NCBI GenBank assembly: GCA_002704905.1
Contig: PAIR01000029.1
Coordinates: 13,061-21,071, forward strand
Direction: 5' to 3'
DNA from: Fidelibacterota bacterium
GTDB lineage: Bacteria; Fidelibacterota; Marinisomatia; Marinisomatales; TCS55
Length of the DNA stretch: 8,011 nt
Positions 1 to 8,011 of this stretch are shown piece after piece. The position numbers and the translations under genes were made by a program. Below the pieces are notes generated by a model that ran no database searches, had not been told where the DNA came from, and saw only the letters and a list, made by a program, of their open reading frames with translations. Positions within the stretch are counted from its first letter, which is position 1, and each line of letters opens with the position of its first letter.

Positions 1-690
1 CGTCGCCAGTTTAAGTTTGTCTATCATATCATTTGTGTAAGGATTGTAAAGCTGTAGGTCGGTATATAGCTCCCAAGTGTCGTTACATGTTTGATCCACC
101 AAATCCAAAAGATCACGAAACCCTTGTGTATCTATGGTTGTTTTACGGATACCATATTCCTTAAGCATTCGTCCAAGAAAGTGAGTTATGCCTTGGGTTT
201 GAGCAGCCATACGATCGTGCTTATCCGGGGACATTTCCATTACTTGGATTCCCTGATCTGTAAAAAATTGCCGCCAAAATTTAAATTGATCGTAAACATT
301 TCTCGTATTGCTCATCATCATTTTTAGACGATTATTAGAGATAAACGAATCAGGTCCAAACATGGGGTGAGTTGCAATAATGCCGATATTTTCAGCAAGA
401 TTATTTTCCATAATTTCAGTGGGGTGCTTTTTTACTGAACACACATCAATGATGGTAGTGCCTTCCGAAAGATTTGGTGAAATTTCTGTGATTACCGATT
501 CAAATTGTCTAATAGGCACAGCAATAAAAATAACTTTTTCTTTCAATATAGATTCTAGATTCGTGAATTCCACTTTGGAGAATTTCCCAATAATTTTTGG
601 ATCATAAGCTTTGATAGCGAATCCTTTTTGTAAAATATTGGCCAATATTTTTCCAAATCGACCAAACCCAATTATTCCGATACTATTCAT
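1..690 (-). CDS. tyrA: Prephenate/arogenate dehydrogenase TyrA, 3' end missing
   Basis: The frame starts with ATG at 690 and stays open for 230 codons to the window edge, so the C-terminus is missing. The enzyme oxidatively decarboxylates prephenate (to hydroxyphenylpyruvate) or arogenate (to tyrosine) with NAD(P). Seen: an N-terminal Rossmann fold with GFGRFG at residues 8-13, DVCSVK at 82-87, the catalytic HPMFGP motif at 108-113 (His108), then SPDKHD at 154-159 and QGITHF at 166-171 in the helical dimerisation domain. The helical part, including ELYTDLQLYN at 207-216, resembles my recollection of plant arogenate dehydrogenases more than E. coli TyrA, so arogenate is a possible substrate. 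There is no N-terminal chorismate mutase domain. The start overlaps the dehydratase stop as ATGA and has a good ribosome binding site, so it is the last visible gene of the operon. Family assignment is firm; substrate is open. Confidence 0.93.
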   Translation of the reverse strand, partial: MNSIGIIGFGRFGKILANILQKGFAIKAYDPKIIGKFSKVEFTNLESILKEKVIFIAVPIRQFESVITEISPNLSEGTTIIDVCSVKKHPTEIMENNLAENIGIIATHPMFGPDSFISNNRLKMMMSNTRNVYDQFKFWRQFFTDQGIQVMEMSPDKHDRMAAQTQGITHFLGRMLKEYGIRKTTIDTQGFRDLLDLVDQTCNDTWELYTDLQLYNPYTNDMIDKLKLAT

Positions 691-1259
691 GAATCTCCTA
701 ATTTTTTGATGCCAAGGAATAAAGTTAAATTGTGTTTCAGATCATGAATGCTTTCCTGAAGAATTTCTAATCCATATAAATCGGCACAGGCTTTATTGGC
801 AATCACACCTGCAGTTGTGGGAAGTTTTCCTTCAGATAATCTTCGAGCTGCTTCTGCCGTATCATCATCTTCAATTAATGGCCTTGTCCAGAAATGTTCA
901 CTTAAATAATCTTTACATTGCCGCAGTGCCTGTTGGTGAGAATGAATTTCCGTGACATCTCCAACATGCATTCCAGCAAGACCCAACAAGTTTTGGATAA
1001 TGGGAATATGAAACATTTCAATTATGTCGCATCGATATTTTGCCAGCGCTTCAACACTTTCAATTACGACTCCGCCTTGTGCATTTTCCATGGCAATTAT
1101 ACCGTAATTTGTTTCGCCATTTTCAATACTGGCCAATACATGTTTCGATGAAATTTGGTAAACAATTTCTGCTCCTTCCAGCCCGTGATTTTGGGCAAAC
1201 GAGTGAGCAGCCTGTTCAGAAAAACTGCCCTTTCCGCCCTGGATTCCAATTGTTATCAT
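687..1259 (-). CDS. pheA: Prephenate dehydratase family protein without ACT domain
   Basis: A 190-residue protein of the prephenate dehydratase family, which converts prephenate to phenylpyruvate on the way to phenylalanine (arogenate dehydratase is the close relative). Seen: GSFSE at 11-15, MENAQGG at 57-63 (plant enzymes have a similar ENSLGG), SHQQALRQC at 107-115 with the conserved Ser107 and Gln114, DTAEAA at 133-138, and an N-terminal-to-hinge length typical of the catalytic domain only. Oddities: the near-invariant C-terminal Thr-Arg-Phe motif reads Thr-Leu-Phe (179-181), so the catalytic Thr is kept but the Arg is lost. The protein ends right after the catalytic domain, so the usual phenylalanine-binding ACT domain is absent; there is no chorismate mutase domain either. 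Overlaps trpA upstream and tyrA downstream by ATGA; AAAGGG lies 5 bases before the ATG. Activity as a normal dehydratase is likely but not certain. Confidence 0.85.
   Translation of the reverse strand: MITIGIQGGKGSFSEQAAHSFAQNHGLEGAEIVYQISSKHVLASIENGETNYGIIAMENAQGGVVIESVEALAKYRCDIIEMFHIPIIQNLLGLAGMHVGDVTEIHSHQQALRQCKDYLSEHFWTRPLIEDDDTAEAARRLSEGKLPTTAGVIANKACADLYGLEILQESIHDLKHNLTLFLGIKKLGDS
695..699 (-). promoter_or_regulatory. Shine-Dalgarno sequence of tyrA
   Basis: AGGAG lies 4 bases upstream of the tyrA ATG, inside the last codons of the preceding dehydratase gene. It is the clearest ribosome binding site in the window and supports the ATG at 690 as the start. Most other genes here have weaker or no such site. 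Confidence 0.7.
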
Positions 1260-2026
1260 TTTATCCCTTTCAATTTTCGTATTAATAATTTTGTCGCATT
1301 TATGGGATTGGTTTTCCCATTCATATTTTTTATTATAGCTGAACCCACCACCGCACCATCCGAGTGTTCATTGAACCAAACCACATCTTCACATGTACTG
1401 ATTCCAAAACCCACGATAAAAGGTGTAGCACTGTTTTTACGTACATGGTTCAAATAATTTGCTAGTGCTTCCTTGGATGCAAGATCATTCCCGGTGATGC
1501 CCAAAATGCTTACAGCATAAATGAGATCACCTGCCAATTCAGATATTTTTCTGATACGTTCATCAGGTGTGTTCGGTGCCACTAGTAAAATTGGGGAAAT
1601 ATTTTTATCCTTGGCCAATTCACAGAATGGTGTTGCTTCTTCTAAAGGTAAATCGGGGAGAATTAATCCATCCACTCCGGCAGATACACAGTGATTTAAA
1701 AATGTTTTATGTCCCATTCTTAAAATTGGGTTGTAATACCCCATGAGCGCTAATGGGACGTCGGTTCTTTTCCTAATCTGCGTCACTTGTTCAAATATTA
1801 TGTTCAGTGTCATACCGTTATCCAACGCTTGCTTGCTGGATGACTGTATCACTGGGCCATCTGCTTGTGGATCAGAAAAAGGAATTCCAATTTCAATCAT
1901 ATCTGCGCCGGCATCTGCAGCGTGACATACTAATTCTACCGTACTATCTAATTCTGGATAGCCAGCAGTAAGAAAGGGAATCAATTTATCTTTAGGTTCG
2001 ATGAATAATTTTTGGATGCGATTCAT
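1256..2026 (-). CDS. trpA: Tryptophan synthase alpha subunit
   Basis: Cleaves indole-3-glycerol phosphate to indole and glyceraldehyde 3-phosphate and passes the indole to TrpB in the cytoplasmic alpha2-beta2 complex. At 256 residues it is a full-length TIM barrel. Seen: the PFLTAGYP motif at 17-24, catalytic Glu45 in [10 protein letters not shown], catalytic Asp56 in QADGP (equivalent to E. coli Glu49 and Asp60), the SILGITG loop in the middle of the barrel, and the phosphate-binding GFGIST and GSAII segments near the C-terminus. The ATG at 2026 overlaps the trpB stop as ATGA, which fits the need for equal amounts of the two subunits; its own stop overlaps the start of the dehydratase gene in the same way. 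Nothing suggests damage. Confidence 0.98.
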
Positions 2027-3231
2027 AAGTTGATCCCCAAGGCTTCTGCTACAGTATGAACATCTTTATCTCCACGACCGGAAAGGCAAACCACCACATG
2101 TTCATCGGGTTCAATTCCATTATCTGACTGACGTAAATATGCCAAAGCATGTGCGGATTCCAGTGCTGGTAAAATACCTTCTTTTTCTGATAACCATTGG
2201 AATGCATCTAATGCTTCTGTGTCAGTGGCGGTATAATATTGTACACGCCCAGACTCGTTGAGATAACTGTGTTCTGGGCCAATGCCGGGATAATCCAACC
2301 CTGCAGAAATAGAATAGGGGAGCGCCACTTGCCCGTCTTCATTTTGGAGTAGTGTGCTTGCGGCGCCGTGCAAAACACCAAAATCTCCTTTTGTCAAAGT
2401 GGCTGCATGTTTTCCACTTTCAAGTCCTTTGCCTCCAGCTTCTACACCAATAATCTCCACATCGTCTTTCAGGTGTGGATAAAATAGTCCCATGGCATTG
2501 GAACCGCCGCCGACACAGGCTACCAGTCGATCCGGTAATTTTTGTCCCGATTGTTCGATAAATTGTTGTTTCACTTCCTTTCCAATAACCGATTGAAAAT
2601 CTCGGACAAGCGTGGGATAAGGGTGGGGACCAACAGTGGAACCAATGAGATAGTAAGTGGATTCAACATTAGTTACCCAATCTCTTATTGCTTCATTTGT
2701 CGCATCTTTTAAGGTCATGCTTCCCGATGAAACGGTGCGGATTTGAGCACCCAACAAGTTCATCCGAAACACATTTAATTTTTGCCTGCGAATGTCTTCT
2801 TCGCCCATATAAACGATGCATTCCAATCCAAACCGAGCTGCCACTGTTGCTGTAGCGACACCATGCTGACCGGCACCAGTTTCTGCAATAATTCGCTTTT
2901 TACCCATGCGATTAGCAAGCAGAATTTGTCCCAATGCATTGTTGATCTTATGGGCGCCAGTGTGGTTTAAATCTTCCCGCTTCAGCCATACTTTGAATCC
3001 CAGTTCGTTGGAGATTCGTTCTGCAAAATAAAGGGCAGTCTTCCGCCCGGAATAATGTTTCAATAAGCCGCTCAGTTTGTTCTGAAATGCTTCATCCTGT
3101 TTAGCTGCTGTGTAATGCTGTTCAAGTTCTTGCAAGGCTGGAATGAGTGTCTCTGGGACAAACTTTCCACCGAATTTATCAAAATGACCCCGAGAATCTG
3201 GAAGATTGTAATCTTTGAATTTATTTTTCAT
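2023..3231 (-). CDS. trpB: Tryptophan synthase beta subunit
   Basis: PLP enzyme that condenses indole with serine to give tryptophan, working with TrpA. The 402 residues match the common TrpB1 form. Seen: GKFVPETL at 22-29, [13 protein letters not shown] around 90-102 with Lys95 as the PLP Schiff base, catalytic Glu117 in AETGAGQHG, the GPHPYP segment at 201-206, and the PLP-phosphate loop GGGSNAMG at 241-248. The start ATG at 3231 is 5 bases after the trpF stop; the preceding bases are A/T-rich without a Shine-Dalgarno sequence, so translation may depend on ribosomes finishing trpF. The end overlaps trpA. The conserved SGRGDKD near the C-terminus is intact. Confidence 0.98.
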
Positions 3232-3236
3232 TTTAA

Positions 3237-3875
3237 TTATGTGTTTGTGAACACGCGAACACTTGAATACGTTCCATCGAGTTTTTTAAAAAGAGTTTTA
3301 ATTTTGTCATGATCTTTAACTCCGGGTGATAATTCTACACCGCTATTTACATCTATCGCAGATGGATTTACCGATGCAATTGCATCTAAAATATTGCTAG
3401 CATTTAATCCACCAGATAAAATTATCGGAGTTTTCTGTTTACCATTTAATAAAGACCAGTCAAATGTTTTACCCGTTCCGCCATAATAGTCTTTAGAAAA
3501 GGTATCCAGTAGAAATCCATCTACATTAAAATCACGCATGACAGACAAACTTGCTTCATCCTTAATCTGCAAAGCCTTTAAGATAGGCACCTTAAATTGA
3601 TTGCAAAATTCTGGTGTTTCATCTCCGTGTAGTTGAATCATGTTGAGGGAAACAAAACCAATTGCTTCTTCAATAAATTCTTTTTCATGGTTAACAAAGA
3701 CGCCAACTTTTGAAATATCATTTGATAGATGGTCAGAAATAAATTTTGCATCTTCTATAGAAATAGCCCGGGAACTTTTTTCAAAAAAAATGAAACCGAT
3801 GGCAGAAGCTCCATGCGCGGCTACTGTTTGGGCATCTGACAAGTTTGTGATACCGCAAATCTTTGTTGGAATCAT
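3237..3875 (-). CDS. trpF: Phosphoribosylanthranilate isomerase
   Basis: Isomerises phosphoribosylanthranilate to CdRP, the third reaction of tryptophan synthesis. A stand-alone 212-residue TIM barrel, not fused to TrpC. Seen: KICGIT at 5-10 with catalytic base Cys7, the QLHG motif at 81-84, the catalytic acid Asp124 in [16 protein letters not shown] at 132-140, LSGGLNASN at 153-161, and DVNSGVE at 175-181 (usually DVSSGVE), followed by the PGVKD phosphate-side loop. The ATG at 3875 overlaps the trpC stop by ATGA and has a run of six G (3881-3886) at ribosome-binding distance. It is followed after 5 bases by trpB. It is more A/T- and Lys-rich than TrpB, but all the key residues are present. 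Confidence 0.97.
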
Positions 3876-4633
3876 GAGAGCCCCCCAACTAATTCTCCTA
3901 ATGCTTTTCCTGGGTTTCCGGTTCTCATGAGCGATGTCCCAATAAGTGCTGCATCATAGCCCAAATCTGAAACGTATTTTAAATCGTTCGATGTATAAAT
4001 GCCACTTTCTGCTACTTTCATACAATTGGATGGAAATGAAGAAATTATATTTTTGAAAAAAGTAATATCGGATGTCATGCTATTTAGATCACGGCAATTC
4101 ACACCTACTATGTCCGGCGCCAATTCAGCGATAATTTCCGCATTTTCTTCCGAGTGAAATTCCACTAGAGGTTCCAGATTTAATTTTTTCCCAAATTTGA
4201 TAAAACCAGAAATATTATCTTTATCCAGTGCTTCGGCGATCAATAAAAATGCATCGGCACCAGCGCGACCCGCTTCCATGATTTGATGCTCACTTATAAT
4301 AAAGTCTTTACATAAAACAGGAATCGAAACTGCTTTTTTCACCGATTCTAAAATATCGATATGTCCACCAAAAAATTGCTTATCCGTAAGTACAGATATG
4401 GCAGAAGCCCCGGCTGCTTCATAATCTTTAGCTATCTGAACAGGATTAGCGTTAGTAAGAATTTCCCCTTCACTGGGAGATTTCATTTTGATTTCGGCGA
4501 TCACCGAAATGCCCGGCGCTGAAAGAGCATCCTTTAGGTTAATTGTTTTGAAAGGATCAAGTAAACTCACACTTGGGTGCACGTGCTCCATTTCTTTTCG
4601 TTTCACGTCTAATATTTGTTCAAGGATGTTCAT
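3872..4633 (-). CDS. trpC: Indole-3-glycerol phosphate synthase
   Basis: Ring-closes and decarboxylates CdRP to indole-3-glycerol phosphate. A monofunctional 253-residue barrel. Seen: the N-terminal ILEQILDVKRKE helix typical of the family, VIAEIKMKSPSEG at 44-56 with the catalytic Glu47 and Lys49, Lys109 in VLCKDFII, Glu158 in PLVEFH, Asn179 in GVNCRDL (Cys where GVNNRDL is usual), AESGI at 208-212, and the phosphate-binding GTSLMR at 232-237. These match the known Glu-Lys-Lys-Glu-Asn active-site set. Overlaps trpD upstream and trpF downstream by ATGA. The short linker to TrpF with a proper stop shows the two are separate proteins, unlike the enteric TrpCF fusion. Confidence 0.97.
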   Translation of the reverse strand: MNILEQILDVKRKEMEHVHPSVSLLDPFKTINLKDALSAPGISVIAEIKMKSPSEGEILTNANPVQIAKDYEAAGASAISVLTDKQFFGGHIDILESVKKAVSIPVLCKDFIISEHQIMEAGRAGADAFLLIAEALDKDNISGFIKFGKKLNLEPLVEFHSEENAEIIAELAPDIVGVNCRDLNSMTSDITFFKNIISSFPSNCMKVAESGIYTSNDLKYVSDLGYDAALIGTSLMRTGNPGKALGELVGGLS

Positions 4634-5625
4634 TCAACCAATTGGTTTAATACATTCAGCGCGGCGCCGGAGTCCACAGCTTCAGCCGCTTTTACCAATC
4701 CTTCTTTTAAATTTTGAGTTTTGCCTCCAACAACAATTCCCGCGGCAGCGTTTAGTAGAACGATGTCCCGTTTTGCTCCCTTATCACCGTTCATAATACT
4801 TCGAATGATTTCTGCATTTTCATTCGGTTCTCCTCCTTGGAGATCATTCAGTGTTGTACGATCAAGACCCAATTCCATTGCATCAAATTCAATTGTATTT
4901 ATTTCACTACCATTTTGTATTTGGCTGATCTTTGTAGTGGTGGTTGTGGAAATTTCATCCAAACCATCGCGACCATGAAAAACCATCACATCAGTAGAAC
5001 CGAGTGCTTTTAACACATTTGCTTGGACTTCTGTTAGATCAGGATGAAAAATTCCCATGGCCTGGGCTTTTACATCGGCGGGATTGCAAAGCGGACCTAA
5101 AATATTGAATACCGTCCGCGTGGCTAGTGCTTTCCGTGAACCAATCGCATGTTTCATGGCGGGGTGATAAGCTGGAGCGAACATGAATCCCAATCCTATC
5201 TCTTCAATATCTTTTGTGGACTCTTCCACTGATTTATCAATGGCAATTCCCAATGCTTGCAGTACATCAGCCGATCCAGATTTTGATGTCATTGAACGGT
5301 TCCCGTGTTTGGCCACATGAACGCCGGCGCCGGCCACTACAAAAGTTGAAGCGGTAGAAATATTAAATGTGCCTAAAGCATCACCGCCCGTACCACACAT
5401 ATCAATAGCTGCGGAATCCAGAGGGACTGTAACCATTTTCTCACGCATGGCCTGGGCGAATCCTGTGATTTCATCCACCGTTTCACCTTTTGCCCTGAGC
5501 GCTATAAGAAATCCGGCAATTTGTGCGTTGTCATATTCACCGGACATAATGGAGAGCATCACATTGAATGCTTCATCCCGGTTGAGATTCTGTTTCCTGA
5601 GTAATTGTTCTAATATTTGTTTCAT
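4630..5625 (-). CDS. trpD: Anthranilate phosphoribosyltransferase
   Basis: Transfers phosphoribose from PRPP to anthranilate. At 331 residues it is the usual stand-alone form with no fused glutaminase domain. Seen: the N-terminal helical domain, then the PRPP-binding CGTGGD at 77-82, KHGNRSMTSKSGSAD at 106-120, Arg170 in TRTVFNILGPLCNP, and the metal-binding Asp223-Glu224 in GRDGLDEIS. It follows trpG after a 55-base spacer, the largest gap in the operon, and has no obvious Shine-Dalgarno sequence. The stop overlaps trpC by ATGA. A Thr-rich stretch (STTTTT, about 226-231) follows the Asp-Glu pair; nothing suggests loss of function. Confidence 0.98.
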   Translation of the reverse strand: MKQILEQLLRKQNLNRDEAFNVMLSIMSGEYDNAQIAGFLIALRAKGETVDEITGFAQAMREKMVTVPLDSAAIDMCGTGGDALGTFNISTASTFVVAGAGVHVAKHGNRSMTSKSGSADVLQALGIAIDKSVEESTKDIEEIGLGFMFAPAYHPAMKHAIGSRKALATRTVFNILGPLCNPADVKAQAMGIFHPDLTEVQANVLKALGSTDVMVFHGRDGLDEISTTTTTKISQIQNGSEINTIEFDAMELGLDRTTLNDLQGGEPNENAEIIRSIMNGDKGAKRDIVLLNAAAGIVVGGKTQNLKEGLVKAAEAVDSGAALNVLNQLVE

Positions 5626-5639
5626 TTGATTTTTCTAGT

Positions 5640-5678
5640 ACCCTGTGATACTTGAAGGGTGATCTCATGTTTCACGAG
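5640..5678 (-). other. Two small hairpins in the trpG-trpD spacer
   Basis: On the transcribed strand the 55-base spacer (5626-5680) can form CTCGTG/CATGAG with an AAA loop (5664-5678, one G-U pair) and then ACCCT/AGGGT with an 11-base loop (5640-5660). Neither is followed by a T-run, so they are not intrinsic terminators. They could set mRNA processing or the translation level of trpD relative to trpEG, or be chance folding. Confidence 0.35.
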
Positions 5679-5680
5679 GT

Positions 5681-6250
5681 TTAACATTCAGTGTTTAAAA
5701 AGTTTTTAATAATCTGCATTCCATTTTCTGTTGCAATGGATTCAGGGTGAAACTGAACACCAAACACAGAGTGCGATTCATGCTCAATACCCATTATGAG
5801 TCCATTATCCAATTCGGCCGTCACTTTAAATTCTTTTGGAAGTGAATTGCGGTCAGCAATCAATGAATGATATCGTGTACCATGAAATGAACCATTAATT
5901 CCACCAAACAGTATGGAACTATTATGTTGAATATTGGCTGTTTTCCCATGGACAATCTCTGATGCGTGAATCACTGTACCTCCATAAGCTATTACAATAG
6001 ATTGATGCCCTAAACAGACCCCAAGGATTGAAATTGAGGAACCAAACTCCTGGACAACCTCAACAGATCGACCCGCCTCTTCAGGCCGCCCCGGCCCAGG
6101 GGAAATCACAATATGTGTAGGTGACCATGTATTGACCTGGCCTAATTCAAACTGGTCATTGCGAACCACTTTTACATCTTGATTAATGGATCCAATGTAT
6201 TGCACCAAATTGTAGGTGAAAGAATCGTAGTTGTCGATGACAAGAATCAT
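5681..6250 (-). CDS. trpG: Anthranilate synthase glutaminase subunit
   Basis: Class I glutamine amidotransferase that releases ammonia from glutamine and feeds it to TrpE. A 189-residue stand-alone domain. Seen: ILVIDNYDSFTYNL at 2-15, the oxyanion-side PGPG at 51-54, the nucleophile Cys79 in GVCLGHQ, HGK at 101-103, and the His168/Glu170 pair in QFHPES, completing the catalytic triad. The ATG at 6250 overlaps the trpE stop by ATGA, as expected for partners made in equal amounts. PabA (for aminodeoxychorismate synthase) has the same sequence features and a single protein often serves both; the position directly after trpE favours TrpG. There is no fusion to TrpD, which follows after a 55-base spacer. 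Confidence 0.97.
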   Translation of the reverse strand: MILVIDNYDSFTYNLVQYIGSINQDVKVVRNDQFELGQVNTWSPTHIVISPGPGRPEEAGRSVEVVQEFGSSISILGVCLGHQSIVIAYGGTVIHASEIVHGKTANIQHNSSILFGGINGSFHGTRYHSLIADRNSLPKEFKVTAELDNGLIMGIEHESHSVFGVQFHPESIATENGMQIIKNFLNTEC

Positions 6251-7731
6251 GTTACTAAACCATTTTCCGCTAAATCAATAGCCGTCATGATGGCTTTGGC
6301 CTTATTCACCGTTTCTTCAAATTCTTTGGTTGGGTTTGAATCATGAACGATTCCTGCTCCAGATTGAAAATGAACTGTTCCATCCTTCATTATCATGGTG
6401 CGGATTGCGATACACGTATTTACATTTCCCGTAAAATCAAAAAATCCAACAGCACCGGAATAAATGTTCCGTCGCTCTGGTTCTAAATTGTGGATGATTT
6501 CCATGGCCCGAATCTTTGGGGCACCGGTGACCGTCCCTGCTGGGAATCCGCTCATGAGCGCATCAAATGGGTCTTTGTCCAAAGACAATTTTCCCTTTAC
6601 ATCAGAAACAATATGCATCACGTGAGAATAATTTTCAATCACCATGTTCTCCGAAATTGTTACGGAACCGAATTCAGATACGCGCCCCACATCATTTCGC
6701 CCAAGATCCAAGAGCATCAAATGTTCGGCGCATTCCTTTTCATCATTGATTAAATCTCTTGCCAGTGCTTGATCTTCTGCATCCGTTTGTCCTCGGTGGC
6801 GTGTACCTGCGATGGGACGGATCTCTACGGTGCAGCCATCAACTTTCACCAAGAGTTCAGGGGATGCGCCAATAATATCAAAATCATTTATCTTTAAATG
6901 AAACATGTAGGGCGACGGGTTGATCGTCCGAATTGCCCGATAGAGTGTGGTCGGTTCTACCGATGTTTTCCGCTCAAATCGCTGGCTAAGGACCAACTGG
7001 AAAACATCTCCATCTATGATGTGTTCTTTTGCTTTTAGTACGGCTGATTCAAATGTATCTTGATCAAAATTAGAAGACGCTGTGCTTTTTTCCACACGGA
7101 TCGGTGTTTGGTAATCCACATCTGAATGGAGTGATTCTCCGATAGAATCAACTCTTTCATGTGCTTCATCGAACTGTTGTTTGAAATCACGCTCTGAATC
7201 CACTTTTACATTGGAAATCACCAGCGCCGATCCTTTCAAATGGTCAAAGGCGATCATATCTTCAAATAGCATGAAAACTGAATCGGGGACATCTAAATCA
7301 GATTCATCATGGATCGGAATATCTTCTACCCAAGCGATGGTTTCGTAACCAAGGTAGCCTACCAGCCCACCGGTGAAAGACGGAATTCCCGGTAATTTTG
7401 CCATATTATATTGGGATTGGGTTTCACGAAGCAAATCTAAAAAAGGGATTTCCACTGCAGTGGTTTGTACACCTTCATTTATGGTGGTTTGCCCATTTTT
7501 ATGCATGAAAATCTTCTGTGGATTAATGCCCACATAAGAATATCGTGCATATTGATTACCTTTTTCTACCGATTCCAACAAAAAGGCATATTCCGCTTTC
7601 TTGGAAAGGTGAACCCATGCCGCCACTGGTGTGAGTAGATCAGCCAATATCCGTTTATAGACAGGTACGGTTTGGCATCCCTGGGAAACCAAGTCTTGAA
7701 ATTCGTCGTATGTAAGTTGTGTTTTATCCAT
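6247..7731 (-). CDS. trpE: Anthranilate synthase component I
   Basis: Makes anthranilate from chorismate with ammonia from TrpG; the committed step to tryptophan. With the ATG at 7731 it has 494 residues. Seen: an N-terminal domain with LLES at 51-54 and NPSPYMFHL at 271-279, both parts of the known tryptophan feedback site, then the chorismate-binding domain with IRPIAGTRHRG at 304-314, Mg-binding NDEKECAEHLMLLDLGRND at 329-347, catalytic His371 in YSHVMH, and GTVTGAPK at 399-406. Intact feedback motifs imply enzyme-level inhibition on top of the attenuator just upstream. Start choice: an in-frame TTG at 7740 sits within the terminator's T-run, so the ATG is preferred. No Shine-Dalgarno sequence is visible; only 7 bases separate the T-run from the ATG. 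PabB is the main alternative, but trp neighbours and the feedback motifs support TrpE. Confidence 0.97.
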   Translation of the reverse strand: MDKTQLTYDEFQDLVSQGCQTVPVYKRILADLLTPVAAWVHLSKKAEYAFLLESVEKGNQYARYSYVGINPQKIFMHKNGQTTINEGVQTTAVEIPFLDLLRETQSQYNMAKLPGIPSFTGGLVGYLGYETIAWVEDIPIHDESDLDVPDSVFMLFEDMIAFDHLKGSALVISNVKVDSERDFKQQFDEAHERVDSIGESLHSDVDYQTPIRVEKSTASSNFDQDTFESAVLKAKEHIIDGDVFQLVLSQRFERKTSVEPTTLYRAIRTINPSPYMFHLKINDFDIIGASPELLVKVDGCTVEIRPIAGTRHRGQTDAEDQALARDLINDEKECAEHLMLLDLGRNDVGRVSEFGSVTISENMVIENYSHVMHIVSDVKGKLSLDKDPFDALMSGFPAGTVTGAPKIRAMEIIHNLEPERRNIYSGAVGFFDFTGNVNTCIAIRTMIMKDGTVHFQSGAGIVHDSNPTKEFEETVNKAKAIMTAIDLAENGLVT

Positions 7732-7738
7732 TTTGAGC

Positions 7739-7768
7739 AAAAAAAAACCCCGATCAAAGTCGGGGTTT
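7739..7768 (-). terminator. Intrinsic terminator of the operon attenuator
   Basis: On the transcribed strand AAACCCCGA (7768-7760) pairs perfectly with TCGGGGTTT (7753-7745) around a 6-base CTTTGA loop, followed by a run of nine T (7747-7739, three of them in the stem). This is a textbook rho-independent terminator. It sits between the leader peptide and trpE, only 7 bases before the trpE ATG, so unless prevented it would end transcription before the operon. It cannot be the terminator of the partial upstream gene alone, because the leader peptide and a complementary segment lie between them. Confidence 0.88.
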
Positions 7769-7813
7769 AAACATAGTCAGCATGCACAGGTATACCTGGG
7801 ACTAAGAAACCCC
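7762..7813 (-). promoter_or_regulatory. Antiterminator of the aromatic operon leader
   Basis: GGGGTTT (7813-7807), lying in codons 17-19 of the leader peptide, is an exact 7-base complement of AAACCCC (7768-7762), which is the 5' arm of the terminator. The two pairings exclude each other. A ribosome stalled on the aromatic codons 6-13 leaves GGGGTTT free, so the antiterminator can form and the operon is read. A ribosome at the stop codon covers it, so the terminator forms. Competing upstream pairings exist: GGTAT over the first Trp codon (7836-7832) with ATACC (7793-7789), and ACCC (7822-7819) with GGGT (7812-7809). The complementarity is seen; the switching is inferred from the classic trp attenuator. 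Confidence 0.75.
7780..7798 (-). repeat. Adjacent palindromes between attenuator arms
   Basis: CAGGTATACCTG (7787-7798) is a perfect 12-base palindrome and GCATGC (7780-7785) a 6-base one. They lie between the leader peptide stop and the terminator. The first can fold as a short CAGG/CCTG stem and would sit in the loop of the antiterminator, where it could shorten the effective distance between the pairing arms or act as a pause signal. Confidence 0.4.
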
Positions 7814-7861
7814 TCCATGGGTAAAAAACCAATACCAGCTGTAATAATTTTTTGTGTTCAT
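7802..7861 (-). CDS. trpL: Aromatic-rich leader peptide of the operon attenuator
   Basis: A 19-codon frame, ATG at 7861 to TAG at 7802, encoding MNTKNYYSWYWFFTHGGVS. Seven of the eight residues at 6-13 are aromatic: Tyr6, Tyr7, Trp9, Tyr10, Trp11, Phe12, Phe13. Its role would be to report aminoacyl-tRNA supply: a ribosome stalling at these codons leaves the GGGGTTT segment in codons 17-19 free to block the terminator. It is placed exactly as expected, upstream of the terminator and trpE. Unlike the E. coli leader (two Trp codons only), this one contains Tyr and Phe codons, matching the tyrA and dehydratase genes at the far end of the operon. No clear Shine-Dalgarno sequence precedes it; a GTG three codons upstream is in frame and could be an alternative start. 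The sequence is seen; translation is inferred. Confidence 0.82.
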   Translation of the reverse strand: MNTKNYYSWYWFFTHGGVS

Positions 7862-7865
7862 ATCA

Positions 7866-7880
7866 ATCACGTGCTGTGAT
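7866..7880. promoter_or_regulatory. Inverted repeat ATCAC-N5-GTGAT before the leader peptide
   Basis: A perfect 5-base inverted repeat with a 5-base spacer, including a CACGTG core (7868-7873), ends 5 bases before the leader ATG and overlaps a possible -10 box. Its symmetry and place would suit a repressor operator or a short 5' hairpin. I do not recognise it as a known TrpR or TyrR site, and arms this short can arise by chance. Confidence 0.3.
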
Positions 7881-7929
7881 ATTAAGGATAGGAAAGAACG
7901 ATAACTAACTTTTTTTATTTCTTTTGCAA
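7879..7929 (-). promoter_or_regulatory. Probable promoter region of the operon
   Basis: Transcription must start between the end of the partial upstream gene and the leader peptide, or just inside that gene. Candidates are a -10-like TAATAT (7884-7879) with no good -35, and a -35-like TTGCAA (7929-7924) with only a poor -10 about 16 bases on. A further pair inside the upstream gene, TTGAAA (7970-7965) with TACTAC (7947-7942) 17 bases apart, is also possible. The region is very A/T-rich, which suits a promoter, but no box pair is convincing. Confidence 0.3.
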
Positions 7930-8011
7930 TTTTTTTGAAATGTAGTAAAAAGAGCGAATAATAGTTTCAATATCCTCTTTTTTTAACTTTCCTTCAAGTT
8001 TTATAGAAAGT
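7915..8011 (-). CDS. C-terminal end of an unidentified upstream gene
   Basis: A frame open from the window edge encodes 31 residues, LSIKLEGKLKKEDIE... ending ...SKKLQKK, and stops with TAA at 7917-7915. It is on the same strand as the operon and ends 53 bases before the leader peptide. The visible part is a short strand followed by a charged, Lys-rich amphipathic helix. This layout is vaguely like the C-terminus of fold-type I PLP enzymes (aminotransferases, cysteine desulfurases), but there is far too little to name it. A frame of this length could also be open by chance. No terminator is seen between its stop and the leader, so read-through into the operon leader is possible. Confidence 0.45.
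   Translation of the reverse strand, partial: LSIKLEGKLKKEDIETIIRSFYYISKKLQKK

What the first reader, a model, noticed from the sequence alone, without database searches (positions are those of the whole stretch)
7823..7846. Leader peptide senses Tyr, Trp and Phe together
Codons 6-13 read Tyr-Tyr-Ser-Trp-Tyr-Trp-Phe-Phe. Known amino acid leader peptides usually carry codons for the regulated end product: Trp alone for trp operons, Phe for pheA. Here all three aromatic amino acids are represented, and the operon carries the trp genes plus genes of the Phe and Tyr branches. The simplest reading is one attenuator that opens the operon when any one of the three charged tRNAs is short. That would be a cross-pathway control differing from the single-amino-acid attenuators of enterics. 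The codon content is seen; the multi-input sensing is inference.
Basis: partly seen in the sequence, partly recalled or inferred. Interest (0 to 1): 0.85.

Follow-up and report, generated by a model that had tools for sequence, protein, structure and literature searches.

The report
Leader sensing Trp, Tyr and Phe
A short leader peptide gene in a Marinimicrobia bacterium carries codons for tryptophan, tyrosine and phenylalanine in front of one gene cluster that makes all three amino acids, and it would likely switch that whole cluster on when any one of them runs short; most of the relatives examined that lack the tryptophan genes there also lack tryptophan codons in their leader.

Summary
Confirmed and strengthened. 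Codons 6-13 of a 19-residue leader (7861-7802, minus strand) read Tyr-Tyr-Ser-Trp-Tyr-Trp-Phe-Phe. A terminator follows, then 16 same-strand, mostly overlapping genes: trpEGDCFBA, pheA, tyrA and seven shikimate-pathway genes. Named homologues of PheA point to Candidatus Neomarinimicrobiota/Fidelibacterota.

In 51 genomes the aromatic run holds Trp codons in 27 of 27 clusters with trp genes but in 4 of 24 without them that kept pheA-tyrA-aro; Tyr and Phe codons stay. Twelve phylogenetically independent pairs: 9 agree on average, 0 oppose, 3 do not differ; sign test p 0.002-0.008. Six trp operons with no aro, pheA or tyrA gene seen beside them carry mainly Trp codons.

Three competing hairpins (protector, antiterminator, terminator) are conserved. 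With an E. coli-like footprint (recalled), only a ribosome stalled at codons 5-13 covers the protector while leaving the antiterminator free but for one base; the aromatic run is codons 6-13.

Likely mechanism: ribosome-mediated attenuation as an OR gate for three tRNAs. Trp versus Tyr/Phe is well supported, Tyr versus Phe weakly. No experiment. New variant of a known kind.

The parts
7903..7908 (-). promoter -35-like TTAGTT (TTGGTT/TTGGTA in many relatives)
   Evidence: read by eye; alignable in relatives; the consensus scan did not list it
7879..7884 (-). promoter -10-like TAATAT
   Evidence: read by eye; present in most of the 21 upstream regions printed
7802..7861 (-). leader peptide ORF MNTKNYYSWYWFFTHGGVS
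   Evidence: leaders called before trpE in 49 of 62 trpE-bearing genomes of the phylum
7823..7846 (-). control codons 6-13, Tyr Tyr Ser Trp Tyr Trp Phe Phe
   Evidence: content follows operon content
7838..7841 (-). protector hairpin, 5' arm CAGC (end of codon 7 and codon 8)
   Evidence: 93.3% of cells paired in 15 relatives, CAGC:GCTG to CAGT:ACTG
7778..7781 (-). protector hairpin, 3' arm GCTG
7800..7813 (-). antiterminator 5' arm GGGGTTTCTTAGTC (leader codons 17-20 and 2 nt beyond)
7762..7778 (-). antiterminator 3' arm GACTATGTTTAAACCCC (its AAACCCC is the terminator's 5' arm)
7787..7798 (-). inner hairpin of the antiterminator, CAGG/CCTG
   Evidence: helix 3
7745..7768 (-). intrinsic terminator stem AAACCCCGA/TCGGGGTTT
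   Evidence: z -3.0; 99.3% of cells paired
7739..7747 (-). run of nine T after the terminator
6247..7731 (-). trpE
   Evidence: TIGR00564
5681..6250 (-). trpG
4630..5625 (-). trpD
3872..4633 (-). trpC
3237..3875 (-). trpF
2023..3231 (-). trpB
1256..2026 (-). trpA
687..1259 (-). pheA, prephenate dehydratase domain only, no ACT domain found
1..690 (-). tyrA, runs off the window; DAHP synthase (class II), aroA, aroE, aroC, aroK, aroB, aroQ follow on the same contig
7915..8011 (-). 3' end of a chorismate mutase gene (cut by the contig end)
   Evidence: read by eye; the whole gene stands there in relatives

Best explanation
A 19-residue leader peptide gene (7861-7802, minus strand) stands ahead of a terminator and of a 16-gene cluster for the whole aromatic amino acid pathway, and its run of Tyr, Trp and Phe codons is predicted to let transcription through when charged tRNA for any one of the three is short. 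Inferred working: (1) With all three tRNAs charged the ribosome reaches the stop codon, covers the antiterminator arm (7813-7800), the terminator (7768-7745) forms and transcription stops before trpE. (2) With Tyr-, Trp- or Phe-tRNA short it stalls within codons 6-13; there it would cover the protector arm (7841-7838) and leave the antiterminator arm free, so the antiterminator takes the AAACCCC that the terminator needs and all 16 genes are transcribed. (3) Without a ribosome, or after its release, the protector hairpin would keep the antiterminator from forming, as segment 1:2 does in E. coli trpL (recalled). Shown here: codons, genes, conserved competing pairings, and the match between the leader's codons and the genes of the operon. 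Not shown: transcript, read-through, tRNA response.
For: Leader codons follow operon content: Trp codons in the run in 27 of 27 clusters with trp genes and 4 of 24 without, 12 independent pairs on a PheA-TyrA-AroA-AroC tree, 9.0 agreeing and 0.0 opposing on average, p 0.002-0.008. Site by site in alignable leaders, Trp 28/28 against 4/18, Tyr/Phe 68/70 against 44/45. Two of the four exceptions show fresh trp-deletion scars: G108 (trpE start joined to a trpA end, both Trp codons left) and G010 (trpE start in front of trpA, one Trp left); G032 has one Trp left; in G046 the Trp lies in the antiterminator arm. Six trp operons without aro/pheA/tyrA seen beside them have mainly Trp codons. In four f15 genomes with trp genes a second leader, MKNF(N)nYYFYF-like and without Trp, stands before the aro-pheA-tyrA half. 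Pairings; antiterminator arms pair better with their own partner than with other genera's (0 of 10000 permutations of 36 representatives). Stall window codons 5-13.
Against: No expression data. Tyr and Phe codons swap freely, so their separate roles are not shown by conservation. Tyr/Phe codons persist in some trp leaders without pheA/tyrA beside them: G104, G180 (doubtful call), G181, G151 and G152 (the last two with shikimate genes), and the trp leaders of family f15. Three genomes (G153, G155, G157) have the genes but no leader was seen. In the window alone the antiterminator is not significant against shuffles (fraction 0.07) and the whole leader folds at z -1.46. Antiterminator pairing beats 5% of shuffles in 48 of 78 leaders. 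On alignment A3 one measure goes the wrong way (further pair types 8 against 10.6 in shuffles), and pairs with double changes are not unusual for the protector (106 of 500 shuffles). No Shine-Dalgarno sequence was evident by eye.
Confidence: 0.8

Rival explanations
1. A plain tryptophan attenuator: only the two Trp codons matter, and the Tyr/Phe codons are filler.
For: Trp sites never vary in the 14 alignable leaders with trp genes (28 of 28), while Tyr and Phe replace each other.
Against: Leaders without trp genes keep the terminator, antiterminator and Tyr/Phe codons and drop Trp; trp operons without aro/pheA/tyrA beside them have few Tyr/Phe codons near the Trp run.
Confidence: 0.04
2. Two inputs rather than three: Trp, plus Tyr/Phe as one undivided class, with only one of these two tRNAs limiting in practice.
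For: Tyr and Phe codons interchange at the same sites, and with about six such sites both would be present by chance in about 97% of leaders (arithmetic), so finding both in 50 of 50 proves little.
Against: In family f25 Phe codons are present in the two genomes where a PDT gene was found (G194, G198) and absent in the three where none was found (G195, G196, G197; two of these 66-69% complete); G023, without PDT or PDH matches, has no Phe codon. Few and related genomes.
Confidence: 0.13
3. An arrest peptide of the TnaC kind: the nascent aromatic peptide itself stalls the ribosome on free aromatic amino acids.
For: Hydrophobic aromatic run near the C-terminus; stalling at a fixed place would also switch the hairpins.
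Against: The run varies in sequence, length and spacing and W is lost with the trp genes, which suits codon reading better than a fixed arrest motif. The logic of TnaC (excess opens a catabolic operon; recalled) is opposite to that expected of a biosynthetic operon.
Confidence: 0.03

Closest known systems
E. coli trpL / pheL attenuators (recalled)
   Same: Short leader ORF with control codons for the product, three competing hairpins including a terminator before the first structural gene.
   Different: Those carry codons mainly for one amino acid and control one branch; here three aromatic amino acids are encoded, before a cluster holding trunk and all three branches.
ilvGMEDA, ilvBN and thr leaders of enterics (multi-amino-acid attenuation; named as attenuated operons in a passage of PMC1183508; their codon make-up is recalled)
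   Same: One leader with codons for several end products of one operon.
   Different: Branched-chain or Thr/Ile, not the three aromatic amino acids; and here the codon list is seen to change with gene loss in relatives.
Actinobacterial trp attenuators (PMC1262725, passages seen)
   Same: Leader with terminator and antiterminator before trp genes.
   Different: Reported with double or triple UGG codons; the paper's conclusion reports no conserved RNA structures before Phe or Tyr operons in Actinobacteria.
Bacillus subtilis aromatic supraoperon (recalled)
   Same: Trunk and branch genes for aromatic amino acids gathered together.
   Different: Controlled by the TRAP protein and Trp (recalled), with no leader peptide of this kind.

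Membership tests
Ribosome-mediated transcription attenuator of an amino acid biosynthesis operon | Short ORF with control codons for the operon's products just before the operon | tested here: met
Ribosome-mediated transcription attenuator of an amino acid biosynthesis operon | Intrinsic terminator between leader and first gene | tested here: met
Ribosome-mediated transcription attenuator of an amino acid biosynthesis operon | Antiterminator that competes with the terminator and overlaps the end of the leader ORF | tested here: met
   in the window alone not significant against shuffles (0.07), shown by comparison
Ribosome-mediated transcription attenuator of an amino acid biosynthesis operon | Protector (1:2) hairpin formed by the control codon region | tested here: inconclusive
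   93.3% paired, two pairs with double changes, but 106 of 500 shuffles reach that number; tested only in 15 near relatives
Ribosome-mediated transcription attenuator of an amino acid biosynthesis operon | Read-through rises when the cognate charged tRNA is short | not testable with these tools
   needs an experiment
Multi-amino-acid (OR-gate) leader | Codons for each of several products, each kept only while its genes are there | tested here: met
   Trp against Tyr/Phe. Tyr apart from Phe: inconclusive
Rfam leader families, T-box included | Match to a curated covariance model | tested here: not met
   four matches at E <= 1, all far below gathering scores and none an amino acid leader or T-box

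The most novel reading that the evidence does not exclude
The leader is an evolving codon register: one attenuator that reads Trp, Tyr and Phe tRNA as an OR gate for an entire 16-gene pathway, with each codon class kept or erased according to which genes stand behind it, and with a control run that fills exactly the stretch where a stalled ribosome masks the protector but frees the antiterminator. In this lineage it would take over from allosteric control, since PheA has no ACT domain.
Probability: 0.5. Interest if true: 0.85.

Novelty: new variant of a known kind. Interest (0 to 1): 0.72.

Why it matters
Attenuators are usually treated as sensors of one pathway's end product. Here one leader would set the common trunk and all three branches at once, and repeated loss of the trp genes provides a natural experiment that shows, codon class by codon class, what the leader reads. 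It gives a direct way to ask how fast a regulatory codon decays after its gene is lost (both Trp codons left in G108, one in G010 and G032, none in 20 others), and a ready test of multi-input attenuation in a phylum with very few cultures.

Tried and rejected
Rfam at E <= 1: four weak matches, all far below gathering score. Folding of single leaders: not significant except for the terminator, so comparison was used. The promoter scan missed the conserved promoter. A leader before separate pheA genes (G152, G151, G194, G198, G209, G217, f23) was looked for in the fetched flanks and none was recognised. Trp-only reading, arrest-peptide reading and T-box considered and put low. Literature searches listed no paper that describes a Trp+Tyr+Phe leader, judging by titles, abstract starts and the passages read; subscription papers are not held.

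Rows dropped before counts. Tree: of 61 order genomes with pheA, 28 have trpE, of which 22 were used (left out: G104, trp and pheA apart; G060, G069, G072, G074, G075, two leaders), and 33 have none, of which 24 were used (left out: G095 weak match and not fetched; G067, G070, G076 not fetched; G073, G082 cut by contig; G051, G086 with trp genes at a contig edge; G053 no call, by eye a leader without Trp). Five class-level genomes with trp were added. G010 keeps trpA and was counted as without trp. Octets: 14 and 9 alignable leaders only (G008 and others not alignable). Pair counts: 15 leaders; four more were aligned and dropped because their terminator is shifted, and G008 was listed but not aligned.

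Full report
What is there. On the minus strand a 19-codon ORF (7861-7802) encodes MNTKNYYSWYWFFTHGGVS. Codons 6-13 (7846-7823) are Tyr Tyr Ser Trp Tyr Trp Phe Phe, as reported. An intrinsic terminator (7768-7745, nine T) follows and trpE starts at 7731. Same-strand genes follow with overlaps or short gaps: trpG, D, C, F, B, A, pheA and tyrA in the window, and on the same contig a class II DAHP synthase, aroA, aroE, aroC, aroK, aroB and aroQ. That makes 16 genes: from DAHP synthase to Trp, and to the last pathway-specific steps of Phe and Tyr. The missing chorismate mutase stands just upstream of the leader in many relatives; the window holds its 3' end (read by eye). That the 16 genes are one transcript is inferred from the spacing.

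Whose it is. The window's genome is an unnamed draft of 1.19 Mb, 77% complete. Among the best 120 of 980 protein matches to PheA, the sources' own names include Candidatus Neomarinimicrobiota, Marinimicrobia and Fidelibacterota, and one says Chloroflexi. I take the phylum to be Fidelibacterota (SAR406); the isolate paper PMC11652737 was seen in a search listing only.

The natural experiment. trpE is present in 62 of 245 genomes of the phylum and an ACT-less pheA like the window's in 61 of 130 of the order. I fetched cluster regions, mapped genes by blastp to the window's proteins and called leaders automatically. The caller looks for any aromatic run before a terminator and does not weigh Trp against Tyr or Phe. 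Clusters with trp, pheA and tyrA have leaders with all three kinds of codon; clusters without the trp genes have leaders such as MNKENYYSLYRFFSREGVL (G011), KNYYSSYFFF (G034) or NYYYKFF (G013), with the same terminator and antiterminator.

Numbers. On a tree of PheA, TyrA, AroA and AroC (51 genomes, careful search), the run has Trp in 27 of 27 trp-bearing and 4 of 24 trp-lacking clusters (5 of 24 if the whole leader is counted). Twelve independent pairs: 9.0 agree, 0.0 oppose, 3.0 do not differ; p 0.002-0.008. With the whole leader counted: 8.0, 0.0, 4.0, p 0.004-0.016. In the first tree (50 genomes, quick) every leader had at least one Tyr and one Phe codon, and the mean number of aromatic codons hardly differed, 6.81 and 6.25. 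In alignable leaders Trp sites are kept 28 of 28 and 4 of 18, Tyr/Phe sites 68 of 70 and 44 of 45. The four exceptions: G108 and G010 carry visible trp-deletion scars, G032 has lost one of two Trp codons, and in G046 the Trp lies within the antiterminator arm.

The converse. Six trp operons of two distant families, with no aro, pheA or tyrA gene named beside them, have Trp runs with at most a stray Phe close by (NWWWEK, NWWWQMM, NNWWWEM, RWWKN, QWWKR, QWWHF); one of them, G136, is cut by its contig end. In five f25 genomes with tyrA but no pheA in the cluster, Phe codons are present in the two with a PDT match elsewhere and absent in the three without. G023, with no PDT or PDH match, has IWWYNY. 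In four f15 genomes a second leader without Trp codons precedes the chorismate mutase-aro-pheA-tyrA part, while the trp leader has TWKWYF. Against the rule: G104, G180 (a doubtful call, no antiterminator) and G181 are trp operons whose leaders keep one to three Tyr/Phe codons in the run per kind; G181 has a weak PDT fragment behind trpA that may be a pheA remnant. G151 and G152 keep Tyr/Phe codons with shikimate genes but no pheA/tyrA in the cluster.

The switch. GGGGTTTCTTAGTC at the leader's end pairs with GACTATGTTTAAACCCC, the last seven bases of which are the terminator's 5' arm. In 78 leaders the best pairing of the leader's end overlaps that arm by at least 4 nt in 72; it beats 95% of shuffles in 48, the window itself just missing (0.07). 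Own partners pair better than swapped ones among 36 representatives (mean -18.3 against -13.6 kcal/mol; 0 of 10000 permutations). In 15 near relatives the antiterminator has 92.2% of cells paired (31-44% when slid), with four pairs changed on both sides, such as A-U to G-C before the stop codon. A protector of codons 7-8 (CAGC) with GCTG has 93.3% paired (0-35% when slid), including CAGT:ACTG. It would explain the lone Ser codon in the aromatic run. Statistical support for the protector is modest: 20 of 500 shuffles for cells, 106 of 500 for pairs. The terminator has 99.3% paired without double changes.

Geometry. With a footprint from 19 nt before to 10 nt after the A-site codon's last base (E. 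coli-like, recalled), a stalled ribosome covers the protector arm and leaves the antiterminator arm free, but for one base at codon 13, only with codons 5-13 in the A site; at the stop codon it covers all 14 antiterminator bases. The aromatic run is codons 6-13. In 67 leaders of the phylum a ribosome at the stop codon covers the antiterminator arm in 67, while 313 of 437 aromatic codons upstream leave it wholly free.

Comparison. The mechanism is the known ribosome-mediated attenuation. New, as far as searches show, is the set of three aromatic inputs on one cluster holding trunk and branches, and the erasure of one input after gene loss. I read passages of PMC1262725 and PMC1183508 only. PheA of the window lacks an ACT domain; PheA proteins outside such clusters in G209, G152 and G217 match ACT (one of three above the curated cut-off), but G194's does not. 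So a trade of allostery for attenuation is a hint only.

Verdict. Multi-input attenuator: likely (0.8), with Trp against Tyr/Phe well supported by comparison and Tyr against Phe open. Interest 0.72.

Noticed in passing
window 687-1259; L272, L273, L274, L276, L283: PheA here is a bare prephenate dehydratase of 190 aa without an ACT domain; separate PheA genes elsewhere in the phylum match ACT in G209, G152 (both below cut-off) and G217, not in G194; in f23 (L283 tested) it is fused to prephenate dehydrogenase.
   Followed up: partly
L137:11683-13026 and L156 chorismate mutase: A class II DAHP synthase lies in the cluster and a small chorismate mutase just upstream in relatives; in mycobacteria such a pair forms a regulated complex (recalled), so joint allosteric control is possible here.
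   Followed up: no
L206 (G108), L192 (G010): Deletion scars: the start of trpE is still in front of the remaining trpA end (G108) or of trpA (G010), so the loss of the trp genes is recent there.
   Followed up: partly
L150, L215, L268, L269: Four small-genome relatives (family f15) have two leaders in a row, one before trpE with Trp, Tyr and Phe codons, one before the chorismate mutase-aro-pheA-tyrA part with Tyr and Phe only.
   Followed up: partly
L222 (G107:C76): This contig of G107 carries a cluster and leader of the f15 type beside G107's own cluster, so it is probably contamination of the draft genome; it was left out of the tree.
   Followed up: no
L142, L196, L200: In G020, G013 and G021 genes like pabA, pabB and pabC stand between the chorismate mutase (seen in G020 and G021) and the leader.
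   Followed up: no
L234, L235, L237: G153, G155 and G157 (genus g39) have trp genes but no recognisable leader before trpE or before their chorismate mutase.
   Followed up: partly
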